DNA of 64,000 bases from Olegusella massiliensis (GTDB lineage Bacteria > Actinomycetota > Coriobacteriia > Coriobacteriales > Atopobiaceae): positions 1,373,404 to 1,437,403 of the forward strand of contig NZ_FLLS01000002.1 of NCBI RefSeq assembly GCF_900078545.1, read 5' to 3'. Of this stretch, positions 1 to 64,000 are shown piece by piece. The position numbers were made by a program, and so were the translations under genes. Numbering within the stretch: position 1 is the first letter of the stretch; each line of letters begins with the position of its first letter. Under the pieces are notes generated by a model, which was not told where the DNA came from, did not search any database, and was given only the letters and a program-made list of their open reading frames with translations.

Positions 1-302
1 GGGAACTGCATGATGCCGTCACCTTTGCCGACACCCTTAAAGGGGTCTCCTGCCATACCTTTGGGGTAAGCCTGCGCTGAGGGCGGCACATCAAAAAGCC
101 CGCGATGTGCGTAGCGGTGCTTCTCGATTTCCTTCCACTTGGCGGTTGTTTGCCAGTCGCGTCTACGTGGGGCAACAAAAAACGCCGCAGTTCCTATGAC
201 ACCTATCGCAGCAGCGCCAGCCTTTAGCAGAGCGCGACGCCCCTCCGATGTGAGGTAGGGCTTGTGATGCTTCAAAAATGATGAGATAGCATTCTTTGAC
301 AT
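1..302 (-). CDS. Glycerophosphodiester phosphodiesterase-like protein, N-terminal part (cut by window edge)
   Basis: The reading frame starts at the ATG ending at 302 and stays open to the left edge, giving about 100 residues. It begins with a short basic stretch carrying a twin-arginine-like motif (GRRALLKAG, about residues 21-29) and one hydrophobic helix (about 28-43), so the protein is probably membrane-anchored or exported. The sequence YAHRGLFD (residues 64-71, with H66 and R67) matches the start of the GDPD catalytic domain, whose His-Arg-Gly motif supplies a catalytic histidine. The family hydrolyses glycerophosphodiesters to glycerol-3-phosphate and an alcohol. The residues after HRG look longer than in typical members before the expected PENS motif, which lies outside the window. 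The gene is divergent from murJ. The family call is fairly good, but substrate and full length cannot be judged. Confidence 0.65.
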   Translation of the reverse strand, partial: MSKNAISSFLKHHKPYLTSEGRRALLKAGAAAIGVIGTAAFFVAPRRRDWQTTAKWKEIEKHRYAHRGLFDVPPSAQAYPKGMAGDPFKGVGKGDGIMQF

Positions 303-411
303 GAGCTCTCCTTCCAGGCTGTATTCTTAGCATCTTAGTGCGTTTTTGTCGAGCGCGCCCGTCTCAGCGGTCGATGGTTAAAATAGGAACATAACGTCTC
401 GAAAGGACCTT

Positions 412-2163
412 ATGGCTGCCAAGCATCTAAGACAAACATCTGCCACCGAGCTGGCTCGTCGTTCCCATCACAATCATGCAGCTTTGCCACCAGCACATAT
501 GGTGACAGAGAAGCGGGATGTGCGTGTTGCAAAAGCCACTCGGGCTACGGTGGATACGGTCAAGCAAAACCCAGAGGATAGTATCTCAACTGAGGTAGCC
601 GTAGGGCGCTCAGCCGCGCTGATGAGTGTGCTTGTAGCTATTAGTCGTATTACAGGATTTTTCCGTACCTGGGCGCAGGCTTTTGCGCTGGGCACTTCTC
701 TTTTATCTAGTTGCTATACCGTGGCCAACAATCTGCCAAATCAGCTCTACGAACTGGTAATCGGCGGCATGATTGTGACAGCGTTTTTGCCAGTCTACCT
801 GTCAGTTAAAGAGCGCTCGGGTCGCGAGGGCGCAAACGCTTATGTATCCAATCTGCTTTCTATTGTGTTTTTGCTGATGGCAGCGCTCACGCTGCTGTGT
901 ATTGGCTTTGCGGGGCAACTGGTCTATCTACAATCGGCAGGTACCAATCAAACACAGATGGTCGATGCGGTTTGGCTTTTTCGCTTCTTTGCAGTGGAAG
1001 TGCTGTTGTATTGCTTGTCATCTGTCGCCTCGGGCGTGCTTAATGCCGAGCGGGATTATCTGTGGTCAAATGCTGCCCCTATCTTTAATAATTTCATCAC
1101 GATTGCTTCGTTTTTGTTGTTTGCTGCGCTACAGTCAACCAACTTGCCCTTGGCCATGCTTGCCCTCGCGCTGGGTAATCCCTTGGGTGTATTGGTACAG
1201 GTTGTCATGCAAATTCCCAGCCTGCGCCGCCATAAGGTGCAGCTTAGTTGGAGAATCGACCTACATGACCCAGCGCTCAAAGAGACATTGGCTATTGGCA
1301 TACCCACCCTTATCACGACAGGCTGCGCTTTTGTGACGGTTTCAGTTATGAACTCCTATGCACTGATGGCTCTGCCCGACCAGGGTAGTTCGGTGCAGTA
1401 TTACGCGCGTCTGTGGTACACCCTGCCGTATTCGGTGCTTGCAATTCCTGTGACTACAACGATGTTTACCGAGCTATCAGATATGTATGCGCGGCGCGAT
1501 ATGACCAGCTATGTACGCGCTTTTACCAAAGGAGCAGGGCAGATTCTTTTTACCTTGCTACCCTTTATGATGTATCTCATCGTGTTTGCAGGACCTTTGA
1601 TGCAACTGCTGCGTTTAGGTGCATTCGACAGTGAAAGTGCCAATATTACAGCGTACTACCTGCGTTTCTTGGCTTTGGCATTGCCTTTCTTTGGTCTATC
1701 GACCTTCTTTCAAAAAGTATTTTCCTCAATGCGTCGCATGCTGAGCTTTGCTTTGGTCAATGTGGCGGCATCGGTGGTACAGGTGGCCTTTACCGCGATA
1801 TTAACCCCCATCATAGGTATTGCGGCGGTGGCCTTAGGTTCGGCTGCGTTTTACTTTTTTATTGATTTGCTCGCTTTTGTACTGCTGTACCGTGAGTTGG
1901 GTCACATTGGCATGCGTGAGCTCGTAGGCGCCTCCGTGTGGTCAACGGTTCTTGGCGTTATTGGGGCAGCTGTAGGCTACTTTGCCAACATGCAGTTGGT
2001 AGCATTGGGGCTTGCTGGATCTTTGGTACGCACGCTTGCGGCACTTGCCCTCTCTGGTATCTTGGCGGTGCTGATAACCTTTGGGGCAGCGGTAATCTTC
2101 AAACTCCCTCAAGTTTCCTTTTTACGCCAAGTGCTTGGAAAGTTTTTGCGTCGCCGCAGCTAA
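412..2163 (+). CDS. murJ: Lipid II flippase MurJ (MviN family)
   Basis: A 583-residue polytopic membrane protein of the MOP exporter superfamily. MurJ moves lipid-linked peptidoglycan precursor across the cytoplasmic membrane. A polar, basic tail of about 65 residues precedes the first membrane helix. That helix runs into the conserved SRITGFFR segment (about residues 78-85), typical of MurJ's first transmembrane region with its essential arginines. Many further hydrophobic segments fill the rest, consistent with about 14 helices, and the end is basic (LRRRS). The start at 412 is supported by an AAAGGA ribosome binding site just upstream. Three genes that follow on the same strand include a secreted NlpC/P60 hydrolase and an ATP-grasp ligase, so an envelope-building context is plausible. 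No intracellular kinase-like extension of the mycobacterial type is seen. Confidence 0.93.
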   Translation: MAAKHLRQTSATELARRSHHNHAALPPAHMVTEKRDVRVAKATRATVDTVKQNPEDSISTEVAVGRSAALMSVLVAISRITGFFRTWAQAFALGTSLLSSCYTVANNLPNQLYELVIGGMIVTAFLPVYLSVKERSGREGANAYVSNLLSIVFLLMAALTLLCIGFAGQLVYLQSAGTNQTQMVDAVWLFRFFAVEVLLYCLSSVASGVLNAERDYLWSNAAPIFNNFITIASFLLFAALQSTNLPLAMLALALGNPLGVLVQVVMQIPSLRRHKVQLSWRIDLHDPALKETLAIGIPTLITTGCAFVTVSVMNSYALMALPDQGSSVQYYARLWYTLPYSVLAIPVTTTMFTELSDMYARRDMTSYVRAFTKGAGQILFTLLPFMMYLIVFAGPLMQLLRLGAFDSESANITAYYLRFLALALPFFGLSTFFQKVFSSMRRMLSFALVNVAASVVQVAFTAILTPIIGIAAVALGSAAFYFFIDLLAFVLLYRELGHIGMRELVGASVWSTVLGVIGAAVGYFANMQLVALGLAGSLVRTLAALALSGILAVLITFGAAVIFKLPQVSFLRQVLGKFLRRRS

Positions 2164-2303
2164 AAAAGAACATTAAATTGTCTGGAATATATTCAAAAAT
2201 TCGGTGAACGTTGTGTTTTTCTCTGCTGAGCGTAGAGGTCTTGGCAGAAGCTGTGTTGTCTGCGCTAAAATGCTTCTCATATGCGATACAGGAAGGTGAA
2301 ACG

Positions 2304-3521
2304 ATGCAGAATTCGCAGCACAACACAACTGGTATCACGCGTCATATTCAAGGCAAACATATTGCCGCCGTTTTGGGTCTTGTACTTATGTCCGCAAGCG
2401 CACCAATGATGGCTCCGCGTATCGCGTTTGCAGATACCTCCGCTCAGCTACAGGCACAACTTGATGATGCCAAGGCGCATCTGAATGAAATTCAGGCCAA
2501 ACTCATGGCCGCCGGCGAGGAGCTCAATGATACGCAATATCAGCTTGAGCAGACCAAAGCCAAAATCACTGAGATGCAAAAAAAGATTGATACTACCAAG
2601 ACTTCCATCAAGGAAAACACCGAGAAGTTGGATAAGCGTCGTGCTGTATTGGCTGATCGTGTGTCGGCCAACTACAAGATGGGCGGCACGTCTTTGCTGA
2701 GCATTGTGCTTGATGCCGATAGCTTGGAAAGCTTGATTTCCAATATTTACTACGCCGACAAAGTGGCAGCAGCAGACAAGTCTCAGATTGATGAGATTTC
2801 CGACCTTCAAAGTGAGTTGGAAACTCAGGAAGCCGAGCTACAAAAACAGCAGGATGCACTTAAAGAGCAAGAGAGCTCTCAGCAGAAGTTGGTTGATCAA
2901 AAGCAAGCTCAGCAAGATGAGCTCGCCTCTCAACAAGCAGACCAAAAGGCCTATATCGATAGTCTTTCTGCTGAGGTACAAAAGGCTTTAAAGGCTGAGG
3001 CCGAAGCAGAACGCAAGCGTCAGGCAGAAGCTGCAGCCGAAGCAGAACGCCAAGCTCAGGCCGCAATTGATGCTCAGCAGCGCCAGCACGAAGGCAACAA
3101 TACGCAAAATCCTGGCAATAACAACAATGGTAATTCGAACAATACAAATAACGGTGGTTCGAGTAATAAGCATTTCGATGGTACTACACGCTCCATCATT
3201 GTCCAGGCAGCATATTCCTGTATTGGTACGCCATATGTACTGGGTGCCTATAGCCCTGGTACTGCTATTGATTGTTCGGGTCTGACTAAGTGGGCCTACG
3301 CACAGGCAGGTTTGAGTATTCCTCATAGTTCTGCAGCTCAGCGCAATATGACTAACATCAAACCGATTTCTCAGTGCCACCCGGGGGACATGGTCTTTTG
3401 GTATGGGCACGTTGCGATTTATGTAGGCAATGGCAAGATTGTTCATGCCAACTACGGTGGCGTTGAGGAGACGACGCTGTACGGTAGTTATCTCGGCGGC
3501 GGTTGCCCCTTTGATATTTAA
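2304..3521 (+). CDS. Secreted coiled-coil NlpC/P60 peptidoglycan hydrolase
   Basis: A protein of 405 residues from the ATG at 2304, which has GGAAGG seven bases or so upstream; a longer reading from TTG 2211 is less likely. A signal peptide (about residues 18-43, ending IAFA) is followed by long coiled coils (about 47-260) rich in Gln, Glu and Ala. Next is an Asn/Gly/Ser-rich linker (about 263-290) and a C-terminal NlpC/P60 domain (about 293-405). The catalytic set is visible: C324 in DCSGL, H369 in GHVAIYVG and H381 in VHANY. The family cleaves gamma-D-Glu to diamino acid bonds in stem peptides. Its coiled coil resembles the PcsB/RipA type that is often controlled by FtsEX. Two other proteins in this window share the coiled-coil motif with different catalytic domains. 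The domain call is firm; the cell-separation role is inferred. Confidence 0.92.
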   Translation: MQNSQHNTTGITRHIQGKHIAAVLGLVLMSASAPMMAPRIAFADTSAQLQAQLDDAKAHLNEIQAKLMAAGEELNDTQYQLEQTKAKITEMQKKIDTTKTSIKENTEKLDKRRAVLADRVSANYKMGGTSLLSIVLDADSLESLISNIYYADKVAAADKSQIDEISDLQSELETQEAELQKQQDALKEQESSQQKLVDQKQAQQDELASQQADQKAYIDSLSAEVQKALKAEAEAERKRQAEAAAEAERQAQAAIDAQQRQHEGNNTQNPGNNNNGNSNNTNNGGSSNKHFDGTTRSIIVQAAYSCIGTPYVLGAYSPGTAIDCSGLTKWAYAQAGLSIPHSSAAQRNMTNIKPISQCHPGDMVFWYGHVAIYVGNGKIVHANYGGVEETTLYGSYLGGGCPFDI

Positions 3522-3534
3522 GCATGAGACTCCA

Positions 3535-3570
3535 AAATGCGGCGGGTCCCAGCTGGGGTCCGCCGCATTT
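3535..3570 (+). terminator. Probable terminator after the NlpC/P60 gene
   Basis: A perfect 11-base-pair stem (arms 3535-3545 and 3560-3570, AAATGCGGCGG and its complement) encloses a 14-base loop 14 bases after the stop codon. The right arm ends in TTT but no long T run follows, so it may attenuate rather than fully stop transcription into the next gene. Confidence 0.6.
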
Positions 3571-3599
3571 GTATGTGTATAAATAAGGAAGGAAGTCCT

Positions 3600-4889
3600 G
3601 TGAGCCAGCAAGCTGCAGCAGCACGCCATATCCACAGTGAAAAAGACGTAGCAAAACATCTGGTGCCCGTGGTTTTGGGTGCCGATATTTTGGGCTATTC
3701 ATACGTGCGTTGCTTCCATGAGGCCTATGGGATGAATTCCATCGTATTAGCATCGGCAGATGTCAAAGCAACCTCGTCCAGTCGTTTTGTTGACTATCGT
3801 GTGGTAGAGGGCATTGATCAAGAAGATGCTCTGATTGCCTACCTCAGCGAGCTGGGAATGCAGCTGGATGCCCAAGACCAAGTAGGTATTTTGCTTGGTT
3901 CGGGTGACTGGTACGCGCGTATTTTGTCACAGCACAAGACGGAGTTGATGCAGTGGTTTGTGGTGCCCTATATTGACTTTGATCTGCTTGATGAAATTAC
4001 GCAGAAAGAGCGTTTTTACGCGCTTTGCGAAAAGCTGGAAATACCGTATCCAAAGACACGTACTTACGATTGCGCCGATCCAAACGCACGCATTGATACC
4101 AGCGAGTTTGCCTATCCTTGTATTGCCAAACCATCCAATTCAGCGCGCTATCATTATGCAGAATTTGCAGGTAAAAAGAAGATCTTTGAGGTTGAAACGC
4201 CGGAGGAGCTAGAGCGAATTTTTGCTGCGTTGCAGGCTTCAAGCTATGATCGCGAGCTGATTGTGCAGGAGTTTGTGCCAGGGGACGATGATGCTTTACG
4301 TTCGATTACGCTTTTTGCTGATCAAAACGGTGACGTGCGTGTATCGGCTATGGGGCGCGTGGTGTTACAAGACCATGCACCGTCAGCAATTGGTAACCCC
4401 GTGTGTATTGTGGGTGAGCGAGATGAGCGCGCTATTGCAGATGCTGCTCGCTTTTTAAAGCACGTAGGTTATCACGGATTTGCTAACTTCGATTGCAAAT
4501 TGGATCCGCGTGATGGTAGCTATAAGTTTTTTGAAGTAAACACACGTCCTGGACGTAATAGCTATTACCTAACGCTGGCGGGTGTAAATTTTGTAACACT
4601 CTTTGTAAAAGACTATGTATTAGGCCAGGTTATCCCTGTTCAGAAAGCAAATAAGCCTTTTGTATATGCGTGTATTCCGCCCATAGTCGTTCGTAAGACG
4701 GTCAAGGATGCTGCACTGCGCGAGCAAATCCTCAATATGTATCATCAAGGGCTCGCAAAGTTTCCACTGGATTATGCGGCAGACTCTCTGCGTCATCAGT
4801 TTTGGGCATCAATTACCTATTATCATCAGGTAGCAAAGTTCAAGAAATATGTTTGGGATACCGGCGGCAAGCAGGCCGCTGCTGACTAA
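3600..4889 (+). CDS. ATP-grasp carboxylate-amine ligase, possibly peptidoglycan cross-bridge ligase
   Basis: A cytoplasmic protein of 429 residues from GTG 3600, which has GGAAGG about eight bases upstream; the frame is open 5' to 3537, but that part overlaps the preceding hairpin. The layout is ATP-grasp: an N-terminal pre-ATP-grasp fold beginning VPVVLGADILG, a central ATP-binding part with PCIAKP and IVQEFVPGDD, and a metal-binding end with FANFDCKLD and FFEVNTRPGR. The family joins a carboxylate to an amine through an acyl phosphate. Proteins of this layout in Gram-positive bacteria include D-aspartate ligases that add the cross-bridge residue to peptidoglycan precursors. The position after murJ and a peptidoglycan hydrolase fits that role, but the substrate is inference. 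Other ATP-grasp roles such as small-peptide synthesis are possible. Confidence 0.72.
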   Translation: MSQQAAAARHIHSEKDVAKHLVPVVLGADILGYSYVRCFHEAYGMNSIVLASADVKATSSSRFVDYRVVEGIDQEDALIAYLSELGMQLDAQDQVGILLGSGDWYARILSQHKTELMQWFVVPYIDFDLLDEITQKERFYALCEKLEIPYPKTRTYDCADPNARIDTSEFAYPCIAKPSNSARYHYAEFAGKKKIFEVETPEELERIFAALQASSYDRELIVQEFVPGDDDALRSITLFADQNGDVRVSAMGRVVLQDHAPSAIGNPVCIVGERDERAIADAARFLKHVGYHGFANFDCKLDPRDGSYKFFEVNTRPGRNSYYLTLAGVNFVTLFVKDYVLGQVIPVQKANKPFVYACIPPIVVRKTVKDAALREQILNMYHQGLAKFPLDYAADSLRHQFWASITYYHQVAKFKKYVWDTGGKQAAAD

Positions 4890-4900
4890 GGTCTGCTTGT

Positions 4901-6916
4901 ATGACTATCAAAGACCCTGCGGCCCATCAGCCAGATTTACATTCACGTATCCCACGTCCCGAGGATGAAGGCTTGCCTTCGATTGCCGAGCAGGTAGAGC
5001 GTGTGCCTACCGAGCCAGGTTGCTATCTGTGGAAAGATGCTCGCGGTGATGTCATCTATGTTGGTAAGGCCAAAAATCTGCGCGCTCGTATGAAGCAGTA
5101 CGTGCAGCTGACCGATGATCGTCTTAAGATTCCACTCATGATGCAGGTTGTACGCTCGTTTGACTATGTGGTTGTAGGGTCTGAGCACGAGGCATTGGTG
5201 CTCGAACGCAATCTCATTGGGCAGTACCATCCGTACTTTAACGTCGATTACAAAGATGATAAAAGTTATCCCTATATTGCGGTGACCGAGTCCGATCCGT
5301 ATCCAGCGATTAAATATACTCGCGAAAAGCATCGCAAGAAGACCCGCTATTTTGGGCCTTACACTGATGCGCGTGCAGCACGCCAGACTATCGATACCCT
5401 GCGCAAAGTAGTACCAATTTGTATTTCTACCTGCGCGGAGTGGCGACGCTGCCAGCGCTATTTAGCATCCCACCCAGATGAGGTTGCCGTAGCTCCACTC
5501 GTGCTTGGCAAGCTGGGGCGGCTCTGCTTTGACTATCACGTGGGATTGGGACCGGGTGTGTGTGCAGGGGCTATTGATACGCCTGAGTATGCACGACACG
5601 TAGACCAAGTAGTGCGTTTTTTGTCAGGTAAGCGCCGGGATATACTCAATGAGCTGACCGAGCAAATGCACGATGCTGCGGCAGATTTGGATTTTGAGCG
5701 TGCTGCTCGTCTAAAAAAGCGTCTTGAGGCACTGGCAGCAACAGGTGAGCGTCAAGAAGTGATGTTTTCTTCTGATGTAAATATGGATGTGATTGGCTTT
5801 ACGCGCGAGGAGACAATTAGCTGTGCTTGTGTCTTTGTGGTGCGTGAAGGCGTAACGATTCGTAGCGCTGAGTTTGTGCTGGACAAGGGCCTTGACGTGA
5901 CCGAAGAAGAGCTGGTTGATGGCTTTTTGGCCCGTTATTACAACGAAACGGCTGACATCCCTGCCGAGGTAGATGTAGCGGTGGAGTTGCCTGATGCAGC
6001 GGCTGTAGGAAAGTGGCTCGCAGAAAAGCGCGGTCGCGCCTGTCATCTGCATGTGCCCCAGCGTGGCGAAAAAGCGCATCTTCTGCAAATGGCTGCCAAG
6101 AACGCGCGTCATGCTCTCAATCGGTATATGGTGCGCACAGGTTATGCAGACAAGCGTACCAATGAGGCATTGCTGCAGTTGGAGAGTGCTTTGGCGCTTG
6201 ACGTGCCTCCCATGAGAATTGAATGCTATGACATTTCTACCTTGCACGGGGCGTTTACCGTAGCATCAATGGTGGTCTTTACCAACGGACGACCAGATAA
6301 GAGTGCATATCGTCGCTTTAAGATTCAAGCTGACCTGGATGAGGCAAACGACTTTTTGTCCATGAGTGAGGTATTGGGCCGACGTTTTTCGCCCGAACGT
6401 GTAGCAGATGAGCGTTTTGGCAGCCTGCCCGATTTGTTGGTGGTTGACGGTGGCAAGCCACAGCTGTCAGCTGCGATGGGTCAGCTGGCTGAGCTTGGGC
6501 TTGATATCCCTGTTTGTGGTTTGGCAAAGTCCGATGAGGAAGTATTTGTGCCTTGGGATGAGATGCCCGTTGTGCTGCCGTCAGGTTCTGCTTCCTTGTA
6601 TTTGATCAAGCAAATCCGAGACGAGTCGCACCGTTTTGCGATTACCTTCCATCGCAACTTGCGTACCAAGGCACAGTCTGTATCGATCTTAGATGAGATT
6701 GCTGGCGTTGGACCCAAGCGCAAAAAGGCAATTATGGCGCGATTTGGCTCGTTCAAGCGCCTGCGTGAGGCATCGCCCGAACAAATTGCCGAGGCTAAGG
6801 GCGTACCTGCTGCTGTTGCTGAAGCTGTCTGGCAAGCTCTTCGCGCCTTTGAAGCCGAGCAGGATAGTGCTCAGGCGGACGGCGTTTGGCAAGCAGGGGA
6901 GCGCCATTTGAAATGA
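4901..6916 (+). CDS. uvrC: UvrABC excinuclease subunit C
   Basis: A 671-residue UvrC, close to the usual actinobacterial length. UvrC makes the two incisions around a lesion during nucleotide excision repair, after UvrA and UvrB have located it. The GIY-YIG nuclease domain lies near the N-terminus (GCYLW followed by VIYVGKAKNLR, about residues 40-65). A UVR helix pair that contacts UvrB is at about 250-280. The RNase H-like second nuclease follows (IECYDIS, LLVVDGGKPQL). The end carries tandem helix-hairpin-helix motifs (DEIAGVGPKRKKAIM, then AEAKGVPAAVAEAVW). The gene begins eleven bases after the ATP-grasp gene's stop, so the two may be co-transcribed. It converges on whiA with a 63-base gap in which I see no clear hairpin. 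Confidence 0.96.
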   Translation: MTIKDPAAHQPDLHSRIPRPEDEGLPSIAEQVERVPTEPGCYLWKDARGDVIYVGKAKNLRARMKQYVQLTDDRLKIPLMMQVVRSFDYVVVGSEHEALVLERNLIGQYHPYFNVDYKDDKSYPYIAVTESDPYPAIKYTREKHRKKTRYFGPYTDARAARQTIDTLRKVVPICISTCAEWRRCQRYLASHPDEVAVAPLVLGKLGRLCFDYHVGLGPGVCAGAIDTPEYARHVDQVVRFLSGKRRDILNELTEQMHDAAADLDFERAARLKKRLEALAATGERQEVMFSSDVNMDVIGFTREETISCACVFVVREGVTIRSAEFVLDKGLDVTEEELVDGFLARYYNETADIPAEVDVAVELPDAAAVGKWLAEKRGRACHLHVPQRGEKAHLLQMAAKNARHALNRYMVRTGYADKRTNEALLQLESALALDVPPMRIECYDISTLHGAFTVASMVVFTNGRPDKSAYRRFKIQADLDEANDFLSMSEVLGRRFSPERVADERFGSLPDLLVVDGGKPQLSAAMGQLAELGLDIPVCGLAKSDEEVFVPWDEMPVVLPSGSASLYLIKQIRDESHRFAITFHRNLRTKAQSVSILDEIAGVGPKRKKAIMARFGSFKRLREASPEQIAEAKGVPAAVAEAVWQALRAFEAEQDSAQADGVWQAGERHLK

Positions 6917-6979
6917 TGTGTGGCGTTTGACAAGCAGAGCGTCGTGGGTCTTAAGCGCGCTACGGATCTCCTTATCGAT

Positions 6980-7921
6980 TTAGCTTTGCTTGTGGCTACG
7001 CTCATCGAGAAAAGCAGCAAGACGGAGAGCACGATGATGCATAGCAGATTTGCCGACTGGCGGATTGCAGAGCTTGCCCAAAGACGCTAACGATAGCTCG
7101 GGATGCATTCGTCGCAGCAAGCAGAACTCGCGTAGCGCAGGTGGCAAAACTCGAAGGCCAACTTCGCGTTCTGCTCGATCTACCAGGGCTTGTTGTGTGG
7201 CTGCAGCTCCTGTGGAACGTGCTTGATTGGCAATTTCGGCATTTACGCGACGATTAACATCGTTTTTAAGTGTCTTTACCTGGCGTACTTGTGACACTGC
7301 CAAGGCAGAGCGCTTGGCGCCAATTACTCGCAGCATTGAAGCGACACCTTCAAAGCTTTTTAGATACACCACATACGACCCGCGTCTGTGGTTTACACGG
7401 GCATCGACTCCCAAGTTAGTAGCGAGCTCACGCACTTCTTCGGCGAGGCGTTCACCCGAAAGTGCAATCTCCAAATGGAAATCTCCTCGCGGATCAGACA
7501 CAAAACCACCAGCCATGAACGCGCCGCGCAAATACGCCTCCTGACAGCAGCGCTTTTTGACGAGTTTTGGTGGAATGCCTGACGCAAGTCCGCGTCCTGG
7601 TAACAAAATACCTAGCTGAATGAGTGCGTCTTCCAGCTCTGCTTGATTGCGAATTTCAATCAAAAAATTATGCGCGCGGTGTAGATTGGAGCGACGTACC
7701 GTCAGCGGTGTCTCCAAGTCAAATAAGTTGTGTGACAGACGGATCATCGTGCGTGCTACGGCACCTGTTTCGGTGGCCACGCGCAACGACCAGCTGCCCG
7801 ATCCGTGAAATGAGAGCGTGCCGCAAACGCGCATAATGGCCGAGAGCTCAGCATATGCGCAGTCAGGACAGCTACCATCCACGCGAGAAAGTTCATCTTT
7901 GACCTGAGCTGTAAATGACAT
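6980..7921 (-). CDS. whiA: WhiA DNA-binding regulator
   Basis: A 313-residue protein beginning MSFTAQVKDELSRV, a standard WhiA start. WhiA is found across Gram-positive bacteria. It acts as a sporulation regulator in Streptomyces and has a cell-division or chromosome-segregation role in Bacillus. The N-terminal two thirds match the degenerate LAGLIDADG homing-endonuclease fold (AYLRGAFMAGGFVSDP and a second half with YVVYLKSFEGV). The C-terminal helix-turn-helix is visible at about 265-310 (LSLASLGKLCNPPVGKSAMHHR). It lies 19 bases after rapZ and is probably translated from the same mRNA. In many Actinobacteria yvcK sits between rapZ and whiA; here it is absent. Confidence 0.95.
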   Translation of the reverse strand: MSFTAQVKDELSRVDGSCPDCAYAELSAIMRVCGTLSFHGSGSWSLRVATETGAVARTMIRLSHNLFDLETPLTVRRSNLHRAHNFLIEIRNQAELEDALIQLGILLPGRGLASGIPPKLVKKRCCQEAYLRGAFMAGGFVSDPRGDFHLEIALSGERLAEEVRELATNLGVDARVNHRRGSYVVYLKSFEGVASMLRVIGAKRSALAVSQVRQVKTLKNDVNRRVNAEIANQARSTGAAATQQALVDRAEREVGLRVLPPALREFCLLRRMHPELSLASLGKLCNPPVGKSAMHHRALRLAAFLDERSHKQS

Positions 7922-7940
7922 AAGCTAGCCTGACTGCGGA

Positions 7941-8882
7941 CTAATGTGCGTCGGACTCGCCTTTGCGGAACACGGCGAGCTTGAGATCACGGTGGGAGAG
8001 CGTCACATTGTATGTGCGCTCCTTGAGGTAGGCAGCAGTATAGTTGGCAATAGCGACGCTACGATGCTGACCACCAGTGCAACCAATTGCAATGGATAGT
8101 GTTGGCTTGCCTTCGGCTACATAACCTGGCATGACGACATCCAGTAGATGCTCCCACGCCTTGGTAAATTCGCGCGTTACAGGGTGATCGAGCACATATG
8201 TTGCGACACGTTCGTCATTACCTGTGAGATTGCGCATTTCAGGGTCATAAAATGGATTGGGCAAGAAACGCACGTCAATAAGCAAATCCGCCTCTGTTGG
8301 CAAGCCATGCTTAAATCCAAAGGAAAACACATGCACATCCATGAGCTGCTGTTCGCTTACATGCGAGAAGTTACGACGGATGCGGCCGCGCAAAGTTGAG
8401 GTGCGCATGCGACTGGTATCTATCACGAGGTCGGCGCGGTTGCGAACCTCTTGGAGCTGCGTGCGTTCACGACGTATTGCGTTTTCGATACCCTCACCAG
8501 AAATTTGTAAAGGGTGACGGCGGCGATTTTCATCATAGCGGCGACAAAGTACTTCGTCTGAGCTATCCAGAAAGATTATTTTGTAGCTGATTTCGTGGTC
8601 ATCAAGTTCCCTGAGTGCATCAAAGAGATCTTCAAACAGTCCCTGGCTACGCAAGTCGCAGGTCACAGCTAAGTGACGACCTGTTGCAGAATTAATACCC
8701 ACAATATGCGCGAGTTGCAAAATAAGTCCAGGCGGTAGATTGTCAATGCAGTAGTAGCCCATATCTTCAAAAGCATGCATCGCCTGAGTGCGTCCCGACC
8801 CTGACATGCCTGTGATAATCGCAACATCAGATACCGTAGCATCTTCGGCTGCTTTGCGCATTTCGCGGTCTTTGGCTGTCAT
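7941..8882 (-). CDS. rapZ: RapZ-family nucleotide-binding protein
   Basis: A 313-residue protein from the ATG at 8882, which has AAAGGAGA upstream; an in-frame extension to 8930 lacks such a site. RapZ/YvcJ proteins bind nucleotides. In Escherichia coli RapZ is an RNA-binding adaptor for glucosamine-6-phosphate synthase control, while the role in Gram-positives is less clear. The P-loop is the variant GMSGSGRT (residues 25-32), with arginine in place of the usual lysine; from memory this is common in actinobacterial members. Family hallmarks MGYYCIDNLPP and GCTGGQHRSV are present. rapZ is the first gene of the rapZ-whiA pair and is divergent from gap across about 280 bases. Confidence 0.93.
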   Translation of the reverse strand: MTAKDREMRKAAEDATVSDVAIITGMSGSGRTQAMHAFEDMGYYCIDNLPPGLILQLAHIVGINSATGRHLAVTCDLRSQGLFEDLFDALRELDDHEISYKIIFLDSSDEVLCRRYDENRRRHPLQISGEGIENAIRRERTQLQEVRNRADLVIDTSRMRTSTLRGRIRRNFSHVSEQQLMDVHVFSFGFKHGLPTEADLLIDVRFLPNPFYDPEMRNLTGNDERVATYVLDHPVTREFTKAWEHLLDVVMPGYVAEGKPTLSIAIGCTGGQHRSVAIANYTAAYLKERTYNVTLSHRDLKLAVFRKGESDAH

Positions 8883-9164
8883 GATGTCTCCTTTGCAACT
8901 CTTATCTAATCCTAGCGCAGATGAGCTCACTCGGCCTCACAACAGCTTGAGAAGTCTGCATAGTAGAGAAAAACATCGTAATGTGAGATTGATTCCACAT
9001 CTACTAACCGTAATAGCTCACTTTTTATACTAAACACTGATTTTTTCTAAGAACTCGTTATTTCGATGGGTTTAGACTCCATTTTTTGGGTAGAATTTAA
9101 AGAGTAATCGACTAGGTCTTGTTTCAGGGATAGGCTCTGAAGAGGCCTTGCGAAAGGAGACAGC

Positions 9165-10190
9165 ATGGCAGTTAAGGTTGCTATCAACGGCTTTGGACGT
9201 ATCGGCCGTCTGGCTTTTCGTCAGATGTTTGGTCACGAGGGCTCCGAGATCGTTGCCATCAACGACCTCACTTCTCCCGACATGCTTGCGTATCTGCTGA
9301 AATATGATTCTACTCAGGGCAACTATAGCCGCGACCACAAGGTCGAGGCTACTGAGGATGCTATCGTTGTCGATGGCAAGAAGATTACCATTTACAAGGA
9401 GGCTGACGCTAACAACCTTCCTTGGGGCGAACTCGGCGTTGACGTTGTCCTCGAGTGCACCGGTTTCTACACCTCTAAGGCAAAGGCACAGGCCCATATC
9501 AATGCTGGTGCCAAGAAGGTCGTCATCTCTGCTCCTGCAGGCAATGACCTTCCCACCATTGTCTTTAATGTCAACCATGAGCAGCTGACCGCTGATGACA
9601 ATATCATCTCTGCAGCTTCTTGCACCACCAACTGCCTCGCTCCCATGGCAAAGGGTCTCAATGACTTTGCTCCTATCGTCTCGGGCATTATGACCACCAT
9701 CCACGCCTTCACCGGCGATCAGATGCCTCTTGATGGTCCTCAGCGCAAGGGCAACTTCCGTCGTAGCCGTGCTTGCTCCGAGAACATCGTTCCCAACTCC
9801 ACGGGTGCTGCAAAGGCTATCGGCTTGGTTCTCCCTGAGCTCAACGGCAAGCTCATTGGCGCAGCTCAGCGCGTCCCGACGCCCACTGGCTCCCTCACCA
9901 ACCTCTACGCTGTCGTTGACAAGACCGTCACCGTTGACGAGGTTAACGCTGCCATGAAGGCTTATGCCGAGACCATCCCTGAGACCTTTGCTTACAACAC
10001 CGATGACATCGTTTCTCGCGATATTGTTGGTGAGACCCATGGTTCCATCTTTGATGCTACTCAAACCATGGTTCAGGACCTTGGCAATGGCCAGAGCCTC
10101 GTTCAGGTTACCTCTTGGTATGACAACGAGAACTCCTACACCTCCCAGATGGTCCGCACCATCAAGTACTTCGAGAAGTTCGTCGCCTAG
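9165..10190 (+). CDS. gap: Glyceraldehyde-3-phosphate dehydrogenase, type I
   Basis: A 341-residue NAD-dependent GAPDH that oxidises glyceraldehyde-3-phosphate to 1,3-bisphosphoglycerate in glycolysis. The N-terminal Rossmann motif [13 protein letters not shown] (about residues 7-19) binds NAD. The catalytic cysteine is C153 in [24 protein letters not shown] near the C-terminus is the usual family end. The start is fixed by GAAAGGAG upstream. Codon choice is strongly biased toward a small set (GCT, GGT, AAG), as expected for high expression; this bias creates a long antisense open frame that is not a gene. It is followed by a strong terminator and then pgk and tpiA. Confidence 0.97.
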
Positions 10191-10215
10191 TCGACGCGCT
10201 CCCCTTGGTTGCAAT

Positions 10216-10257
10216 GGGCGCGGTGCAGCTTTCGGGCCGCTCCGCGCCCTTTTTTTA
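10216..10257 (+). terminator. Intrinsic terminator after gap
   Basis: Perfect arms GGGCGCGG (10216-10223) and CCGCGCCC (10242-10249) are followed directly by a run of seven T. This is a classic rho-independent terminator 25 bases after the stop codon. pgk expression therefore needs read-through or its own promoter in the 70 bases that follow. Confidence 0.88.
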
Positions 10258-10267
10258 AGAGGAAATA

Positions 10268-10298
10268 TTGGATGTGCATCCAAGCCCTTACAGGGCTT
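10268..10298 (+). repeat. Two adjacent palindromes in the pgk leader
   Basis: Arms TTGGATG (10268-10274) and CATCCAA (10277-10283) form one near-perfect palindrome. AAGCCCT (10282-10288) and AGGGCTT (10292-10298) form a second that shares two bases with it. Both sit between the gap terminator and the pgk start at 10328. They could be an operator, an mRNA-stabilising hairpin pair or a processing site; the sequence alone does not decide. Confidence 0.5.
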
Positions 10299-10327
10299 TA
10301 GTCGCACCAGTACAAAAAGGAGCATCT

Positions 10328-11521
10328 ATGGCATTTACCAAGAAGACCGTCCGTGACATTGATGTCAAGGGCAAGAAAGTTCTGATGCGTGTTGATTTCA
10401 ACGTGCCTCTCAAGGATGGTGTTGTCACCGATGACACCCGCGTTCGTGCTGCAATTCCTACCATTAAGTATCTCAAGGAGCAGGGTGCTGGCATTATTTT
10501 GATGAGTCACCTTGGTCGTCCCAAGGGAGACGGTCCTGAGCCTGAGCTTTCGCTCAAGCCTGCAGCTGACAAGTTGGCCGAGCTTACGGGCTTTGATGTC
10601 AAGTTTGTTCCTGATACCTATGGTGATGAAGCTGCAGCAGCGTGCGAAGAGGTCAAGCCAGGTGACATCATTGTTCTTGAGAATGTTCGCTTCCTCAAGG
10701 CTGAGAAGAAAAATGACCCCGAGGTTGCAAAGAAGCTTGCCTCCTACGCTGACATCTTTGTTCTCGATGCGTTTGGTACGGCTCATCGTGCACAGGGTTC
10801 CGTCGTTGGCCCAGCTGCTTATCTGCCTGCTGTCGCCGGCTTCCTGCTTGAGAAAGAGGTTGATACTCTGACCTCCATCTTTGCTGATCCCGAGCGTCCC
10901 TTTGTTGCTATCGTTGGTGGATCTAAGGTTTCCTCCAAGATTGGCGTTCTTGACCACCTGATTGACTCTGCCGATACGCTCATCATCGGTGGTGGTATGG
11001 CGTATACCTTCTTCCTTGCCAAGGGTTATAAGACCGTTGGTACTTCTTTGAAAGAGCTTGATTGGGTTGAGCCTGCAGCCAAGATGCTGAAGAAGGCCGA
11101 AGCCAAGGGCTGCAAGATTTTGCTTCCTATCGATAATGTCGTTGCCGACCATTTTGGCGAAGACGCAACGGGCGAAATTGTTCCTTCTGATGCTATTCCC
11201 GAAGATCGCATGGGCATGGATATTGGTCCCAAGACTATTGAGCTGTACTGCGATGCTGTTAAGGCTGCAAAAACCGTCTTTTGGAATGGCCCCATGGGCG
11301 TCTTTGAGATGGATCAGTTTGCAAAGGGCACCGAGGCTGTTGCTCGCGCCATTGCAGATTCTGATTGCACATCTATCATCGGTGGCGGCGATTCCGTGGC
11401 TGCTATTAACAAGTTCAACCTTGCTGACAAGATGAGCTGGATTTCCACGGGCGGCGGCGCCTCGATGGAGCTCGTTGAAGGCAAGGCTCTTCCTGGAGTG
11501 GAGGCGCTTCTCGATGCGTAA
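10328..11521 (+). CDS. pgk: Phosphoglycerate kinase
   Basis: A 397-residue enzyme of normal length that transfers phosphate from 1,3-bisphosphoglycerate to ADP. The start at 10328 has AAAAAGGAG ten bases upstream; an upstream in-frame extension to 10268 lies in the leader palindromes and is rejected. The N-terminal MRVDFNVPL (about residues 21-29) and MSHLGRPKG carry substrate-binding arginines. The C-terminal GGGDSVAAINKF and STGGGASMELVEG bind the nucleotide. Codon bias resembles gap. The last eight bases overlap the tpiA start, suggesting translational coupling. Confidence 0.97.
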   Translation: MAFTKKTVRDIDVKGKKVLMRVDFNVPLKDGVVTDDTRVRAAIPTIKYLKEQGAGIILMSHLGRPKGDGPEPELSLKPAADKLAELTGFDVKFVPDTYGDEAAAACEEVKPGDIIVLENVRFLKAEKKNDPEVAKKLASYADIFVLDAFGTAHRAQGSVVGPAAYLPAVAGFLLEKEVDTLTSIFADPERPFVAIVGGSKVSSKIGVLDHLIDSADTLIIGGGMAYTFFLAKGYKTVGTSLKELDWVEPAAKMLKKAEAKGCKILLPIDNVVADHFGEDATGEIVPSDAIPEDRMGMDIGPKTIELYCDAVKAAKTVFWNGPMGVFEMDQFAKGTEAVARAIADSDCTSIIGGGDSVAAINKFNLADKMSWISTGGGASMELVEGKALPGVEALLDA

Positions 11522-12278
11522 AAGGATGATTGCTGGCAACTGGAAAATGAATATGACCTACAACGAGGGCGTTGTCCTCGCACAAGGTCTTGCTCGCGAG
11601 CTCGAGGGTGGTACGGGCGACGTAGACGTGGTCGTTTGCCCCCCTGCGGTTGATCTCAAAGGTGTTTCTGAGGTCATTGAGCACGAGTCTGCTCCCTTTG
11701 CTCTTGGTGGACAGAATGTCTACTGGGAAGAGAAGGGTGCCTATACGGGAGAGACCGCTCCCAATATGCTGGAGGCTGTTGGCGCTACCTACTGCATCAT
11801 TGGTCACTCTGAGCGTCGTGGTTACTTTGGTGAGACCGATGAGGATATCAATCGCAAGGCCAAGGCACTGATGGCTCACAATATTGTGCCTATCAGCTGC
11901 TGTGGTGAGTCTCTTGAGATCCGCGAGGCTGGCACCCACGTTGCCTTCGTTGTTGACCAGATTAAAAAGGACACCGAGGGTCTCGAGATTACTGATCCCT
12001 CCAAGTATGTCATTGCTTATGAGCCTATCTGGGCCATCGGTACGGGCAAAACTGCTACTGCTGATGATGCTCAGGAAGTTTGTGGTGCAATTCGCGAGAC
12101 CTTGACCGAGATCTTTGGCAAGGAAATTGCTGATGGTATCCGCATTCTCTATGGTGGTTCCGCAAAGCCCGACAACGTTGCTGGCTTCTTGGAGAAGCAA
12201 GACGTTGATGGTGCGCTCGTTGGCGGCGCATCCCTTAAGGCTGATAGCTTTGCTGCTATGGTTAAGGCTGCAATGTAA
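11514..12278 (+). CDS. tpiA: Triosephosphate isomerase
   Basis: A 254-residue enzyme that interconverts dihydroxyacetone phosphate and glyceraldehyde-3-phosphate. Catalytic residues are visible: K11 in GNWKMN, H98 in IIGHSERR and E170 in AYEPIWAIGTGKT. The chosen ATG at 11514 lies inside the pgk 3' end and has GGAGTGGAGG upstream; an internal ATG at 11526 is a less likely alternative. In many Gram-positive genomes secG follows tpiA, but here the next gene is an exporter adaptor after a terminator and about 370 bases of non-coding sequence. Confidence 0.96.
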   Translation: MRKRMIAGNWKMNMTYNEGVVLAQGLARELEGGTGDVDVVVCPPAVDLKGVSEVIEHESAPFALGGQNVYWEEKGAYTGETAPNMLEAVGATYCIIGHSERRGYFGETDEDINRKAKALMAHNIVPISCCGESLEIREAGTHVAFVVDQIKKDTEGLEITDPSKYVIAYEPIWAIGTGKTATADDAQEVCGAIRETLTEIFGKEIADGIRILYGGSAKPDNVAGFLEKQDVDGALVGGASLKADSFAAMVKAAM

Positions 12279-12651
12279 GGAGCATTGTGCTTGCATCTAG
12301 CGCTGCCCAGTAGCGCCGCTTGTCTTGCATGCATAGTGTTGCATGGTGGTATCCAAGCCTCGTTGCCTTGTGCGGCGAGGCTTTTTTGTGTTGCTTATCA
12401 TGTATGGATGTCCGGCTATTTTGCGTTCTAAGGTAGATGCACAAAAAAGCTCACGCTTCATCCCATGTTGGTATGCGCCCTGCTCGCCAAAGAAATTGCT
12501 TGCAACAATCATAAGCTAACATTAACTTTTCTTAATACCAGCCCTTTTATTACAAACCGGGACACGTTCGCCGACTAAAAGCCTTGCCACAAACTCAAGG
12601 ACACTTTAGCATCTAACAGGGAAGATGCGGGTATGGAGAATGAGGCACATC
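12279..12651. other. 373-base gap between tpiA and the exporter operon
   Basis: This stretch holds the tpiA terminator near its start. It then has an AT-rich segment around 12510-12560 with several TTAA steps and a TAACATTAAC-like repeat that could be the promoter or operator region of the exporter operon. I find no open frame with a ribosome binding site and no recognisable RNA family in it. Confidence 0.5.
12357..12387 (+). terminator. Intrinsic terminator after tpiA
   Basis: The arms GCCTCG (12357-12362) and CGAGGC extend inward through G-U and G-C pairs, and TTTTTT follows. It lies about 80 bases after the tpiA stop and should end the glycolytic transcript. Confidence 0.8.
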
Positions 12652-14070
12652 ATGGATTTGGGAAAGACTACTAACCATGGTTTGGGTGGTTTGAAAAACC
12701 TGCCACGTAAACGACTTGCTACCATCATTGCGGTAGCGGCCGTGTTGGTATTAGCGGTGATATTTTTTGTGGTGCGCTCATGTGCGGGCGCGCCAGGAGA
12801 TGCAGTCTATGTGCAGCCAGTTGCAAATGTCAACATTGCTGCCGCCGATGCCCAAGTAGGACGCTATTCGGGTGTTGTTGAATCAGCGGGATCACAAAAG
12901 GTAAGTTTTGACAACGAGCGCACTCTTGACAAGGTTTCTGTCAAAGTGGGCGATCATGTCAAAGCAGGGCAGGTGCTTTTTAGCTATGACACAACTTCCC
13001 TCAAGCTCACAGCTGAAAAAACTCAGATTGAAATAGACCGTCTGGACCAGACCATTGCAAATAGTAGTGAGCAAATCAGCCAGCTCCAAAAGCAGGCAAA
13101 TAATTCCTCGGGTGATGAGCGTCTTGATGCGCTTGCACAAATTGGACAACTTCAGGCTGATATTGCTCAAGCCCAATACGACAAGAAAACCAAAACAGCC
13201 GAGCTTGAGCGTCTCCAGGCAAGCATCAAAGATCCTTCAGTCAAAGCTGAAATTGCCGGCACCATTGAGAAAATCGATATGAACGTTATTTCTGGATCGG
13301 GCCAGAATAACGGTGATGCAACTCCTACTGCAGACGAAGGCAGTGATGATAACGGTGGCAGCGGATCAGCTAGTGGTGACAGCGCTTTTATCACTATTCT
13401 TGCAGATGGTGATTTTCGTGTAAAAACTGTTGCCAATGAGCAGGGCATTGGCTCTATTTCCAATGGCATGGAAGTTATCGTGCGCTCTCGTGTGGATACT
13501 ACCCAGACTTGGAAGGGTAAGGTTGGCAGTATTGATTCCAAGCCTCAAAAGAGTAATGAAAATGAAGGCATGGAGGGCGGCAATGGAGGCGAAGCTTCCA
13601 AGTACAGCTTTTACGTTAATCTCAGCGTTTCAAAGGGTTTAATGCTGGGCCAGCATGTGACGGTTGAGCCCGACCAGGGCCAGGCAAGCAACCTCAAAGG
13701 CATCTGGATTGATACGGGCTGGATTGTGACAGAAGGCGACAAGTCCTTTGTGTGGGTAACTGATCACGAGGGAGGCAAGCTCACTCGCCGAGAAATCAAG
13801 ATTGGTGAGAAGAACGATGAGCTTGCAGCTGTGCAAGTACGTGAAGGCTTGAGCAACAGTGATTTTATTGCTTGGCCAGCTGATAATTGCAAAGAAGGTG
13901 CTCCCACAACAACCGAGATGGTTATTCCTGAGCCGGGTGACGGGCAGGACGCTGGTGGCAGCTCCGAGCAGGGAGGCGGACAAAACAACCCTGGGCAAAA
14001 CGGTAATGGTAGTGAAGAGCCTTCGGTAACGCCTTATGCTGGTTCTGCTGCAGATGGTGATGACAAATGA
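12652..14070 (+). CDS. ABC exporter adaptor protein 1 (MacA/HlyD-like)
   Basis: A protein of 472 residues if it starts at ATG 12652, which has GAGG six bases upstream; ATGs at 12625 and 12640 are possible but poorly spaced. An N-terminal membrane helix (about residues 20-42) is followed by a biotinyl-lipoyl-like half (KVSVKVGDHVKAGQVLFSYD), a coiled-coil hairpin (about 115-190) and the second half-motif with EIAGTIEKID. A low-complexity Gly/Ser/Asp insert and a Gly/Gln-rich tail are present. Such adaptors link an inner-membrane ABC transporter to the outside; in Gram-positives they accompany MacB-type permeases exporting peptides or toxic compounds. The stop overlaps the next start as ATGA. 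The fold is well supported; the substrate is unknown. Confidence 0.82.
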   Translation: MDLGKTTNHGLGGLKNLPRKRLATIIAVAAVLVLAVIFFVVRSCAGAPGDAVYVQPVANVNIAAADAQVGRYSGVVESAGSQKVSFDNERTLDKVSVKVGDHVKAGQVLFSYDTTSLKLTAEKTQIEIDRLDQTIANSSEQISQLQKQANNSSGDERLDALAQIGQLQADIAQAQYDKKTKTAELERLQASIKDPSVKAEIAGTIEKIDMNVISGSGQNNGDATPTADEGSDDNGGSGSASGDSAFITILADGDFRVKTVANEQGIGSISNGMEVIVRSRVDTTQTWKGKVGSIDSKPQKSNENEGMEGGNGGEASKYSFYVNLSVSKGLMLGQHVTVEPDQGQASNLKGIWIDTGWIVTEGDKSFVWVTDHEGGKLTRREIKIGEKNDELAAVQVREGLSNSDFIAWPADNCKEGAPTTTEMVIPEPGDGQDAGGSSEQGGGQNNPGQNGNGSEEPSVTPYAGSAADGDDK

Positions 14071-15005
14071 GCGCGGCACATCTCTCAACGCGCATTTTAG
14101 CAACGGGTGAGCACAGCCAAAAGTCGCATAAACTTTCAGCTTTGCCGACCATAGGCTCCGGCTCTACTTTAAAGCCTCTTGAGACGGGTGATTTGGCGCC
14201 AACGACAAAGGCGGTTTTGCCCGTAAATTTGCCGGTTATTAACGCCAACAATCAGGCAGACGACCTTGAAGACACCAATTCTTTGCGCATTAAGCAGGCT
14301 GAATCAGAGTCATTGACGTTATCGGGGGAGCATCTGCTTGACCTTCGTGATGTCTATAAGACATACGGCGTTGGCGAGATGGAAGTACCCGTCTTGCACA
14401 ATATCAATCTGACGGTGGATGATGGTGAATACGTAGCTATTATGGGCCCTTCTGGCTCGGGCAAGTCTACCCTCATGAATATCATCGGCTGTCTCGACGT
14501 GGTAACAAAGGGTACGTATTTACTTGATGGCACAGATGTTTCTAATCTTAGTGATGATGCGCAGGCGCAGGTTCGCAATCGCACCATTGGCTTCGTCTTT
14601 CAAAATTTCAATTTGATGCCGCGCGAAACTGCTGTAGAAAATGTTGCACTACCCATGATATATGCAGGTATCGGCCGCGCGGAGCGACGCGAGCGTGCTT
14701 ACAAGGCGCTTGAACGCGTAGGTCTTGCCGATCGTGCAGAGTTTTTGCCAACCAAACTTTCTGGTGGCCAGTGCCAGCGTGTAGCTATTGCACGTGCCAT
14801 TGTGATGCATCCTCGTCTGTTACTTGCTGATGAGCCAACAGGGGCCCTGGATTCAGTTTCGGGAAAGCAAGTTATGGAACTTTTTGCCGAACTTAATGCC
14901 TCGGGTATGGCTGTTGTGATGATTACTCATGATCCTACTATTGCCGATCATGCCCAAAGGATTTGTCATATAGTCGATGGTCAACTTGCGGATGGTGCGC
15001 TATGA
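14067..15005 (+). CDS. ABC exporter ATPase (MacB/LolD type) with N-terminal extension
   Basis: A 312-residue cytoplasmic ATPase. The ABC domain spans about 90-312, with Walker A GPSGSGKS (127-134), signature [14 protein letters not shown] (Cys where Gln is usual) and Walker [13 protein letters not shown]. This is the MacB/LolD/FtsE subclass that pairs with FtsX-like permeases. The first 85 or so residues before the domain are unusual for this class: polar, low in motifs and not obviously membrane-spanning. Start 14067 overlaps the preceding stop, and an internal start near the ABC domain is conceivable but has no better evidence. The next gene starts inside its stop codon (ATGA), so the operon is tightly coupled. 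Confidence 0.88.
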
Positions 15006-16849
15006 GCGGAAAACGGCAACCAATGACAAAACAAAAGCGTATCCTCACCATCACGGGCGTTGTGGTACTCATTTGCGCGTTGATAGTAGGCGTCATTCTT
15101 CTTATTCGTAACTTTACTCGCAAACCCGTTGAGGTGTTTCCTGTCTCAAATATCAACAATGGCATGGTCGATGACGGCGGTACCTTATCTGGTCAAGTCG
15201 CTCAGGGTGACGTTCAGACACTCAAGCTTTTGGAGGCCCCTCTTGAATCCATCAAGGTCAAGGAGGGGAGCAAAGTTAAGGTTGGCGATGTGCTGGCAAC
15301 CTTTGATATGACGCAGGTTAAACTCACCAAGCTGTCGCACAAAGCACGCCTAGGCGCCGTCGAAAGTGAACTTCGTCGAGCAAAACGTGAACTCGCGCGT
15401 GTATCCAATTTGACGCCTGCTCCCGAAGATGGTGGGGGCGACGGCGGTGGTGGCGGCGGCGAGGAGCCAAGGGTTAAAAGGATAGATCACGGTGAGCTGC
15501 CTTTTGTAGATAAACTAACTCCCAAGAGTAAGTCTGCTACCGAAGGGAAAAACGTAGAGTACTACGTCGAGGCTACAGGTGGTGCGAGCCTGTACGATTT
15601 ACTTTACTTTGTAAAGCCAGACACAGTGATTAGCTCTGACTTTCTTAAGATGCTTAAAGAGCAAAACAAAACTTGTGAATTGCGCCTCTTTACTATTGGA
15701 GATGACAAGAAGCCCGTCCGTTGCGGTAGCTGGGTTTTGGTAGGTTCTCTGCTGCCTGCAGAGACTGCTGATAGCTCGAGCCAAACTGAAGAGGATACGG
15801 GTACTGGTACAGGCACGGGCACGGGTACAGGCACTGAAGATAGCGGTACAGGTGCAGATGAGGGTTCTGCTTCTGAAAATACTAACAATGAGTCCACACC
15901 TGGTGCTCAAAAAAATGATGCATATGCTGACTGGCGTGCGGGTGCAGGTATTATTGGTAAGGATGGCAAGACTCTAGAAGAAAACCCCAAGGTTGTGCGC
16001 AACTGCGGCGTTTTTGTTTCTATGCAGCCCCTTGTTTACGAACGTTTTGAAGAAGTTCCACTGGAAGATGACAATAACGACGATGTTGAGGCACCCGAAG
16101 AGCAGTCTTATACGCGCGAGCAAATCGACAACATGATTCGCGAGCAAAAGAAGGCTGTTGAAACTGCAAGTTTGGATGTGCGTGAGGCTCGTATCGCTGT
16201 TCAGCAGGATGAACTTGTCAATGATAAGGGCGAAGTACAGGCAAAAATCGCGGGTACGGTGACCAAGGTTGCTGACCCCAAAAAGATCCGTAAAGGGGAC
16301 ACCTTGCTTTCGGTACAGGGCAAGGCAGCATATAGCGTGACGATTTATGTTGATGAGCTTTCGCGCAACTCTATCCAAATAGGTGATACCTATCGCATCA
16401 ATACGTATCAGTCTGGTGCTTCGGGTATAGCTCATGTCAAAAAAGTTGGTACGGTACCCGCACCAAGCGGACAGTATGCCTCGGGCAATCCGTCCAATAC
16501 GTTTTATCCGGTAACTTGCGAAGTCACCGAACTCGATGACCCCTCTATGAGTTTTGAGGTGGGCGAGGGCTGCGATGCGAGGAAGTCTACGGACGAAGAT
16601 GAGGGCGATATTATCAGCCTAGACAAAATGTACATCCGAAATGATAAGGATGGTTACTACGTAATGGCTGCAAATCCGCAGGGTAGGCTCGAACGTCGCG
16701 GCATAAAGGTTGGACGGATTTACTGGGGCAGCATCATTGAGGTCAAGGATGGTTTGACACAAGATGACAAAATTGCATTCCCCTATGGTCGAGATGTAGT
16801 TGAGGGTGCGCCGACCAAAGAAGTCGATAGCCCCAGTATGGACTTTTAG
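15002..16849 (+). CDS. ABC exporter adaptor protein 2 (large MacA/HlyD-like)
   Basis: A 615-residue second adaptor in the same operon, starting at ATG 15002 within the preceding stop. One membrane helix (about 14-36) leads into a half-lipoyl motif (IKVKEGSKVKVGDVLATFD). A large insertion with a Gly-rich run (about residues 140-155) and a Thr-Gly repeat (near 266-278) follows. The coiled coil resumes around EQIDNMIREQKKAVE, with the second half-motif in KIAGTVTKVADP. The region before the end resembles the membrane-proximal domain of RND/MacA adaptors. The insertion makes it longer than usual members. Two adaptors of different length imply either a hetero-oligomeric channel or separate roles. 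The adaptor call is good; the purpose of the insert is unknown. Confidence 0.78.
   Translation: MSGKRQPMTKQKRILTITGVVVLICALIVGVILLIRNFTRKPVEVFPVSNINNGMVDDGGTLSGQVAQGDVQTLKLLEAPLESIKVKEGSKVKVGDVLATFDMTQVKLTKLSHKARLGAVESELRRAKRELARVSNLTPAPEDGGGDGGGGGGEEPRVKRIDHGELPFVDKLTPKSKSATEGKNVEYYVEATGGASLYDLLYFVKPDTVISSDFLKMLKEQNKTCELRLFTIGDDKKPVRCGSWVLVGSLLPAETADSSSQTEEDTGTGTGTGTGTGTEDSGTGADEGSASENTNNESTPGAQKNDAYADWRAGAGIIGKDGKTLEENPKVVRNCGVFVSMQPLVYERFEEVPLEDDNNDDVEAPEEQSYTREQIDNMIREQKKAVETASLDVREARIAVQQDELVNDKGEVQAKIAGTVTKVADPKKIRKGDTLLSVQGKAAYSVTIYVDELSRNSIQIGDTYRINTYQSGASGIAHVKKVGTVPAPSGQYASGNPSNTFYPVTCEVTELDDPSMSFEVGEGCDARKSTDEDEGDIISLDKMYIRNDKDGYYVMAANPQGRLERRGIKVGRIYWGSIIEVKDGLTQDDKIAFPYGRDVVEGAPTKEVDSPSMDF
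15797..15835 (+). repeat. Hexanucleotide GGYACN tandem repeat encoding Thr-Gly
   Basis: Six successive GGYACN units follow an ACG codon and encode an alternating Thr-Gly run in adaptor 2. The units differ at third codon positions, so slippage is limited, but the tract could still vary in length between strains without breaking the frame. Confidence 0.7.
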
Positions 16850-16857
16850 GGGGAGCC

Positions 16858-18150
16858 ATGATTGAAAATCTGCGCATTTCCCTTCGGGGCATTTGGTCGC
16901 ACAAGCTTCGTAGTTTGCTTACTATGCTTGGTATTATTATCGGTATTGCGGCGATTATCTCGATTGTCTCCACTATTGAAGGTACTAACGAGCAGATCAA
17001 GCGCAATCTCGTAGGTTCTGGTACGAATGCCGTTGCGGTTATAGCGACTCTTGATGGTAATTCACTGGAATATGGTATTGATAATCCTCCCGTGGGCACT
17101 CCTATGCTTGACGAGGATGTTAAGCAGGAGCTTACTGGTATTGACGGTGCCACCCGTGCGGCTTTTTATCGCAAATTGAACTACGCTCCTAACGTATATT
17201 TCCTCAATACCTCGCTGGACTCGGCTGCAATTGCAGGCATTGACGAAGATTATCTCGAGACAGCAGGTCTGTCTGTTATTGCAGGGCGTGGCATCACTGC
17301 TCATGATATGAGTGGCCAACGTATTTGCTTGATTGACAAATCAGTGGTCCGTGCAGCTTTTAATGGGGTTAATCCTTTGGGAAAAACAATTGATATTGCG
17401 GGCGAGCCTTTTGTAGTTGCTGGTGTTGTTGCCCCAACGTCGCGTTTTGAGCCAACCATCGAAAACATATCTGATTACTACATGTATGAAAATACAGGTG
17501 GTGGAACAATTTATATCCCCAATACACTGTGGCCCACTATTTCTAAGTATGACGTGCCGATGTCTGCCTTGGTGCGCGCTGCCTCGACCGATGATATGGG
17601 CAAGGTGGGCAAGAAGGCTGCGGATCTGCTTAACAAAAAAATTGGTGCCAATACCCAAGCCAGTCCCAAGGAACAAGACGAGAAAAGCGGGAGCGGTAGC
17701 GGACTGAGCTATCAAGCAGTAGATGTAACCGAGCAGACCCAAAAGCTGCAGCAGTTGGCGAGTTCAACTAATGCCATGCTTATTGGCGTTGCTTCGATTT
17801 CGCTCATTGTTGGCGGTATTGGTGTTATGAACATCATGTTGGTTTCGGTTACCGAGCGTACACGAGAGATTGGACTGAAGAAGGCCTTGGGCGCGCGTCG
17901 CCGTACCATCCTGATACAATTTTTGACTGAAGCGGTCATGCTGTCAGGTATTGGTGGCTTGTTTGGCGTGATTGTAGGCTTTATTTTGTCGCATGTAATT
18001 TCGGCACTCGCGGGGCTGCCTGTGGTGATTAGTGTACCAGCAGTCTTGGTAGCTGTGGCATTTTCAATGGTGGTGGGTGTGGTCTTTGGCATCATGCCAT
18101 CGATGAAAGCAGCTCGCCTGAGCCCCATTGATGCTCTCCGCTATGAGTAG
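16858..18150 (+). CDS. ABC exporter permease (MacB/FtsX family)
   Basis: A 430-residue permease. It has an N-terminal helix (about residues 18-42), an extracytoplasmic MacB-PCD-like domain (about 43-285) and three C-terminal helices with the family motif (MNIMLVSVTERTREIGLKKALGARR, here seen as two parts around residues 320-345). This FtsX-type layout works with the ATPase at 14067 by mechanotransmission rather than by a classical pore. It ends the operon adaptor-ATPase-adaptor-permease. As the domain is fused to no ATPase, this is the split Gram-positive arrangement. The exported substrate is not shown; antimicrobial peptides or lipids are typical for relatives. Confidence 0.9.
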   Translation: MIENLRISLRGIWSHKLRSLLTMLGIIIGIAAIISIVSTIEGTNEQIKRNLVGSGTNAVAVIATLDGNSLEYGIDNPPVGTPMLDEDVKQELTGIDGATRAAFYRKLNYAPNVYFLNTSLDSAAIAGIDEDYLETAGLSVIAGRGITAHDMSGQRICLIDKSVVRAAFNGVNPLGKTIDIAGEPFVVAGVVAPTSRFEPTIENISDYYMYENTGGGTIYIPNTLWPTISKYDVPMSALVRAASTDDMGKVGKKAADLLNKKIGANTQASPKEQDEKSGSGSGLSYQAVDVTEQTQKLQQLASSTNAMLIGVASISLIVGGIGVMNIMLVSVTERTREIGLKKALGARRRTILIQFLTEAVMLSGIGGLFGVIVGFILSHVISALAGLPVVISVPAVLVAVAFSMVVGVVFGIMPSMKAARLSPIDALRYE

Positions 18151-18321
18151 TGTCTACGAGATATATTTTTGTGAGTAGGGTTGGAATGCGCACTTGTCGC
18201 GATTCTTCTGTGTCTACGCTGCTACCATGAGAGTCCGTGCTTTACAGTGCAGTCTACGCTGTAGGGCCGTCTGCTGATCTGCGTCCGTACGGCACGGGGC
18301 GCGAGAGACGAGAGGATTTTG

Positions 18322-20118
18322 ATGAGCAAATTTAGCATGCATACTCACAGCTGTGGCGAGTTACGTCGCGAGAACATTGGCGAGCAGGTTACCCTTACGG
18401 GCTGGGTGTGGCACCGCCGTGACCATGGTGGCATGGTTTTTATTGATTTGCGCGACCGTGAGGGTTTGACGCAAATATCTTTTGATCCTGACCACGCTGA
18501 TGGTGTGCCTTTTCATGTGGCCGAGAAGGTTCGTCTTGAGTGGCCTGTTTTAGTGCGTGGCGTTGTGCGTAGTCGCGGTACCATGGCAAATCCCAATCTT
18601 GCCACGGGCGATATCGAAATTCTTGTCGATGAGATGCAGGTGCTGAACTCTTCGCAGACGCCCCCTTTCCCCATTGAGGATGATGGTGATACCGCTGAAG
18701 ACATTCGTCTGCGTTACCGTTACCTTGATATTCGTCGTCCAGTAATGACAAAAAATTTGCGCTTGCGTTCAGATTTTGCCTTTGCGGTTCGTGAGGCTTT
18801 CCATAAGCATGATTTTGTTGAGGTTGAGACGCCTGCGCTCTTCAAATCGACGCCTGAGGGAGCTCGAGATTTTCTTGTACCCAGCCGTACTCAGGCGGGC
18901 CACTTTTATGCGCTGCCTCAATCGCCGCAGCTACTCAAGCAGCTGCTCATGGTGGGTGGCATTGAGCGCTACTACCAAGTAGCAAAGTGTTTCCGTGATG
19001 AAGATTTGCGTGCTGACCGCCAGCCCGAATTTACCCAAATCGATGTTGAAATGAGTTTTGTCGAGCAAAACGATGTGATGGGCTTGGCTGAAGAGGTGAT
19101 GCATGATGCACTAGCGGCAGTGGGTGTTGATTTACCTCTGCCTATGCGTCGCATTTCTTATTGGGATGCTATGGACACATATGGCTCCGACAAGCCTGAC
19201 ACTCGTTTTGGCATGGAAATTCATGATGTAACGAGCATCTTTGCAAACTGTAAGTTCAAAGTCTTTTCATCTGCTGCAAATGCAGAAGGGGAGTACGTTA
19301 AGTGCATTAATGCCAAAGGTGCGGGTTCTTGGGCGCGCTCTAAAATTGACAAGCTCGAGCCCATTGCACGGAGCTTTGGTGCAAAAGGTCTTGCCTGGGT
19401 TGCCTTCCGTCCTGACGGTACGGTAAATAGTCCGGTTGCAAAATTCTTCTCGGATGAGGAAATCGCGGCGCTTAAGGCCGAGATGGACGTTGCAGCTGGT
19501 GACTTAATTTTGTTTGCAGCAACCAAGCGTCTAGAAGCCGATGAGATTTTGGGTGGCATCCGTACTCATATGGCAGCTGCGTTGGAGTTGCCTCGCGAGG
19601 GTCACGATTTCCTTTGGGTTGTCGATTTCCCGCTCTTTCACTGGGATGAGGATCGTCAGGCCTACGCTGCTGAGCATCAGCCCTTTACTCAGCCCCTTGA
19701 AGAGGATGTTGAGCGTCTGGATAGCGATCCTCTGTCTGTTGGCTCTCATACCTTTGACTTTGTCATGGATGGGTTTGAGGCTGGCGGTGGTGGCATGCGT
19801 ATTCATAATGCCGAGCTGCAAATGCGTATTCTCAAGATGCTGGGCTTTACCGAGGAACGTGCACGCGAGCAGTTTGGCTTTTTGATGGAAGCTTTGACCT
19901 TTGGTGCGCCTCCTATGGGCGGCTTTGCTTTGGGTCTCGATCGTGTGTGCATGCTGCTTGCGGGCGCCGATTCAATTCGTGAGGTTATGGCCTTCCCCAA
20001 GACGACTTCAGGATCTGACCTCATGAGCGCTGCTCCAAGCATTGTGGGTGAGCGCCAGCTGTCTGAGCTTGGGCTGGAAGTTTTACCGAAGGCCAAAGAA
20101 GAAGAGCTACAACAGTAA
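18322..20118 (+). CDS. aspS: Aspartyl-tRNA synthetase
   Basis: A 598-residue class II synthetase of the long bacterial type. It has an N-terminal OB-fold anticodon-binding domain (TLTGWVWHRRDHGGMVFIDLRD), the class II motif 2 (YYQVAKCFRDEDLRADRQPEFTQ, here split around residue 215-237), the inserted GAD domain (about 290-420) and motif 3 (GFALGLDRVCMLLAG). The start is ATG 18322 with AGAGG upstream; TTG 18319 directly before it is in frame but less likely. Many Actinobacteria have non-discriminating AspRS with GatCAB; whether this is one cannot be told here. No T-box is visible in the 171-base upstream gap. A small membrane peptidase gene follows 31 bases later. Confidence 0.96.
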   Translation: MSKFSMHTHSCGELRRENIGEQVTLTGWVWHRRDHGGMVFIDLRDREGLTQISFDPDHADGVPFHVAEKVRLEWPVLVRGVVRSRGTMANPNLATGDIEILVDEMQVLNSSQTPPFPIEDDGDTAEDIRLRYRYLDIRRPVMTKNLRLRSDFAFAVREAFHKHDFVEVETPALFKSTPEGARDFLVPSRTQAGHFYALPQSPQLLKQLLMVGGIERYYQVAKCFRDEDLRADRQPEFTQIDVEMSFVEQNDVMGLAEEVMHDALAAVGVDLPLPMRRISYWDAMDTYGSDKPDTRFGMEIHDVTSIFANCKFKVFSSAANAEGEYVKCINAKGAGSWARSKIDKLEPIARSFGAKGLAWVAFRPDGTVNSPVAKFFSDEEIAALKAEMDVAAGDLILFAATKRLEADEILGGIRTHMAAALELPREGHDFLWVVDFPLFHWDEDRQAYAAEHQPFTQPLEEDVERLDSDPLSVGSHTFDFVMDGFEAGGGGMRIHNAELQMRILKMLGFTEERAREQFGFLMEALTFGAPPMGGFALGLDRVCMLLAGADSIREVMAFPKTTSGSDLMSAAPSIVGERQLSELGLEVLPKAKEEELQQ

Positions 20119-20149
20119 TTCGTATGATATAAGGAGGAGCGGAAGCTCT

Positions 20150-20917
20150 ATGACTGAGCCGCAAGCTTGGGTGCAGATGGTCGTGCTTGCACTGGTGCTG
20201 GGCTTTGTCATGGTGCGTCCGCTCCTTTTTTGTGCACGCAGTTTATTGACAAGCGCGTATCAAAGCAATGCAGTGAAGGCAGCAGTAAAGATAGACGCTT
20301 TGGGTGGCACTACGCTTGCTATGGTGACATTGCAAGCGGTGTGTAGTGTGCTGTATCTGCTGCTTTTGTGGCGCTATGGCTTTACGGCTGAAGTTCTCGA
20401 ACTGCTTATCTTTGTGAGCGCCTTGCTGGTACTGACGCTGACAGATCTTGCGGCGTGCTACATTTCCAATGAGTGTTTACTTGTCGCAACGGGTGCTCGG
20501 CTCTTATATCTGTTGAGTGAGGGATTGGCAGGTAGGGTAAGTTTTGCTGTGCTCGCCACGGCTTGTCTTGATGCAGTTATAGTTGCCGCTCCGCTGCTTG
20601 TCCTTGTGTTGCTGATGGATCTGCTGTTGAGGCGCCCGAGTATGGGTGGAGGAGACCTCAAGCTTTTTGCGTTGGCAGGATTTTATTTTGGTTGGCAACG
20701 CTGTATTCCGCTTATTTTGATTGCATGTATTTTGGGTATTGGCTTCTCATTTGTGTGGGGAATGCGAAAAAGCAAGCGCGGTGCTGTCTCCTTATGCTCC
20801 ATAAGCCCAAAGCCTACAGCTGACTTTCCCTTTGGCCCTGCCATCGCAGCATCGTGCTTTGTGATTGCCCTGCTAGGAGACGAATTTTTGATTTGGCTCA
20901 TGAGCTTTTTTAGCTAG
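20150..20917 (+). CDS. A24-family prepilin peptidase, short form
   Basis: A 255-residue polytopic membrane protein starting at ATG 20150 behind GGAGGAGCGGAAG. The two catalytic aspartates of type IV prepilin peptidases are visible: D99 in TLTDLAACYISNE and D169 in the GGGD motif (MGGGDLKLFALAGFYFGW). The N-terminal cysteine-rich methyltransferase domain of PilD is missing, as in archaeal and TadV-like short enzymes. These proteases remove leader peptides from pilins or pseudopilins at the membrane. No pilin, ATPase or Tad gene is nearby, so its substrates are encoded elsewhere. It probably rides on the aspS transcript. Confidence 0.8.
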   Translation: MTEPQAWVQMVVLALVLGFVMVRPLLFCARSLLTSAYQSNAVKAAVKIDALGGTTLAMVTLQAVCSVLYLLLLWRYGFTAEVLELLIFVSALLVLTLTDLAACYISNECLLVATGARLLYLLSEGLAGRVSFAVLATACLDAVIVAAPLLVLVLLMDLLLRRPSMGGGDLKLFALAGFYFGWQRCIPLILIACILGIGFSFVWGMRKSKRGAVSLCSISPKPTADFPFGPAIAASCFVIALLGDEFLIWLMSFFS

Positions 20918-21099
20918 GTTTATCGCTTGTACGGAATTGTCTTCAGCGAAGAACTCATTTTGCAATGAATCAAAAGCTGTTCGAATGGGCACACTGCTGC
21001 CATTAACCGTTTTTTGGGCGCACGTTACCCATCGACTGCTGTAGTGCTACTATGAGTGGATACATATGCCAAGCAAATACAGCACAAACGGAGGTAGGC

Positions 21100-22437
21100 T
21101 TGGAAACGCGTAAGAACAAGCGCAATGGCGCTTATCCTTTTAACCCAGACCGCATGAATACCCCTGCAGATGATGCTGCTGATATGCCGGGCGAGTCTAC
21201 GTTTACTCGTCGTGCTGCCCTGCGTATGCTGTTAGGCGCTGGCATTGGTACGGCTCTGCTTCCCACGACAGCCCTTGCTGTGGACAAGACCAAGGTCAAC
21301 GAAGCCCAGGATGCTCTGGACGACGCTCAGGCGAAATACGACCAAGTGAATTCTCAGCTTGATATGCTTGGTAATGAGTTTGAGGAGTTGGCACAGCAGC
21401 AGTCTGCGACACTCAGCCAGATTGAAGAGACCTCGCGTCAAATCGATGACACCAAGACAAAGGTGGGCGATACTCAAAAACGTATTGACGAGACGCAAAA
21501 AGACATTGCTAAGCGCCAAGCTGAGCTTGACTCCAAAAAAGAGGTGCTTGCGGCTCGCGTTGCGGGGGCGTACAAGTCTGGTGGACGCGACTTTTTGTCA
21601 GTACTCATGAGTTCTGCTTCCTTTGAGGATCTTATTTCCAACGTTTACTATCTCGACAAAATCAGTGAATCTGATGCGGCGATGATTGAGGACGTCAAGA
21701 AGGCAAAAGAGACGCTGGACCGCAAAAAGGCTGGACTTGAGGAAGATAAGACCAAGCTGCAAGAGCAGCAAAAGTCTTTAGAACAGCAGAAATCCGACCT
21801 TGATACACTCAGCCAGACCCAAAAGCAACAGCTTGAGGATATGCGTGCCAAGCAAAACGAGGTGCAAAAAACTCTTGATGGCTTGTCTGGTGAAGTTGCG
21901 AGCTTGATGAAGAAGCGCGATGCCGAGATTATGGACTACAATGCGGCGCGTCAGGCTGAGAAGGAAGCAGCAAGAAAAGCGGCTGCGGACAGCAATCCTG
22001 GTAGCAGTAATGCGGGATCACATATTTCTAAGGGCGGCGGTCAGTCTTCAGCCTCTACGGGTTCGCAGGCAGCTATCGTGAATGCTTGTCATAGTGTTGG
22101 TTCGCCTGGTGCAGGTTACTGTGCTATGTGGATATCGCTGGTGTTCCAGCGCGCGGGCTATGGCTATATTGGTGGCGATGCATGTGATATGTATAACGCC
22201 TATTGCACCAGCTCTAGCAAATCCAACCTTAAAGTTGGCATGATTGTAGCGGTATCGTCGCACCCCCATACGCGTGCTGGTCGTATTTATGGTCACATTG
22301 GCATCTATATCGGTGGCGGTATGATGATGGACAACATTGGCTATATTCGTACCGAAAGCGTTGATGAGTGGATTTCTTATTATGGTCAGACGGTGACGCC
22401 GCGCTGGGGCTGGGCTGGCAACATAGTTTTGAGCTAA
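21100..22437 (+). CDS. Secreted coiled-coil CHAP-type cell wall hydrolase
   Basis: A protein of 445 residues from TTG 21100, which has GGAGG five bases upstream; the in-frame ATG at 21052 lacks such a site. The N-terminus has a twin-arginine-like export signal (TRRAALRMLLGAG from about residue 36, ending TTALA near 60). Coiled coils (about 65-280) include the motif SFEDLISNVYYLDKI, shared with the hydrolase at 2304. A Ser/Gly linker leads to a C-terminal CHAP-like domain with C341 (GYCAMWIS) and H399 (GHIGIYIG) as the expected catalytic pair. CHAP domains cut amide or peptide bonds in peptidoglycan. The gene ends beside an inverted repeat that belongs to a dispersed family. Confidence 0.85.
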   Translation: METRKNKRNGAYPFNPDRMNTPADDAADMPGESTFTRRAALRMLLGAGIGTALLPTTALAVDKTKVNEAQDALDDAQAKYDQVNSQLDMLGNEFEELAQQQSATLSQIEETSRQIDDTKTKVGDTQKRIDETQKDIAKRQAELDSKKEVLAARVAGAYKSGGRDFLSVLMSSASFEDLISNVYYLDKISESDAAMIEDVKKAKETLDRKKAGLEEDKTKLQEQQKSLEQQKSDLDTLSQTQKQQLEDMRAKQNEVQKTLDGLSGEVASLMKKRDAEIMDYNAARQAEKEAARKAAADSNPGSSNAGSHISKGGGQSSASTGSQAAIVNACHSVGSPGAGYCAMWISLVFQRAGYGYIGGDACDMYNAYCTSSSKSNLKVGMIVAVSSHPHTRAGRIYGHIGIYIGGGMMMDNIGYIRTESVDEWISYYGQTVTPRWGWAGNIVLS

Positions 22438-22453
22438 GGCTGCCCTTATATCC

Positions 22454-22533
22454 ACAGATGGTTCATCCTTCGGTGTTTACTGCCATAAATGCGCAGGTCA
22501 TTTTTTTGGAAGTCCGAAGGACGAACCATCTGT
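22454..22533. repeat. Inverted repeat, small copy of a dispersed palindromic repeat family
   Basis: Arms of 20 bases (22454-22473 and 22514-22533) match in inverted orientation with one mismatch, around a 40-base loop. On the minus strand the mismatch becomes a G-U pair. The left arm begins ACAGATGGTTCATCCTTCG; the same 19 bases occur at 27613. It lies between two converging genes. No transposase or clear target duplication is seen. Confidence 0.85.
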
Positions 22534-22644
22534 AGAAACAGCTGTAAAAGTAAGCACATAGAAGCAAGCAAAGCAAACATATGCAAGCACACGCCAGTGC
22601 ACATAACCGTAGCTCAGCATGCTCCTATGTCACAAATAGGTGTA

Positions 22645-24123
22645 CTAGCCGTCGTTGCGCGAGAAGCTGTTGGTCATGCGTAGGCTGACAGTATCCAACA
22701 CGCATGCGAGCAACTTGTTAGTTTCCTCGCGAACGACATCGGCAATGGCTTCGTTAGTCTGCTCGCGGATCTGCTCGTTAGCTTCGTCTTCAACCTCGTA
22801 AATGAGCGCAAGAGCACGAGCGGGTACTGCTTGCTGATAGCGCTCGATAAGCGGAGCGCAGTCGTAGAAGTGTGCATCGGCCATAGCGGCAATCAAACGA
22901 TTTGCCCAGTAAAAAGACTCAGTACTGACCCTGGAGCTGGTGTTGGAGAAGTACTCAGGTGTTCTGCTGACTCCCACAAACTGAGGAACGATAGCGTTAA
23001 AGACATTAGAGCCAAATGCGAGCCAATGGATCGCACGAGTAGCCTCAGGACCGTCAGCGCGAAGTTGCAAAATAGATAGCTCACTGGTGCGGTTGATGCC
23101 AATGGGGCGATACATACGGCGCTGTGCTGGATCGCCTCCACGTCCGTATGGGTCATATGGTGTGCCCTGATAGTGGCGGGAAAGCAAATCTTTAACGTCA
23201 GCGACGGTGAGTTTGCGTTCGGGATGTACTGCCCAAGGAATATCATCGCTTTCAGGGGTAAACTCGGCATCAGGTCCTACCCATAGTGCTCCGTGAGGTG
23301 TAAGGGTGCGCTGTAAGTCCCAAGCGCGTGGCGTATTATATACGTGGTCAGCATCGGAGTGTGATCCAAAAGCGTAACGGGGGTTGAATTGGCCATCCAG
23401 TGAAAGATCTAGGTGATTGGTTGATATAAACTCACGTAAATCCTCACTACATAAGAAGTTTATGCCCTCTCCAAAGGCGTCTTTCATATCAAAAAAGTCG
23501 ATTCCCAATTGATTGGGCATGGTAACGACGCAATCATCAGGAACACGGACAGCAATCCAGTGGTGACCACCGATAGTTTCGAGCCACCAAATCTCGTGAG
23601 CGTCTGAAAATGCAATGCCGTTCATTTCGTACGTGCCATATTCGCTCAGCAGAGCACCAAGGCGGATTACACCTTCTCGAGCACTGTGGATATAAGGCAG
23701 CACGCAGGTAACAAAATCTTCTTCACCAAGACCGCCTGCAAGCTCGGGAATATAACCACTCTCACCCTCAGTGCCGACAGCGGCAATGAGCTCCACGAGT
23801 GGGTCAGCTGCAAGTACAAGTTCGTTGGTGGTGATGGTTTCTGTTGCGTTCATTGCAACATTAGCATCGTTAATACCAGCAGCAGCCCAAGTACCGCCAC
23901 CCTCAATAGCTTCGGGGGTCGAGCTGTAACGCAGGGGATTATCGGGTAGCTCTACTTCCACATGGCTGATGACCGAGCGGTAATGACGAGGTTGGTCTTC
24001 GGGGTTAACGATGACAAATTTTTTGGGATTCCACTCACCGTTGCAAGAATCCTCATTGCGTCCGACGAGCGTCGAACCGTCGTAGCTCACTGCTTTTCCT
24101 ACAAGCAAAGTCGTGCAAGACAT
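22645..24123 (-). CDS. C69-family dipeptidase
   Basis: A 492-residue peptidase starting at ATG 24123 behind AAAGGAGG. The N-terminus MSCTTLLVGKAVSYDGSTLVGRNEDS (read here in two pieces around residue 14) is typical of lactobacillal PepD: Cys3 becomes the N-terminal nucleophile after the first residues are removed. Further hallmarks are NAMN-like segments (NVAMNATET) and the ALLSEYGTYEMNGIAFSD stretch that follows. The enzyme is an Ntn hydrolase that cleaves a broad range of dipeptides in the cytoplasm. With the Opp importer and two M20 dipeptidases in this window it fits peptide-based nutrition. It converges on the CHAP hydrolase and is divergent from cspA. Confidence 0.9.
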   Translation of the reverse strand: MSCTTLLVGKAVSYDGSTLVGRNEDSCNGEWNPKKFVIVNPEDQPRHYRSVISHVEVELPDNPLRYSSTPEAIEGGGTWAAAGINDANVAMNATETITTNELVLAADPLVELIAAVGTEGESGYIPELAGGLGEEDFVTCVLPYIHSAREGVIRLGALLSEYGTYEMNGIAFSDAHEIWWLETIGGHHWIAVRVPDDCVVTMPNQLGIDFFDMKDAFGEGINFLCSEDLREFISTNHLDLSLDGQFNPRYAFGSHSDADHVYNTPRAWDLQRTLTPHGALWVGPDAEFTPESDDIPWAVHPERKLTVADVKDLLSRHYQGTPYDPYGRGGDPAQRRMYRPIGINRTSELSILQLRADGPEATRAIHWLAFGSNVFNAIVPQFVGVSRTPEYFSNTSSRVSTESFYWANRLIAAMADAHFYDCAPLIERYQQAVPARALALIYEVEDEANEQIREQTNEAIADVVREETNKLLACVLDTVSLRMTNSFSRNDG

Positions 24124-24325
24124 GCTGCCTCCTTTTGTCCAAAGCTGCAAACGTTATAGTGTGCATTTAGCAGTCTATATACGCCGTCAGCGGATTGTTG
24201 GCATAAAACACCTTGTTTTGAGGTACTATAACCCTTGTGTCGCGCGGGACATCCGCTCGATATGGTATCGCGCGAAAAGCGCAGCGTTTATTGCGTCATA
24301 AAGGCGCACGAAGGAAAGGCACGTC

Positions 24326-24529
24326 ATGGCACAGGGTACTGTTAAGTGGTTCAACCCCGACAAGGGCTACGGCTTCATCTCTCGCGAGGATGGCGACGAC
24401 CTGTTCGTCCACTACAGCGAGATCAAGATGGACGGTTTCAAAACTCTTGATGAGGGTCAGGCTGTCGAGTTTGATATCACTACTGGTCAGAATGGTAAGC
24501 TTCAGGCTTCCAACGTCACCAAGGCATAG
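24326..24529 (+). CDS. cspA: Cold shock protein, CspA family
   Basis: A 67-residue single OB-fold protein. The RNA-binding motifs are visible: RNP1 in [10 protein letters not shown] and RNP2 in [10 protein letters not shown]. The start at 24326 has GAAAGG upstream. The protein acts as an RNA chaperone that opens secondary structure. The upstream region between 24124 and 24325 is shared with the divergent C69 dipeptidase, and a TATA-like stretch near 24227-24235 would give a leader of about 90 bases, as is common for csp mRNAs; this promoter is tentative. A strong terminator follows. Confidence 0.96.
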
Positions 24530-24565
24530 TTTCCCGCTGCGCTTAGCAGCTGAAGCAAAAGCTTG

Positions 24566-24596
24566 AGAGGGGTCCGAAAGGGTCCCTCTTTTTTTG
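24566..24596 (+). terminator. Intrinsic terminator after cspA
   Basis: AGAGGG (24566-24571) pairs with CCCTCT, extended inward by two G-U and two G-C pairs to a GAAA tetraloop, then seven T. This is a complete rho-independent terminator. Confidence 0.9.
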
Positions 24597-24654
24597 TAGG
24601 TTCAAAATCCCAAAAGTCGACTTATGCCAAATTCCTGCAGTTATGAGTTGACAT

Positions 24655-24683
24655 TTGGTGAATGGGCTTCTCTCGGGTAGAAT
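24655..24683 (+). promoter_or_regulatory. Candidate promoter of the lysozyme-like coiled-coil gene
   Basis: TTGGTG (24655-24660) and TAGAAT (24678-24683) are separated by 17 bases. The surrounding ATGGG ... CTCTCG ... GTAGAAT pattern recurs at 27850-27876. This would give a leader of about 170 bases. Confidence 0.45.
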
Positions 24684-24862
24684 CTTGAAAGTTATTCGGT
24701 TGCCATAGCTTGCTTATAGGCTGTTGTAGCCCACAAAAATGAAGAGTTTTTTATTTGCAGGATACGTCGTCGTTTTGGTCTTGGGCGGCAAAGCACTATT
24801 TAAGAGACAAGACGTACCTCCGCTTATGCGGCCAAAAGGTGCGCAGAAGAAGGGACTCTAGC

Positions 24863-26011
24863 GTGCAGCAATGGCAGGCAGCAACTAGTCGACAAGCGCT
24901 CAAGATTCTCGCACTTGCACTTGCAGGCACTTTGTTGGCATTCTCAACGCCGATTGTTCTTCCCCATGTCGCATACGCCGCTGGTAAAGATGACATTGCT
25001 TCTATTGCCAAGCGTGTTGAGAAGGCAAACGACGATTATGATGCCGCGGTCAAGAAAGTCGAAGATGTCAAGAAGCGTATGAGTGAGGTCCAAGATCGTA
25101 TTGATACGATTAATGCTCAACTCCCTGAGCAGCGCGAAAAGTCTGCAAGCTCTATGCGCACGCTCTATAAGTTCCAACAGTCTCGCGGAGGCCTGATTGA
25201 TTTAGTCCTTTCTTCAGAGGATTTTTCGAGCCTTTTATCGACTCTTCAGTATCTCAACATTATTTCGGATAAAAATACCGATGAAATTACTTCTTTGATA
25301 GAACTGCAAGACGAGCTTGAAGTAGCTCAGACCACTCTCACGGCGGAAAAAGTTGAGGCTGAGGAAGCCCGTCAAAAGGCAGAGGATGCGTTGAATGCAG
25401 CCGAGGAGGCTCGTGCTGAGGCAGAAGCTCGTGCGGTAGAGCAGGCAAAGGAAGAGGCGGCTGCCCGCGCGGCAGCTCTTGCTGAGGCAGAAAAGGCAGA
25501 AGCCGAGCATAAGACTTTTAAGACCGTTAATGGTAACGAAGTTAAGGTGAGTTCCAACGCCAAACAAGACGGGTCAACTCCTGCAAAAGTTGATCACAAC
25601 ACGTCTGCTGTAGAAACTAACGGTGGCAATAAGAAAAGCAATGGTTCTTCTTCATCTGACTCTGTTGACTCCTGGGCTGCACGCATTGATGCCTACCTTG
25701 CAGGTTCGCCGCTTGCTGGTCAGGGGAGGACTTTCGCCGAAGCTGCTCTTCGCTATGGTGTTGATCCGCGCTGGTCTCCAGCAATTTCATGCATCGAGTC
25801 CAGCAAAGGCGCTGCTTGTTTTAAGCCACATAATGCGTGGGGCTGGGGCAGCTGCAGCTGGGGTAGTTGGGAAGAGGCTATCAATGCGCACGTTGCTGGC
25901 CTCGCGAGTGGCTATGGCTATACCATCTCGCTAAGCGCGGCAAAGAAGTATTGCCCGCCCAACTATTCTTTCTGGTATTCTTGCGTCTCCTCGGAGATGG
26001 CTAGCATCTAA
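24863..26011 (+). CDS. Secreted coiled-coil protein with lysozyme-like C-terminal domain
   Basis: A protein of 382 residues from GTG 24863, preceded by AGAAGGGA; a longer frame from TTG 24755 has no site. A signal peptide (about residues 10-39, ending AYA) precedes coiled coils (about 42-230) that carry the motif DFSSLLSTLQYLNII, related to the hydrolases at 2304 and 21100. After a Lys/Ser/Asn linker comes a domain with FAEAALRYGVDPRWSPAI and CIESSKG; E312 in that motif fits the catalytic glutamate of lytic transglycosylase or goose-type lysozyme folds. Tryptophan- and cysteine-rich NAWGWGSCSWGSW follows. A peptidoglycan glycan-cutting or binding role is likely. The domain assignment is by motif only. 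Confidence 0.75.
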   Translation: MQQWQAATSRQALKILALALAGTLLAFSTPIVLPHVAYAAGKDDIASIAKRVEKANDDYDAAVKKVEDVKKRMSEVQDRIDTINAQLPEQREKSASSMRTLYKFQQSRGGLIDLVLSSEDFSSLLSTLQYLNIISDKNTDEITSLIELQDELEVAQTTLTAEKVEAEEARQKAEDALNAAEEARAEAEARAVEQAKEEAAARAAALAEAEKAEAEHKTFKTVNGNEVKVSSNAKQDGSTPAKVDHNTSAVETNGGNKKSNGSSSSDSVDSWAARIDAYLAGSPLAGQGRTFAEAALRYGVDPRWSPAISCIESSKGAACFKPHNAWGWGSCSWGSWEEAINAHVAGLASGYGYTISLSAAKKYCPPNYSFWYSCVSSEMASI

Positions 26012-26151
26012 GCCAAAGAGACAGGTAAGTAAACTTAAACGAGCTTGATGCGCGAGTATCCGCTGCGATAGGTCTTAAGTCTGGATTATCGGCTCCTTTT
26101 GTGTCGTTTTACTCCGCGCAAAAATGTGAGTATTGAGGTTGGGAGGCCTAG

Positions 26152-27567
26152 ATGGTTGATGAACAATTCAAGCAGAACGTTGATGCCTTTGTCGATGAGG
26201 TCTGGGAAGACGTTGTTGCTGATATTCGCAGGCTCGTGCGTATTCGTTCTGTCGAGGATCGCGCTGCCGCAAAGCCTGGTATGCCTTGGGGTTCTGCCTC
26301 CCATGATGCGCTCGTAGTCGGTCTAGGCATTGCCGATCGTTTGGGCCTGGACGCACATGAGTGCGAGGGTTATTTGGGCTACGCAGACCTTGCCGGTGAG
26401 TCGGACAAGCAAATCGCGACCATTGCTCATACTGATGTTGTGCCCGAAGGCTTAGGTTGGACCTTTCCTCCCTTTGATGTTTCGCGTAAGGAAGGTTGCC
26501 TTGTTGGTCGTGGTGTTTTGGACGATAAAGGCCCCTGTGTGTTATCGCTTTATGCTGCTCACTATTTTGTGCGTGAGGTACAACGTAGCGGCAAGAAGCT
26601 TCCGTATACCCTGCGCTGCATCGTAGGTAACAATGAAGAAACCAATATGAAAGACCTTGATTGGTATCTTGAGCGCTACCCCATGCCTGTATTTGCATTT
26701 TCGCCCGATGCAGAGTTCCCGCTGATTTGCGGTGAGAAGGGCCTGTATTCAGGAACTTTTTGCTCGGGCAAGATTGCAGGTGATGTCATTGTTGAGCTCG
26801 ATGGCGGTACCGTTGGCAATGCAATTCCTGGTCGCGCAACTGCTGTGGTCAGGCGTGTAGCAAGTGAGCTGCCTGAAGCCGATAATATCGATATTGAGGC
26901 GGCGGGGGATAGCCAGGCACTCATTACTGCTCATGGCAAGGGAGGTCATGCTTCTCGACCTGCAGGTACTATCAATGCGATTGCTTTGCTTGTTGACTAT
27001 TTGCTAGAGCACAAGCTGTGCTCTGCTAAGGAGCGCGTCTTCCTCGAGATGGAGCGCATACTGCTTGCGACAACCGATGGCTCTTCGGTGGGCATCGCAA
27101 GTGAGGATGATAAGTTTGGGCCGCTGACGCTCATTGGTGGCACAGTGCGTACGGAGAACGGCTGCTTTATACAGACGGTTGATTCACGCTTCCCGACTAC
27201 TACGACGGGTGAACACATCACCGAAACACTCAGCAGCTTTGGAGCCCAATATGGCTGCAACTACGCTGAAGGACGCAATGTTACGCCCTTTTATGTGAGC
27301 CCTGAGCTGCCCGAGATTCGCTGTTTGTTGGATACTTATGAAGAGTATAGCGGGCGTGAGGGCAAGGCCTTTACCATTGGCGGTGGTACCTATGCGCGCC
27401 ACTTTGCTTGTGGAGCTGCCTTTGGTCCCTGGGATCCAGCCGATCCTGTACCCGAGTGGGCAGGCCCCGAGCATGGTCCCAATGAGGCAATTCCTGAGGC
27501 CAGCCTTAAGCGTGCGCTTAAAATTTATATTGTGAGCATTGCCCGACTGATGGAACTCGAATTCTAA
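26152..27567 (+). CDS. M20 family dipeptidase, PepV-like, copy 1
   Basis: A 471-residue metallopeptidase starting at ATG 26152 behind GGGAGG. Zinc-ligand motifs are visible: IAHTDVVPEG (His), GRGVLDDKGP (Asp), NNEETNMKD (Glu pair with the catalytic base), FSPDAEFP (Asp) and GGGTYARHF near the end (His). PepV-type enzymes remove N-terminal residues from dipeptides and some tripeptides in the cytoplasm. The gene at 28998 encodes a protein of identical length, with by eye about half the residues identical, so the two are old paralogues. A repeat array and an inverted HAD gene lie between them. Confidence 0.88.
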   Translation: MVDEQFKQNVDAFVDEVWEDVVADIRRLVRIRSVEDRAAAKPGMPWGSASHDALVVGLGIADRLGLDAHECEGYLGYADLAGESDKQIATIAHTDVVPEGLGWTFPPFDVSRKEGCLVGRGVLDDKGPCVLSLYAAHYFVREVQRSGKKLPYTLRCIVGNNEETNMKDLDWYLERYPMPVFAFSPDAEFPLICGEKGLYSGTFCSGKIAGDVIVELDGGTVGNAIPGRATAVVRRVASELPEADNIDIEAAGDSQALITAHGKGGHASRPAGTINAIALLVDYLLEHKLCSAKERVFLEMERILLATTDGSSVGIASEDDKFGPLTLIGGTVRTENGCFIQTVDSRFPTTTTGEHITETLSSFGAQYGCNYAEGRNVTPFYVSPELPEIRCLLDTYEEYSGREGKAFTIGGGTYARHFACGAAFGPWDPADPVPEWAGPEHGPNEAIPEASLKRALKIYIVSIARLMELEF

Positions 27568-27612
27568 GACCTTCTTGTAGTTTAGATGCTTCAAGCTTCA
27601 GTTCGCATAAGC

Positions 27613-27813
27613 ACAGATGGTTCATCCTTCGAGTTGTTTACTAACAGATGGTTCGTTTGTCGAACTAGAAAAAAATCTGACCTGCGCTTTTATACTCGCC
27701 GACTTCGAAACTCGAACCATCTTTTGTTTGAGGCTTCGAAACTTGAACCATCTGTTATGTTTACTTCGAAACTTGAACCATCTGTTATGTTTACTTCGAA
27801 ACTGGTTGTAGGG
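27613..27813. repeat. Array of 30-31 base repeats in two orientations
   Basis: Two forward units start with ACAGATGGTTC at 27613 and 27644 (31 apart). After a spacer of about 35 bases, units in the opposite orientation start with CTTCGAAACT at 27703, 27734, 27764 and 27794 (31, 30, 30 apart), the last being partial. The units at 27734 and 27764 are identical over 30 bases. The forward and reverse units are complementary over GAACCATCTGT and TTCGAA, so a transcript of either strand could fold into long hairpins. There are no unique spacers, so it is not CRISPR. The unit is shared with the inverted repeat at 22454. Confidence 0.88.
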
Positions 27814-27928
27814 TACGTCAGGGCATGCCTTCTGATATAGCAACCATTCAATGGGAGAATCTCTCTCGTGTAGAATTTGGCTTGTTTATACCTAGCTACT
27901 CGGCACTTCTTACTGAGGTAGCTTTTGC

Positions 27929-27964
27929 AAAACACTCCTTCAGCTTAGTCTGGAGGAGTGTTTT
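27929..27964. terminator. Bidirectional terminator between the M20 peptidase and the HAD gene
   Basis: Perfect 11-base arms AAAACACTCCT (27929-27939) and AGGAGTGTTTT (27954-27964) enclose a 14-base loop. The A-rich and T-rich ends let it work in both directions. Confidence 0.85.
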
Positions 27965-28036
27965 CTCAATAGCAGTATGAAAATGGAACTGGTGTGGGGA
28001 CGTATCATTTACTTAGTTACCTGTGAATAATGTTTC

Positions 28037-28705
28037 TTATGTCAGACAGATATCCCGCCAGTCGTGTAAAAAAATATCTGCGAGCCGTGTTATGACCTGC
28101 TCGTCTTGCATGGGGTCATTACTGGCAACAGCGCAGGTTAACATTCCAACACTATGAGCAGAACGAATACCCTCAGCAAGATCTTCGAACACAATACAGT
28201 TGGCTGGGGCAACGCCAAGCCGATGAGCCGCCTCGAGGTAAATATCAGGATGATCCTTGGGATGGGAGACATCCTTCCCATAAACCTGTTGGTCAAAAAG
28301 ACTGTGCACATCAATATGACGGCATGATTCTAATACCTCAGCATCGTTTACCGTTGCCAATGCACAGGGAATGCCCTGCTTTCTTAAGGCTTCGATATAG
28401 GCTTGAGCGCCTGGACGTAAACGAACGCGGTTGTGATAGAGTGCCTTTCCCAATCGGTTCCACTCATCACATATTTCATCGACAGTTTCACGCAGGCCAA
28501 AACGCTCGATGGTATAGCGCGCGCCCTCCTGAAACCCCATCATTGAGAGCATTTTTTGGTACTCAAGATCAACCTCAATGCCACGTGAACCCAAAAAAAT
28601 TTGATCGACCTCATGCCAGATCGAGTGCGTCTCAGCAATTGTTCCATCAAAATCAAAAATTGCAGCTACAAATTCTGCCGGCCATAGCCGTGTATCTACT
28701 GCCAT
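28037..28705 (-). CDS. HAD-superfamily phosphatase or phosphomutase
   Basis: A 222-residue cytoplasmic HAD subfamily I protein. The nucleophile and acid are D18 and D20 in IFDFDGT; a helical cap follows. Motif II lies near IPCALATVNDAEVLE and motif IV in IVFEDLAEGIRSAHSVGM. The HPDIYLEAAHRLGV segment is typical of the beta-phosphoglucomutase-like branch, which removes phosphate from small metabolites or damaged sugars, and substrates cannot be told from sequence. It lies inverted between the two M20 dipeptidase genes. Confidence 0.85.
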   Translation of the reverse strand: MAVDTRLWPAEFVAAIFDFDGTIAETHSIWHEVDQIFLGSRGIEVDLEYQKMLSMMGFQEGARYTIERFGLRETVDEICDEWNRLGKALYHNRVRLRPGAQAYIEALRKQGIPCALATVNDAEVLESCRHIDVHSLFDQQVYGKDVSHPKDHPDIYLEAAHRLGVAPANCIVFEDLAEGIRSAHSVGMLTCAVASNDPMQDEQVITRLADIFLHDWRDICLT

Positions 28706-28760
28706 TTATCTACCGCCCTGCGTGGGATATGTTGCTATCCTTGGCATTCTAAAGGAGTCT

Positions 28761-28838
28761 ATGGCTTATCCTGCAGCTCAAGAGCAGACAAATACTACTA
28801 ATTCATGCATGTTTGCTTCTTGTATCTTTTGTGCATGA
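28761..28838 (+). CDS. Candidate 25-residue cysteine-containing peptide
   Basis: A short frame starts at ATG 28761 with AAAGGAG immediately upstream (three-base spacing, slightly short). The peptide begins MAYPAAQEQTNTTN and ends SCMFASCIFCA, with cysteines at positions 16, 21 and 24, so a polar first half meets a short cysteine-rich hydrophobic tail. I recognise no family. No modification, transport or receptor genes are next to it; the neighbours are a divergent HAD gene and an M20 dipeptidase. It may be a signalling or modified peptide precursor, a leader peptide for the peptidase, or chance. Its strength is the ribosome binding site in an otherwise non-coding gap. Confidence 0.3.
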   Translation: MAYPAAQEQTNTTNSCMFASCIFCA

Positions 28839-28997
28839 CTTTCTGCAAAAATTGTGTATACCCAAAGACTCTTCCCGCTAACTTTTGCCGTCTACCGAGC
28901 CTCAAAGCGATTTGCCGCTTTGGTTCTCTCTGATGATATTAAACGCTAAACTAGCAATGGTTATGCAATCAAATGAGTTTCGACAGAAAGGACTGTC

Positions 28998-30413
28998 ATG
29001 GCAGACGAGCAGGTCAAACAGGACGCGCGCGCTTATATTGAGCGCGAGTGGGAAAACATCGTTGCTGATGTTGCTACCCTTGTCAGTATTCGTTCCGTTG
29101 AGGATATGGAGCATGCTGCCGAGGGCATGCCGTATGGCCCCAAGCCTTACGAGGCTTTGTGCGCCGCATGCGATATTGCAGAACGCATGGGTTTTGATAC
29201 TCACAATTGTGACGGCCATATCGCTTATGCAGATATCCCTGGTGCTTCCAAAAAGCAGCTCGCTCTTATTGGTCATACCGACATTGTGCCCGAAGGCACT
29301 GGTTGGACTTTCCCGCCCTTTGAAGTTACCCGCAAAGATGGCTACATGATTGGTCGCGGTGTTCTTGATGATAAGGGTCCTCTGGTTATGGGCATGTATG
29401 CGGCCAAGTTCTTTAAAGAGCAGGCAGACAAGACTGGTGAGCCCCTGCCTTATACCATCCGTTGCATTATCGGTAACAACGAAGAGACCGATATGCGTGA
29501 CGTGGAGTGGTATATCGAGAACTTCGAACAACCCGCGTTCCTTTTTACTCCCGACGCAGACTTCCCGGTAATCTGTGGCGAAAAGGGTGGTTATTCTGCC
29601 ACCATCCGTTCCAACAAGGCAATTGCCGACCAGATTGTAAGCTTTGAGGGTGGCACTGCCGGCAACGCTGTTCCTGGTCAGGCGATTGCAATCGTACGTG
29701 CCGATGCCTCCAAACTCACTGCTGCTGACCGTATTGAGGTTGAGGACTTGGGCGACGGTACCGTTCGTATCATAGCTACCGGTATCGGTGCTCATGCCTC
29801 CATGCCCGAGGGTTCCGTAAATGCAATTCTCGTTCTTGTTGATTATCTGTTGGACAATGGTATTGGTAGTGAAGCAGAGCGCCGCTTCCTTGAACTTGAT
29901 CACAAGGTACTTTGCACCACGGATGGCTCTTCTATGGGCTTTGCTTCCCGCGATGAGATGTTTGGTCCTCTGACCTGCATCGGTGGCACCATCTGCATCA
30001 AGGATGGTATTTTTGAGCAAACCATCGACTCTCGTTATCCTACCTCTATTAGTTCGGATGAAATTAGCGCTGCTATTGAGAAGGTTCTTGCTGATTACGA
30101 TGCTAATCTCACGATAGATCTTGATATGCCGACCTTCTATATCAAGCCCGATCATCCCGCAATCCAGACCTGCGTAGACACGTACAACGAGTACACGGGT
30201 CGCGATTCTGAGGCTTATGTTATTGGTGGAGGCACCTATGCGCGTCACTTCAATTGTGCCTGCGCCTTTGGTCCCAATGATCCTGCCTTCCCGATGCCTG
30301 ACTGGATTGGTGCTGAGCACTCTGCCGATGAAGGTTTTTCTGAGGAGCAGTTCAAGAAGGCCTTGGAGATTTACATCGTTGCGATGTCTCGTCTCATGAA
30401 GCTTGATTTCTAA
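28998..30413 (+). CDS. M20 family dipeptidase, PepV-like, copy 2
   Basis: A 471-residue paralogue of the peptidase at 26152, starting at ATG 28998 with AGAAAGGA upstream. Metal and catalytic motifs are preserved: GHTDIVPEG, GRGVLDDKGP, NNEETDMRD, TPDADFP and GGGTYARHF. Codon use is more biased to preferred codons than in copy 1, which suggests higher expression. Dipeptide hydrolysis in the cytoplasm after uptake by Opp is the likely job. A strong terminator follows at 30440. Confidence 0.88.
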   Translation: MADEQVKQDARAYIEREWENIVADVATLVSIRSVEDMEHAAEGMPYGPKPYEALCAACDIAERMGFDTHNCDGHIAYADIPGASKKQLALIGHTDIVPEGTGWTFPPFEVTRKDGYMIGRGVLDDKGPLVMGMYAAKFFKEQADKTGEPLPYTIRCIIGNNEETDMRDVEWYIENFEQPAFLFTPDADFPVICGEKGGYSATIRSNKAIADQIVSFEGGTAGNAVPGQAIAIVRADASKLTAADRIEVEDLGDGTVRIIATGIGAHASMPEGSVNAILVLVDYLLDNGIGSEAERRFLELDHKVLCTTDGSSMGFASRDEMFGPLTCIGGTICIKDGIFEQTIDSRYPTSISSDEISAAIEKVLADYDANLTIDLDMPTFYIKPDHPAIQTCVDTYNEYTGRDSEAYVIGGGTYARHFNCACAFGPNDPAFPMPDWIGAEHSADEGFSEEQFKKALEIYIVAMSRLMKLDF

Positions 30414-30439
30414 GCTCTGCTTGTATATGTGTGGTTTTA

Positions 30440-30470
30440 GGCATCAGGCTTTTGGCCTGATGCCTTTTTT
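30440..30470 (+). terminator. Intrinsic terminator after M20 copy 2
   Basis: GGCATCAGGC (30440-30449) and GCCTGATGCC (30455-30464) form a perfect 10-base-pair stem followed by six T. Confidence 0.93.
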
Positions 30471-30568
30471 AGCTAGATATCTCAAAAGCAAAATATGACT
30501 CTGTGAAAGCCCAGCGTAAGGTGTATCAGAATAACTATGAGCTGCTGAAATGTGAGTATGAAGGTCAC

Positions 30569-30608
30569 ATAAGAAAAGGGGAGATGTTCTTTTGAACTAT
30601 CTCCCCTT
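30569..30608 (-). terminator. Intrinsic terminator at the end of the opp operon
   Basis: Arms AAGGGGAGAT (30576-30585) and ATCTCCCCTT (30599-30608), with an inner GTTC/GAAC pair, form a strong hairpin. On the minus strand it is followed by a T-rich run, as expected for the end of oppF transcription about 30 bases after its stop. Confidence 0.85.
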
Positions 30609-30636
30609 GGATTAGCTGTATGTGCTAAACAACCGC

Positions 30637-31626
30637 TTAGATCTTTGCATTTGGAAAGTGACACTTCACGAAGTGGCCATGGGAGGGCTCTGTCATCTGC
30701 GGGACTTCAGTTTTGCACTTCTCGGTGGCAAATGGACAACGCGTATGGAACGGGCAGCCTGAAGGGATATTCGTGGGGCTTGGCAGATCACCCTCGATAA
30801 GCATATGCTTCTTCTCAATCAAAGGATCGGGGATAGGCACAGCGGAAAGCAGGGCCTGCGTGTATGGATGCAGTGGGTTTCCGTAGAGGTCCTCATTGGG
30901 AGCGACTTCCATGAGCGAGCCCAGATACATGACACCGATGCGATCGGAAATCATCTCGACGACAGCGAGGTCATGGGAGATGAAGAGGTAGGTCAGGTTG
31001 TATTGCTCCTGAACATCGCGGAGAAGATTCAGAACCTGAGCTTGAATGGATACGTCGAGAGCCGAAACGGGCTCGTCGGCCATGATAAGCTTAGGATTTA
31101 CCGAAAGTGCGCGAGCGATGCCGATACGCTGGCGCTGGCCACCAGAAAACTCGTGAGGATAGCGCTCGCCATGCGAAGCCGAAAGACCAACGACCTCAAG
31201 CAGCTCCTGTGCTTTTTTCAAGCGCTCCCCGCGGCTCATTTTGGTATGAACAAGCAGCGGCTCGCTAATAATATCCTGTACCTTCATGCGCGGGTTGAGT
31301 GATCCGTACGGGTCCTGAAATACCATCTGCATCTCTGCGCGTAGGGTACGAACCTCTTTCTCGGAGAGCTTCGCCACATCCTTGCCCTCGAAGAGAATTT
31401 CTCCTTCGTCGGGCATGATGAGATGGTTGATCAGACGTGCGGTGGTAGATTTTCCGCAGCCAGACTCACCCACGAGCGAGAAGGTCTCACCAGGCATAAT
31501 GTCAAAGGACACGTCATTTACCGCATGGACAAACTTGTTGGCACGACCAAAAAAGCTCTTGCCCACAGGGAATTTCTTGCTCAGTTGACGAACGGACAGC
31601 AATGGTTTGGTTTCAACTGCACTCAT
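30637..31626 (-). CDS. oppF: Oligopeptide ABC transporter ATPase OppF
   Basis: A 329-residue ATPase. The start at 31626 shares a base with the oppD stop (TAATG), indicating translational coupling. Walker A is GESGCGKST, the signature FSGGQRQRIGIARAL and Walker B LIMADEPVSALD. The C-terminal oligopeptide/dipeptide extension carries cysteines (CPFHTRCPFATEKCKTE), which in this family bind an iron-sulfur cluster or metal. It powers peptide import with OppD. It is the last gene of the operon oppA-oppB-oppC-oppD-oppF. Confidence 0.94.
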   Translation of the reverse strand: MSAVETKPLLSVRQLSKKFPVGKSFFGRANKFVHAVNDVSFDIMPGETFSLVGESGCGKSTTARLINHLIMPDEGEILFEGKDVAKLSEKEVRTLRAEMQMVFQDPYGSLNPRMKVQDIISEPLLVHTKMSRGERLKKAQELLEVVGLSASHGERYPHEFSGGQRQRIGIARALSVNPKLIMADEPVSALDVSIQAQVLNLLRDVQEQYNLTYLFISHDLAVVEMISDRIGVMYLGSLMEVAPNEDLYGNPLHPYTQALLSAVPIPDPLIEKKHMLIEGDLPSPTNIPSGCPFHTRCPFATEKCKTEVPQMTEPSHGHFVKCHFPNAKI

Positions 31627-32621
31627 TATTTCTGGGCCCCCTCTCGAGCATCGTGATAGAACGGACATGCACAGAGATGGCCTTTAGAAACTGTTTTGAG
31701 CTCAGGAAGCTTCTGCTTGCAAGAATCCTGCGCATACTTGCAGCGCGGAGCGAAACGGCAACCCTCGGGCATAACGGACAGATCAGGAACGGAGCCGGGA
31801 ATGGATGGTAAGCGGCGTAGTCGCTTGCCGAGACGCGGCACCGAGGCAATAAGGCCCTCGGTATAAGGGTGCTGTGGATGGGCAAACAGCTCCTTGATTG
31901 GCGCTTCCTCGACAATATTGCCAGCGTACATAACGATGACACGGCTGCAGGTTTCGGCAACAACACCCAAATCGTGCGTGATAAGCAGGATGCCCGTGTT
32001 ACGGCGGTTACGGATATCCTCCATCAGCGCCAAAATCTGAGCTTGGATGGTTACATCGAGCGCAGTGGTAGGCTCATCGGCAATTAGCAGCTTAGGCTCG
32101 CAGGACATGGCCATAGCAATCATGACGCGCTGGCACATGCCACCCGAAAGTTCATGTGGGTAGTTGCGCAATGTCATCTCAGGCTCGGGGATTCCTACAA
32201 GTTTGAGAGCGTCAACACAGCGTTTGTGAACGTCGGTCTTACTGATATTGCTGTTGTGCAGTTTGATGACCTCGGAAAGCTGGGTTTCAATGCGCATGAT
32301 TGGATCAAGAGCACTCATAGGCTCCTGAAAAATCATGGACATATCGTTGCCGCGCATGGACTGCATCTCGTTTTTGCTGAGGTTAAGGATTTCTTTGCCA
32401 TCAAACTTGATGGAGCCAGAAATCTTGGTCAGACGCTCGTTATGCAGACGCATAACGGAAAGGGAGGTTACAGACTTGCCGCAGCCAGACTCACCGACCA
32501 GCCCCACAATCTCACCGGCGTTGACGTTGAAAGATACGCCGTTTACAGCCGTGATCCAATCCTTTTTACCATGCTTGAATTGTGTTCTGAGGTCACTGAC
32601 CTCTAAAAGAGTTTCAGACAT
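31626..32621 (-). CDS. oppD: Oligopeptide ABC transporter ATPase OppD
   Basis: A 331-residue ATPase with Walker [10 protein letters not shown], signature [14 protein letters not shown] and Walker [15 protein letters not shown]. The C-terminal cysteine cluster ([17 protein letters not shown]) is the usual oligopeptide extension. OppD and OppF form the heterodimeric motor on the cytoplasmic face of OppBC. It begins ten bases after oppC. Which peptides are taken up is set by OppA. Confidence 0.94.
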
Positions 32622-32631
32622 CAGGACTCCC

Positions 32632-33531
32632 TTAGTTTAGTCGCGGATCAAGCGTATCGCGCAGACCGTCACCAAACAAGTTGAAGGCAAGCACGGTCAA
32701 GAAGATTACCAAGCCAGGAAAGAGAACCAGGTTAGGAGCAATAGCGAGATAGTTGCGACCCTGAGAGAGGATTGCACCCCATTCAGCCTGCGTCACAGAT
32801 GCTCCAAAGCCCAAAAACGACAGGGATGATGCCGAAAGGATGGCACCACCGATGTTCATCGTAAAGTTGACGATAAGAGCCTGCATAGTACCTGGAAAAA
32901 TGTGCACGAACATGATGCGGGCATAAGAGCAGCCGATGGACTTTGCTACCTCGACGTATAGCTCGCTGCGAACCTCTAGCACTGCACCGCGGATGATACG
33001 TGCAAACGATGGTACGGTGAACACAGCAACGCCGATCATGATGTTGGTGATACCGGGACCTATGATGGCAACTATTGCGATGGCGAGCAGAATGCCTGGG
33101 AACGCAAACATGACGTCGCAGACACGCATGATGAACGAATCGATAACGCCACCGAAGAAGCCAGCGATGAGACCCAAGACGACGCCTGCAGCGGTGCCGA
33201 TAACCGAGGCGGTAAGTGCCGTACCTATTGATAGCTGCGTACCAGCAAGGATACGGCTAAAGACATCGCGACCAAACTCGTCGGTGCCCCATATATGCTT
33301 GGACGAAGGACCAGCTAGAATCGCGTTGTAGTCATACGCGTTAGGATCATACGGTGTAATGCTAGGTCCGATTACGGCCAAAATCAGGATGAAGATGATG
33401 AATAAAAGGCCAATAACGGCCGTTTTGCGGCGCAAGAACTTCTTGATGAACTGCTTGATTGGACTTTGCGCCTTTGGTAGCTCCTCTGCTTTAAGCGTCG
33501 CGGAGGCAGTATGTACAGTGGTATCAGACAT
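32632..33531 (-). CDS. oppC: Oligopeptide ABC transporter permease OppC
   Basis: A 299-residue membrane protein. After a cytoplasmic N-terminus and a first helix (LRRKTAVIGLLFIIFILIL, about 33-51) comes the soluble YDPNAYDY segment, then the ABC permease core with five helices and the EAA-like loop (EVAKSIGCSYARIMFVHIFP). The motif HIWGTDEFGRDVFSRI is the DppC/OppC signature. It pairs with OppB to form the channel. Confidence 0.94.
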   Translation of the reverse strand: MSDTTVHTASATLKAEELPKAQSPIKQFIKKFLRRKTAVIGLLFIIFILILAVIGPSITPYDPNAYDYNAILAGPSSKHIWGTDEFGRDVFSRILAGTQLSIGTALTASVIGTAAGVVLGLIAGFFGGVIDSFIMRVCDVMFAFPGILLAIAIVAIIGPGITNIMIGVAVFTVPSFARIIRGAVLEVRSELYVEVAKSIGCSYARIMFVHIFPGTMQALIVNFTMNIGGAILSASSLSFLGFGASVTQAEWGAILSQGRNYLAIAPNLVLFPGLVIFLTVLAFNLFGDGLRDTLDPRLN

Positions 33532-33540
33532 GGCAATCTC

Positions 33541-34461
33541 CTATTTGTAGCGCACACGCGGGTTGATGAGGCCGTACAAGATATCCGCAAACAGGTTGAT
33601 CACCATATACTCAATCGAGAAGAACAAGATAAGTGCTTGTACGACCTCGTAGTCACGAAAACCAATAGAGTCGACAAGCAGACGGCCCAAACCAGGGATT
33701 GAGAAGACTGACTCAACTACGACAGAACCAGCAATCAATGCGCCAATCTGGAGAGCTGTGACAGTGACGACGTCAATGGCGGAGTTCCTGAACGCGTGGC
33801 GCATGATGACGAGATGCTCAGGGAGGCCCTTAGCGCGTGCAGTACGGATATAATCCTTGTCCAGATTTTCAATCATCGAGGAACGTGTTACGCGTGCCAG
33901 GATACACATGATGCCAGCACCCAAAGCGATTGAGGGAAGAATATAGCCTTGCCAAGACTCAAGACCACCCGTAGGTAGAAGCCTCAGGTTCACAGCGAAG
34001 ATTTGCATGAGCTGCAGACCCAGCCAAAAGTTGGGTAGCGAGATACCAGCGATGGCGATAACCATACCGATGAGATCGAAGGTACGACCGCGATTCACAG
34101 CGGCTAGAACACCGATAATGATACCCATGAGCGCCGACCAAGTGATTGAGCAAATAGTCAGGTAAATCGTGATGGATAAACGGGGCACGAGGAGTGCGAT
34201 AACGGTGGTCTTATTGGCATAGGAGATGCCGAAATTACCTGTGAAAATGCCAACAATCCACTTGAAATACTGTGATACCAAAGGTTGATTCAAACCGAGC
34301 TGGTTACGAATCTCGTTCACCTCACCGACGGTTGCGGTAGGACCAGCAATTTGGCGGGCGGGGTCACCAGGGATAAGGTGAATAAACAAGAAGATGATGA
34401 TGGAGATAACAAATAGCAGAGGAATCATGTTGATGATTCGTTTAACGATGTATTTCCCCAT
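33541..34461 (-). CDS. oppB: Oligopeptide ABC transporter permease OppB
   Basis: A 306-residue permease starting MGKYIVKRIINMIPLLFVIS, a typical DppB/OppB N-terminal helix. HLIPGDPARQIAG and the EAA loop (RTARAKGLPEHLVIMRHAFRNS, about residues 200-222) are visible. The first gene of the downstream part of the operon, it is separated from oppA by 120 bases that contain a strong hairpin, so permease and ATPase genes are probably expressed less than the binding protein. Confidence 0.94.
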   Translation of the reverse strand: MGKYIVKRIINMIPLLFVISIIIFLFIHLIPGDPARQIAGPTATVGEVNEIRNQLGLNQPLVSQYFKWIVGIFTGNFGISYANKTTVIALLVPRLSITIYLTICSITWSALMGIIIGVLAAVNRGRTFDLIGMVIAIAGISLPNFWLGLQLMQIFAVNLRLLPTGGLESWQGYILPSIALGAGIMCILARVTRSSMIENLDKDYIRTARAKGLPEHLVIMRHAFRNSAIDVVTVTALQIGALIAGSVVVESVFSIPGLGRLLVDSIGFRDYEVVQALILFFSIEYMVINLFADILYGLINPRVRYK

Positions 34462-34499
34462 ATAGCTTCTTCCCCTTTCAAATCAAGGACAAACAAGTC

Positions 34500-34536
34500 G
34501 TAAAACTGCCGGCCTCCGCAAATGGAAGACCGGCAG
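34500..34536 (-). terminator. Hairpin between oppA and oppB (partial terminator)
   Basis: On the minus strand the arms CTGCCGGTCTTCC and GGAGGCCGGCAG pair across a six-base loop (plus-strand 34506-34536), followed by TTTT. Such hairpins after binding-protein genes commonly lower downstream expression and protect the upstream message. Confidence 0.75.
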
Positions 34537-34581
34537 AAAAACTATTTGCTTGTCAGCGTATAGAACCGAACACGCGCAGCC

Positions 34582-36282
34582 TTAGACAGTAAGCTTAGCA
34601 TGAATTACATCGATACCCTGCGCAACATACTTGATACCAGACAAATATGCCTTGTAGGACATCAGTGTGTTGTCAGAAGCGAGATAGAGCCACGGGCACT
34701 CTTTCCAGACGATATCCTGGCACTTGCCGTAGTGCTTGTTCTGCTCTTCCTCAGTGGTGGCCTCGTTGCCAAGCTCCAGCTCATGGTCAAACTCTTCGTT
34801 CTTCCAGAAAGCGGTGTTGTAACCAGTCGGGGGAGTCATAGCGGTGGAGAGCAGCGAACGCATGAAGCCGTCGGCGTCAGACTGAGACCAGTTGACATAC
34901 CACATTTGAATCTCGGTGGTGTCCTCGGGCTCAGCTGCAATCTCGGCATTAGTAGCGGCTTCGTTGGGGAGAACCTCAACCTCGATGCCAGCCTCCTTGA
35001 GCTGCTGCATGACAAAGGTCATGCCCTTGGTCTCTTGAGTTGAGTTGTCGCCGATAATCTGGACCTTGAAGCCGTTTTCATAGCCAGCCTCCTTAAGGAG
35101 TGCTTTAGCCTTATCAAGATCGTAGGCAAACGGCTCCTGCTCTTTGTAACCAGGCACGAGGGCAGGAAGAACAGAAGTGGCTGGAGTGGCGGCACCAGAA
35201 TACATAACCTTGACATATTCGTCTTGGTTGAAGGCATAGTTCATGGCCTGACGTACGCGAACGTCAGAGAGCTCCTTGAGGTTGGTATTGAGGGTCACAT
35301 AACGCATGGTGGTGGAGGGCATGGAAACCATGTTGATGTCACCGGCGCTGCGAATGGTAGCAACTTGGTCGGTCGGCATTGGGTAGATGACTGTAGCTTC
35401 ACCAGTCTGGAGAGCAGCAATACGAGAGCCAGCTTCGGGAACGACTTTGAAGTCGACACGGTCAATCGCGATCTCGCCCTCGTCCTTCTGTCCGCCCCAG
35501 TATTTTTCGTTCTTGAGGAGCGAGCAGTGGTTGCCCTTGGCATACTCTTCGAGAATGAAAGGACCAGAACCAGCGGACTTCTTGGAGTAATCGTAGTTCG
35601 GGTCGGTGACGATTTTGGGGTTTACGATATAGAACTGTGTGACAGAGTTCATGAAGGGGGCGTAGGGCTTTGGCAGGTGGAAAGCAACCTTCAATGGGTC
35701 GTTATCAACCTTGTAGACATTATCGATGCGGGTCTCTTCGGTATTGTCATCAATAGTGCGGATGAACATGCGGCGACGACGCCAGCCGTTTTCCTTCTTT
35801 ATGCACTCCTGGTAGTTGGTAACGATGGCATCGGCATCAAGAGGTGTGCCATCTTCGAAGGTAATACCCTCATGAATCTGGAAGGTATAGGTGCAACCAT
35901 CCTCAGAGACCTCATAGGAGTCAGCAGCTTTCGGAACGAGCTTGTAATTCTCGTCGAATGCATACAGGGAATCATAGATGTAGTACACGACGTTGCCAGA
36001 ATTACCGTCTGACCAGTTCATGGGGTGCATATTCTGAATTTCGCCCTCGAGCGCAATGATGCACTCGTTCTTGGGAGCCTTGCCATCGGTCTTCTCGGCT
36101 TTGACGACGAAACCGTCTTTGTCAGCAACGATTCCCTCAACAGAGCTGGAGCCGGAACCCTTAGATTCTTCAGAACCAGTCTTGCCACAAGCGGCAAGGC
36201 CGAGAGCAGCAGCACCAGTTACAACGGCACCGACAAAACCACGACGGGAAACGGCGGGGTTAAGTCTGTTTTCCAAATCCAT
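34582..36282 (-). CDS. oppA: Oligopeptide-binding lipoprotein OppA
   Basis: A 566-residue solute-binding protein (SBP family 5). Start ATG 36282 has GGAAGGAG upstream; the frame is open to 36327 without a site. The signal sequence contains both a twin-arginine-like SRRGFVG and a lipobox ending LAAC, with C32 as the lipidated cysteine. A Ser/Gly/Glu linker follows. Family features such as YEVSEDGCTYTFQIHEGITF and GSGPFILEEYAKGN are present. It captures extracellular peptides for OppBCDF. First gene of the operon, it is divergent from the fucosidase gene. Peptide specificity is not readable here. Confidence 0.94.
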   Translation of the reverse strand: MDLENRLNPAVSRRGFVGAVVTGAAALGLAACGKTGSEESKGSGSSSVEGIVADKDGFVVKAEKTDGKAPKNECIIALEGEIQNMHPMNWSDGNSGNVVYYIYDSLYAFDENYKLVPKAADSYEVSEDGCTYTFQIHEGITFEDGTPLDADAIVTNYQECIKKENGWRRRRMFIRTIDDNTEETRIDNVYKVDNDPLKVAFHLPKPYAPFMNSVTQFYIVNPKIVTDPNYDYSKKSAGSGPFILEEYAKGNHCSLLKNEKYWGGQKDEGEIAIDRVDFKVVPEAGSRIAALQTGEATVIYPMPTDQVATIRSAGDINMVSMPSTTMRYVTLNTNLKELSDVRVRQAMNYAFNQDEYVKVMYSGAATPATSVLPALVPGYKEQEPFAYDLDKAKALLKEAGYENGFKVQIIGDNSTQETKGMTFVMQQLKEAGIEVEVLPNEAATNAEIAAEPEDTTEIQMWYVNWSQSDADGFMRSLLSTAMTPPTGYNTAFWKNEEFDHELELGNEATTEEEQNKHYGKCQDIVWKECPWLYLASDNTLMSYKAYLSGIKYVAQGIDVIHAKLTV

Positions 36283-36447
36283 GAAACTCTCCTTCCGTGA
36301 CTGCAAGCTATCCAAAACCGCAGACATCCTTATCCTCGGTGAGACCGTTGAAGGCTTTCAACTTCAATGAATCTCGCACCGCAATTTATTGTATTAAATT
36401 CGGGTTGTTTCTTTATTTATGATGCTTTAAGATGACCGCTAAAGCAG

Positions 36448-36495
36448 GTGAACGGTTGTTGGTTTACCAATCGCGTCCAAATAACTACCGTTCAC
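36448..36495. promoter_or_regulatory. Inverted repeat in the opp/fucosidase intergenic region
   Basis: GTGAACGGT (36448-36456) and ACCGTTCAC (36487-36495) are perfect inverted copies with centres 39 bases apart, and a smaller GGTTTACC palindrome lies between them. It lies between divergent genes, about 55 bases before the fucosidase start. A regulator site or an untranslated hairpin is possible. Confidence 0.45.
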
Positions 36496-36549
36496 GACTC
36501 GTAACCTGTGGTTTGCATACAATCTGACAATCACAGAATGGATATCGCC

Positions 36550-37899
36550 ATGACCTATCAGTTTGATCGCGCTCAATATGACAAGCGCATGAAGTGGTAT
36601 TTGCATGACCGTTTTGGTCTTTTTCTTCATTTTGGTTTGTATTCCATTCCCGCCCGCGGTGAATGGGTTCGCAGTGATGAAGAGATGCCCGAGGAGTTAT
36701 ATCAGCCCTACTTTGATGAGTTTAACCCCTATGCCTTTGATGCTCGCAGCTGGGCGCGTACCGCACGCAAGGCTGGCATGAAGTACGCTGTGCTTACGGC
36801 AAAACACCACGATGGTTTTTGTCTCTTTGACACCCAGACTACCGACTGGAAATCGACTAAGACGCCCTTTGGTCGCGACATTGTCTCTGAGTTTTTAGAG
36901 GCCTTTCGCGCCGAAGGTCTCAAGGTCGGTCTGTACTACTCGATTATTGACTGGCATCACCCTGATTTCCCGCAGTATGGCGATCGTCAGGCTCCACTGC
37001 GTAACGACCCTGTGGCAGGTAGCAACGAAGGTCGTAACTTCAACCGTTACCTCGACTACATGCATGAGCAGGTGCGCGAGCTCTGCACCAACTATGGCAA
37101 GCTTGACCTTATGTGGTTTGACTTCTCCTACGACTCACCCGTTAATGGTATGAAGATGCGTAGCGAGACCTGGCGCGCAACCGAGCTCATGAGTATGGTA
37201 CGTGAGCTGCAGCCGCAGGTCATTACTAATAATCGTCTCGAGGTTTCAGGTGAAGGCTTTGGCTCACTTGCCACGTGTAATCCTACACCCTACCATGGCG
37301 ACTTCGTGACACCTGAGCGCATTATCCCACCAAACAGCATTCTGGATGTGGAAGGTAATCCCCTTTCCTGGGAAGCCTGCATCACCATGAATGACAACTG
37401 GGGTTACTGTTCCACTGACACTAACTACAAGCCATCTTCGTTGCTTATCCACAAGCTTGTGGAATGTGTCTCCAAAGGGGGTAACCTCATCCTGAATGTT
37501 GGGCCTGACGCTACCGGTCGCTTCCCTGAGCAGTCGTGCGCTATTCTGAAGCAGATTGGCACGTGGATGGATCGCAACTCCCAGAGCATCTATGGTGCTG
37601 GTGTGTCAGCGGGCGGTCCCATCGAACCCGAGCGTCCCGAGTGGGGTCGCATCACACGCAACAACAACACGTATTACTTCCATCTGTATGAGAACGCCTT
37701 GGGTCCTGTACCGCTGATGGGTGTGCCCAAGGATTGCGTCGAATCTATCCGTCTCCTTCGTGACGGTAGTGAGGTCAAGCTCTCCCATAGCTGGACACAC
37801 AGCGACTACCCGGATATTGCCTTTGCCGACCTGGGTCCCTTGCCCTATCTGCCAGATCCTGTGGATACCGTTTTGGTCGTCAAGATTAAGGAGAGCTAA
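36550..37899 (+). CDS. Alpha-L-fucosidase-like glycoside hydrolase (GH29)
   Basis: A protein of 449 residues if started at ATG 36550; ATG 36538 and GTG 36508 are in frame and no site clearly decides. No signal peptide is seen, so it acts in the cytoplasm or is exported by another route. GH29 hallmarks are WYLHDRFGLFLHFGLYSIPARGEW, split here at about residue 20, and YAVLTAKHHDGFCLFDT, LKVGLYYSIIDWHHPDF and LDLMWFDFSYD, the last with the likely nucleophile Asp. GH29 enzymes release alpha-linked fucose from glycans. The close 3' neighbour (three bases) is a transglutaminase-like gene, and a ROK kinase is beyond. Fucosylated host glycan use is inferred. Without a test, another exo-glycosidase activity is possible. 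Confidence 0.85.
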   Translation: MTYQFDRAQYDKRMKWYLHDRFGLFLHFGLYSIPARGEWVRSDEEMPEELYQPYFDEFNPYAFDARSWARTARKAGMKYAVLTAKHHDGFCLFDTQTTDWKSTKTPFGRDIVSEFLEAFRAEGLKVGLYYSIIDWHHPDFPQYGDRQAPLRNDPVAGSNEGRNFNRYLDYMHEQVRELCTNYGKLDLMWFDFSYDSPVNGMKMRSETWRATELMSMVRELQPQVITNNRLEVSGEGFGSLATCNPTPYHGDFVTPERIIPPNSILDVEGNPLSWEACITMNDNWGYCSTDTNYKPSSLLIHKLVECVSKGGNLILNVGPDATGRFPEQSCAILKQIGTWMDRNSQSIYGAGVSAGGPIEPERPEWGRITRNNNTYYFHLYENALGPVPLMGVPKDCVESIRLLRDGSEVKLSHSWTHSDYPDIAFADLGPLPYLPDPVDTVLVVKIKES

Positions 37900-37902
37900 C
37901 GC

Positions 37903-40545
37903 ATGCCCATTCTATCTCCCGCCTTCGTCACTTTTGCTCAGACTAAATTCGATGAGCGTGCGAAGCTGCTTAAGCCCCTTGCAAGTACTATTGCTGCAGG
38001 TCTTTCCCGTGTCGACAACGCCGATGTAGTAGCGCTGATCAAAAACTACTATGGCACTCTGCCGCTTACCGATGTGTTTGACACCGATTTCTCCGTGTTT
38101 GAGTCCATAGCGCGTCAGGCGATCAAACTTCGCATCACCTCGCCTTGGTGTCGCGAGGTGGACGAGGATATCTTTATCCACTTTGTCGCCACCCCACGTG
38201 TAAACAACGAACCCCTTGTCGACTCGTGGCCCATCCTACGTGAGGAGTTGACTAAACGCATTGCAGGTATGAGTGCCTATGACGCCGTGCTTGAGATTAA
38301 CTACTGGTGTTGTGAGACCGCAACCTATCAGACAACCGATGAGCGCACCCTAGGCCCGTTGGGTATGTTGGCATCTGGTAGCGGGCGCTGCGGTGAGGAA
38401 TCCACATATCTGGTCACTGCACTGCGCGCAAACGGCATTCCTGCGCGTCAGATGTACACCCCGCTGTGGGCTCATTGCGATGACAATCACGCCTGGGTTG
38501 AGGCCTACGTTGATGGCAAGTGGTACTACCTGGGTGCCTGCGAGCCCGAAGAGGCACTCAATCGCGGCTGGTTCACTGCTGCCTCTGGTCGTGCTATGTT
38601 GGTGCATACCCGCCTGTTTTCCGACTATGGATGCGATTTCGAGCGCGACGGAAGCATCCTTGCACGTGAGGGCAGCCAGGTCATCGTGAATCAGACAGAG
38701 GCCTATGCGCCCACCGTTAAATTCACGGTCATGGTCACCGATAAAGCGGGCGAGCCTGTTCGTGATGTGTATGTGCGCCTAACACTTATGAACTTTGCTG
38801 AGTGGGGTACCATCGCGCAGCTTGTTACTGACGAGCATGGTCGTGCGCAGATCGTGATTGGCAAAGGAACACTACGCGTTTTCGCTTCAACCGAGACTCA
38901 GATGGCGGATGCCTTAGTCAATACCGAAAAGTGCGACTATGTGGAACTTAGCTTACACGATGTAGATATGGCAGCCTCCGCTTCGTGGCGTGACATCGAT
39001 GCTTTCGCACCTGCTGATCATCCCGCCCCCTCCTGCTCACTTACGCCTGAGCAGGCAGCTCGGGGACGCATCCGCAAGCATGAAGCTGACCAGATGCGCA
39101 CCGAGCGCGTAGCAGCCTTCGTTGAGAAGGCTCGTCGTCTGGCTGCTGCTGCGACTCATGCTGATGACGATTGTCTCACGTACTATGAGCAGGCTTTTGC
39201 CAACGCTCCTGAGGTTGATCGCTTCCTGGCTAGAGACAATGAAGTTGACCGCATCCAGCTGCTCTCGACCCTCACCACGAAGGATTTCCGCGATCTTAAC
39301 GCTGATGTTTTAGAGGACCATCTAGCGGGTGCTCGCGCAATGCACGATGCAGCAATTGCCTACCTCGAGCGCGAGGGAGCAAAAGATGATGCTGAGAAAC
39401 TCTACGTAAAGTACGTCCTCGCTCCGCGTATCATGTTCGAGCAGCTCTCGAGCTTCCGATCGTATTTCGTCGAGACTTTTGACGCTGCGACGGTTGAGCA
39501 ATTCCGTGCAAATCCACGCTGCGTGTGGGACATGATTTGTGAGAACCTCGACTTCACTGCTTCTGAGCACGTAAAGAAGCTTTGTGCCAGCCCGCGTGGT
39601 GCTTGGCTTTCTCGTCAGGGAAGTCAGGTTACTTGTCGTGCATTATTTGTGGCTATCTGCCGTGCCTTTGGTATCGCTGCTCGTCAAAACCCGCATGACC
39701 GCGCCATTGAATACTATCACCAGGGTGGATTCGTGGCTGTCGAGCGCCCTGTGCATACGGTTGATGTCACGTTCACGTCCGACGTAGAACCAGGTCCTGG
39801 TTACTTCCAGGCTTGGAGCGTTGCCCGTCTGGAAACGAACGTCACAGTTGCTGGTACTCGGGCCCTGGGTTTTGAAGCTCTCGACTTTGGGGGTTCCTCG
39901 ATCCAAGATAAATTGTGCACACTGCCGCTTCCTGCGGGCGATTACCGACTAGTCTGCAGCACTCGTCTGCCAAGCGGTGATGTGCAGGTTGCCGAGCGTA
40001 GCTTCCCTGTGAGCGACATGGGTACTAACGATTCCATCGCACTCGTTTTGCGTGAACCTGAGGTAACGCAGATGCTTGAGGATATTGCACTCGAGGCCTT
40101 CACCTTGTGCGATGTCGAGGGTAACGCCATCAATGTTGCCCAGATTGCCTCCGAACACGGAGTGAATTCACACCCCATTGCCATCTCGTTTTTGGAACCT
40201 GGCATGGAGCCCACTGAACATTTGCTCAACGAGCTGCATGAACAAGCAGAGCGCGTCGCTAAGGCTGATTTGCCACTCGTTTTTGTAATTAGCAATCCTG
40301 CTCAACTTGAGGATCCCACGCTTGCTCGTACGCTCCCCACACTCACCGGTGTGACTATTGCGTATGACGATTTTACTGAGCTCCCCGAGAAAATTGCACG
40401 CCGTATGTTTGTAAATCCCGAGAAACTGCCGCTTACCGTGCTCGCTTGTAAACAGTCCGATGGAAGTCTACGTGGCATCTATGCCACTGCTGGCTACAAC
40501 GTGGGCACCATCGATTTGCTTATGAAGCTTATCGCCCTCGTCTAG
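37903..40545 (+). CDS. Large transglutaminase-like domain protein
   Basis: An 880-residue protein that begins three bases after the fucosidase stop. A transglutaminase-like core is visible at about 125-225: C163 in GRCGEES, H196 in DNHAWVEAYVDGKWYYLGAC, with a third residue less clear. A beta-rich region (about 250-320) follows with YAPTVKFTVMVTDKAGEPV, resembling a carboxypeptidase-regulatory-like fold. A second half (about 520-720) contains a cysteine-centred GSQVTCRALFVAICRAFGIAARQNP that looks like a degenerate copy of the same core, and then another beta region. No signal peptide is present. The family in gut bacteria is annotated as transglutaminase but is usually a cysteine peptidase or peptide:N-glycanase-like enzyme. 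The pairing with a fucosidase suggests glycopeptide processing, which is inference. Confidence 0.75.
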   Translation: MPILSPAFVTFAQTKFDERAKLLKPLASTIAAGLSRVDNADVVALIKNYYGTLPLTDVFDTDFSVFESIARQAIKLRITSPWCREVDEDIFIHFVATPRVNNEPLVDSWPILREELTKRIAGMSAYDAVLEINYWCCETATYQTTDERTLGPLGMLASGSGRCGEESTYLVTALRANGIPARQMYTPLWAHCDDNHAWVEAYVDGKWYYLGACEPEEALNRGWFTAASGRAMLVHTRLFSDYGCDFERDGSILAREGSQVIVNQTEAYAPTVKFTVMVTDKAGEPVRDVYVRLTLMNFAEWGTIAQLVTDEHGRAQIVIGKGTLRVFASTETQMADALVNTEKCDYVELSLHDVDMAASASWRDIDAFAPADHPAPSCSLTPEQAARGRIRKHEADQMRTERVAAFVEKARRLAAAATHADDDCLTYYEQAFANAPEVDRFLARDNEVDRIQLLSTLTTKDFRDLNADVLEDHLAGARAMHDAAIAYLEREGAKDDAEKLYVKYVLAPRIMFEQLSSFRSYFVETFDAATVEQFRANPRCVWDMICENLDFTASEHVKKLCASPRGAWLSRQGSQVTCRALFVAICRAFGIAARQNPHDRAIEYYHQGGFVAVERPVHTVDVTFTSDVEPGPGYFQAWSVARLETNVTVAGTRALGFEALDFGGSSIQDKLCTLPLPAGDYRLVCSTRLPSGDVQVAERSFPVSDMGTNDSIALVLREPEVTQMLEDIALEAFTLCDVEGNAINVAQIASEHGVNSHPIAISFLEPGMEPTEHLLNELHEQAERVAKADLPLVFVISNPAQLEDPTLARTLPTLTGVTIAYDDFTELPEKIARRMFVNPEKLPLTVLACKQSDGSLRGIYATAGYNVGTIDLLMKLIALV

Positions 40546-40581
40546 TCCAAAGCAACGTTCTTGCATATATTCGGTTTAGTA

Positions 40582-40610
40582 AAGGGAGCATATTGTTGAT
40601 ATGCTCCCTT
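40582..40610. terminator. Bidirectional terminator between the transglutaminase and ROK genes
   Basis: AAGGGAGCATAT (40582-40593) and ATATGCTCCCTT (40599-40610) form a perfect 12-base-pair stem with a five-base loop between converging genes. Confidence 0.85.
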
Positions 40611-40636
40611 CTTTAGATTGGTATGTCGAGATAAAT

Positions 40637-41581
40637 TTACGCGTTGGTCACGGCATAGTATGCAGCACCGAGCATGCCAGCATCATTACCTAGAGAAGCG
40701 ACGGTGATAGGCGTGTTTGCACAGCAGGACAGCGTCATCTTCTTGAAAACCTTGGTTACATGGTCGAGATAATGCTCTGCACCAGCGGAAACTCCACCGC
40801 CTAGTACAAAAACCTCGGGATCGAAAGAGCAAGCGGCATTGGCAAGTCCAAAGCCTAGGGTTTCTGCCATCGTGTCGATAGCAGCACGAGCAGCCTCATC
40901 ACCTGTGACGAGAGCCTCGAACACGCTTCGGGAATCGGAGGGGCCAGAGAGCTCGACGGGTTTACAGCCGCGCTTCTCGCACTCCATGCGATAGCTGTTG
41001 ACAATACCCGTGGCGGAAGCATACTGTTCCAGACAGCCACAGCGACCGCAGCCACACTGACGCGTTTCGGCGGGGTTGACAATCACGTGGCCCAACTCTC
41101 CCGCAGCACCATTAGCGCCTGCAAGAACCTTTCCGTCATACACAATGCCTGCCCCGATGCCAGTGCCGATCGTAACGAACACGAGGCTGTTGTAGCCTGC
41201 GCCAGCGCCCTTCCATAACTCACCCATAGCAGCTGCGTTGGCATCATTGAGAAAGCCTACGTATGCGTTTGGAAAAGCGGTCTGCAGCGCATGGTATAAG
41301 CCCAACAGGTTAAGGTTCAGATTGGCAATGACAGCAATATTGCCGTCAGCGGGAATGGGGCAAGGAACGGCAAGGCCAATGCCCTTGAATAGGGAAGCGT
41401 CAATGTTAGCGCTCTTGAGTACCGACTTGACGCCGTCCGTGACAGCCGTATACCCTGCTTCATCTATGAGTGGAGGGGTAGGAACGTTCGCTCTGGCAAA
41501 GATGTTTCCATCCTTGTCTACAATGCCGATCTTGACCGAAGTGGCACCCACATCGATGCCCGCATAGAATTCATCTGCCAT
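40637..41581 (-). CDS. ROK-family sugar kinase
   Basis: A 314-residue cytoplasmic kinase with the ROK pattern. The phosphate loop lies in AGIDVGATSVKIG (about 7-19), the catalytic aspartate is D113 in NDANAAAMGE, and the zinc motif has H165 with C176, C178, C181 and C183 (QCGCGRCGCLE). The absence of a DNA-binding domain distinguishes it from ROK repressors. Glucose, N-acetylglucosamine or N-acetylmannosamine are the common substrates, which the sequence does not resolve. The location beside the fucosidase suggests a glycan-derived sugar. Confidence 0.88.
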   Translation of the reverse strand: MADEFYAGIDVGATSVKIGIVDKDGNIFARANVPTPPLIDEAGYTAVTDGVKSVLKSANIDASLFKGIGLAVPCPIPADGNIAVIANLNLNLLGLYHALQTAFPNAYVGFLNDANAAAMGELWKGAGAGYNSLVFVTIGTGIGAGIVYDGKVLAGANGAAGELGHVIVNPAETRQCGCGRCGCLEQYASATGIVNSYRMECEKRGCKPVELSGPSDSRSVFEALVTGDEAARAAIDTMAETLGFGLANAACSFDPEVFVLGGGVSAGAEHYLDHVTKVFKKMTLSCCANTPITVASLGNDAGMLGAAYYAVTNA

Positions 41582-41759
41582 ATTCTTCCTCTTTCTCGAA
41601 GGAAAATATCGTTTCTAATTTCACTACACTGGATGATAACGTGACATACTCCAAGTGTGTTTCAAATATCGCGGAGTGGTTGTAGGCACGCATGTGTTCG
41701 GCAAGACGTATGCTCATTTTTGTAAGATAAACGTTGTTTACAAACTTAAGGGGAAGACC

Positions 41760-44399
41760 TTACAGGGAGTCGGGGAAACTTTCGAGAGAGTTCATCATGC
41801 CGACGATAATGTCGTCAGGCGTGAATGCTGCCAGTGTGGACAAGAAATTCCGTGCAACAGGAAAAACTTCCGCATCAAGTGATGCCTGAGCGCATTCCAT
41901 AAAGACCCCAGACATTTCATCGGTGGGCGACTCAGGAATATGGTGAGTCTCGAGGATGTGGTGCAGCTCGGTGGGTGAGAGTGGTTCGCGCGCATCTTTG
42001 ATGCCTGTCTGCATTGAGAGCGCTGTGAGTTCCATTGCAATGGTCGGCATGGCAGCTGGAACAAATTGTGTTGCCATCTGATAGCATGCCCGTGCAGCCA
42101 AAATGTTACCCTGCTTCCATTGGAAGAAAGCCATGCGGTAGTAAGCAGTACCAACAGCTTGAGGATCGTGTGCTTCTTTAAGCAACTGCGTGAGAAGTTC
42201 AACGGCTGCTTTATCGTTGCCTGATGCTTCTAAACACCGTATCAACTGTAATTTTGCATGTGCATCCAGAGGAGCAATACGTACCAATTCTCGAGCATGT
42301 TCTGTTGCTCGTCCCACATGACCTTCCGCAAGCTCAGCCATAACTGCGAGCACATGAGCATTGTAGTAGGTATCAGGTATGAGCATGAGGCTGCGACCGT
42401 TGGCTTTGTGGATGCGATTGTAGAGCGCACGGTCTACAAAACTCGAGAAAAAACGCCACTCTACCTGCGGAGACTCAGCATATGTACCGGCTGCATCCAG
42501 CGGTTCTAGCGCAGCCCTGAGTACTTCCAGTGCACCTGAGGCGTTATGAGCTTGTAGCGCCCTGCGCGCGAGCTCGCAGGCACGAGACAGCACATCTCCC
42601 GTCATAAACTCTTCGACAACAGACTGAGGTTCTCCATCAATCGATCCGCGTACGAGGGCATTTGCTGTACGTTCTGCAGCACTACGAACGCTAGGATCAG
42701 GATCGTCTCCTGCCAGCTCAAGGATGGTGTGGACGTTATGCTGAGTTGCATTCTTGCGTACAGGTGCTACCAATCGTCGCAAGATGTCATCAGCGATTGC
42801 TTCGCGTTTCTCGGATTCTTGGATAGCAAGCCCGCTTACGTGGTCGGTGCCCAGTGCATGTGCTAGGTGTTTTGGTAGCTTGCGTGTTGACATCGAAACG
42901 CTTTCGTAACGCCGCCGCGGGCAGAAGCGCTCTTCTGCAAGAGAAAAACTCTGCGTAACAGGACGCAAAAAGCCATCCTCAAGGCGCATGACAGGACAGA
43001 AGGGTCGCATAATTTTTTCGAGGTCATCGGTATGATCAAGCTCCGTTTTGGCAAAGCGCCAACGGTCAAAATCTACCGAGAGATAGCAATCATGACGCGA
43101 GGAAGTATCCAGAATGCCTGCTATCCAAACATGCTTAATCTTGGAGGATGCACGGAACGCACTTGCCGCCAAAAGCAGGGCAAGACGAATAGCATAAGCA
43201 GAAGCCATTTGGCGACGCATCTGTTTGGTAGTTTGCACACGCTTGCTTTTATCATTGAGCATCGGCACTGCCCATGAATTGGGGAAGACATCTGAAGGTA
43301 TAAGTTGTATTTCGATAGCGACATTACCATCGGCGACATTGGTGCGCCATGATGCGGTCAAGCGATAGGGTAGCTGGAAGCTCTCGATAGCTGTTGAGAT
43401 GTAGTTGCGTACTGCCCACTCACCATCAGGTTCTACACCATCGGGCAGCTCAATAGGAGTATCAATAGCTGCTGCCTGTGCCACAATCGAAGAAGTAATG
43501 CGCTGTTGAAGCACAGCGACATCTTCTTCGCTTGCATCTTGTGGGTCTTCAAAATAACTGTACGCAAAGCGCAGCGCATTAAGTGCAGCTTCGATGCGCA
43601 GAATTGTGAGAATTGCTGAGTAGGGGAGCTGTCCCTGCTCAATTCTGAGATACAGCATACCGGATGCATGCGGGCGTACAATGCGTATATGAGGTAGTTC
43701 AATCTTCTCGTCAAAAAGTCCCGATTCATACAAGCGATGTGCCAAGAAAAGCTCTACACCACAAGGTAGGAGGGGTTCTTCATCCTTGGCATATTCAAGC
43801 TGAGATACCATATCGTTGGGTTCTGCTTCGCTAAGATCTGCTTCTTCAAGGGCGAGGGCACCGTAGAAGTTTTCGCGTTCGCGCACCTCTGCAGCAAAGA
43901 GTTTGAGCTCACCTAAAGGGTCAGGGCTTTCAAGCAGTTTTTTGGTGAACTCTGTAAAGTCAAGCTGTGAGCGAAGATAGGCGGGTTCACCATCATCTTC
44001 AGCGACTACAGGTGCTTCTGTGGAGCTCAGTGTCTGATTGGCATCGGTAGTATTAGGGTTCAGAGGGGGATGGGATACATCCTTTCTTTTGGATGTATCG
44101 TCAGTTGCAAGCTCTGTAGCCTCAACAGCGCCAGTAGTTTTGGCATCATCAACAGCACAAGACTTGCTTGCGAGTGCCGCTTTGTGTTTTGCCTGCAGAA
44201 GAACATAGGCGCTGACAGCACCACCAACAACACCTAGCAATACAGCAATTGCCAGCTCATTGTTTGGCACCAATCTTGCTATGCCCAGTGCAGCTGTTAT
44301 CCCCAGTACCCATAAAATCGCTTTTTTCAAGTGCGATTTCATCGTAGGTGCTGAGGTCTCCCTATTTTTTTGTGTATCAGTACGGCCCAAAAGTCGCAT
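41760..44399 (-). CDS. Membrane-anchored TPR-like protein of unknown function
   Basis: An 879-residue protein; a start at 44342 (MKSHLKKAILW) would drop 19 residues and is about as likely. Two membrane helices near the N-terminus (about residues 26-42 and 50-70, ILWVLGITAALGIA and LAIAVLLGVVGGAVSAYVLL) leave a short loop outside. A polar linker (70-140) and a long soluble part follow. The soluble part has alternating alpha/beta character in the middle, and tetratricopeptide-like helices near 640-800, for example ATEHARELVRIAPLDAHAKL and NILAARACYQMATQF. Tetratricopeptide regions usually hold partner proteins. I recognise no named family. It lies 255 bases from the DUF1015 gene, which is on the same strand but upstream. 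A scaffold or envelope-associated role is a guess. Confidence 0.55.
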   Translation of the reverse strand: MRLLGRTDTQKNRETSAPTMKSHLKKAILWVLGITAALGIARLVPNNELAIAVLLGVVGGAVSAYVLLQAKHKAALASKSCAVDDAKTTGAVEATELATDDTSKRKDVSHPPLNPNTTDANQTLSSTEAPVVAEDDGEPAYLRSQLDFTEFTKKLLESPDPLGELKLFAAEVRERENFYGALALEEADLSEAEPNDMVSQLEYAKDEEPLLPCGVELFLAHRLYESGLFDEKIELPHIRIVRPHASGMLYLRIEQGQLPYSAILTILRIEAALNALRFAYSYFEDPQDASEEDVAVLQQRITSSIVAQAAAIDTPIELPDGVEPDGEWAVRNYISTAIESFQLPYRLTASWRTNVADGNVAIEIQLIPSDVFPNSWAVPMLNDKSKRVQTTKQMRRQMASAYAIRLALLLAASAFRASSKIKHVWIAGILDTSSRHDCYLSVDFDRWRFAKTELDHTDDLEKIMRPFCPVMRLEDGFLRPVTQSFSLAEERFCPRRRYESVSMSTRKLPKHLAHALGTDHVSGLAIQESEKREAIADDILRRLVAPVRKNATQHNVHTILELAGDDPDPSVRSAAERTANALVRGSIDGEPQSVVEEFMTGDVLSRACELARRALQAHNASGALEVLRAALEPLDAAGTYAESPQVEWRFFSSFVDRALYNRIHKANGRSLMLIPDTYYNAHVLAVMAELAEGHVGRATEHARELVRIAPLDAHAKLQLIRCLEASGNDKAAVELLTQLLKEAHDPQAVGTAYYRMAFFQWKQGNILAARACYQMATQFVPAAMPTIAMELTALSMQTGIKDAREPLSPTELHHILETHHIPESPTDEMSGVFMECAQASLDAEVFPVARNFLSTLAAFTPDDIIVGMMNSLESFPDSL

Positions 44400-44654
44400 T
44401 CATCTCACTTTCACAAGTTGCTCTATATAGTTTTATACCCCAGCAGGCACACATTAAAACCTCTCGTGTGGCAATACAGCTGCCTTGAAGAGCCCTTTTG
44501 TAGTTGTTTTCTTAAATACTTTTTTGAAGCAAAACTTAAAAAAAAGACGGCAAACCTTGCAAGTTCGACCTCGCTCTGCTTTTTCGCTATGCCTCCACTG
44601 CTGCAGACATATATTAAAAGGGACACATACTTTCTGACATCCGCAAAATCGAGA

Positions 44655-45890
44655 CTAGATATGACGAATAAAAAGTCCTGAGAGAAGTTTTGGTTCAAAC
44701 CACGTTGACTTTGGCGGCATCAACAAACCAGCATCGGATACAGACATGAGTTCATCGAGCGAAGTTGCGTGCAACGTGATGGCAACACCGCTATTTCCTG
44801 CTGCTTCCCCGCTGCGCTTAGCTGCGTCTTTACCTCCAATAAAAGAAATGCGTGAGTCAACGGTAGGGTCATCGATGCCAAAAATGGGACTCAAGATAAG
44901 ATTTTGCACAAGAGAGGTATCAAGCCTTGCGACAGGGTTATCTTTTGCAGGCCTCTCAGTAAGTCTTAACTCATACCATTTGCCTTCGAGCTTCAAGCCA
45001 AATATGCCTTTTTGGGCAGGGTCTACTACACCCTCTACTTTCGTAATGCTAAAGCCCTGCTTGCTCAATTCCGCAAGTATTTCAGCGGACGTTTTACTCC
45101 CTTTATCCGTGATAACGCGGTTATACGGCAAAATATGCAGCTGACTTGCGGGAAAAAGTACTGCTAAAAAAGTGTCTGCCTCGCTGGAGGTATGCTGAGC
45201 TGTTTCCTGCAACTCTGCGCGTTTTTCTTGGCATACGGCAACTGCCGACGCAGCTCGATGATGCCCATCGGCAATGTAGGCACAAGGTATCTGGTCTAGC
45301 ATGAGCTGTAGTGATCCCACAGCTACATCGCGTGCCACGCGCCAAATGCTGTGCTGGCAACCTGTTTCGTCTGTAAAATCGTAGAGCGGCTCCGCGCTGC
45401 TCATCAGTGCAATCAAGGCATCAAGTGCACTGTTGTCGCGATAGGCAAGGAAAATCGGCCCTGTCTGTGCACTCGTTGCGCGTATGTGGTTGATGCGGTC
45501 TTGTTGTTTGTCTTTGCGCGTTAATTCGTGGCGATGGATGATGCCATCTTCGTAATCAGACACCGCCGCTGCGCACACCAGACCCGTTTGGGTATGTCCA
45601 TCGACTGCCATGCGCCAGATATAGTAACAAGCCGACTCATCACGCAATAAGGTGCCATCAGCTACACGCTCATTTAGCAGCTGCCGCGCCTTTTCGTAAA
45701 CCTTAGGAGCATACATGTCCTGCTCTGCTGAAAAAGAGGTTTCAGGCCGATCGATAGATAAAAATGACTGAGGATGTGCTGCTACATACTCAGCTGCGCT
45801 TGTACGGTCAAACACATCATAGGGTAGCGCGGCAAAATCGGCCGCTCTCTCAGGTGTGGGGCGAAAACAGAAAATTGGTTGAGTGTGCAT
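44655..45890 (-). CDS. DUF1015-family protein
   Basis: A 411-residue protein from ATG 45890, which has AGGAG upstream; the open frame extends to 46037 without one. The N-terminal RPTPERAADFAALPYDV and DRTSAAEYVAAHPQSFLSIDRPE are the usual DUF1015 opening. YIADGHHRAASA in the middle is the family's most conserved block. Archaeal relatives include the ADP-dependent serine kinase SerK, so a free-serine kinase role for the bacterial family has been proposed. In Actinobacteria and Firmicutes it is often near serine or peptide metabolism genes, but no serA or serC is seen here. It is divergent from a phosphatase gene. Confidence 0.82.
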   Translation of the reverse strand: MHTQPIFCFRPTPERAADFAALPYDVFDRTSAAEYVAAHPQSFLSIDRPETSFSAEQDMYAPKVYEKARQLLNERVADGTLLRDESACYYIWRMAVDGHTQTGLVCAAAVSDYEDGIIHRHELTRKDKQQDRINHIRATSAQTGPIFLAYRDNSALDALIALMSSAEPLYDFTDETGCQHSIWRVARDVAVGSLQLMLDQIPCAYIADGHHRAASAVAVCQEKRAELQETAQHTSSEADTFLAVLFPASQLHILPYNRVITDKGSKTSAEILAELSKQGFSITKVEGVVDPAQKGIFGLKLEGKWYELRLTERPAKDNPVARLDTSLVQNLILSPIFGIDDPTVDSRISFIGGKDAAKRSGEAAGNSGVAITLHATSLDELMSVSDAGLLMPPKSTWFEPKLLSGLFIRHI

Positions 45891-46053
45891 AACCGCTCCT
45901 TTTGCTTTTGTGTAGCGCGAATCCATGGTAGCCCAAGCGGGTAGAATAAGGCTGTGCGTCTCAAGGAGTGCGCACGTGATTTTACACACTGAGGCGAGTA
46001 GCGCACAGACTTTGTTCGCATCATGCGTTGCTTGCATGGCTTGGAGGCACTGT

Positions 46054-46776
46054 ATGAATCTTCGTCATCTGTCCAAACCAACTGATCCAGCTGCATGTTC
46101 GGTGCAGGTTATGCGTGATCTTGCGCAGCGCCCCTGCATCCTTTTTGATTATGATGGCACGCTGGGTAATACCACTCAGTCAATTGTGGCTACAGCGCGC
46201 GCGGTGTTAAGTGATTTTGGCATGAGTGAAGAAGAGATGGGAGACTTGCGTCGTCTGATTGGGCCACCTTTTCCTCAAGCATATTCCGAGGTATATGGCT
46301 TATCCGAGAAAGATGCGGCCACCGTCACGGCACATTATCGTAAATTGTATGATGTCTGCGGTCCCGAAGCATGGCCTCCTTTTGACGGTATCCCCGAGTT
46401 GTTGGCGCAGCTTCAGGCCAATGGCCGTCATTTAGCTGTTGCTTCATCCAAACGACAGGGCCTGCTTGAGCGTTGCGTTAGCGATGGCAAGATAGCTGAT
46501 TATTTCGAAGCTATTGAAGGCAAGAAAAATGATACGAACAAGCAGACTAAAGCTGACACCATCCAAGCCGCCATCGACAAACTAGGTTTTACGGCCGAGC
46601 AGACAGTAATGGTAGGCGACAGACATTATGATGTGGAAGCCGCCAAGCAAGTTGGCCTGCCCTGCATCGGCGTCTACTTTGGCGACACAGCGCCTGCCGG
46701 CGAGCTTGAAGAAGCAGGTGCTATCGCAGTGGTGCATAGTGTGGATCAGCTTGGTCGCATCCTTTGTGGCATATAG
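46054..46776 (+). CDS. Phosphoglycolate-phosphatase-like HAD hydrolase
   Basis: A 240-residue protein from ATG 46054, preceded by GGAGG; the open frame runs back to 45925 but lacks a site. D32 and D34 in FDYDGTLGNT are the nucleophile and acid. The cap region is followed by LAVASSKRQG (motif II), KKNDTNKQTKAD, and VMVGDRHYDVEAAKQVGLPCIG (motif IV). The gene matches the Gph/PGP branch that removes phosphate from 2-phosphoglycolate, a by-product of DNA repair, but other small phosphates are possible. Confidence 0.85.
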   Translation: MNLRHLSKPTDPAACSVQVMRDLAQRPCILFDYDGTLGNTTQSIVATARAVLSDFGMSEEEMGDLRRLIGPPFPQAYSEVYGLSEKDAATVTAHYRKLYDVCGPEAWPPFDGIPELLAQLQANGRHLAVASSKRQGLLERCVSDGKIADYFEAIEGKKNDTNKQTKADTIQAAIDKLGFTAEQTVMVGDRHYDVEAAKQVGLPCIGVYFGDTAPAGELEEAGAIAVVHSVDQLGRILCGI

Positions 46777-46874
46777 TTGCTGAACTGAGGGGTAAAACCA
46801 CCGTTTGCGGTGTTCTCATGGAGTCGAGCGAAAAATTTTGTCAGAGCTCGCGTACGATGGGTATACAAAAGCCA

Positions 46875-46890
46875 ACGGGTGCACACCCGT
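46875..46890. promoter_or_regulatory. Short palindrome before the phasin-like gene
   Basis: ACGGGTG (46875-46881) and CACCCGT (46884-46890) form a compact inverted repeat 27 bases before the start codon. It could be an operator or a weak hairpin; I see nothing that decides. Confidence 0.35.
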
Positions 46891-46916
46891 ACAAGCTACA
46901 AACAAAGGAGCTTATT

Positions 46917-47342
46917 ATGGCATTGCTTGACGACATGTCCGAGACCGCCCGTAAGATTTTTCTAGCTGGCATTGGTGCTGTTGCAACTGGCGCAGAAATG
47001 TCTGGTCAAATTGCAGAAAAGTCTGGTGCGCTCATCGAAGATCTGGTCAAGAAGGGCGAGCTTACGGTAGAGCAGGGCAAGACGCTCAATGAAGAGCTCA
47101 AGCACAAGGCTTCCGCGGCAAGTAGTGATACCGAGGCAAGTATTTTACGCGCCCGTCTACGTGGTATGACGCCCGAGGAGCGCGAGGCCTACGTGGCAAA
47201 AATTGCTCAGATCAAAGAAGACCTCAATGCTGAGCCTGTCGAGGTTGATGGTGAGCCTGTTGAGGAACCCGATATTGAGGTCGAAGTTGAGGTAGAGCCT
47301 GAGAGCGAAGCTAAGTCTGAGTCTGAGGATACCGAGGCATAG
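46917..47342 (+). CDS. Phasin-like small coiled-coil protein
   Basis: A 141-residue protein starting at ATG 46917 behind AAAGGAG. The first half (ARKIFLAGIGAVATGAEMSG, about 11-30) is an amphipathic helix like that of PhaF/phasin-type proteins. Helical KKGELTVEQGKTLNEELKHK follows, and the C-terminal third is strongly acidic (Glu/Asp/Val-rich). Phasins coat polyhydroxyalkanoate granules, but many Gram-positive relatives exist without granule synthesis. It lies 29 bases upstream of a UbiB-like kinase gene, so the two are probably one operon. No polymer synthase is nearby, so granule binding is not assumed. Confidence 0.7.
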   Translation: MALLDDMSETARKIFLAGIGAVATGAEMSGQIAEKSGALIEDLVKKGELTVEQGKTLNEELKHKASAASSDTEASILRARLRGMTPEEREAYVAKIAQIKEDLNAEPVEVDGEPVEEPDIEVEVEVEPESEAKSESEDTEA

Positions 47343-47371
47343 CATTTGCTGTTCCGCAGAGGTGTTCTTCC

Positions 47372-49099
47372 GTGACTGAAGACGAATTTGGACCTGAAGA
47401 CCGCCTTGAGGGCTGGGAAGAAGCTCTCAAGGCGCAAGAAGGTGCCTTTGAGACTATAGGTATTTTTGGTGGGCGAAACACATCGTCTGACCAGTACCAA
47501 ATTACGCGGGCGAGCAAACTGTCTCGTCTGAGGGATATCTTGGCGATTGCCAGCCATTATGATGTCTGGCACGGTTTGACGCCGCGGAGCATGAGGTCTC
47601 TGCTTGAAGAGTTGGGGCCTACCTTTGTAAAAGCAGGGCAGATTCTTTCTATGCGTTCGGAAATTTTGCCCGAAAGCTTTTGTAATGAGCTCAAAAAGTT
47701 GCGTACCGAAGTCGAGCCCATGGATCGCACGACCATGCTGCAGGCTTTGCGCGACGAATATTCAACTCCTATCGAGGATATTTTTGACGCTATCGATGAT
47801 GTGCCGTTAGGTTCGGCATCAGTCGCTCAAGTGCATAAGGCTCGTCTTGTTACAGGTGAGTTGGTAGCTATCAAAATTCAGCGCCCTCAGGTACAAGAAA
47901 AGATGGCGCAGGATATCTCTATCATGCGCTCTCTTGCCCGCCGCATGGACAAACTGCTGCGAGGCAAGCTGTTCATTGATTTTTCTTCAGTGGTCGATGA
48001 ACTTTGGCAGTCTTTTGTCGAAGAAACGGACTTTTTGGTCGAGGCCAAAAGTCTTGAGGAATTTGGTCGCAATAACGCTAACTGTAAATTTGTTGACTGT
48101 CCCAAGCCGTATTGGCGTTGGTGTACCCGCCATGTAGTCGTGATGGACTACGTTGAGGGTATCCCTGTCGATAAAACCGAGGAGCTCAAAGCGGCAGGCT
48201 ATGACTTGTCCGAAATTGGCTCAAAGCTGGTTGACAATTACACACGTCAAATGCTTGATGATGGTTTCTTCCACGCCGATCCACATCCGGGCAATCTTGT
48301 AGTACGCGATGGTCAGCTGATTTTTCTCGATTTGGGCATTATGGGGCGCCTCACGGCGCTTGATCGAGCAGCGCTAACCGATATGGTGGTAGCAGTAGGT
48401 ACCCGTGATTCCGTACGACTCAAAGATGGTTTATTGCGTTTTGCTTCCTCTGATACATCAGAAGTTGATCATGCAAGTTTGCTTGCAGATCTCGATCAAA
48501 TTATTGCTAACTACGGTGAAGCAGATCTTTCCGAGCTTGATATTGCGGGTTTCTTTAATGCGTTGATTTCGATGGCGCGTGAAAATGGCATCGAGTTGCC
48601 AGGTTCGGTCACGATGCTGGCTCGCTCGCTCGTAACCCTCGAGAGCTTGGTCGATGAATTTTTGCCTGGTACTTCTATTGTTGACATCATTGGTCAGCAT
48701 GTGAGTCATGTACGCAAAGAGCGTGTTGCCCCCATTGATGAGCTGCGTAGTTATGCGATGGAATTTGGTCGGGCAACTCATAGTTTGCTCCAGGCAGGAA
48801 GCGAAATGTCAAATATTTCGCGCATGCTTACCCGAGGTCAGCTCAGGACACAACTTGATGTGAATGGCCTGCACCGGCCTATGCGCAGTTTGGCACATGC
48901 GCTCGACCGCTTGGCAATGAGTATTATTATTGCTGGCTTATTTATTGGCTCATCGGTGGTGTATTTTGCCCGCATCAAGCCTGTTGTTTTTGGCATTCCT
49001 GTGATTGGATTTTTAGGCTATTTAGTGGCACTTGTTTTGGGCCTTTGGATTGTTATTTCCATCCTTCGTGAAAGTCATCGTCGCAAGCAAAATAAGTAG
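47372..49099 (+). CDS. ABC1/UbiB/AarF-family atypical kinase
   Basis: A 575-residue protein starting at GTG 47372 with AGAGG upstream. The kinase-like core shows the family KxGQ motif as FVKAGQILSMRSEILP, GSASVAQVHKA in the nucleotide loop, the lysine in AIKIQRP and the metal site HADPHPGN. The C-terminus has two membrane helices (about 510-530 and 540-563, GLFIGSSVVYFA and GLWIVISILRES) that anchor it. UbiB proteins act in ubiquinone pathways and lipid transport in other organisms. In an anaerobe without known quinone genes here the role is open. The phasin-like gene directly upstream is probably its partner. The family call is firm; function is not. Confidence 0.9.
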   Translation: MTEDEFGPEDRLEGWEEALKAQEGAFETIGIFGGRNTSSDQYQITRASKLSRLRDILAIASHYDVWHGLTPRSMRSLLEELGPTFVKAGQILSMRSEILPESFCNELKKLRTEVEPMDRTTMLQALRDEYSTPIEDIFDAIDDVPLGSASVAQVHKARLVTGELVAIKIQRPQVQEKMAQDISIMRSLARRMDKLLRGKLFIDFSSVVDELWQSFVEETDFLVEAKSLEEFGRNNANCKFVDCPKPYWRWCTRHVVVMDYVEGIPVDKTEELKAAGYDLSEIGSKLVDNYTRQMLDDGFFHADPHPGNLVVRDGQLIFLDLGIMGRLTALDRAALTDMVVAVGTRDSVRLKDGLLRFASSDTSEVDHASLLADLDQIIANYGEADLSELDIAGFFNALISMARENGIELPGSVTMLARSLVTLESLVDEFLPGTSIVDIIGQHVSHVRKERVAPIDELRSYAMEFGRATHSLLQAGSEMSNISRMLTRGQLRTQLDVNGLHRPMRSLAHALDRLAMSIIIAGLFIGSSVVYFARIKPVVFGIPVIGFLGYLVALVLGLWIVISILRESHRRKQNK

Positions 49100-49114
49100 C
49101 GAAAAGCAAAGGAA

Positions 49115-49144
49115 AAGCGCCTAGCTGTGAACAGCTAGGCGCTT
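49115..49144. terminator. Bidirectional terminator between the UbiB-like and ABC genes
   Basis: A 14-base perfect arm AAGCGCCTAGCTGT (49115-49128) and its complement (49131-49144), with only two bases between, sit between converging genes. Confidence 0.85.
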
Positions 49145-49164
49145 GGCTACGTCGCATAGTCTGA

Positions 49165-51144
49165 CTATTCCAACTCGAACGCTCCAGTGTAGAGCTGATA
49201 GTAAGTACCTTTTGCTGCAATCAGGTCATCATGGGTACCGCGCTCGATAATGTGGCCATGGTCAAGCACAATAATCACGTCAGAGTTGCGAACGGTCGAC
49301 AAACGGTGGGCGATGACAAAGGTTGTGCGACCTTCCATGAGTGCGTCCATACCATGCTGCACTATCTGCTCGGTACGGGTATCGATGGAGCTGGTTGCTT
49401 CATCAAGAATCATGACTGGCGGATCGGCTACAGCGGCGCGTGCAATTGAGAGCAGTTGGCGCTGGCCCTGCGAAAGGCGAGCAGCGTTGTCCGTAAGCAT
49501 AGTCTCATAGCTCTGCGGCAGACGACGGATGAAGCTATCGGCACCTGCAATTTTTGCCGCACGGATGCACTCTTCATCGGAGGCACTCAGCTTGCCATAG
49601 CGAATGTTGTCCATAACCGTACCAGTAAATAGGTTGGTATCCTGTAGCACCATGCCAAGTGAGCGGCGCAAATCTGCTTTGCGAATCTTGTCAATATTGA
49701 TGCCATCGTAGCGAATTTTACCGTCGGAAATATCGTAGAAGCGGTTAACCAAATTAGTGATAGTTGTTTTGCCAGCGCCTGTAGCGCCAACAAAAGCAAC
49801 TTTTTGACCAGGTAAGGCATACAGTGAAATATCGTGTAGAACCTCGTGGTCAGGCTTATAGCCAAAGTCTACATCGACAAACACCACTTCGCCTTGTAGA
49901 GGAATCAAATCAACCTTGCCGCTGTTCTTGTGGGGATGTTTCCAAGCCCACTTACCAGAGTTTTCGTGGCACTCATGGAGACTTCCATCGGAGTCACGCA
50001 CAACATTGACGAGCGTAACGTAGCCCTCATCGGTCTCGGTAGGCTCATCAAGCAGCTCAAAAATCCGTTCAGCGCCAGCGAGACCCATGACTACAAAGTT
50101 AATCTGGTTGGATACCTGACCAATTTGGCCTGCAAAACGCTTAGTCATATTGAGGAAGGGAATCACAATATCAATGGAGATAAGCATGCCCGAAATCGAG
50201 GGGTTGGCCATATGAGTCTCGAGCATAACGATACCCATAAGCGCAACTAACACATAGGCGATATTTCCCATATTCATCAGGATAGGGGCAAGCGTATTGC
50301 CATAGATGTTTGCCTTGTTGGAAGCCTCAAATAAGCGCGCATTAACCTCGGCAAAGCTCGCCTTGGTGGCCTCTTCGTGGGTAAATACCTTAATAACTTT
50401 TTGGCCACTCATAGCCTCTTCAACAAAACCTTCAGCATGTGCAAGCTCATGTTGCTGATCAAGGAAGAAGCGAGCAGAACGACCGCCCAGCAGACGGGTA
50501 ACCCAAAACATCAGCGCAATAACCACCAGTACTACCAGTGATAGGGGTACTGAATACCACAGCATTAAAGCGAGAACTGAAATCATGGCAATACCAGAAA
50601 TCAGCAGGTTGGGAAGGGCTACGCCAATCAGCTGACGTAGAGTATCAACGTCATTGGTATACGTAGACATAATGTCGCCATGTTTGCGCGTATCAAAATA
50701 TCTAATGGGCAAATCTTCCATGTGGCTAAACATATCATTGCGAACGCGCATGAGCGTACCTTGGGTGACTACAGCAGCAAGTTGAGTCTCGATAACAATG
50801 GCTATCAATGCCAGTACGTAGCAGCCCAAGAGCGTAAATGCAATTTGCATAAGGGGAGCAGCTGCTGCCGACCAATCGCCTTGTTTCCAATACTGACCCA
50901 CAACAGCAATGGCTTGCTGCAAAAACATGGAAGGCAAGGTGGCCACAACGGCCTGGGTAATGATGCAGATAAGAATAATGACGGTGTGAGCGGGATAGTA
51001 ACGTATCATAAGGCCAATGGCACGTTGCAGCGTTGCCATGGGCCTGCGAGCTCCGCGCTTATGTTCAGGCTTGGAGTCGCTTTCGCCTGCGGGCTTTTGA
51101 GTTGTTTGAGCAGTTTCCTGCTTGAGTTCGTCTTGCTTACTCAT
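49165..51144 (-). CDS. ABC exporter subunit B (membrane plus ATPase)
   Basis: A 659-residue type IV ABC half-transporter starting at ATG 51144, inside the stop of the upstream gene, so coupled to it. A hydrophilic N-terminal tail (about 1-45) precedes six membrane helices (about 46-320). The ATPase domain (about 390-655) has Walker A GATGAGKTT, signature LSQGQRQLLSIARA and Walker B PVMILDEATSSID. An inserted segment of about 25 residues near 365-390 (SDGSLHECHENSGKWAWKHP) is unusual for the group. With its partner it forms a heterodimeric exporter like the LmrCD/BmrCD type, usually for drugs, lipids or peptides. Under control of the MarR regulator it is likely a stress or drug exporter, which is inference. 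Confidence 0.9.
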   Translation of the reverse strand: MSKQDELKQETAQTTQKPAGESDSKPEHKRGARRPMATLQRAIGLMIRYYPAHTVIILICIITQAVVATLPSMFLQQAIAVVGQYWKQGDWSAAAAPLMQIAFTLLGCYVLALIAIVIETQLAAVVTQGTLMRVRNDMFSHMEDLPIRYFDTRKHGDIMSTYTNDVDTLRQLIGVALPNLLISGIAMISVLALMLWYSVPLSLVVLVVIALMFWVTRLLGGRSARFFLDQQHELAHAEGFVEEAMSGQKVIKVFTHEEATKASFAEVNARLFEASNKANIYGNTLAPILMNMGNIAYVLVALMGIVMLETHMANPSISGMLISIDIVIPFLNMTKRFAGQIGQVSNQINFVVMGLAGAERIFELLDEPTETDEGYVTLVNVVRDSDGSLHECHENSGKWAWKHPHKNSGKVDLIPLQGEVVFVDVDFGYKPDHEVLHDISLYALPGQKVAFVGATGAGKTTITNLVNRFYDISDGKIRYDGINIDKIRKADLRRSLGMVLQDTNLFTGTVMDNIRYGKLSASDEECIRAAKIAGADSFIRRLPQSYETMLTDNAARLSQGQRQLLSIARAAVADPPVMILDEATSSIDTRTEQIVQHGMDALMEGRTTFVIAHRLSTVRNSDVIIVLDHGHIIERGTHDDLIAAKGTYYQLYTGAFELE

Positions 51145-52990
51145 CAGCCTTCCCTCCCTCTGCGATATCGCCCATGCGCTCGTCGTGGGACTTTTTGTTT
51201 TGGGTGGTATAGATGTCGCGATAAATATCGGATGTGTGTAGCAGTTCATCATGGGTGCCGATAGCGCTTATATGTCCGTCATTGAGTACCAAAATACGGT
51301 CGGCATCTTCGACAGACCCCGTACGCTGTGCGATGATAATCTTGGTTGTCTCAGGCGCGTAGCTGCGCAAACCATCGCGAATCAGACGATCGGTCTTGGT
51401 ATCTACCGCACTGGTAGAATCGTCCATGATAAGGACACGTGGATGCTTGAGCAGGGCGCGTGCAATACAGAGGCGCTGTTTTTGACCACCAGAGACATTG
51501 GTGCCACCTTGCTCAATATAGCTGTCATATTTGTCAGGCATCAGCTGAATAAACTCATCTGCCTGCGCAATCTTGCATGCTTCGATAAGTTCCTCATCGG
51601 TGGCGTTTTTATCGCCCCAGCGCAGGTTTTCTTTGATGGTGCCCGAGAAAAGTACATTGCGTTGTAGCACAACTGCTACGGCATCGCGAAGGGTATCAAG
51701 ATCATAGTCGCGCACATCGTGACCGCCCACGCGCACGGTACCTTCGGTTGCGTCGTACAAGCGGCTGATAAGCTGGATGAGGGTAGACTTACTGGAACCC
51801 GTTCCGCCGACAATGCCAAGTACCTCGCCGCTCTTAATATGTAGATTAACATCAGAAAGTGCCATACGGTCAGCGCGCTCAGAATAGCGGAAGCTCACAT
51901 TGTCAAAGTCAATGCTGCCATCGGGTACTTCCATCAGAGGGTTTTCGGGATTTTTGATATCAGGGGTTTCCATAAGTACTTGGCAGATACGCTGAGCGCT
52001 CTCAAAAGACATCGTGATCATGACAAAAATCATCGTGAGCATCATCAAGCTCATCAGTATCGACATGCCATAGGTAAGCAGAGCAGATAAGGCTCCAACC
52101 TGCATGAGAGTGCCTTTGGATTGAATGATAGCTTTGCTGCCAAAGTAGATGACAAAAAGGAAGATGACATCAACCGAGAAGGTCATTACGGGGCTAATCC
52201 AAGCCAAGATACGCTCAACGTGGACAAAGTCGTGGTAGAGTGAGCCGCTCGCATCTCCAAATTTTTGTTTCTCATACTCTTCGCGAACATAACTTTTGAC
52301 TACGCGTATACCATCAATGTTTTCTTGAACGGAGTCATTCAAGCGATCGTATTTCTTGAAAATACGGCGGAAGATAGGCAAAACCTTCACAACAATAAAG
52401 AAGAGAAATATACCTAGGAAGAGAGCAACAACCACAAAGACTGCTGCCATAGGACCTGCTGTAGCAAATGCCATGACGATGGCAAAGACAATCATCATGG
52501 GCGAACGGATTGCCGTACGAATAATCATCATGTATGCCTGCTGGACATTGGTTACATCTGTGGTGAGGCGGGTAACCAGTGATGAGGTTGAAAAACGATC
52601 AATATTGGAAAACGAAAAATCTTGAATCCGTGAGAAGATATCGTACCTGAGGTTTTTTGCAAAGCCAGCAGAGGCGGTTGAGCAGGTCACACCTGCTGCA
52701 GCACCAAAAGCAAGCGAGAGAATTGCGAGGAGGATAAGGGCAACTCCAAAGTTGGCAACGACGCTCATGCCAGCGCCTTCGTTGATGGCATTGATGAGCC
52801 CTGCGGTCAAGAAAGGCAGGGCACACTCGATGAGAACCTCAACGGTCACAAGAAGAGGAGTCTTAATGGAAAGCTTTTTATACTCACGAATACTGGGTTT
52901 AAGGATAGCGATGACCTCGCTAAAGCTATAAGCACCATCCTGGAAACCAAGACGCTTAGCCCAGCCTTGTTTTCGTGCTTCTTTTGCCAT
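51137..52990 (-). CDS. ABC exporter subunit A (membrane plus ATPase)
   Basis: A 617-residue half-transporter whose start codon overlaps the marR stop (TAATG). Six helices (about 50-320) and an ATPase domain with Walker A GGTGSSKST (serine-rich variant of the consensus), signature VSGGQKQRLCIARA and Walker B RVLIMDDSTSAVD. The D-S replacement of the usual catalytic D-E in Walker B suggests a degenerate ATP site, as in heterodimeric exporters where one subunit is inactive. The next gene supplies the canonical E. The 8-base overlap with the downstream gene points to a fixed subunit ratio. Confidence 0.9.
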   Translation of the reverse strand: MAKEARKQGWAKRLGFQDGAYSFSEVIAILKPSIREYKKLSIKTPLLVTVEVLIECALPFLTAGLINAINEGAGMSVVANFGVALILLAILSLAFGAAAGVTCSTASAGFAKNLRYDIFSRIQDFSFSNIDRFSTSSLVTRLTTDVTNVQQAYMMIIRTAIRSPMMIVFAIVMAFATAGPMAAVFVVVALFLGIFLFFIVVKVLPIFRRIFKKYDRLNDSVQENIDGIRVVKSYVREEYEKQKFGDASGSLYHDFVHVERILAWISPVMTFSVDVIFLFVIYFGSKAIIQSKGTLMQVGALSALLTYGMSILMSLMMLTMIFVMITMSFESAQRICQVLMETPDIKNPENPLMEVPDGSIDFDNVSFRYSERADRMALSDVNLHIKSGEVLGIVGGTGSSKSTLIQLISRLYDATEGTVRVGGHDVRDYDLDTLRDAVAVVLQRNVLFSGTIKENLRWGDKNATDEELIEACKIAQADEFIQLMPDKYDSYIEQGGTNVSGGQKQRLCIARALLKHPRVLIMDDSTSAVDTKTDRLIRDGLRSYAPETTKIIIAQRTGSVEDADRILVLNDGHISAIGTHDELLHTSDIYRDIYTTQNKKSHDERMGDIAEGGKADE

Positions 52991-53457
52991 TACATCGCCC
53001 TCTCTTGATCTTCAATTTCGTGCCAATGTGCAGATATACAGTCAAGCATTTCTGCCAGTTGAGTTTTTTGTTCGTCTGAAAGCGGATAGAGGGACTGCTC
53101 TATAAAGGCTTCATGCTTGGCGTTGATTTCTTCAGCGCGCGTCGTTCCTTCTACGGTCAAAATCACCTCACGCTGACGACCATCGTGTTCCATGGGCTTG
53201 CGTTCAATCAGCTTTTCGTTTTCGAGTTTAGTGAGTACTTCAGAAAGTGATGCAGCTGCAGTTCCTGCCTGAGCGAGCAATTCGCGTTGAGGGAGGCTTC
53301 CACCAGCTTGACGCAGAGTAATGAGAATGTAGGGCTTGCCTGCGCGACCTCCTGCATGTTGATGCAAGAAAAAGCCGAGGTAAGCAAAATTTCGAAGTAC
53401 TCGGCATTCGGTAGATAGTGGTGTGACCTCGTTTTTTTCGTCTTTTGCCTCGAGCAT
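52990..53457 (-). CDS. MarR-family regulator of the ABC exporter
   Basis: A 155-residue winged helix-turn-helix protein starting at ATG 53457 with GGAGG upstream. The recognition region lies in LPQRELLAQAGTAAASLSEVLTKLENEKLIER (two segments around residues 55-85) and the wing in DGRQREVILTVEGTTRAEEI. It is the first gene of a three-gene operon with the exporter pair, and the promoter contains two GGTACC palindromes, so it probably represses its own operon until a ligand binds. Ligand and substrate are unknown. Confidence 0.88.
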   Translation of the reverse strand: MLEAKDEKNEVTPLSTECRVLRNFAYLGFFLHQHAGGRAGKPYILITLRQAGGSLPQRELLAQAGTAAASLSEVLTKLENEKLIERKPMEHDGRQREVILTVEGTTRAEEINAKHEAFIEQSLYPLSDEQKTQLAEMLDCISAHWHEIEDQERAM

Positions 53458-53509
53458 GATTTCCTCCCTCGCTCGAATAGTTTGTTTCTAAATTAGTGAA
53501 TGTGCAGGA

Positions 53510-53547
53510 ATTGTAGGTACCGAAAGAGCTGATGTCAAGGTACCGAA
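53510..53547 (-). promoter_or_regulatory. marR exporter promoter with two operator-like sites
   Basis: On the minus strand TTGACA (53538-53533) and TACAAT (53515-53510) are 17 bases apart, an almost ideal sigma-70 promoter. GGTACCGAA on the plus strand occurs at 53516-53524 in the spacer and at 53539-53547 just upstream of the -35 element. The copies are 23 bases apart, about two helical turns, so two repressor dimers could sit on the same face and block RNA polymerase. Confidence 0.78.
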
Positions 53548-53746
53548 CAATTTCTCTATTTTTATTGGAAGAAGTCCAAATTTCGCTCAAATAGGATATC
53601 CAAGACAGGCCAAAGAGCGTGGGAAAGTAAGTAGTACGACCGATTCCGGTGATAAAACTACCGGTCGCCGTTTATTTTGCTTATAAATGAGCGAATATGA
53701 GCGAATATATTGCAATAAAATTAAAATAGATCATAATCAATCAAAA

Positions 53747-53775
53747 CAGATAGAGGATTGCAGATAGAGGATTGC
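53747..53775 (+). repeat. 14-base tandem duplication in the fruR leader
   Basis: CAGATAGAGGATTG occurs twice head to tail (53747-53760 and 53761-53774), 17 bases before the fruR start. It looks like a recent slippage duplication or a doubled regulator site. Confidence 0.7.
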
Positions 53776-53791
53776 TTCCCTAGGAGGCGAA

Positions 53792-54544
53792 ATGTTGGCT
53801 CCAGAGAGACGCGAACGCATAGTTCAGCTTGTTGATATGTATGGCAGCATTTCGGCCAGTAGACTCATAGAAGAACTCGATGCTAGTCCTGCAACAATTC
53901 GCCGCGATATCGAAGCTCTAGCTCAGATGGGCCGTCTCGTTAAAGTGCATGGCGGCGCCACGGCACTCAATAGCTTTACCTACGAGACTTTTGATCGCGC
54001 TATGGATGAACGTTATGCGTTGAGTGTCGGTGAAAAGAAAATCATTGGTGCGCATGCTGCCGCACTTATTGAGCCAGGAGATTTTGTTTATATCGATGCA
54101 GGGTCTACCACTGAAGCTCTGGTAGATGCTCTGGATTGTCCGGGCGTAATGTTTGTTACCAATTCAGTCGTGCTTGCACGCAAGCTTGTATGTAAGGGTT
54201 ACCGCACCTTTCTTACAGGCGGCGAGCTTAAGGCATCAACAGAGGCTTTGGTAGGTCCCGAGGCAATTTCAGGTATCCAACGTTATCACTTTACCAAGGG
54301 TTTTTGGGGTACCAATGGTGCCACGCGTGCTCAAGGTTTTACCACTCCTGATATTAACGAGGCCCAGGTCAAGCATGCAGCTATGGAAAGGGCGGGCCAG
54401 CGTTTTGTACTTGCAGATGCCGATAAACTTGGCCGTGTTGCGCCCGTAACTTTTGCAGAGTTCGCTTCGGCTACGGTTATCACCGCAGGCGATGTGAATA
54501 GTGTGTTCGGTAAGCTTCCCAACGTAGTGGAGGTATCTGAATGA
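53792..54544 (+). CDS. fruR: DeoR-family regulator of the fructose operon
   Basis: A 250-residue protein starting at ATG 53792 behind TAGGAGG. The N-terminal helix-turn-helix (MYGSISASRLIEELDASPATIRRDIEAL, split around residues 12-40) is DeoR-type. The C-terminal sugar-phosphate-binding domain carries DAGSTTEALVDAL. It most likely responds to fructose-1-phosphate and controls fruRKA. The fruK start is inside its stop codon (ATGA). Confidence 0.92.
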   Translation: MLAPERRERIVQLVDMYGSISASRLIEELDASPATIRRDIEALAQMGRLVKVHGGATALNSFTYETFDRAMDERYALSVGEKKIIGAHAAALIEPGDFVYIDAGSTTEALVDALDCPGVMFVTNSVVLARKLVCKGYRTFLTGGELKASTEALVGPEAISGIQRYHFTKGFWGTNGATRAQGFTTPDINEAQVKHAAMERAGQRFVLADADKLGRVAPVTFAEFASATVITAGDVNSVFGKLPNVVEVSE

Positions 54545-55443
54545 TTTACACCGTTACATTCAATCCAGCGCTCGACTATGCAGTGGGGGTGGAACACCTA
54601 CAACTTGGCTCGGTCAATCGTACTTGCAGTGAAAAAATTCTTCCTGGTGGTAAGGGTATCAACGTATCAATTGTCTTGGGCAATTTGGGGCATGAATCCA
54701 TCGCATTGGGCTTTGTCGCAGGCTTTACTGGTCGTGAGATTGAAGAGCGCACGGAGTCTTATGGTGCTCGGTGCCAGTTTATTCATGTCGCTGAAGGTCT
54801 TTCTCGTATTAATGTAAAGATCAAAAGCGATGAAGAATCTGAAATCAATGGTATGGGACCGCGTATTACCGACGCTGATGTGCAGGCGCTTTTTGAGCAG
54901 CTTGATACCCTAGTTGAAGGTGACGTGCTGGTGATTTCTGGCTCGATTCCTTCGGTGCTGCCAGCTGATATGTATGAGCGTATCATGGCCCGTCTTGAGG
55001 GGCGTGGCATTCGTATTGTCGTTGATGCCGAGCGTGAATTGCTTACCAACGTGTTGTCGTATCACCCGTGGTTGATTAAACCAAACAACCATGAGCTTGG
55101 GGCCATTTTTGGTGTTGAGCTGCGCACTCGCGATGAGGTTGTGCCTTATGCCAAAAAGCTACAAGAGCGTGGTGCGGCAAATGTATTGATTTCTATGGCA
55201 GGAGAAGGTGCAGTGCTGGTTGCTGAAGACGGCACGGTTACTGGTGGTCCTGCTCCTAAGGGCACTGTGGTCAACTCCGTAGGTGCTGGTGACTCGATGG
55301 TTGCTGGCTTTGTAGCGGGTTATTTGGAGAAGGGAAATTACGAGGACGCATACAAGATGGGCGTTGCGTGTGGTAGCGCATCTGCATTCTCGCCTGAGTT
55401 GACGACTCGTGCTGAGGCGGAAGCTCTGCTTGCAACTCTATAA
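54541..55443 (+). CDS. fruK: 1-phosphofructokinase
   Basis: A 300-residue PfkB-family kinase that phosphorylates fructose-1-phosphate to fructose-1,6-bisphosphate. The opening MIYTVTFNPALDYAVGVEHL and LPGGKGINVSIVL (about residues 37-49) are the substrate-binding signature. GTVVNSVGAGDSMVAGF (about 240-256) has the catalytic aspartate and anion hole. Start overlaps fruR's stop, and fruA follows after 47 bases, so the three form an operon. Confidence 0.94.
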   Translation: MIYTVTFNPALDYAVGVEHLQLGSVNRTCSEKILPGGKGINVSIVLGNLGHESIALGFVAGFTGREIEERTESYGARCQFIHVAEGLSRINVKIKSDEESEINGMGPRITDADVQALFEQLDTLVEGDVLVISGSIPSVLPADMYERIMARLEGRGIRIVVDAERELLTNVLSYHPWLIKPNNHELGAIFGVELRTRDEVVPYAKKLQERGAANVLISMAGEGAVLVAEDGTVTGGPAPKGTVVNSVGAGDSMVAGFVAGYLEKGNYEDAYKMGVACGSASAFSPELTTRAEAEALLATL

Positions 55444-55490
55444 GACAGGTCGATAGCTGGCACACGTATGTTAGGTGAAAGGGGAGACGC

Positions 55491-57455
55491 ATGAGGATTA
55501 AAGACTTACTTAAGTCCGAGACAATCAAGATTGGAGGTGCTCCAAAAGATAAAGCTGCAACCATCGACCAGATGGTGGCGCTGATGGAGCATCAAGGCAA
55601 CATTATTGATGTTGAGACCTATAAAAAGGCAGTCCTTGCTCGTGAAGCCGAGATGAGTACGGGCGTGGAGAACGGTCTTGCTATCCCTCATGGCAAGTCT
55701 TCTGCGGTAAGCAAGCCTGGTTTGGCTGCAATGACCATTCCTGCAGGTGTTGACTATGAAGCACTTGATGGAGAGCCGACCACGCTGGTCTTTTTGATTG
55801 CAGCTCCCGACACCGAGGACAACGTACATTTGCAGGTGCTTGCAAGCCTTTCCCAACTCTTGGTTGATGAGGAGCTTTGCAATAAGCTGCGTGCAGCAAA
55901 GACGCCAGATGAGTTCCTTAATCTGCTCAATGCCGCTGAGGATGCTCTCTATGTTGCCGAGCAGGAAAAGAAGCATGAACTTGAAGCTCAGACGGGTCAG
56001 TTTGATCTCGTTGCTATTACTGCTTGCCCCACCGGCATTGCTCATACCTATATGGCTGCAGAAAGTCTTGAGAAGAAGGCTGCCGAGATGGGTCTTAAAA
56101 TCAAGGTTGAGACCCAGGGTTCTGGCGGTGCTAAAAATGTCATCACGGCAGAGGATGTCAAATCTGCAAAAGGTGTCGTAATCGCCGCTGATAAAAACGT
56201 CGACCTTGCACGCTTTGCGGGTAAACCTGTCTACTCCACTACCGTTACCAAGGGCATCCAGGAACCTGAGCTGCTTATCAACAAGGTCATGAATGGTGAG
56301 GCTGCTATTTATGCTGGTAGTGGTGCCGCACCAGTGAGTTCGGCCGATGATGGTGAGGGCGTTGGTCATATCATCTACAAACACCTGATGAACGGTGTTT
56401 CTCACATGCTGCCATTCGTTATTGGTGGCGGTATCCTGACAGCACTTGCCTTCCTCTTTGATATGGGTGCAGCTGGTGCTGGCAATTATGGTTCTTCTAC
56501 ACCTTTTGCCTTCTTCTTTAAGGCAATCGGCGGTGAGGCTTTTGGTTTGATGCTGCCCATCCTTGCGGCATATATCTCGATGTCGATTGCTGACCGTCCT
56601 GGTTTGGCACCTGGCTTTGTTGGTGGTTTATTTGCCAAGGCTGGCTATAGCTTAGGTTATGTGACCGCAACTGCAGCTGGTGATGCGGAAGCGGCTGCCG
56701 CTGCCTGCGTCTCTGGTGGTTTCCTAGCAGCACTCTTTGCTGGTTTTGCTGCAGGCTACATTATGTTGAGTATCGAGAAGCTCTGCGACGGTATGCCTAA
56801 ATCTCTTGAAGGTATCAAGCCCATCCTCATCTATCCACTTTGCGGAGTGCTTGTTGTTGGTGGCGTGATGTTCCTGCTTAACCCGATTTTTGGCGCTATC
56901 AATACTGCTCTAAACAACTTCCTTGCTGGCATGGGTACAACCAACCTTGTTTTGCTTGGCGCAGTTGTCGGTGGCATGATGTCCATCGATATGGGTGGCC
57001 CATTCAACAAGGCTGCCTACGTCTTTTCCACGGGTCTACTTGCTGATGCCACGCTTGGCTCCGCTGGTCAGGTAGTCATGGCTTCCTGCATGGTTGGTGG
57101 TATGGTGCCGCCTTTGGTTATTGCTCTGTCCACAACCTTCTTTAAGAACAAGTGGAACAAGGCCGATCGTGACGCTGGCTTGGTAAACTACATCATGGGC
57201 CTGTCCTTTATCTCTGAGGGCGCCATTCCCTTTGCTGCTGCTGACCCTGCCCATGTTCTTCCGAGCTGCATCGTTGGTTCTGCTGTTGCTGGCGGACTGT
57301 CTGCACTCTTTGGTTGCTACAGCCCTGCTCCCCATGGTGGCGCTTGGGTTATTGCTGTCCTTGGCAATCCCGCGATGTTCATCCTTGCCCTGCTCGCTGG
57401 TTCTGTTGTTGGTATGCTGATTCTTTCCTTCTGGAAGAAGTCTGTCAACGAGTAG
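55491..57455 (+). CDS. fruA: PTS fructose transporter subunit EIIABC
   Basis: A 654-residue fused enzyme II. The EIIA domain (about 1-150) has the phosphorylated histidine H67 in NGLAIPHGKS, the EIIB domain (about 172-270) has C179 in AITACPTGIAHTYMA, and the EIIC domain (about 295-650) has ten or so membrane segments. It takes up fructose and releases it inside as fructose-1-phosphate for FruK. AUG 55491 has GGGGAGACG upstream. A terminator ends the operon. The single-chain EIIABC form is common in Actinobacteria and Firmicutes. Confidence 0.95.
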   Translation: MRIKDLLKSETIKIGGAPKDKAATIDQMVALMEHQGNIIDVETYKKAVLAREAEMSTGVENGLAIPHGKSSAVSKPGLAAMTIPAGVDYEALDGEPTTLVFLIAAPDTEDNVHLQVLASLSQLLVDEELCNKLRAAKTPDEFLNLLNAAEDALYVAEQEKKHELEAQTGQFDLVAITACPTGIAHTYMAAESLEKKAAEMGLKIKVETQGSGGAKNVITAEDVKSAKGVVIAADKNVDLARFAGKPVYSTTVTKGIQEPELLINKVMNGEAAIYAGSGAAPVSSADDGEGVGHIIYKHLMNGVSHMLPFVIGGGILTALAFLFDMGAAGAGNYGSSTPFAFFFKAIGGEAFGLMLPILAAYISMSIADRPGLAPGFVGGLFAKAGYSLGYVTATAAGDAEAAAAACVSGGFLAALFAGFAAGYIMLSIEKLCDGMPKSLEGIKPILIYPLCGVLVVGGVMFLLNPIFGAINTALNNFLAGMGTTNLVLLGAVVGGMMSIDMGGPFNKAAYVFSTGLLADATLGSAGQVVMASCMVGGMVPPLVIALSTTFFKNKWNKADRDAGLVNYIMGLSFISEGAIPFAAADPAHVLPSCIVGSAVAGGLSALFGCYSPAPHGGAWVIAVLGNPAMFILALLAGSVVGMLILSFWKKSVNE

Positions 57456-57514
57456 AGGTCACTCTCACGTGGCGTTACTCGCGCAAGCTACACTGCTTGT
57501 CCATAGGTAGTTCA

Positions 57515-57545
57515 AGGGAGTCGCCTTGCTGCGGCTCCCTTTTTC
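57515..57545. terminator. Terminator after fruA
   Basis: AGGGAGTCGC (57515-57524) pairs with GCGGCTCCCT (57531-57540), with one G-U pair, then a run of T. It can also serve the converging alpha/beta hydrolase gene. Confidence 0.85.
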
Positions 57546-57649
57546 TTTTCGACTCTGCTGAAAGATCGAGGCTGCTTTAACGATTACGACTCTGCCTGTC
57601 AAACGCCACACATCGTTTTAACTGTCGTGTCTTTGAAGCAGATGGATCG

Positions 57650-58537
57650 TTACTCGGCAGCGGCGATGGTAACGAGTAGTTCGCGGAGGACGGCTTCGGG
57701 AGCGACTTTGGGCAAAGTATGATCGGCATTTGCGATGATGACTTCGCGTGCGTCAGGAATCGCCGTGGCGATGCGGTGGGTCTCACTTTGCGGAATTTCG
57801 TCAAGCTCACCTGCCATAACGCAGGTAGGACACGCAATATCTTCCAAGCTCGCAGGATCAATATGTGGCTCGACTACCATCATGTGAAGCAACTCCGCTA
57901 TATGAGAGGCCTCTACACGGGTTGGGGCCGGCGTACCATCTTCGTAACAGGCAGACTCATCACCAGCAACGGACCAAGCGCGGTATGCCTCGGCAGTTTC
58001 TTCAAAAAAATCATTGCTTCCCATATTGTCAGGCGAAAGGTTTGCGCCAATCGAGCAAAGCGAAGCTACACGCTCCTCATAGTCGCGCGCCATTAACAAA
58101 CCTTCGATAGCGCCATCAGAAAAACCTAGTACGTGTACTTTTGCGAGATCTGCAGCATCAAGTGCAGCAATAGCATCAGCGCACATGAGCTCATACGTGA
58201 GTGGAGCCGTGCCTCTTGTGCTGACACCTTGAGCTCGAGAATCCACCGCAAGTACCGTGCGCCCACAGCCAACGAGCGCATCAATCACCGCACCAAAAAT
58301 CCCATGTTCCTCACCGTTGCCATGCAGCATCAATACGGGGTAGCGAAAAGGAACCGCGACATTTACTACGACAGGTGCCCCATCTGCTGGCGCGTAGAGA
58401 AACGCGTGAATATGAGCTCCATCCTTAGTGAGCACATCAAACTCACACGTGAGCTGGGTATGCGGGCGCTCATAAGGGCGTGGAATATGTAGAGGTGGCA
58501 ACTCGGGCATGAGTTGGTTTGGAGATAACTCAAGCAT
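57650..58537 (-). CDS. Alpha/beta hydrolase
   Basis: A 295-residue cytoplasmic hydrolase starting at ATG 58537, two bases after the metG stop, so it is probably co-transcribed. The fold is visible: VLMLHGNGEEHGIF for the oxyanion strand, the nucleophile elbow VLGFSDGAIEG with S140, and GELDEIP plus ADHTLPK for the acid and histidine. It resembles esterases or peptidases of the lipolytic superfamily. The substrate is not indicated. Confidence 0.88.
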   Translation of the reverse strand: MLELSPNQLMPELPPLHIPRPYERPHTQLTCEFDVLTKDGAHIHAFLYAPADGAPVVVNVAVPFRYPVLMLHGNGEEHGIFGAVIDALVGCGRTVLAVDSRAQGVSTRGTAPLTYELMCADAIAALDAADLAKVHVLGFSDGAIEGLLMARDYEERVASLCSIGANLSPDNMGSNDFFEETAEAYRAWSVAGDESACYEDGTPAPTRVEASHIAELLHMMVVEPHIDPASLEDIACPTCVMAGELDEIPQSETHRIATAIPDAREVIIANADHTLPKVAPEAVLRELLVTIAAAE

Positions 58538-58539
58538 GC

Positions 58540-60594
58540 CTATCTACCTTGACTTGGATGTTTCTCAAAGAAATCAAAACGTGGAGGTAGCGCTACGATA
58601 GCATGCTCAGTAGGAGTCTGACCAAGGAGTGCGGCCAATCCAGCGGGATCTTCAAAGCAATGTTCCCATGAGAAGAAGAGCTCTGACTCAAAGCCCAAAT
58701 ACTCGCAAATCTTTTCGCAACCAGTAGGCGCGGCGGGATGCATGAGCAGCGTCGTTGTGCGTAAGGCTGCAAAGGCATCAGCAAGCGCTTGCTCGTAGGC
58801 AGCATCATCGCCCTTGGCGGCTTTGCTTGCGTTGCCCCACCGTTTGTTGGCAGCGCGAGCAAAATCATCTACAACGCCTAGTGCACTGTGTGCGTCAAAT
58901 ACGTGAGCTGCACGTTCAAAGGCAAGCACAGCTTCACGGCATTCATCAACAACTTCTGCCTTGGGAGCTACTGTGGGCAGGTGGCCCTCACAGACATTTG
59001 CCGCACCATAAAAGCAGGAACGCGCTAAACGATTAAATATATTCGTCAAAAATGCGCTTTCTTTTAGGGCGGGGTCAGCCACGCGCGGATCGTCTTTTAC
59101 GAGTACTTCTTCACCGGTTTTTTTGTCCTTGTGTGAGACAGAAGTATCAAAGGCCTTAGGGGAGAAGGAGACTGCTTTTTGATCGAGGGCTAGTGACAAC
59201 CAGTGGCAACGCAGCTGTTCGGGCGTGTAGTAATCAAGTAGTTCGGCTGCCATTGGAGGTTTAATAGCACCCGAGCTGGAAGCCTTCTTATTCATAAAGA
59301 GCACGTGATAGTTGGCAATTGGCGTGTCTTGTGTGAGCTTCCAGTCAAGTGCTGCCCACATTGCGGGCTGAGCAACGCAGTAGAAATAGATGTTGTCTTG
59401 GCCGATGAACTGATAAACCTTTGCCTCGGGATCGCACCACCATGCGCGCCAATCGTGATTGGCGTAGCGTGGCGTTTGGCCTTCGCCACTTCGGTCAGAA
59501 TCAAGTGCGAGTGCGGTTTGTACAAAGGAGATAGGCGCCCACAGGCTTTCGGGCCAGCACCACACAGTTAAATCTTGGTTTGTGGCAGCAGCAGAGCCAT
59601 CGATGTCTGGTGCTGGTACGCCCCAAGAAATATTGCCCGTAATGCGGAATGGCAGCAGGGTTTTGCCTGTGCGGAAGCGAATCTCGGCTCCTTCCAAAAC
59701 ACTGCGTGCTTTGTCACGATCTTGCCAGTTGTTGAATTCGACCGAGAAGGACGACTGGTTTTTCTCGGCCTCAATGGTTGTGTGCTGAGGCAGCTCTGCT
59801 TCAACAGCATGGTAGGTCTCGTAAAACTTTGTCTGGATATACATTACTGGTGCCACAAGTGACTCACGCACCGTCTTGGTAACGATAGCGCGCACTTGAG
59901 GATCAGCGTCCCACTCGTCCATGAGTTCCTCGAGCACGTGTTGGTATTTCGGCAAATCAAAGTACCAGTTTGCAACGGGGCGCAGCTCGGGCGTGGTGCC
60001 GGTGAGCTGCGACACAGGTGCAATAAGCTCTTCGGGATCAAATTGGTGACCCAAGTCGCATTCGTCTGCGTAGGCTTTTTCGGACTTGCAACCGCGGATG
60101 GGGCAACGACCGATAACCTGGCGACCATTGAGGAACTGCTTGGCTTTGGTGTCATAAAACTGCAAGGTCTCGCGCTTGATAAGAACACCCTTTTCATACA
60201 AACGACGAATTAAGATATCGGAAAGTTCTTCATGAAAATGAGCTGCTGGCTCCAGTCCAGAACCTGCAAAGATATCGAGAGAAATTCCGTAGGCATCAAG
60301 CGCGACCTTTTGCGCTTCGTGATTGTCGCGCACGTAGTCTTCAATGGTGCCTGCATAGCTTTCGCCTTCGACCTTCTTGCGATAGCCCTCCATGATGGGT
60401 GAGCCATAGCAGTCGGTGCCCGAAACAAACAACACATTTTTGGCACCAATACGGTCGCGCAGAAAACGAGCAAAAAAATCCGCTGGCACAAATACGCCAC
60501 CAATGTGGCCAAAGTGCAGGTTTTTGTTGCCATAAGGCATTCCGCCTGTGATAACGGCGCGACGGGGGAAATTTGGACGATCTACAGAAGACAT
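58540..60594 (-). CDS. metG: Methionyl-tRNA synthetase (class I, KMSKS loop not recognisable)
   Basis: A 684-residue synthetase from ATG 60594, which has TAGGAG upstream. The N-terminal ITGGMPYGNKNLHFGHIGG holds the HIGH motif as HFGH (27-30). A cysteine pattern (CPIRGC, then ECDLGH) suggests a zinc knob. At the position of the KMSKS loop, however, the sequence is NKKASSSG (435-442), lacking the conserved second lysine. The WGVPAPD and FIGQDNIYFYCVAQPAMWAA segments are otherwise MetRS-like. The C-terminus includes the anticodon-binding helix bundle but no tRNA-binding EMAPII domain. The same open frame makes no other copy in the window. The family is well supported; the unusual loop deserves attention. 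Confidence 0.85.
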   Translation of the reverse strand: MSSVDRPNFPRRAVITGGMPYGNKNLHFGHIGGVFVPADFFARFLRDRIGAKNVLFVSGTDCYGSPIMEGYRKKVEGESYAGTIEDYVRDNHEAQKVALDAYGISLDIFAGSGLEPAAHFHEELSDILIRRLYEKGVLIKRETLQFYDTKAKQFLNGRQVIGRCPIRGCKSEKAYADECDLGHQFDPEELIAPVSQLTGTTPELRPVANWYFDLPKYQHVLEELMDEWDADPQVRAIVTKTVRESLVAPVMYIQTKFYETYHAVEAELPQHTTIEAEKNQSSFSVEFNNWQDRDKARSVLEGAEIRFRTGKTLLPFRITGNISWGVPAPDIDGSAAATNQDLTVWCWPESLWAPISFVQTALALDSDRSGEGQTPRYANHDWRAWWCDPEAKVYQFIGQDNIYFYCVAQPAMWAALDWKLTQDTPIANYHVLFMNKKASSSGAIKPPMAAELLDYYTPEQLRCHWLSLALDQKAVSFSPKAFDTSVSHKDKKTGEEVLVKDDPRVADPALKESAFLTNIFNRLARSCFYGAANVCEGHLPTVAPKAEVVDECREAVLAFERAAHVFDAHSALGVVDDFARAANKRWGNASKAAKGDDAAYEQALADAFAALRTTTLLMHPAAPTGCEKICEYLGFESELFFSWEHCFEDPAGLAALLGQTPTEHAIVALPPRFDFFEKHPSQGR

Positions 60595-60817
60595 GCGTAC
60601 TGCTCCTAGAGTTGATGGGTGTGCTTCGCGATTATCCCACAATGTTGCAGGAAGCGGGCAGGGAAGTTGGGTGTAATAGATTGTGACGGTATTGTGATGA
60701 CAGACGTAGAGCAAAAATATCGCCCGCAAGGCTCAGATTAAGAGTAGGTGGAGAAGGGTACTATCTACTCGTCTTTTGGGTGCAGCCAAGCGGACTGCGT
60801 CTGAGAAAGGAAATGCG

Positions 60818-61738
60818 ATGTTTTTCCTATTTGTAATTCTGCTGGTTTTTGGTGCTAGTGCAGTGCTTTCGACGGCGTATGTTGTGCGTCAACAGCACGT
60901 TGCAATCGTCGAGCGGCTCGGTAAATTTCATGGCATTATGTTGCCTGGCTTTCATGTGAAGGTGCCTTACGCTGATCGTACCTTTGATGTGGACTTGATG
61001 ACCGAAGATCAGCATATGACCTTTGATGCCAAAACCTCTGACAATGTCACCATCGAGTTGGATGTGTCTATCCAGTATCACGTTGACGCATCTGATATTC
61101 AGTTGGGTGCTGAGAGTGGTATTTGGAAGAGCCGTTACACCCTGACTAATCCTGTGACTCAGATGCAGGATTATCTAGCAGATGCTTTGCGTAGCCAAAT
61201 TCCTAATCGTAGTCTTGACGAGGTCTTCTCTGAGAAAGATGCCATTGCTCAGGCCATTGACGAAGCAGTTGCGACAAAGATGCTGAACTACGGCATTGTA
61301 CTGGTAACTACGCTGATTACTTCAATCCGCCTGCCTAAAGAGGTACAGGAATCGATGAACCATATCATCGCATCCAAGAATAACCTTGAGTCTGCTACCA
61401 ATGATGCAAATGCCGAGCGTGCAAAGACGGTTATCGCGGCAAAGGCTCGCGCCGAAGCTATGGCAGCCGAGGGTCAAGGTATCGCTGACCAACGTGTCGC
61501 TATTGCTCGTGGTATCAAAGAATCCATCGATACCATTAAGGGATCCGAGCTCACTGAGGCCGATGCCAATCGTTTGTTTGAGTTTACCCAGTGGATTGAT
61601 ATGATGCGCGGCTTTGCCGAAAAGGGTGCATCGACGGTGGTGCTACCCAATGATTTCCGTGAGAGTACATCTCAGTTTGAGCAGTTTGTCTCTGCTTTGG
61701 AAACTCCCCGCGCCTCCAGTGAAGATGGGGAAAACTAA
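60818..61738 (+). CDS. SPFH/band 7 membrane protein (stomatin-like)
   Basis: A 306-residue protein from ATG 60818 with AAAGGA upstream; an upstream in-frame start is less likely. A single N-terminal membrane helix (about 1-24) is followed by the SPFH domain (about 25-190, with VERLGKFHGIMLPGFHVKVPYADR and DNVTIELDVSIQYHV). A coiled-coil tail with NDANAERAKTVIAAKARAEAM (about 205-260) drives oligomerisation. Such proteins organise membrane microdomains or control proteases such as FtsH or NfeD-linked systems. No nfeD or hfl partner is adjacent. A terminator follows. Confidence 0.9.
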   Translation: MFFLFVILLVFGASAVLSTAYVVRQQHVAIVERLGKFHGIMLPGFHVKVPYADRTFDVDLMTEDQHMTFDAKTSDNVTIELDVSIQYHVDASDIQLGAESGIWKSRYTLTNPVTQMQDYLADALRSQIPNRSLDEVFSEKDAIAQAIDEAVATKMLNYGIVLVTTLITSIRLPKEVQESMNHIIASKNNLESATNDANAERAKTVIAAKARAEAMAAEGQGIADQRVAIARGIKESIDTIKGSELTEADANRLFEFTQWIDMMRGFAEKGASTVVLPNDFRESTSQFEQFVSALETPRASSEDGEN

Positions 61739-61770
61739 GCGTCTATCTGCATAAATGCAAGCAACTTGAA

Positions 61771-61805
61771 ACTCGGCAGCTCAAAAGGCTGTCGAGTCTC
61801 TTTTA
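61771..61805 (+). terminator. Intrinsic terminator after the SPFH gene
   Basis: ACTCGGCAGC (61771-61780) pairs with GCTGTCGAGT (61788-61797), with one G-U pair, around a seven-base loop. CTCTTTT follows. Confidence 0.8.
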
Positions 61806-61899
61806 TTGAGTATGCATAGTCCTCACAAATGAGTCTGCTATGCTTGGCTGGCTGTTGTGCTTGGCTGGTCGCTTGAACGTACCATCTTGAGGAGGTGGC

Positions 61900-62547
61900 A
61901 TGGAAAAGCAAAGCACTACGATAATGTTCCCGCCACAGAGGATAGCTCCCCATCCTGGCACACCTTTGCTTTTGCATGCTTGCTGCGGTCCTTGCTCACT
62001 TGAACCGCTCAAACTTTTGCGGCAGGAGGGTTGGGATCCTTTAATCTGTTGGACTAATCCCAATATTGCGCCCGTTGCCGAGCATGACTTACGTCTGCGC
62101 ACCTTGCAGGCTTGGGCACATGATATTGCTCACGTAGATGTTATCGTAGCTGGGGATGACCGTGAGAGCTGGGAGCGCAAGGTGGCACCCGCGGGACTCA
62201 AGCGTGAGCGTCGCTGCCGCGCTTGCTATGCACAGCGTCTCGAGGAAAGTTGTCGTGTGGCTGTTGCACAGGGCTTTGAGTACATCAGCACAACGCTGGT
62301 AGTCTCGCCGTATCAGCTCTTTGAGGTCTGCCATGAGGTGCTGTTTGCGCTGGCGCATCGTTATGGTCTCACGCCAGTCTGGCGTGATTTTCGTCCGTAT
62401 TATCCCGAAGCGACTATAGAGTCGCGTGAGCTCAATATGTATCGCCAAAACTATTGTGGTTGTCGTTTTTCGGCAGCAGAGGCCGCGCTTGACCGCCAAC
62501 AGGCGCGTGATGTTCGCAAAGCTGCGCGTAAAAACCAGCTTGGCTAG
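61900..62547 (+). CDS. queH: Epoxyqueuosine reductase QueH
   Basis: A 215-residue iron-sulfur and metal enzyme of the DUF208 family that makes the last step of queuosine synthesis in tRNA, reducing epoxyqueuosine. Start ATG 61900 has GAGGAGG. C28, C29 and C32 in HACCGPCSLEP, CRACYAQR and YCGCRFS hold the clustered cysteines of QueH. The gene belongs to organisms without QueG. Other queuosine genes are not seen here, so precursor salvage is likely. It is preceded by a repeat-like GCTTGGCTGG pair, of no known meaning. Confidence 0.92.
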   Translation: MEKQSTTIMFPPQRIAPHPGTPLLLHACCGPCSLEPLKLLRQEGWDPLICWTNPNIAPVAEHDLRLRTLQAWAHDIAHVDVIVAGDDRESWERKVAPAGLKRERRCRACYAQRLEESCRVAVAQGFEYISTTLVVSPYQLFEVCHEVLFALAHRYGLTPVWRDFRPYYPEATIESRELNMYRQNYCGCRFSAAEAALDRQQARDVRKAARKNQLG

Positions 62548-62660
62548 GGGGATTGATTTGGCTCGGGAGATTACCGCAGCCAGCCTGGCGTTTTGCTTTG
62601 CTCGAGCTATCCCTGCGATGTGCCCCAAACTCCTAACGAATTCCTACATTGGAGGAACGT

Positions 62661-64000
62661 ATGAATAATGGCATGATGCTCCAAGGTTTTTCTTGGTATC
62701 TTCCTGCAGACGGTCAACATTGGAAGCGTATGGCACGGCTTGCGCCGACGTTGGCACAGATGGGAATCACAGCGGTCTGGCTGCCGCCTGCGTATAAAGC
62801 AGCTGAGGGTGGCGAGAGTGTGGGCTATAGCGTATATGACACCTGGGATTTGGGTGAGTTTGACCAGTGTGGCTCGGTACGTACTAAATATGGCACCAAA
62901 AAAGAATATCTTGCGGCGATTGGAGCCCTGCAAAAGGCAGGCATTCAGGTGCTCGGTGACATCGTACTCAATCATCGTATGGGTGGTGAGGAGACTGAGC
63001 ATGTGCGTGCATTTGAGGTTGATGCTGCCGCACGTGAATCTGACCTGACCGAAGAAAAGACCATTTCTGCGTGGACCCGCTATCGTTTTCCTGGGCGTAA
63101 CGCTCAATACTCTGATTTTCAGTGGGATTGGACCTGTTTTCACGGTACGGATTGGGACGAGGACACGCATCAGACAGGCATCTTTCGCTTTGCCGGCAAG
63201 AAGTGGGACGAGGATGTTGACCATACTGAAAATGGCAACTTTGACTACCTCATGGGTAACGATGTTGATGTTAACAACCCTGCCGTTGAAGCAGAGCTGG
63301 TGCGCTGGGGTGAGTGGTATATAAAGACAACGGGTCTTGATGGTTTGCGCCTTGATGCGCTCAAGCACGTGTCAAAGTCTTTCTTCCGCCGCTGGATTGC
63401 TCATTTACGTGAAAAATGTGGCTGTGAACTTTTTACCGTAGGTGAGTATTGGTCGCCTGAACTAAGCGAACTCGAAGCATATTTGGGCGAAGACATGCCA
63501 ATGAGTCTCTTTGATGTACCGCTACACTACAAACTTTTTGGTGTGTCAAATAGCATGGGCACTATGGATTTAGCCCATCTTTTTGATGGTACCTTGGTAG
63601 CAAGTAACCCTGTACATGCAGTGACCTTTGTGGACAATCACGATACCCAGCCAGGCCAAGCCTTGGCATCTACGGTTGCGTCTTGGTTCAAACCAAGCGC
63701 CTACATGCTGATATTGCTGCGTGAAGCAGGTTATCCTTGTGTCTTTTATGGTGATCTTTTTGGTGCTGGAGCCGAGGCTAAGGCTGGCGAGGAGGGAGAA
63801 GACACGCCCGCGTTGCCTGTGGTACGTAATCTTCCCCTGCTCATGGAAATTCGTCAGCGTCATGCGTACGGCGCACAACATGACTATTTTGATGACAAAG
63901 ATCTCATTGGATGGACGCGCGAAGGCGATGATGAACATGCGGGTAGTGGCATTGCGGTGGTAATTACTGACGGAGAGGGCGGCACCAAGCACATGTATGT
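62661..64000 (+). CDS. Cytoplasmic alpha-amylase (GH13), cut by window edge
   Basis: An open frame from ATG 62661 (GGAGGAACGT upstream) to the right edge, 446 codons and not yet finished. It begins MNNGMMLQGFSWYLPADG without a signal peptide. GH13 motifs are VLGDIVLNHR (region I), GLDGLRLDALKHV with nucleophile D232, FTVGEYWSP with acid/base E262, and FVDNHDTQ with D328. These match the intracellular AmyS-like GH13_5 group that breaks alpha-1,4 glucans such as glycogen or imported maltodextrins. The C-terminal beta domain lies beyond the window. Confidence 0.93.
   Translation, partial: MNNGMMLQGFSWYLPADGQHWKRMARLAPTLAQMGITAVWLPPAYKAAEGGESVGYSVYDTWDLGEFDQCGSVRTKYGTKKEYLAAIGALQKAGIQVLGDIVLNHRMGGEETEHVRAFEVDAAARESDLTEEKTISAWTRYRFPGRNAQYSDFQWDWTCFHGTDWDEDTHQTGIFRFAGKKWDEDVDHTENGNFDYLMGNDVDVNNPAVEAELVRWGEWYIKTTGLDGLRLDALKHVSKSFFRRWIAHLREKCGCELFTVGEYWSPELSELEAYLGEDMPMSLFDVPLHYKLFGVSNSMGTMDLAHLFDGTLVASNPVHAVTFVDNHDTQPGQALASTVASWFKPSAYMLILLREAGYPCVFYGDLFGAGAEAKAGEEGEDTPALPVVRNLPLLMEIRQRHAYGAQHDYFDDKDLIGWTREGDDEHAGSGIAVVITDGEGGTKHMY

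Follow-up and report, generated by a model that had tools for sequence, protein, structure and literature searches.

A stem-loop between converging genes in Olegusella massiliensis is a solo copy of a dispersed palindromic repeat whose relatives bracket AbiEi-like genes

BIME/REP elements of Escherichia coli are built from palindromic units, occupy intergenic 3′ positions, and are few in divergent gaps. REPINs of the REP-RAYT systems are short, extragenic palindromic doublets, present as several families per genome, each with its own partner gene (PMC3116915, available part of the text). The inverted repeats bound by AbiEi are 23 bp long, and neither of two homologues binds those of the other; its operator consists of inverted repeats of ∼20 bp that adjoin the gene, several per site, and that are homologue-specific (PMC7319586, available part of the text). 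We found no paper in the open-access literature on repeats like those reported here, and the accessible part of the RepRanger article (PMC12306157) holds no Coriobacteria term.

We analyzed a 64,000-nucleotide stretch of the O. massiliensis genome (the window), the whole 1.81-Mb genome (G000), and that of the sister species Atopobium sp. oral taxon 810 F0209 (G001). The stem-loop at 22454-22533 belongs to a dispersed repeat, of which it is a solo copy. A preliminary description had given it 20-base arms with a single mismatch that is a G-U pair on the minus strand only. We confirmed these features: the arms are at 22454-22473 and 22514-22533 (22451-22473 and 22514-22536 in our rescan), and the mismatch is A/G, opposing A-C on the plus strand and G-U on the minus strand. 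As RNA, the stem-loop reaches −46.8 kcal/mol on the minus strand (z −10.9) and −39.6 kcal/mol on the plus strand (z −6.3), and 0 of 200 shuffles folded equally well. As had also been described, ACAGATGGTTCATCCTTCG and a GTTTACT after it are common to this element and the array at 27613, where GTTTACT lies 2 bases farther, and both loci are found between converging genes. The features are as follows.

21052-22437, plus strand: left neighbor gene of the 22454 element, PcsB coiled-coil / weak NlpC-P60 match, converging
22456-22472, plus strand: left arm of the 22454 element, AGATGGTTCATCCTTCG
22487-22509, plus strand: core of the 22454 element, AAATGCGCAGGTCATTTTTTTGG (family consensus AAAACCGCAGGTCANNTTTTTCG)
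22515-22531, minus strand: right arm of the 22454 element, AGATGGTTCGTCCTTCG on the minus strand
22645-24123, minus strand: right neighbor gene of the 22454 element, peptidase family C69, converging
27615-27631, plus strand: outer arm of the second element of the window
27646-27662, plus strand: inner arm of the second element, 31 bp past the outer arm
27672-27692, minus strand: core of the second element, AAAATCTGACCTGCGCTTTTA on the plus strand, in opposite orientation to the 22454 core
27706-27722, minus strand: inner arm of the second element, across the core
27737-27753, minus strand: outer arm of the second element, 31 bp on
27767-27783, minus strand: outer arm of the second element, a further 30 bp on

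The stop codon of the left gene is separated from the arm of the 22454 element by 17 bases. The loop of the hairpin contains GCGCAGGTCATTTTTTT, which had been missed before and which recurs in the middle of the 27613 array on the other strand (0 expected). GCGCAGGTCA and a T-run are common to the loop and the array center in opposite orientation, and the T-run of the 22454 hairpin sits inside the loop. The left arm of the stem-loop is also present in the 27613 array. Allowing one mismatch, GAACCATCTGT occurs 8 times in the window (0.70 expected), a number reached by no shuffle. Rfam covariance models matched neither element in a search of 22000-28200. Elsewhere in the window we noted a near-perfect 18-bp inverted repeat with no gap between its arms (3535-3570) and a sub-threshold Rfam match to the cspA thermoregulator (24162-24594, 33.5 bits against a cut-off of 78) lying over a small ORF (24237-24566).

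An asymmetric core (AAAACCGCAGGTCANNTTTTTCG) forms the middle of the repeat, flanked at a fixed distance by inverted 17-bp arms (AGATGGTTC-N5-TCG); in some copies, additional arms follow in steps of 31 bp. In G000 we counted 58 matches to the arm pattern AGATGGTTCR-N-TCG (2 for its reversed control) and 25 raw matches to the core, overlaps counted (0 for the control). We placed 24 element copies in G000, every one in an intergenic gap. Same-strand arms lie 31 bp apart in 17 of 22 cases in G000 and 13 of 22 in G001, and facing arms are spaced alike in 14 of 20 cases (G000) and 23 of 30 (G001); the arms never diverge. A loose scan of both genomes returned 54 arm pairs, of which 51 were kept (22 + 29) and three with a wrong spacing or no core were dropped. 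The consensus reads AGATGGTTC-RAGYT-TCG for the left arm and AGATGGTTC-RTYYY-TCG for the right arm, so that the two differ in a fixed way. Mean information, calculated from 45 equal-length copies, is 1.63 and 1.65 bits in the arms, 1.37 in the core, 0.71 and 0.84 in the spacers, and 0.64 in the flanks. The elements fall into arm families termed A, B, and C, of which G000 carries A and B, with at least one match to C. A region of G001 that is absent from G000 (L082, 990-1740) has B, C, and A family arms side by side in intergenic DNA.

The G-U pair found on the minus strand alone had been taken as a hint that the fold in that direction is preserved. The 51 copies of the two genomes do not bear this out: wobble-type mismatches split 22 versus 22 between the strands in G000 and 24 versus 36 in G001 (13 of the 36 come from one arm position), folding z averages −3.59 and −3.88 on the two strands, and the minus sense is stronger in 29 of 51 copies. 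The G-U pair of the 22454 stem is not general in the family. Within each genome, left/right identity at variable arm positions is close to the shuffled level, the exceptions being positions 13 (P = 0.002) and 1 (P = 0.041) in G000, which match above shuffles. At arm position 11, 39 of 51 copies carry a fixed contrast of A and T (A-A in the hairpin). A selection-kept RNA stem was rejected as a general rule. Since the arms are conserved without clear left/right covariation and folding has no strand bias, a protein-bound DNA site fits better than an RNA hairpin. The arm sequences are suggestive of half-sites for a DNA-binding protein, with which the 31-bp step, about three helical turns, would agree.

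The preliminary description had proposed a BIME/REP-like or terminator-like element and a genome-wide count of copies by gap type. Of the 24 placed copies, 13 occupy convergent, 10 tandem, and 1 divergent gaps, whereas the 163 background gaps comprise 18 convergent, 112 tandem, and 33 divergent ones. By Fisher test, the convergent enrichment has P = 4.6e-6 and the scarcity of divergent copies P = 0.041; the background is a local one because the stretches were picked around elements. The background includes gaps of at least 30 bases from the same stretches and the window, with genes called by a simple codon-score script and tRNAs added. The element does resemble REP/BIME as a dispersed extragenic palindrome enriched in convergent gaps; as for a terminator role, several copies lie beyond an existing hairpin and T-run. 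By eye, this is the case at 65.7k, 323.7k, 346.4k, and 1451k, where the hairpin and T-run already stand behind a gene or tRNA. Among the tandem-gap copies (10 of 24) the core occurs in either orientation. A function linked to the neighbor genes was considered and rejected, as these are ordinary and varied, with no recurring family in the 10 scanned.

For comparison of orthologous sites we matched 15 G000-G001 pairs and dropped one as ambiguous, leaving 14, of which three have one matched flank only. Ten pairs share the same orientation and four are flipped. The flanks are mostly 86-97% identical, with one as low as 81%, and element identity has a median of ∼0.73 versus 0.67 for random G000-G001 pairs. 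The elements vary in number, orientation, and sequence between the two genomes, the 22454 element being the best-kept pair (identity 0.89). G001 contains groups of near-identical, young copies, one of them where the G000 site is empty. Sites 27613, 346k, and 949k were rejected as clean empty sites, being occupied in G001 as well. No clear target-site duplication was found among the sites compared, one imperfect CCTAC repeat aside. In the gap orthologous to 27613, one same-genus relative (G004, L187) has GACGCCAAC-type palindromes and another (G002, L186) has longer tandem units. One further feature of the window belongs here.

57486-57649, strand unassigned: gap between converging genes with the relic of a family-B array; 57492-57609 aligns 77% to the right-hand array of G001

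Its counterpart in G001 is a family-B element, an AbiEi-like gene, and a second element over ∼2.5 kb, and G000 retains the decayed array piece alone.

A comparable arrangement is seen on contig C17 of G001 (160-163 kb), where two inverted elements flank one gene that is missing from G000. Neither Pfam nor NCBIfam gave a match to its 331-residue product. In a search of 395 Coriobacteriales genomes, 167 had homologues. The three paralogous genes of G001 encode a protein of ∼330 amino acids, AbiEi-like and with a conserved PD-(D/E)XK-like C-terminal region, that has no Pfam or NCBIfam name. PADLOC AbiEi models match 17 of 23 aligned homologues (best E 8.4e-13), and Pfam AbiEi_4 matches 1 of 23 (E 0.024). 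Glu-212, Asp-245, Glu-259, Asp-261, and Lys-265 are invariant in the alignment and lie in a YRVDFLW-LPDG-V-GELDGREKY stretch, which, by motif spacing, we take to resemble PD-(D/E)XK or DUF559-type nucleases; Pfam, NCBIfam, and the PDB gave no relevant match to a nuclease family. None of the Pfam transposase models matched the bracketed protein family. Two plasmid records match the protein (a 0.9-Mb Collinsella record and a Tsukamurella plasmid), both annotated as hypothetical protein; no phage record does, and a protein scan of viral contigs returned no relatives. In viral contigs, one core hit and seven arm-pair hits proved on reading of the sequence to be chance matches, the element itself being absent.

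Each of three paralogues in G001 is flanked on both sides by its own arm family (A, C, and B), around cores that are alike. We compared 450 bases on each side of the genes for 38 homologous proteins, one of which was dropped for short flanks, and found the same repeat on both sides of 22 of 37 genes at a score of at least 20; the other 15 share no flank repeat at that score. Among controls, 152 G000 genes scored at most 14, and the 99th percentile of 1332 crossed pairs was 15. The crossed-pair maximum is 174, with few high values, which we ascribe to related genomes. By score, 16 of the 22 genes have direct bracketing repeats and 6 have inverted ones; the 22 are not all independent, because some are near relatives (L369/L370, L368/L377). 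Among the matches listed, the bracketing repeats recur elsewhere in their own genomes, in at least 15 places in G076, 10 in G016, and 7 each in G106 and G034, and each bracketing element matched its own or near-relative genomes only. The core was detected by pattern beside 3 of 38 gene loci (L361, L369, L370), with a variant form seen by eye beside L391 and L392. Elements of G010 and G076 have the same core, ACAAAATGGCAGGTCGC; other bracketing palindromes have different centers, and the common core is thus a feature of Atopobium and G010/G076, not of all bracketed genes.

A scan of genome contigs with the core gave at least 114 hits in at least 113 stretches. Among the matches listed, the top nine by flanking inverted repeats are all Coriobacteriia (Gordonibacter, Adlercreutzia, Atopobiaceae RGIG4373, and Atopobium F0209), with non-Coriobacteriia hits mixed in further down. 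Most of the listed hits lie outside the Coriobacteriia and were rejected there as an element motif, being without arms and, in several cases, inside one coding gene, presumably guaA. With up to two mismatches, the 395 Coriobacteriales genomes contain 49 hits in 22 genomes (0 for the reversed-pattern control), mostly flanked by inverted arms that differ per lineage. In Eggerthellaceae (L303, L237, L300, L338, L339) the inverted arms on either side of the core are long, near-perfect, and specific to each lineage; among the profile-searched members, most are without the gene family and may have another partner.

We found no relative of the AbiEi-like protein in G000, profile search included. Its one classical AbiEi gene (Pfam AbiEi_4 match, C2:1112093) was rejected as a partner, as it adjoins no element. 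The profile search covered 17 genomes (G000 and 16 with or near core hits) and gave matches in G276, with an in-frame stop, and G089 (E 0.004) alone; elements and gene are therefore often apart. The G276 homologue (L401, L403) has an in-frame TGA and was matched in two pieces, with a core element elsewhere in that genome. Frequent absence of the gene from element-bearing genomes implies frequent loss, or other proteins serving there.

A reading of the 22454 hairpin has to accommodate a repeat family of defined geometry that brackets genes, is dispersed over chromosomes, turns over between sister species, and stands in G000 without the gene. Since G000 retains copies of families A and B, at least one match to C, and a decayed family-B array but lacks any relative of the gene, the 22454 element is best read as an orphan copy. 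We regard it as reasonably probable, judging from sequence comparison, that it is an orphan, non-autonomous REPIN-like copy that would have had an AbiEi-like protein as partner in place of a RAYT. The stem-loop would then be a dispersed palindromic element in solo form. Its arms are putative sites to which an AbiEi-like DNA-binding protein would bind, and the core would be the place where this protein family may act, possibly by cutting or nicking. In gene-bearing relatives, the protein would be encoded between two copies of its own element, with more copies scattered intergenically. Each paralogue would read its own arm sequence, a variable part of the protein recognizing the arms and a conserved part working on the core; three arm families around one core in Atopobium are as expected from such a division. 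Element copies might then be placed or converted at other sites, and those of G000 would be leftovers tolerated mostly in convergent gaps. Because the sister species and other relatives have a like repeat bracketing AbiEi-like, nuclease-like genes, the hairpin is probably what remains of a mobile element, not a plain transcription stop signal. More tentatively, these elements could represent an unnamed mobile-element class that combines an AbiEi-derived protein with a nuclease-like domain and its own palindromic arrays, with lineage-specific arms and a conserved core, and that would spread or convert solo arrays over Coriobacteriales chromosomes, where they would be left after gene loss.

Alternatively, the arms could be operator or roosting sites to which AbiEi-like regulators bind, spread and maintained for a chromosomal task (gene-end insulation, DNA bending, or protein titration) rather than moved by the protein. 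AbiEi is an autoregulator that binds inverted repeats (PMC7319586), the arms are strongly conserved, and positions are kept in the 14 G000-G001 pairs, best at 22454 (0.89). We nevertheless think this unlikely, since the 24 placed copies persist in G000 without the gene, orthologous sites differ in the number, orientation, and sequence of their elements, and copies on both sides of the gene (16 direct, 6 inverted of 22) exceed the needs of an operator.

The view of the preliminary description, a REP/BIME-type terminator or mRNA 3′-end element whose RNA fold is preserved between converging genes, draws on the strong fold, the enrichment in convergent gaps, and the distance of only 17 bases from the left stop codon to the arm. 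It appears improbable given 51 copies without strand bias in wobble mismatches or folding, the A-T contrast at position 11 in 39 of them, left/right arm identity at the shuffled level save for positions 13 and 1 in G000, and the 10 of 24 copies that lie in tandem gaps with the core either way round. An ordinary MITE or REP of a known transposase family, such as RAYT/HUH, that was missed here would likewise be dispersed, intergenic, and palindromic, and could form the young subfamilies of G001. We rate this as highly improbable: GTAG occurs in 3, CTAC in 5, and CGTC or GACG in 0 of 102 arm feet, and the gene between the copies is AbiEi-like, not a Y1 transposase.

If the REPIN-like reading is correct, populations of such repeats would have arisen twice, with unrelated partner proteins, and a relative of the AbiEi-type regulators would be linked to chromosome-wide repeats. 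This would also account for many unannotated palindromic arrays in gut and oral Coriobacteria. As three paralogues of one genome have different arms and the same core, the arm-reading and core-working parts of the protein can be told apart by direct test.

Compared with REPIN/RAYT systems, the element is likewise a dispersed palindromic doublet in extragenic space with like repeats near a partner gene, which adjoins its own repeats in 22 of 37 genes and in 3 of 3 G001 paralogues. It differs in that the partner is AbiEi-like with a PD-(D/E)XK-like C terminus rather than a tyrosine (Y1, HUH) transposase, in the lack of a GTAG/CGTC tag (3 GTAG and 0 CGTC in 102 arm feet), and in having arms at 31-bp steps and an asymmetric core common to several arm families. 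With AbiEi of the type IV toxin-antitoxin system AbiE it shares remote protein similarity and homologue-specific inverted repeats beside the gene; unlike in AbiEi, the repeats lie on both gene sides and genome-wide, with a conserved core, the protein has an extra C-terminal region, and the G001 insertion at C17:160k holds one gene only, with no toxin gene inside. The element resembles E. coli BIME/REP in its palindromic units, intergenic 3′ positions, and scarcity in divergent gaps, and is set apart from it by another sequence, another geometry, and arms that switch between lineages around one core.

Follow-up and report, generated by a model that had tools for sequence, protein, structure and literature searches.

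The 64,000-nt stretch of Olegusella massiliensis DNA analyzed here (the window) carries, in a gap between convergent genes, a set of repeats that face each other, and the question raised by this locus is whether such an array is a local accident or belongs to a wider family of elements and, if so, what that family might do.

Architecture of the array and of its family

Two units on the plus strand, an outer left unit at 27613–27632 (ACAGATGGTTCATCCTTCGA) and an inner left unit 31 bp from it at 27644–27663 (ACAGATGGTTCGTTTGTCGA), face a series of units on the minus strand, namely an inner right unit at 27703–27724 (CTTCGAAACTCGAACCATCTTT), a second and a third right unit at 27734–27755 and 27764–27785, and a truncated fourth at 27794–27804 (CTTCGAAACTG, without GAACCATC). 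The initial annotation had listed two forward and four reverse units; forward copies of ACAGATGGTTC were indeed located at 27613 and 27644 and reverse copies at 27703, 27734, and 27764, but position 27794 holds only the truncated start of one (CTTCGAAACTGG). Its period of 30–31 bp agreed with the distances measured between the units, and the two reverse units at 27734 and 27764 are, as claimed, part of a stretch that is identical across 30 nt; local duplication therefore does add units. What had been read as a mere spacer is a conserved core on the plus strand (27669–27693, AAAAAAATCTGACCTGCGCTTTTAT, with TGACCTGCGCTTTTA at 27678–27692), which lies at the center of symmetry and had been overlooked. 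Inner left unit, core, and inner right unit together form a dyad of 76 bp (27647–27722, plus strand), matched by profile R1 with an E-value of 2.7e-22 (G000:C2:1401050-1401125). A copy at 22454, previously noted as a further unit, does belong to the family, but it is a complete element in the opposite orientation rather than a lone unit: it spans 22454–22535 on the minus strand with one unit on each side, contains the reversed core TAAATGCGCAGGTCATTT at 22486–22503, and was matched on the minus strand with an E-value of 4.3e-15 (G000:C2:1395859-1395933). CRISPR had been excluded from the outset, and this was borne out, since the units face each other around the core, and only short, partly identical stretches, not unique spacers, separate the tandem units.

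To count further copies, exact and profile searches were carried out. Exact matches to the word ACAGATGGTTC number 18 in the 1.81-Mb genome, versus 0 for a letter-reversed control. A 76-bp profile built from 16 copies (A1, R1) returned about 24 elements in the same genome, with a best E-value of 1.5e-23, as well as about 40 in Atopobium sp. oral taxon 810 (G001), the sister species; these E-values are rough, coming from a short-calibrated model. No strong profile match was found in 58 other relatives. The identical 30 nt in two right units might have been taken for a chance local duplication, which the initial annotation expected to be accompanied by fixed sequence and a lack of further copies. 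Instead, copies are dispersed and their sequence varies, and the numbers found genome-wide in both species rule this explanation out, leaving it a negligible probability.

Across the family, the element is non-coding and consists of two inverted units placed symmetrically around a core of 14–19 bp, forming a 76-bp dyad centered on ACC-TGC-GGT inside TCTGACCTGCGGTTTTA. Few parts are as well conserved as this center (AAAATCTGACCTGCGGTTTTA), and the span of the inner units is nearly invariant at 76 bp. Complementarity between the arms is found in register only (59%, versus 18–32% with a slide of 1–3 columns), and a fixed stem mismatch, T10/T66, is present in 47 of 60 sequences. Left and right units are of two types, the middle of the inner left units being mostly pyrimidine (TTT, TCC) and that of the inner right units mostly AGT or AGC. 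Extra units are added outward every 31 bp in the same orientation as the inner unit of that side, with peaks at 31 and 62 bp on both sides and only 6 units pointing the wrong way. As 31 bp corresponds to about three helical turns, the lattice places the units on one face of the DNA. The number of units differs among copies and between the two sides of one copy (about 1–4 on the left and 1–3 on the right), in keeping with the variable copy number per side that had been proposed.

Comparison with the sister species showed an element at the matching place for 19 loci, with both flanks matched for 16. At 5 of these 19 orthologous sites, the window locus among them, the element lies in the same gap but is inverted relative to its flanks, so orientation seems not to matter. 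Several copies in the sister genome are near-identical, with homology that stops within the outer units, indicating that copies are sometimes homogenized or spread. Two loci were compared with the sister genome for signs of insertion; neither showed a clean empty site, and no target duplication was found at the elements. At one of them, the sister genome has a 1.6-kb segment that is absent here (L195, 70–1659); in it, a 331-amino acid ORF with no Pfam match is enclosed by two near-identical young copies of the element in inverted arrangement.

According to simple ORF calls and ARAGORN, 16 of 25 loci lie in convergent gaps and most of the others in co-directional gaps, whereas gaps of at least 100 bp in the window, used as a control, comprise 12 co-directional, 4 divergent, and 4 convergent ones (4 of 20 convergent). 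Most copies are found either between convergent genes or downstream of the 3′ ends of genes and tRNAs, a placement that could reflect no more than what selection tolerates. Neighboring genes are ordinary (pyruvate formate lyase, pyruvate kinase, aldolase, rpoB, transketolase, lgt, and tRNAs). The neighborhoods inspected contained no transposase near the array, as had been stated, and no recurrent gene family, integrase, or transposase beside the elements in general. In the window, the gap that holds the array also holds an ordinary hairpin terminator at 27929–27964, and two paralogous genes for M20-type peptidases of 471 amino acids each (26152–27567 and 28998–30413) enclose a HAD-like hydrolase gene. 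Elsewhere in the window, an aspS RNA (RF02930) that exceeds its gathering score is found directly upstream of aspS at 18239–18316, and a full-length but sub-threshold match to the cspA thermoregulator (33.5 bits against a gathering score of 78; E-value of 1.5e-5) lies over a short possible ORF at 24162–24594.

The core in other genomes, phages, and plasmids

Weak profile matches in other families have the core alone in common with the element. The exact 14-mer TGACCTGCGGTTTT was found in 77 of 149 genomes of the class, often in several copies, versus a single match for the control, and is scarcer per genome outside the class. In other Coriobacteriia, inverted arms were detected at 27 of 72 cores but at only 7 of 304 neighboring control positions, and a further test on cores of the class gave 24 of 68 versus 1 of 104 controls; as loci of other genera were chosen by the exact core, these proportions do not give a rate for whole genomes. 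Among the clear cases at the level of the order, most have a core that is centered to within 1–3 bp and arms of a sequence particular to the genome or group, with AAGTGAGTAGACTTTT, GAGGGCCCACTTTCAGTACTTTTTT, and CGTTTACGGTTCGGTT being found among others. The sister species itself carries a second arm family, AAAAGGGTTCCTAA, which is arranged in tandem at 30–31 bp on both sides of a centered core and shows a left/right difference analogous to that of the main family. In other families of the class (L097–L126), the core adjoins whole or partial tRNA-Glu 3′ ends and the other arm is complementary to the 3′ part of the tRNA; these sites are possibly att sites or tRNA-derived elements.

The core is also present outside chromosomes. 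The core word CTCTGACCTGCGGTTTTRT was found in at least 120 IMG/VR contigs (60 of the matches listed being non-redundant by flank) and the reversed pattern in 0, and a variant in which a pyrimidine replaces R was found in 11. A 30-mer holding CTCTGACCTGCGGTTTTRT matched 943 phage-collection records at a permissive E-value, nearly all of them actinophages (767 of Mycobacterium, 104 of Gordonia, and 45 of Streptomyces), and 199 plasmid records, mostly from Streptomyces. Among the phage matches listed, the core hardly ever falls within an annotated gene, and it frequently lies close to a genome end. Outside chromosomes, too, the core flips relative to conserved flanks, being inverted in 51 pairs and not inverted in 637. 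Long inverted arms show no excess at phage cores (2 of 53, versus 4 of 181 controls), and short inverted words occur at 12 of 53 (versus 19 of 358 controls), so most phage cores have no flanking arrays. In two Streptomyces plasmids, the core has CTTCAGTCCC-type arrays on both sides and a primase/polymerase gene nearby. No plasmid or phage copy of the whole element with the sequence or pattern of this family was found, and one other arm family searched in plasmids and phages gave only core-sized matches. From this distribution of sequences, we infer that phage and plasmid cores may share one function with the chromosomal cores.

Two further features of the IMG/VR contigs were noted. In L318, L337, and L383, tRNA-like genes have core copies on one or both sides, direct or inverted. 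Many contigs of freshwater type (L285–L361) have TTGACA-N7-TAYRCT downstream of the core, followed by a stem-rich stretch (TGCTCAGA..GAGCATTAGG), which possibly represent a promoter and a structured RNA.

Weighing the explanations

The elements might act at the RNA level, as 3′-UTR hairpins that stabilize or end transcripts or as a source of small RNA, the core serving as a signal in the loop, but we consider this rather improbable. Their location at gene 3′ ends would suit such a role, as would some tRNA flanks (L152 and L337) in which two core copies make a terminator-like hairpin followed by T. It had been suggested that either strand of the array could fold, and both RNAs do fold far better than shuffles (z of −6.23 and −6.15); folding of this strength, about −6.2 on both strands, is what any such array must show. 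Covariation in the family is nearly absent, T10/T66 is conserved as a non-pairing position, the arms are unequal, orientation is free, and no Rfam match was obtained at the element up to E = 5, all of which argue against an RNA. On both strands, the sequence before the core shows no stable hairpin (mean z of −0.7 to 0.6 in three sets), and an intrinsic terminator at the core was therefore rejected. Imitation of helix 45 of 16S rRNA by the core was considered and dropped. A role in recombination or integration, in which the core would be an att-like strand-exchange site and the units would be arm-type sites for integrase-like proteins as in lambda attP, appears more doubtful still. In several genomes, the core adjoins a complete or partial tRNA-Glu copy; it is also present in phages and plasmids, flips in place, and has arm-type repeats on both sides, all as expected of such a site. 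Against this stand the stable chromosomal copies, about 24 in number, beside housekeeping genes with no integrase or recurrent family nearby, as well as the fact that no insertion at an element was seen; the frequent location of the core near genome ends, among the phage matches listed, was also counted against integration.

The main rival is a selfish REPIN-like miniature, an inverted doublet copied as a hairpin by a non-RAYT enzyme encoded elsewhere, with the bias toward gene ends due to selection. We rate this possibility only slightly below the reading favored in the next section. The form is that of a REPIN: an inverted doublet spanning 76 bp (71 bp in Pseudomonas fluorescens (PMC3116915)), a fixed stem mismatch like that of Escherichia coli REPs (PMC8266576), tandem arrays, extragenic location, and many copies, with near-identical young ones at several sites in the sister genome. 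However, the gene for Y1_Tnp (PF01797) had 0 matches in this genome and in that of the sister species, where positive controls were matched, and Y1_Tnp (RAYT-like) genes of other core-bearing genomes have no core and no cognate arm within 4–5 kb, several of them adjoining other palindromes instead; at L272, one degenerate core lies 0.9 kb from a Y1_Tnp gene. RAYT-like genes of relatives in the order (L265, L266, L268, and L269) are flanked by palindromes of their own, e.g. GTCCCAAAAGGGGCCAGGAGAAAATTGGGACA and GGGTTGGTTGGGGACGTGTTCC..CCAACCC; these are REP systems of the usual kind, distinct from the core elements. Moreover, most element sites are common to the sister species, neither of the two loci compared is a clean empty site, and class-wide conservation of a core with changing arms would be unexpected for a REPIN. 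No GTAG (or CGTC) tag marks the palindrome foot in an alignment of 64 sequences, in which units begin with AGATG. The earlier description of the array as REP-like thus holds for its form, whereas membership of the REPIN/RAYT group was rejected on the lack of a RAYT gene here and in the sister species, the association of RAYT genes elsewhere with other palindromes, and the missing tag.

A putative boundary at gene ends and its known counterparts

We tentatively favor, at clearly less than even confidence, a chromosomal cis-acting nucleoprotein boundary at gene ends, with putative binding proteins and a proposed role. Free orientation, a repeat spacing close to three helical turns, a geometry that stays fixed while the arms change, and unequal arrays together point to protein-bound double-stranded DNA over an RNA fold. 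Of the functions suggested initially, a protein-binding array fits best, given the 31-bp lattice and the independence of orientation, although the proteins themselves we infer. A conserved actinobacterial factor would bind the core, and a second, fast-changing protein with family-specific sequence would bind the arms; jointly they would mark off the ends of transcription units as a boundary that stops or insulates converging transcription, or the supercoils made by it, as proposed for BIME/REP arrays. Slippage or recombination between units would shift their number and would likewise homogenize and occasionally spread the copies.

A class-wide, recurring core with lineage-variable repeats looks like a landing site for DNA-binding proteins, not a local accident. 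More broadly and with greater reservation, CTCTGACCTGCGGTTTTRT may be a pan-actinobacterial cis-word, bound by a host factor as an orientation-free boundary in chromosomes, phages, and plasmids, of which the Coriobacteriia would have made a bipartite element whose arms are replaced wholesale while geometry and core stay fixed. Matches to the core in 943 phage records, in plasmids, and at the center of chromosomal arrays across the class imply that a protein or process recognizing it is conserved, and the core could serve as direct bait toward its putative binding protein. Fixed geometry with freely changing arms offers a natural experiment in the turnover of DNA-binding specificity. A limited and partial literature search yielded no published description of the element or core.

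The array is a kind of interspersed palindromic element, which the wider distribution of its core could make into something more. It resembles the BIME/RIP elements of E. coli, in which inverted units of two types, left and right, likewise surround a central motif at the 3′ ends of genes; BIME arrays bind gyrase or IHF. The present element differs in being unrelated to them in sequence, in its 31-bp lattice, and in a core common to actinophages and plasmids. REPINs share with it the inverted doublet of about 76 bp, the extragenic and dispersed location, the tandem arrays, and the fixed stem mismatch; it differs from REPIN/RAYT systems in having no RAYT gene in host or sister species, no GTAG tag, and a class-wide center with arms that change by lineage. 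The arm-type sites of phage attP and the iteron origins of plasmids likewise have helically spaced repeats on both sides of a core, whereas here there are many chromosomal copies without an adjoining replication or integrase gene. Finally, MITEs such as Correia and RUP are also short, non-coding, palindromic, and dispersed. Here, by contrast, neither a target duplication nor a clean empty site was detected, the number of units varies, and the arms are unrelated between lineages while the center is kept.
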